Below, piece by piece: positions 1 through 7,502 of a stretch of 7,502 nt of DNA. Positions within the stretch are counted from its first letter, which is position 1. Every line of letters begins with the position of its first letter. This stretch comes from Candidatus Odinarchaeota archaeon (GTDB taxonomy: Archaea; Asgardarchaeota; JAGGXT01). The notes below the pieces were generated by a model. The model did not search any database, was not told the origin of the DNA, and saw nothing but the letters and a program-made list of their open reading frames with translations. The DNA lies in NCBI GenBank assembly GCA_021162905.1, contig JAGGXT010000316.1, positions 1-7,502 of the forward strand. The letters run 5' to 3'. The translations under genes were made by a program, and so were the position numbers.

Positions 1-1
1 A

Positions 2-979
2 CGTAGAACTTTTGAAAAGATATTTTTAGTTGGGTGTGGTGATAGTTACTTTGCAGGGCAAGGAATTCAATTTGTTTTTAACAAATATGTAAAGCTCCCG
101 ACGTTTGCAGAAAACGCATTTGAGTTTAAAGAATATGAAAATATAGTTGATAATGAGTCTTTAGTAATTGGTATTTCGGCGGGAGGTAGAACATCTGCTA
201 CAATATATGCACTAAAAAAAGCTAAGGAAAAAGGTGCAAAAACAGTAAGCATTACCAATTTTCAAGAATCCCCAATAACAAAAGTTTCTGATGCTACTAT
301 AATAACTAGAGTTCCTGAACCAGTTGGCCCACCAACATCTACCACAACAACAGCACTTGCTGCTGGCTATTTACTTGCCATTAACATAGGATACTCATAT
401 GGAATTATCGATGATGACAAATTCACATGTTTGAGAAACACCCTAATGTCCCTTCCAATGAAAATGAAGTGGATAATGAGTGATAAAAATAAAGAAACAA
501 ATATGACAGCGAGTAAGGCCTTTAGTAAAAGTAACGATGCCTACATAATTGGCGGGGGACCAGCATTCGTCACTGCTGAACTTATAAATGCATTGATGAA
601 GGAGATAGTTCTTATTCATAGCGAAGCCATTGAGATTGAGGAATTCTGCCACTATGGTTTAATACCTGTTGAAAAAGATATGCCTATAATTTTGTTTGCA
701 AGAAGTGGCAATAGCTATAACAGAGCTAAAGAGGTATCGCAGGTACTTAAAAATATAGGAGCTAGAATATACGTTGTTACAGATAAGTACGAAGAGTTTA
801 GAGAGCTTGCAGATTACATAATTATAGCACCAGAAGGTATACCAGAAGAATTCTCACCTGTTGTTGATATCATTCCAACTCAATTTCTCTCATTACATTG
901 GTCGATTGATAGGGGATTGAAATTAAAAGGGTTCCGCTATGGAGATATGATATCGAAGCTAATAGGCTATTTGGAATGA
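2..979 (+). CDS. Double SIS-domain phosphosugar isomerase/deaminase (5'-truncated)
   Basis: The reading frame is open from the window edge to TGA at 979, giving 325 visible residues; the N terminus lies outside. Two SIS (sugar isomerase) domains are visible. The first has the phosphosugar loop IFLVGCGDSYFAG (about residues 7-19) and the second loop GISAGGRTSAT (about 57-67), matching the GCGTS and SQSGET elements of GlmS-type isomerase domains. The second has IIGGGPAF (about 182-189), an EEFCHYG segment (about 213-219) resembling the E-H-G catalytic region, and FARSGNSYNRA (about 232-242). The family interconverts or deaminates amino-sugar phosphates such as glucosamine-6-phosphate, or deglycates fructosamine phosphates, in the cytoplasm. 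No glutamine amidotransferase domain is visible, but it could lie upstream, so GlmS cannot be excluded. The family assignment is firm; the substrate is not determined. No obvious terminator follows the stop codon. Confidence 0.88.
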   Translation, partial: RRTFEKIFLVGCGDSYFAGQGIQFVFNKYVKLPTFAENAFEFKEYENIVDNESLVIGISAGGRTSATIYALKKAKEKGAKTVSITNFQESPITKVSDATIITRVPEPVGPPTSTTTTALAAGYLLAINIGYSYGIIDDDKFTCLRNTLMSLPMKMKWIMSDKNKETNMTASKAFSKSNDAYIIGGGPAFVTAELINALMKEIVLIHSEAIEIEEFCHYGLIPVEKDMPIILFARSGNSYNRAKEVSQVLKNIGARIYVVTDKYEEFRELADYIIIAPEGIPEEFSPVVDIIPTQFLSLHWSIDRGLKLKGFRYGDMISKLIGYLE

Positions 980-1018
980 GGATTCAGAACTTTCTATTCG
1001 TATAGTATTAAAGTCTTG

Positions 1019-1029
1019 TATATATAAAA
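1019..1029 (+). promoter_or_regulatory. TATA box in the gap before the HEAT-repeat gene
   Basis: TATATATAAAA, preceded by an AAAG-containing stretch, fits an archaeal TATA/BRE element. It would start transcription near 1045, leaving a leader of about 65 nt before the TTG at 1113. A second AT-rich element (TTTTTTAAATTA, about 1068-1079) is a weaker alternative. The rest of the 980-1112 gap is low-complexity A/T sequence in which I see no gene or stem-loop. Confidence 0.5.
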
Positions 1030-1102
1030 GCAAAAAACAGTTAGCGATTTAAAAAATAAGTATTAACTTTTTTAAATTAGAATCAATATTTTTTTATTTG
1101 CT

Positions 1103-1107
1103 GGTGA
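1103..1107 (+). promoter_or_regulatory. Shine-Dalgarno site deciding the TTG start at 1113
   Basis: GGTGA lies 5 nt before TTG at 1113. The same GGTGA-plus-5-nt layout precedes ATG at 4642, ATG at 5252 and, on the minus strand, ATG at 7102. This makes TTG 1113 a better start than the in-frame TTG at 1098, which would place the SD sequence inside the coding region. Confidence 0.6.
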
Positions 1108-1112
1108 GGTCT

Positions 1113-3284
1113 TTGTTTTTCAAGAAAAAAGTGAGAAAGGACATCGATAAGATTATTGGGGCGATTGAAAGCAAGAATCCTTCCGACGAATTAGAGGCCT
1201 CTTGGATAGTTTTAGATCTTATTAGAACTGAGAGATATAAGGAAGTTAAAAAGGAAGTCTTGTTTAAAGTCTTGTCAAGAAGTTTATATGAAAGCAATAC
1301 TAAGGATTTAAAGAGAACGGTGATGTTTGCGATTTCAGAATTATTTGCCAACGATTATTTCTCATTTGATCAAATATCTAATATTGCATTTCAAGCTTTT
1401 AGTGATGAGGATCCATATATCCGTCGTTCCTCAATGAAAATATTTCTTGAGGCAGTACGAAAACTGGTACTTCCAGTTTCCAAGATGAAAATTATTTTAG
1501 ATAAGGCCTTACGTGATAATGATGCTATCGTAAGGAAAACCGCAATTGATTTGATAGATTTTGTTATTTCTAATCCAGTTTATAGCTATTCTGATATACT
1601 AGAGTTGATAAAATGGAGTGTTTATACGGACACAAAAATGTATGATGATGCTCTCTCTTACGCTAAAGCCTTATTAGAACAATATATGGAGAACCCAGAT
1701 GTTGTTCGTGAGGCCATTTTAGATTTACTTGACGACAAAAATGGGGATGTCATAAAGATAGGAGAGGAGCTTCTTAATGACTTAATTAAAACCGGCTATT
1801 TCAAAAGTCCATCTGATATTCTGCCGTATTTAACTAAATCGTCGAGTATAAACTTTCTGCTTTTTAGGGATTTGGTTGATTTATTAATTTCATTTGAAGA
1901 TTTCAGTAAGGGGGACTTGTTGGATTTTGCTTATGAGTTGATAAATGACTCTGAAATTGAAAAAGTTAAGTCGGGTCTAATACTACTCTCAAATATTACA
2001 ATGTTTGATTGGGTCCCCTCAGATTTACTTGAGTTTTCAATCGATAAAGGACTTGAGGTAGCTGATACCAGAATTGAGACATTAAGATTAGTTGAGTCTT
2101 GTTTTTACAGCAAAAAAATCAAGAGAAGTGTGCTTTTTGAGAAGACCATAAGTTTACTTTCTTACTCTGATGAAAGTCTAAGGGAAGCAGTCATATATAC
2201 GCTCACAAATATGGGGAAGACCGAACCTAAATATGCTCAACATATAATTGAAACTGTCTATGAGTTATATAAAGAGGAAAAAATATCGAAGTACCTTATG
2301 TTGCATACCCTTTTTGAATTAAGCTTGCAAGCCCCTCTCTTTGATGAGAAAATTGTAATAAAGATAATTAAAGATCTTCTCAACGAAGAGTATGAGCCAT
2401 ATAGACGTGATGAGGTTGCTTCCAATATAGCGTTAATTGTCTGTCGGTTATCCGCAAAACCAGGATTTAATACAGAAACCATATATGACTTATTCGAAGG
2501 CGAAAAATTCACTGACAAGGAGTACAAATATACTGTTTTCAAAATTAATGTCTTGATTGAAATTGCAAGTTGTCTTATTGAGAGTGGCGTTTTCACACAA
2601 CACGATTTAGATAAGCTTCTAAATGTTCTCCCAGAGAATGTAGTTGTTTCAGTTCTTCTTCCCCTTCTTGTAGAAAAAAGCGAAAAAGACACAACTACCA
2701 CAGAGAAGTATATCTCCCTACTAAATAACGTAATTTTTGGAAGCAAAGATGAACGAGCAAGAGAAAAAGCAGTAGATACTTTAATTAGAATGTATGAGAA
2801 AGAACTCGTAGATAAAAATAGAATGTTCTCCATAATATATTCTCTCATGGCTCAACAAAACTCTAAAGAGGTACCACGTCTCGGTTTACTCTTGCTTGAG
2901 AACATAATAGACAAAAATATGAAAAATATTCTATACTCCTTTGAAATAAAGACGCTCATAGAGCTTGGCCTTAATAATGACTTTGTAGAGATAAAGAATC
3001 TAACAGAATACGTGTATAAGAAGTTCTTAGACTCTGAGTTGCTTCCTTTTGAAAAGAAAGTGAAAATAATAAATGACTGGATAATTGGTCGTTATACAAT
3101 CTCAGTAAAGCGGGGTGTTGCAAGGATGTTAAAGCAAATATCTGCATACTCTCTCTATCATCTGATAATTAACGGCCACGCTTTTCCTATGGACGACTTA
3201 AAGGAATACATACAACTACTGGATAGTGAAAGGGATGCCTATATAAACTCGATGATTAAAAAGATCAAAGAGTTTCTCACATAA
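1113..3284 (+). CDS. Large HEAT-repeat-like helical protein, function unknown
   Basis: This encodes a 723-aa protein from the TTG at 1113, chosen because of the GGTGA 5 nt upstream. The sequence is helical almost throughout. It shows a recurring pattern of paired helices of roughly 35-40 residues with DxxxxVRxxA-like turns: for example SDEDPYIRRSSMKIFLEA (about residues 100), RDNDAIVRKTAIDLID just after it, and DDKNGDVIKIGEELL further on. This is typical of HEAT/ARM alpha-solenoids, which act as protein-binding scaffolds. There is no signal peptide, membrane segment or catalytic motif, so a cytoplasmic scaffold or adaptor is the likely role. Repeats are diverged and charged, and the N terminus is basic (FFKKKVRK). 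It has its own promoter region and no tight operon partner: the SIS gene ends 133 bp before it and the regulator starts 68 bp after it. Specific partners cannot be inferred. Confidence 0.8.
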   Translation: MFFKKKVRKDIDKIIGAIESKNPSDELEASWIVLDLIRTERYKEVKKEVLFKVLSRSLYESNTKDLKRTVMFAISELFANDYFSFDQISNIAFQAFSDEDPYIRRSSMKIFLEAVRKLVLPVSKMKIILDKALRDNDAIVRKTAIDLIDFVISNPVYSYSDILELIKWSVYTDTKMYDDALSYAKALLEQYMENPDVVREAILDLLDDKNGDVIKIGEELLNDLIKTGYFKSPSDILPYLTKSSSINFLLFRDLVDLLISFEDFSKGDLLDFAYELINDSEIEKVKSGLILLSNITMFDWVPSDLLEFSIDKGLEVADTRIETLRLVESCFYSKKIKRSVLFEKTISLLSYSDESLREAVIYTLTNMGKTEPKYAQHIIETVYELYKEEKISKYLMLHTLFELSLQAPLFDEKIVIKIIKDLLNEEYEPYRRDEVASNIALIVCRLSAKPGFNTETIYDLFEGEKFTDKEYKYTVFKINVLIEIASCLIESGVFTQHDLDKLLNVLPENVVVSVLLPLLVEKSEKDTTTTEKYISLLNNVIFGSKDERAREKAVDTLIRMYEKELVDKNRMFSIIYSLMAQQNSKEVPRLGLLLLENIIDKNMKNILYSFEIKTLIELGLNNDFVEIKNLTEYVYKKFLDSELLPFEKKVKIINDWIIGRYTISVKRGVARMLKQISAYSLYHLIINGHAFPMDDLKEYIQLLDSERDAYINSMIKKIKEFLT

Positions 3285-3300
3285 CGAATACCCCAAAATC

Positions 3301-3310
3301 TTTATTTATT
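3301..3310 (+). promoter_or_regulatory. Putative TATA box of the DUF4443 regulator gene
   Basis: TTTATTTATT, preceded by AAAATC, would place the transcript start near 3330, about 20 nt before the ATG at 3353. Alternatively AATTTTATC (about 3318-3326) would give a nearly leaderless transcript. No TAGGA-N7-TCCTA operator is present here, so if this gene encodes the regulator of those sites, autoregulation through them is not evident. Confidence 0.4.
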
Positions 3311-3352
3311 TAACGTAAATTTTATCTTGGTTATAATAGCGAGTTGTGGGAT

Positions 3353-3994
3353 ATGTCATTTAAGAGCCCACTAAAAAATCTAATTGAGATGATAGAAAAC
3401 TTTTGCAGAACGCATCCTCAATTAAAGCCGTACTTGATATTCCAAAGTATCTACGAAATAGGAAGCAAAAGTCGTATTGGTCGATATTCTCTCTCCAAAG
3501 AGATAGGTCTCAGTGAAAGCACTGCTAGAACCTTACTTAAATTCTTAAAGCGAGAAGGATTAATAATTTCGATTCCTAAGAGTGGGCATCGTCTGAGCGA
3601 TGTTGGGCTCGAGATTTTTGAGCATCTTAAGAAATATATTGGTAGCGTTAAGGAAATTGAAGAACTTGAAGAATTCAGACCTGCAAAATATGCAATTGGA
3701 ATTTTAATAAAGGGAGCATCTAAGTATATAAAAAAGGGATTAGAAGAGCGAGATGATGCTGTTAGAGCTGGAGCTAAAGGAGCTACAATTATTGTGTATG
3801 AGAGAAACACATTCTCAGTACCATCTGTTTATCCTGAGTTGGTGGGGGAAGAAAAAAATATTTTAATAAAAATTTTTTCACCAAGCGATGGTGACGTAAT
3901 AGCTATTGTTTTTGCAGACAATCGATCCTCTGTGAAACAAGCTGCGTTTGCTGTAGCCTATTATTTGCTGAAAAGAAAACTCGGAGTTAAATAG
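3353..3994 (+). CDS. Winged-helix transcriptional regulator with DUF4443-like C-terminal domain
   Basis: A 213-aa protein from ATG 3353; an in-frame TTG at 3344 is possible, and neither has a strong SD sequence. Residues about 28-95 form a winged helix-turn-helix: SLSKEIGLSESTARTLLKFL is the helix-turn-helix, followed by KREGLIISIPKSGHRLSDVG as wing. The C-terminal half (about 110-213) carries ERDDAVRAGAKGATIIVYE and then a GDVIAIVFAD strand. This is the kind of small ligand-binding domain seen in archaeal HTH proteins annotated DUF4443; I recall the family from its pattern and have not searched it. It ends 61 bp before the ECF S-component gene and is co-directional with it. The two known parts, DNA-binding and a likely ligand-sensing domain, make it the best local candidate to bind the operators at 4027 and 5215. 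That link is inferred from adjacency only. Confidence 0.8.
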   Translation: MSFKSPLKNLIEMIENFCRTHPQLKPYLIFQSIYEIGSKSRIGRYSLSKEIGLSESTARTLLKFLKREGLIISIPKSGHRLSDVGLEIFEHLKKYIGSVKEIEELEEFRPAKYAIGILIKGASKYIKKGLEERDDAVRAGAKGATIIVYERNTFSVPSVYPELVGEEKNILIKIFSPSDGDVIAIVFADNRSSVKQAAFAVAYYLLKRKLGVK

Positions 3995-4018
3995 ATAAAA
4001 AATAGACAAAAAAATTCA

Positions 4019-4026
4019 AATATATA
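4019..4026 (+). promoter_or_regulatory. TATA box of the ECF S-component operon
   Basis: AATATATA directly abuts the inverted repeat beginning at 4027. Standard archaeal spacing puts the transcript start at about 4047-4051, only a few bases before the ATG at 4056. With no SD sequence before that ATG, the mRNA is probably leaderless. Confidence 0.6.
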
Positions 4027-4047
4027 ACTAGGATAACTTATCCTAGT
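4027..4047 (+). promoter_or_regulatory. Operator 1: perfect 10-bp inverted repeat with 1-nt centre
   Basis: ACTAGGATAA and its exact reverse complement TTATCCTAGT flank a single C. Beyond the perfect repeat, positions 4022-4025 and 4049-4052 also pair after one mismatch. The site fills the space between the TATA box and the expected start site, where a bound dimer would block RNA polymerase or transcription factor B, so repression is the likely mode. The same arms recur at 5215-5235. Both arms pair with no loop, which argues for a dimeric protein site in DNA and against an RNA hairpin. Confidence 0.85.
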
Positions 4048-4055
4048 GATATGTA

Positions 4056-4661
4056 ATGTTCAGACTGCCTTCGAAAACGAGGTCCATAGAAGTTGCAGCA
4101 ATTTCTGTCTTCACAGCTTTATCTATTGGTGGTGCTTACGCATTAGCTGTCATCCCAAATGTTGAATTGATGAGTTTATTTGTCTTCACAGCCGGATTCT
4201 TATTTGGAGTACACGTAGGAGCTGTCGTTGGTTTATTCTCCATGCTAATATATACAATTTGGAACCCTTGGGGTTCTCCTATCATTGTAATTTCCATTGC
4301 TCAAATAATAGGCATGGTGACATTTGGAGTTGCAGGTGGAATTTATGGGAGGCGATGGAACGATAAACATGATATAACATTCCTTAATATGCTGGAAATT
4401 GGAATTACAGCTGGATTTCTAACCCTCTTTTATGATTGTATCACAAATATAGCTTATGCTGCAGCTTTTGGCCTATTAGATGCGCTAATTATAGTTTTTA
4501 TTATGGGATCCATTTTTATGATTGTTCACACGATTTCCAACATAGCATTCTTTACAATTTTTATAGGACCGTTGGTGCGAATTGCAGATAATTTTGAAGA
4601 GTATTTGAGAAAGAGCGGTGACAAAGCTTTAGGTGATAGTTATGAAAATCGAAAATCTTAG
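4056..4661 (+). CDS. ECF transporter S component (substrate-binding membrane subunit), probable corrinoid/vitamin uptake
   Basis: A 201-aa integral membrane protein with about six hydrophobic segments (roughly residues 10-32, 36-53, 55-70, 76-97, 110-140 and 143-175). The stretch NVELMSLFVFTAGFLFG, then HVGAVVGLFSMLIYTIWNPWG, is characteristic of S components of energy-coupling-factor importers, which bind a vitamin or metal and work with a shared EcfT/EcfA1/EcfA2 module. No EcfA ATPase or EcfT gene is seen here, so the energising module must be elsewhere (group II arrangement). The start is ATG 4056; an ATG at 4051 is followed at once by a stop. The gene overlaps the DUF4430 gene by 20 nt. 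DUF4430 proteins paired with S components are associated with cobalamin ECF importers, so cobalamin is the favoured substrate, but another vitamin is possible. Confidence 0.85.
   Translation: MFRLPSKTRSIEVAAISVFTALSIGGAYALAVIPNVELMSLFVFTAGFLFGVHVGAVVGLFSMLIYTIWNPWGSPIIVISIAQIIGMVTFGVAGGIYGRRWNDKHDITFLNMLEIGITAGFLTLFYDCITNIAYAAAFGLLDALIIVFIMGSIFMIVHTISNIAFFTIFIGPLVRIADNFEEYLRKSGDKALGDSYENRKS
4631..4636 (+). promoter_or_regulatory. Shine-Dalgarno site of the DUF4430 gene
   Basis: AGGTGA lies inside the end of the S-component gene, 5 nt before ATG 4642. It favours this ATG over the in-frame GTG at 4633, which overlaps the SD sequence itself. Confidence 0.65.
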
Positions 4662-5097
4662 AATATTATTAGCTGGGTTATTGCTGATTGTTATCATTTC
4701 AACATTAGCTTTTGTTTACTTGACATATAAACCATATCCATATACTAATGGGAATATAGAGCAAAAACCAAATAGCGAAATCAAGCCAGCCTACAATTTA
4801 ACTTTGATAATTGACTATGGTAACGGAACAATTGAGGTTCACTACAATCTGAATCTTACAAATGTGCCTAATATAACAGCATTTCATATTCTATTCTTGG
4901 TAGCCACTGTAAATTATACCTGGTACGGAGATGATGTCTTTGTTGATGCAATAAATGGTGTATGGAATAATGAGAATGACAATAACAGATGGTGGCAATA
5001 TTGGGTTGATGACGAATTGCCGATGATTGCTGCAAACCATTACTACCTCAAGAATAATAGTGTAGTGGCGTGGAGATACTGGACACCACAAGTATAG
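4642..5097 (+). CDS. Membrane-anchored DUF4430 (transcobalamin-like) surface protein
   Basis: A 151-aa protein. Residues about 7-28 are a hydrophobic signal anchor, so the rest faces outside the cell. The globular part begins LTLIIDYGNG (about 53-62) and contains FVDAINGVWNN (about 100-110), RWWQYWVDDELP (about 116-127) and VVAWRYWTPQ near the C terminus. This is the signature order of DUF4430, which is related to the C-terminal beta domain of transcobalamin/intrinsic factor. Six N-X-S/T sequons (N52, N61, N71, N77, N91, N138) fit an archaeal glycosylated ectodomain. It is translationally coupled to the S component by a 20-nt overlap, consistent with capturing a ligand, probably a corrinoid, and handing it to the S component. 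The start is set by AGGTGA 5 nt before the ATG. Family call is good; the ligand is inferred. Confidence 0.85.
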   Translation: MKIENLRILLAGLLLIVIISTLAFVYLTYKPYPYTNGNIEQKPNSEIKPAYNLTLIIDYGNGTIEVHYNLNLTNVPNITAFHILFLVATVNYTWYGDDVFVDAINGVWNNENDNNRWWQYWVDDELPMIAANHYYLKNNSVVAWRYWTPQV

Positions 5098-5160
5098 ATG
5101 ATAATTTGTTGCAAGTCTTTTATAATTCTAGTTAAGGAGTTTTCTTTATCAGCAGATATT

Positions 5161-5193
5161 AATTGCCTAAGGAGGCAATTTCTTTAATTTTTT
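5161..5193 (+). terminator. Hairpin terminator after the ECF-S/DUF4430 operon
   Basis: AATTGCC (5161-5167) pairs perfectly with GGCAATT (5174-5180) around the loop TAAGGA, and T-rich sequence up to 5193 follows. It separates the transporter operon from the separately promoted surface-protein gene. The remaining sequence from 5098 to 5160 holds no gene or clear signal. Confidence 0.6.
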
Positions 5194-5202
5194 GTAGATA
5201 GA

Positions 5203-5212
5203 TTTTTATTTA
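5203..5212 (+). promoter_or_regulatory. TATA box of the anchored surface-protein gene
   Basis: TTTTTATTTA, ending 2 bp before the second inverted repeat, would start transcription at about 5234, giving a leader of about 18 nt that contains the SD sequence. The layout of TATA then operator matches that at 4019-4047. Confidence 0.5.
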
Positions 5213-5214
5213 AA

Positions 5215-5235
5215 ACTAGGATAATTTATCCTAGT
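5215..5235 (+). promoter_or_regulatory. Operator 2: second copy of the perfect inverted repeat
   Basis: The arms ACTAGGATAA and TTATCCTAGT are identical to those of operator 1; only the central base differs (T here, C there). It sits between the TATA box and the SD sequence of the next gene, in the same repressor-like position. Two copies of a 20-bp specified sequence 1.2 kb apart, each just after a TATA box, cannot reasonably be chance. Confidence 0.85.
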
Positions 5236-5239
5236 TTTT

Positions 5240-5246
5240 GAGGTGA
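5240..5246 (+). promoter_or_regulatory. Shine-Dalgarno site of the surface-protein gene
   Basis: GAGGTGA ends 5 nt before ATG 5252. This favours ATG 5252 over the in-frame GTG at 5243 that lies within the SD sequence, and yields a cleaner signal peptide. Confidence 0.65.
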
Positions 5247-5251
5247 AAAAT

Positions 5252-5950
5252 ATGAAATGTCCCAAAAAAGTATCCGCGATTATAATCATGTTGATAACTT
5301 TAAGTTTGCTCACTCAACCTGTAGCTGTATTTGGCAATAATATAGAATGGGGCGTAAAGGAAGGTGATACGATTACATGGACTGTTGTCATAGCTCCGAA
5401 TACTACATTTTGGTGGTGGGACCCAGTTACTGGTCTCGTAAAGGTTAAGGTGAACGAAGGGGACATAATGGAGTATAACATTACAAAAATAGACGATGAT
5501 ACACTATACGGTGATTTTAAGATAGGGAATCTAACAGTAGCGAATGTAACAACAGATACTATTGGCATGAATCTCGTCTTTGGATTATGGCCATTTATCA
5601 CAGGTCCTGTTGTTAAACCAGATTGGCAGAATATAACATCTAAGGCTGAGGACTGTAATGTTAAGACAATAGAAGAAAGTAACTTTGAATGGTATCTTGG
5701 GCTACCAAGAAATGTGATAACATTTGCGAATGAGACAGATAGTGGAGCATTTAGGCTTGTGTATGAGAAAAGTACAGGAGTTATGCTTTATGGCTACGGA
5801 AGATTTGGAAAATATGAATTAGGTGTAGAGATCAAGTCAACAACAGTATCTCTTGGTGTTAGCGAGATCCTCTATATTGTCGTTGGTGTCCCAATAATTG
5901 TAATAATAGCTATAGTTATAGCAAGTATGTTTATTAAGAAAAAAGAATAA
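5252..5950 (+). CDS. Signal-peptide, C-terminally anchored surface protein co-regulated with the ECF importer
   Basis: A 232-aa protein. It has a signal peptide (MKCPKK, then a hydrophobic core to about residue 22, likely cleaved near VFG at 26-28), an ectodomain (about 30-203), and a C-terminal membrane helix (about 206-227) ending in the basic KKKE. The ectodomain starts with EGDTITWTV, has an aromatic cluster FWWWDP (53-58), six N-X-T sequons (N50, N76, N93, N98, N127, N160), and a late STGVMLYGYGRF segment. This layout resembles archaeal choice-of-anchor surface proteins of unknown function, such as the anchor S group; I am moderately unsure of that name. Its own promoter carries the same operator as the ECF-S/DUF4430 operon, so it probably serves the same pathway, for example as an extra surface ligand-binding protein. 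No enzyme motif is seen. It ends 5 bp from the convergent methyltransferase gene. Confidence 0.8.
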   Translation: MKCPKKVSAIIIMLITLSLLTQPVAVFGNNIEWGVKEGDTITWTVVIAPNTTFWWWDPVTGLVKVKVNEGDIMEYNITKIDDDTLYGDFKIGNLTVANVTTDTIGMNLVFGLWPFITGPVVKPDWQNITSKAEDCNVKTIEESNFEWYLGLPRNVITFANETDSGAFRLVYEKSTGVMLYGYGRFGKYELGVEIKSTTVSLGVSEILYIVVGVPIIVIIAIVIASMFIKKKE

Positions 5951-5954
5951 CTCC

Positions 5955-5968
5955 TTTATTTTTTTCTT
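5955..5968 (+). terminator. T-rich tract at the end of the surface-protein gene
   Basis: TTTATTTTTTTCTT starts 5 bp after the stop codon, long enough to act as an archaeal oligo-T terminator without a hairpin. It overlaps the 3' end of the opposing methyltransferase gene. The A-rich end of this gene (5935-5949) would read as a T-rich tract for the opposing transcript, so the junction may terminate both ways. Confidence 0.4.
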
Positions 5969-6657
5969 AAAATAAGAAGAAGCGCAGGGGTTTTTTTATC
6001 ATGTGAGAATACAGGACCAAAACTTTCTTTTTTTATAAGAGTAAACCCCACTTTTTCTAAAATTCCCATAAACTCTTCAAAATTTAGTCCAACTTGGGGT
6101 TCATAAAAGAGTATTCTTCCGTTTGGCTTTAAAACACGCCAATTTTCTCTTAAAAGCACTTCCCATGATTTTCTATCAATATCATGAAACGCCCATACAT
6201 ATGTAACATAATCAAAATACCCATCTGGAAATGGTAGTTTCTTAGATGACCTAATAGAAACAAGTTTAAATCTATCACCCAACTTATAAAGCTCTTTAAA
6301 TTTCAAACCAACATTAATTCTCTGCTCATCAATGTCTACACCTATATAGGTACATTTCTTCTTATTTACTAATATAACTCCCAGATAGCCATAGCCGCAT
6401 CCTATATCAAGTACTGTTGTCTTTTCCTTTATGTACTTACTAACGATAGCTTCACGTTCGCTTAGATAAATTATATGTGATTTAAAGTCATCTATATTAC
6501 CGCCAAATCTTAACATACCACTAATAATCGCTAGAGAGCCATATAGAAAGCCAAAATCACTTAAGAATTTATATAGCTCCTCATCAGTGTTAAAGATTTT
6601 CTTTGCAAGATTTATAAAATCTAAAGTTTTCTTCCTTAAGAAATTTGCCTCACCCAT
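5956..6657 (-). CDS. Class I SAM-dependent methyltransferase
   Basis: A 233-aa protein with the Rossmann-type methyltransferase motifs in order: motif I VLDIGCGYG (residues 82-90), which binds SAM; the acidic strand end YIGVDID (104-110), where D108 would hold the ribose hydroxyls; LPFPDGYFDYVTYVWAFHDI (141-160), the post-adenine and catalytic-face region; and LKPNGRILFYEP (176-187). The N-terminal ~75 residues are helical and may form the substrate cap. It groups with the broad Methyltransf_11/25-like type; small-molecule, lipid or quinone substrates are possible and cannot be chosen. The start at ATG 6657 is supported by GAGGT 6 nt upstream on the minus strand. The frame stays open a further 72 codons upstream, so a longer form is not excluded. 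It is separated from the upstream 79-aa gene by 205 bp and probably has its own promoter. Confidence 0.85.
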   Translation of the reverse strand: MGEANFLRKKTLDFINLAKKIFNTDEELYKFLSDFGFLYGSLAIISGMLRFGGNIDDFKSHIIYLSEREAIVSKYIKEKTTVLDIGCGYGYLGVILVNKKKCTYIGVDIDEQRINVGLKFKELYKLGDRFKLVSIRSSKKLPFPDGYFDYVTYVWAFHDIDRKSWEVLLRENWRVLKPNGRILFYEPQVGLNFEEFMGILEKVGFTLIKKESFGPVFSHDKKTPALLLILRKK

Positions 6658-6837
6658 TCTTAAACCTCGTATAGTTGTAACTTTATGGGAAGTGAAATCT
6701 TCATAATTATTTAGGAGATATACTTCTTCATTAACTATTATACAATACTCTCTCTCATAATTATAGTTTCCGATAGTGCTAATTTTGAGAAAATATAATA
6801 ACATAACATAATAAATTCTAAATTGCACATTAGAGAG

Positions 6838-6851
6838 ATAAAAAAAGAAAC
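6838..6851 (-). terminator. T-rich tract after the 79-aa gene
   Basis: On the minus strand a TTTCTTTTTTTATC tract begins about 11 nt after the TGA of the 79-aa gene. It is a plausible oligo-T terminator separating that gene from the methyltransferase. The rest of 6658-6837 is AT-rich, with several TATA-like stretches on the minus strand (for example AAGTATATC near 6715-6722) but no gene I would call. Confidence 0.35.
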
Positions 6852-6862
6852 AGGATGTGCTT

Positions 6863-7102
6863 TCAGAGTTCATAGATTTTTACTTTTCCCTGCTCCTTGA
6901 AAACTTCGAACTCTTTATTGTCTATAACTATGTACGCTTTTACTTTTGCGTTTGTCAATATCTTAGACTTTACTATATCGGCAAAGAGATCAAAAGCAGC
7001 ACCAATAGTCCTAATATCCTCATCATAAAATTTAGTAGCATCTTCTATTTTTATCTTCTCAGTATAAAATTCTCTATAAAGAGAGGAAAGAAAGGTTCTC
7101 AT
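6863..7102 (-). CDS. Small 79-aa protein of unknown function
   Basis: A 79-aa protein starting at ATG 7102, which has AGGTGA 5 nt upstream (7108-7113 on the minus strand); an in-frame GTG at 7111 lies inside the SD sequence and is rejected. The sequence appears to have an N-terminal helical half (about residues 1-50, including TIGAAFDLFADIVKSKI) followed by a beta hairpin (KVKAYIVIDNKEFEVFKEQGKVKIYEL). It has no membrane segment, signal or cysteine cluster. I do not recognise the family. Its start lies 20 nt from the stop of the 50-aa membrane protein gene, so the two are probably co-transcribed and may work together. Confidence 0.65.
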   Translation of the reverse strand: MRTFLSSLYREFYTEKIKIEDATKFYDEDIRTIGAAFDLFADIVKSKILTNAKVKAYIVIDNKEFEVFKEQGKVKIYEL

Positions 7103-7122
7103 CTTTGTCACCTGTTAGTTAT

Positions 7123-7275
7123 TTACCCATCAATAGGAACTGGTATATCACCATTAGGTGGATCAGCAATGGTTATTTGAAGGCCAAAATGCATGAGAAT
7201 GGCATATAGTAGTAATAAACCCAATACCACAGCAAATTTGTGTTTTGCTATCCAACTTAAGATTTTCCAAATCAT
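7123..7275 (-). CDS. Small 50-aa single-pass membrane protein
   Basis: This short frame runs from ATG 7275 to TAA at 7123. It begins MIWKILSWIAKHKF, then has one hydrophobic helix (about residues 14-34: AVVLGLLLLYAILMHFGL), and ends with a short polar tail QITIADPPNGDIPVPIDG. The basic residues before the helix predict an N-in topology with the proline-rich tail outside. GGTGA (7282-7286 on the minus strand) lies 6 nt before the ATG. The good SD, sensible topology and 20-nt gap to the next gene support a real gene despite its size. Function is unknown; it could anchor or partner the 79-aa protein. Confidence 0.65.
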   Translation of the reverse strand: MIWKILSWIAKHKFAVVLGLLLLYAILMHFGLQITIADPPNGDIPVPIDG

Positions 7276-7445
7276 ACTTAGTCACCACTAGATATATATG
7301 GAGAAATCTTTTTTATTGCAAGAAAGATAAGCCTCAAGAGAGCTAATTTTTGATAATTAAAGAATAAGAAGGAGTATCCACGAGAATAAAATGCTTTTAA
7401 TGAATATTTTTCAGAAATAAAAAAAGAGAGATTTTTGAATGATAA
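7276..7445 (+). other. Divergent intergenic region, no gene seen
   Basis: Apart from the SD sequence of the 50-aa gene (7282-7286), this stretch holds only AT-rich sequence. An ATATATAT-type element at 7291-7299 is TATA-like but too close to ATG 7275 for normal spacing on the minus strand. The true leftward TATA box is therefore unclear, and I see no RNA gene or strong stem-loop. Confidence 0.4.
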
Positions 7446-7455
7446 AATTTATATC
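7446..7455 (+). promoter_or_regulatory. TATA box of a rightward gene starting at the window edge
   Basis: ATTTATATC, preceded by AAA at 7445-7447, fits an archaeal TATA/BRE. It would start transcription at about 7475-7480, just before the ATG at 7481 and before the SD sequence at 7487-7494. Confidence 0.45.
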
Positions 7456-7461
7456 CAATGA

Positions 7462-7478
7462 TAGGAATATTTCTCCTA
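7462..7478 (+). promoter_or_regulatory. Candidate operator 3: degenerate TAGGA-N7-TCCTA
   Basis: TAGGA (7462-7466) and TCCTA (7474-7478) are separated by exactly 7 bp, the same core and spacing as in operators 1 and 2. The inner arm bases (ATATTTC) and outer ends differ. The site again follows a TATA box and covers the likely start site. Reading all other TAGGA occurrences in the window, I found none with TCCTA at this spacing. It suggests that the next gene belongs to the same regulon. Confidence 0.5.
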
Positions 7479-7486
7479 AAATGAAA

Positions 7487-7494
7487 GAGGGAGG
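7487..7494 (+). promoter_or_regulatory. Shine-Dalgarno site of the gene beginning at the right edge
   Basis: GAGGGAGG lies 6 nt before AT at 7501-7502, which would be an ATG if the next base is G. Alternatively ATG 7481 (reading MKEGGK) starts a nearly leaderless gene. The product cannot be seen from this window. Confidence 0.4.
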
Positions 7495-7502
7495 AAAAAT
7501 AT

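Follow-up and report, generated by a model that had tools for sequence, protein, structure and literature searches.

A putative palindromic operator shared by probable vitamin B12 genes of Asgard archaea, with a DUF4443 winged-helix protein as candidate regulator

The window, by which we mean the whole 7,502-nucleotide stretch analysed here (contig JAGGXT010000316.1 of a Candidatus Odinarchaeota archaeon), carries a row of four genes on its forward strand. The first (3353..3994, +) encodes a winged-helix protein of the DUF4443 family (PF14544, 5e-21, plus winged-helix families), a candidate B12-responsive repressor. It stops 32 bp ahead of a perfect 21-bp palindrome, operator 1 (ACTAGGATAA-C-TTATCCTAGT; 4027..4047, +), which lies between a TATA-like element (aaatatata; 4018..4026, +) and the start codon of an ECF transporter S component (ECF-S; 4056..4661, +), the first gene of an operon with a membrane-anchored DUF4430 protein (4642..5097, +; PF14478, 2e-11). 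Operator 2 (ACTAGGATAA-T-TTATCCTAGT; 5215..5235, +) is likewise an exact match and lies between a second TATA-like element (tttatttaaa; 5205..5214, +) and the start codon of a membrane-anchored surface protein (5252..5950, +). Eight bp separate operator 1 from the ECF-S ATG at 4056, and 16 bp separate operator 2 from the surface-protein ATG at 5252, for which a GTG at 5243 is an alternative start.

Neither arm of either palindrome contains a mismatch. A first-pass annotation of this DNA had described two copies with identical arms and a varying central base, placed right after the TATA boxes of two transcription units; the copies proved exact, with C or T at the centre, and the placement was borne out, the TATA-like sequences being recognized by eye. 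Its gene labels also held, DUF4430 by Pfam and ECF-S by a match to PDB 6fnp. When up to 3 mismatches were allowed, the window held no copies besides 4027-4047 and 5215-5235, and so none ahead of the start of the DUF4443 gene itself, and 200 dinucleotide shuffles of the window gave 0 matches. The two window palindromes are real and perfect and did not arise by chance. Elsewhere in the window, a 728-aa open reading frame with weak HEAT-repeat matches lies upstream of the regulator gene (1098-3284, +), and a convergent gene for a SAM-dependent methyltransferase (5956-6873, –) ends 5 bp from the surface-protein stop codon; we saw no connection between the latter and the regulon.

The nutrient handled by these genes is probably vitamin B12. 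The ECF-S protein had 0 Pfam matches, and its best match of known structure was PDB 6fnp (E = 2.5e-4 as a single sequence, and 1.6e-8 in a profile search in which RibU came second at 0.12), so that by sequence it appears closer to CbrT than to other S components of known structure. PDB 6FNP is given as the ECF-CbrT B12 transporter in PMC5997447. This is the solved structure nearest to the window S component, for which cobalamin import is a prediction; none of the 8 window proteins scanned was an Ecf module. For DUF4430, the sequence profile gave weak matches at best against the PDB (E ≥ 0.086), with no transcobalamin among them, and a fold search was used for this reason. Foldseek with the structure model (pLDDT 80.9) returned 3u7z first and then transcobalamin, haptocorrin and intrinsic factor at E values of about 1e-4 to 2e-3 (5no0, TMt 0.69; 2bb6, E = 1.1e-4; 2pmv, E = 8e-4). 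As modelled, DUF4430 thus takes the fold of the transcobalamin/intrinsic factor beta domain, with 9-17% identity in the transcobalamin-type matches listed, and corrinoid binding is predicted from this likeness. The animal transcobalamin-type proteins are longer than DUF4430 and have an extra domain. Together, the CbrT-like S component and the transcobalamin-like model suggest that the window proteins bind and move a corrinoid.

The surface protein matched 0 Pfam families and has, by eye, a signal-like start and a C-terminal membrane helix. It aligned with 11 proteins from operons of this kind in other Asgard genomes at 21-44% identity. All four window proteins could be aligned with homologues, 10 to 16 others each, and identity to the window copy was 26-59% for DUF4430, 27-39% for ECF-S and 23-31% for DUF4443. 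At Thor-type loci (L125, L200, L202 and others), one palindrome is followed by DUF4430, the surface protein, ECF-S and DUF4443 in a single gene run. In the window, this four-gene set is broken into DUF4443, ECF-S/DUF4430 and the surface protein, with palindromes heading the two transport pieces. This split explains why two separate units of the window have one common operator.

We searched for the palindrome in other genomes. The pattern TAGGATAA-N-TTATCCTA was found exactly in 46 stretches of the whole genome collection, of which 14 were Asgard by record title, in 11 of the 227 Asgard genomes; bacterial stretches were among the others. By a rough calculation, 257 billion bases of even composition should contain about 60 chance matches, which leaves the Asgard excess as the only meaningful signal. 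A broader pattern suggested by these Asgard sites, TAGGATA-N3-TATCCTA, occurred exactly in 45/227 Asgard genomes with 64 matches (two overlapping in G196), compared to 5/227 for its reversed-letter control. The part conserved in other genomes is the inner 17 bp, and the outer AC/GT pairs are lost at most of the other sites displayed. With one mismatch allowed, sites were found in 70/227 genomes, a set that we left unclassified because the reversed control also matched 28 genomes (counted by eye); 20 regions were fetched mainly for such sites, and L236 alone was used. An exact site in ANME-1, ahead of a Mg-chelatase/VWA protein (L013:948-964), was treated as chance, since 1 of the 58 genomes of that class has a site and that one genome (G012) had no DUF4443 match.

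To approach the same question from the protein side, we started from homologues of the window ECF-S protein, which were present in 133/227 Asgard genomes. The operons read numbered 84, from 83 of these 133 genomes plus the window, with G170 dropped at a contig edge. An upstream palindrome with at most 2 mismatches was present at 50/84 (20 exact, 18 with one mismatch and 12 with two), a fraction that overstates the rate because the operons read took in every one of the 19 genomes in which ECF-S has an exact upstream match; a conservative count is at least 49 of the 133 genomes. Among upstream regions taken from these loci as controls, 6/374 had the palindrome (Fisher p = 3e-37 versus the ECF-S operons), a comparison that favours the operons, which had a mean of 2.4 upstream regions each against one per control region. 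The permuted-motif control is free of this bias: 40 permuted palindromes were found at no more than 2 of the 84 operons each, and the reversed palindrome at 0/84.

The genes behind the sites point to B12 as well. We gathered the regions around all 64 exact matches and clustered the encoded proteins. B12-type genes were headed by 37 of the matches: the first gene was DUF4430 at 19, a corrinoid protein at 5, and ECF-S or the surface protein at 3, while 5 lay between divergent BtuF and CobT genes, 2 ahead of BtuF alone, and one each ahead of another ECF-S, CobT alone and DUF4443. Pfam on representative targets identified Peripla_BP_2, FecCD, ABC ATPase, aminotransferase, CobD_Cbib, CbiZ, CobS, B12-binding and URO-D families; CobT, which had no Pfam match at 1e-5, was assigned by TIGR00303. 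CobT exceeded its family cut-off in 16/227 Asgard genomes, and GGATAA-N-TTATCC (at most one mismatch) lay within 300 bp upstream of the CobT match at 11 of the 16 loci and at 0/4 sub-threshold loci, a count made without a matched control. At some divergent BtuF-CobT promoters of Jord-type genomes (L180:5985, L182:6050, L183:5962 and L193:5987), a second, degenerate palindrome lies 19 bp away near its own TATA-like box (in L180 and L193 as judged by eye).

B12-type sites were present under the titles Jord-, Odin-, Baldr-, Sigyn-, Loki- and Thorarchaeota, as contigs or as genomes; where Thor, Loki or Jord serves here as a class label for other genomes, it was deduced from the named loci and the order of listing. 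The regulon thus extends beyond the source organism to other Asgard lineages. The first-pass annotation had proposed that the shared palindrome is an operator defining a regulon, and the scan of related genomes upholds this, as Asgard genomes show an enrichment of the motif, which recurs upstream of ECF-S/DUF4430 orthologues, with most exact matches ahead of B12-type genes. The element is dyad-symmetric, lies near the promoters of linked genes, recurs across species and is rare elsewhere, as is characteristic of a vitamin-regulon operator. Naming B12 as the nutrient, and DUF4443 as the regulator (see below), goes beyond the earlier reading.

These targets also bear on what is sensed. Siderophores and haem are further cargoes of FecCD/Peripla_BP_2 transporters. 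A regulon that senses cobalt, another tetrapyrrole or a metal instead of finished corrinoid would fit this lack of exclusiveness, and would fit the resemblance of the DNA-binding half of DUF4443 to MntR-type regulators. However, the targets include proteins of corrinoid salvage and use (CobT, CbiB, CbiZ, CobS and B12-binding), and the window has a CbrT-like S component and a transcobalamin-like fold. We therefore regard the metal or tetrapyrrole reading as quite improbable.

The other 27 of the 64 exact matches lay outside recognized B12 genes: 8 at a methyltransferase cluster, 6 at the ends of genes, in two contexts that recur, one at L208, which is cut off by the end of its contig and has the neighbours of the DUF4430 operon, and 12 single cases. 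In eight Thor-type regions (L206, L209, L212, L215, L216, L219, L222 and L225), the palindrome lies 5-119 bp ahead of the methyltransferase cluster; the one copy scanned with Pfam was UbiE-like and included a Trm112-like zinc ribbon. The preceding gene there is a small one (91-117 aa) or, in L209 and L216, a TrmB-like one (by eye). The palindromes at gene 3' ends form one set at L204:6012, L217:3758 and L220:5978 and another at L218:6030, L221:937 and L224:6055; in L204, the genes before the site include those for two ABC-ATPase-cluster proteins and for one protein each of the CbiQ/EcfT and photolyase families.

If the palindrome worked as RNA, as a riboswitch or terminator hairpin, or were a dispersed repeat, these six Thor-type sites at gene 3' ends instead of promoters would be expected. 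Against this, Rfam identified no relevant RNA in the window, all 42 of 42 oriented sites lay within 140 bp of a start codon (which was the condition for counting them), the window holds two copies only, and the flanks look unrelated between many sites (by eye, at sites chosen as exact). We consider a role as RNA or repeat highly improbable. A B12 riboswitch in particular was rejected, as no cobalamin riboswitch covariance match was found in the window.

We then considered the direction of control from the arrangement of promoter elements. At the 25 oriented sites of ECF-S/DUF4430 operons, the highest-scoring TATA-like 8-mer within 45 bp upstream of the operator reached 7-8 of 8 in 23/25 and started 8-28 bp ahead of the operator in 25/25; downstream 8-mers scoring 7-8 were found at 8/25. 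The operator thus lies just downstream of a TATA-like box in most of these operons, which suggests repression, and a bound dimer would cover the start-site region, which is in line with it. This asymmetry was absent from 13 sites of BtuF/CobT genes, mostly divergent promoters, and from 4 sites of corrinoid-protein genes, where TATA-like 8-mers scored about equally on the upstream and downstream sides. In a Loki-like group (L299-L317 and others), the site upstream of ECF-S reads TAGG-N8-CCTA, with a spacer one base shorter than in TAGG-N9-CCTA elsewhere. It was present at 15/28 Loki-like operons versus 3/111 controls, an exploratory count because the spacer was spotted by eye and counted on the same sequences, with the 28 genomes also grouped by eye. 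Several of these sites abut the TATA-like box on its upstream side (by eye). The earlier proposal of repression, based on the position between TATA box and start site, accordingly fits the ECF-S/DUF4430 operons; the arrangement is not distinctive at the BtuF/CobT and corrinoid-protein genes, and it does not extend to the Loki-like site.

Archaeal activators usually bind upstream of the TATA box. The Loki-like arrangement would suit a bound regulator that acts as an activator and is required for expression under B12 scarcity. However, both the window and the ECF-S/DUF4430 operons of other lineages have the site between the TATA-like box and the start codon, as is typical of repressors, and we consider activation unlikely. 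Repression is the sign of control that we infer from the order of TATA-like box and operator.

The best candidate for the protein that binds the operator is DUF4443, a choice suggested by gene neighbourhood. The window copy scored 74.9 bits against a family cut-off of 27 and is 99% identical to a protein of Candidatus Asgardarchaeum sp. Its profile matched PDB 2p8t (PH0730) at 6.7e-30, followed by CggR/MntR-type DNA-binding domains, and 2p8t was also found by fold (7.4e-12). By profile and fold, the window regulator is a member of the PH0730/DUF4443 family, with an N-terminal winged helix. The effector half resembles the GAD domain of AspRS, not a known B12 sensor, and the fold therefore does not reveal the ligand. 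The literature searched contained no mention of DUF4443 and gave the family neither a function nor a DNA site, and PH0730 was not mentioned among the literature matches listed.

DUF4443 was present in 162/227 Asgard genomes and lay within 2 kb of ECF-S in at least 47. Many of the loci read have DUF4443 and ECF-S/DUF4430 in one operon behind the site, and an exact site lay within 3.5 kb of DUF4443 in at least 18 of the 45 exact-site genomes. In two named Loki genomes (L142 and L143), DUF4443 lies among unrelated-looking genes, as judged by eye. A DUF4443 gene was found in 40/45 exact-site genomes; the five without a match (G004, G006, G015, G183 and G206) are perhaps incomplete MAGs.

Some of these distributions would be accommodated by a B12 regulon whose site is bound by a different transcription factor, with DUF4443 a mere neighbour. 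DUF4443 is missing from those five site-bearing genomes, it is commoner overall than the exact site, and in Jord-type genomes it lies on different contigs from the BtuF/CobT sites. We nevertheless find this explanation unlikely in view of the operons and close linkage described above. Also, of the 8 window proteins scanned, DUF4443 alone matched a DNA-binding domain, and in G013, where ECF-S and DUF4443 are divergent, TTGGATAA-N-TTATCCAA lies between the two genes.

Given the recurrence of the site, its target genes, the gene neighbourhood and the folds, all of which were computed, we give a probability of roughly 70% to the reading that the palindrome is a B12 (corrinoid) operator of Asgard archaea, most likely bound by a DUF4443 dimer, with corrinoid-dependent repression of genes for capture, import and reuse; binder, ligand and sign are the putative parts of it. 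The winged-helix dimer would most likely bind the palindrome. When corrinoid is plentiful, DUF4443 would occupy the gap between TATA box and start site and block transcription. When corrinoid is short, DUF4443 would be released, and the DUF4430 capture protein, its partner surface protein and the CbrT-like ECF S component would be made. In other Asgard lineages, corrinoid shortage may also release BtuFCD, the salvage enzymes CobT, CbiB, CbiZ and CobS, and corrinoid methyltransferases.

If this is true, it would provide a function for DUF4443, a regulator family present in well over half of the Asgard genomes, and, with the operator sequence supplied, would make B12 sensing in Asgard archaea testable. 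It would also point to a free-standing archaeal counterpart of the beta domain of human B12 carriers, with which corrinoid capture would begin in the closest archaeal relatives of eukaryotes. The Loki-like sites hint that operator half-sites persist while the spacer shifts between lineages.

An archaeal precedent bears on how new this operator is. In 2003, Rodionov et al. (J Biol Chem 278:41148) reportedly predicted a CBL-box upstream of cobalamin genes in some archaea, together with a hypothetical B12 regulator. Like that box, the Asgard site is a DNA signal that lies upstream of cobalamin transport and salvage genes, and the two may be the same or different sites. What is added here is a regulator candidate, a list of Asgard targets and a transcobalamin-like capture protein. 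The possible overlap with the CBL-box therefore lowers the novelty of the operator, and that of the regulator and the Asgard regulon less so; among the literature matches listed, none described a cobalamin regulon or regulator for Asgard archaea. A more specific proposal, to which we give somewhat less than even odds, is that DUF4443 is the archaeal B12 repressor reportedly predicted since 2003, that it senses corrinoid via its GAD-like C-terminal domain, and that it controls B12 capture at the Asgard cell surface, where a free-standing relative of the transcobalamin/intrinsic-factor beta domain would hand corrinoid to a CbrT-like ECF importer.

Among archaeal vitamin regulators, RbkR (riboflavin) and ThiR (thiamin) combine a helix-turn-helix with a small-molecule domain and control vitamin genes via a DNA site. 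DUF4443 is alike in this plan of helix-turn-helix plus effector domain and differs in the effector domain and in the vitamin, here B12; the RbkR-DNA complex 5trd was a weak fold match to DUF4443 (TMq 0.27). In bacteria, the B12 riboswitch controls similar kinds of genes. That element is RNA, whereas the Asgard site is a DNA operator.
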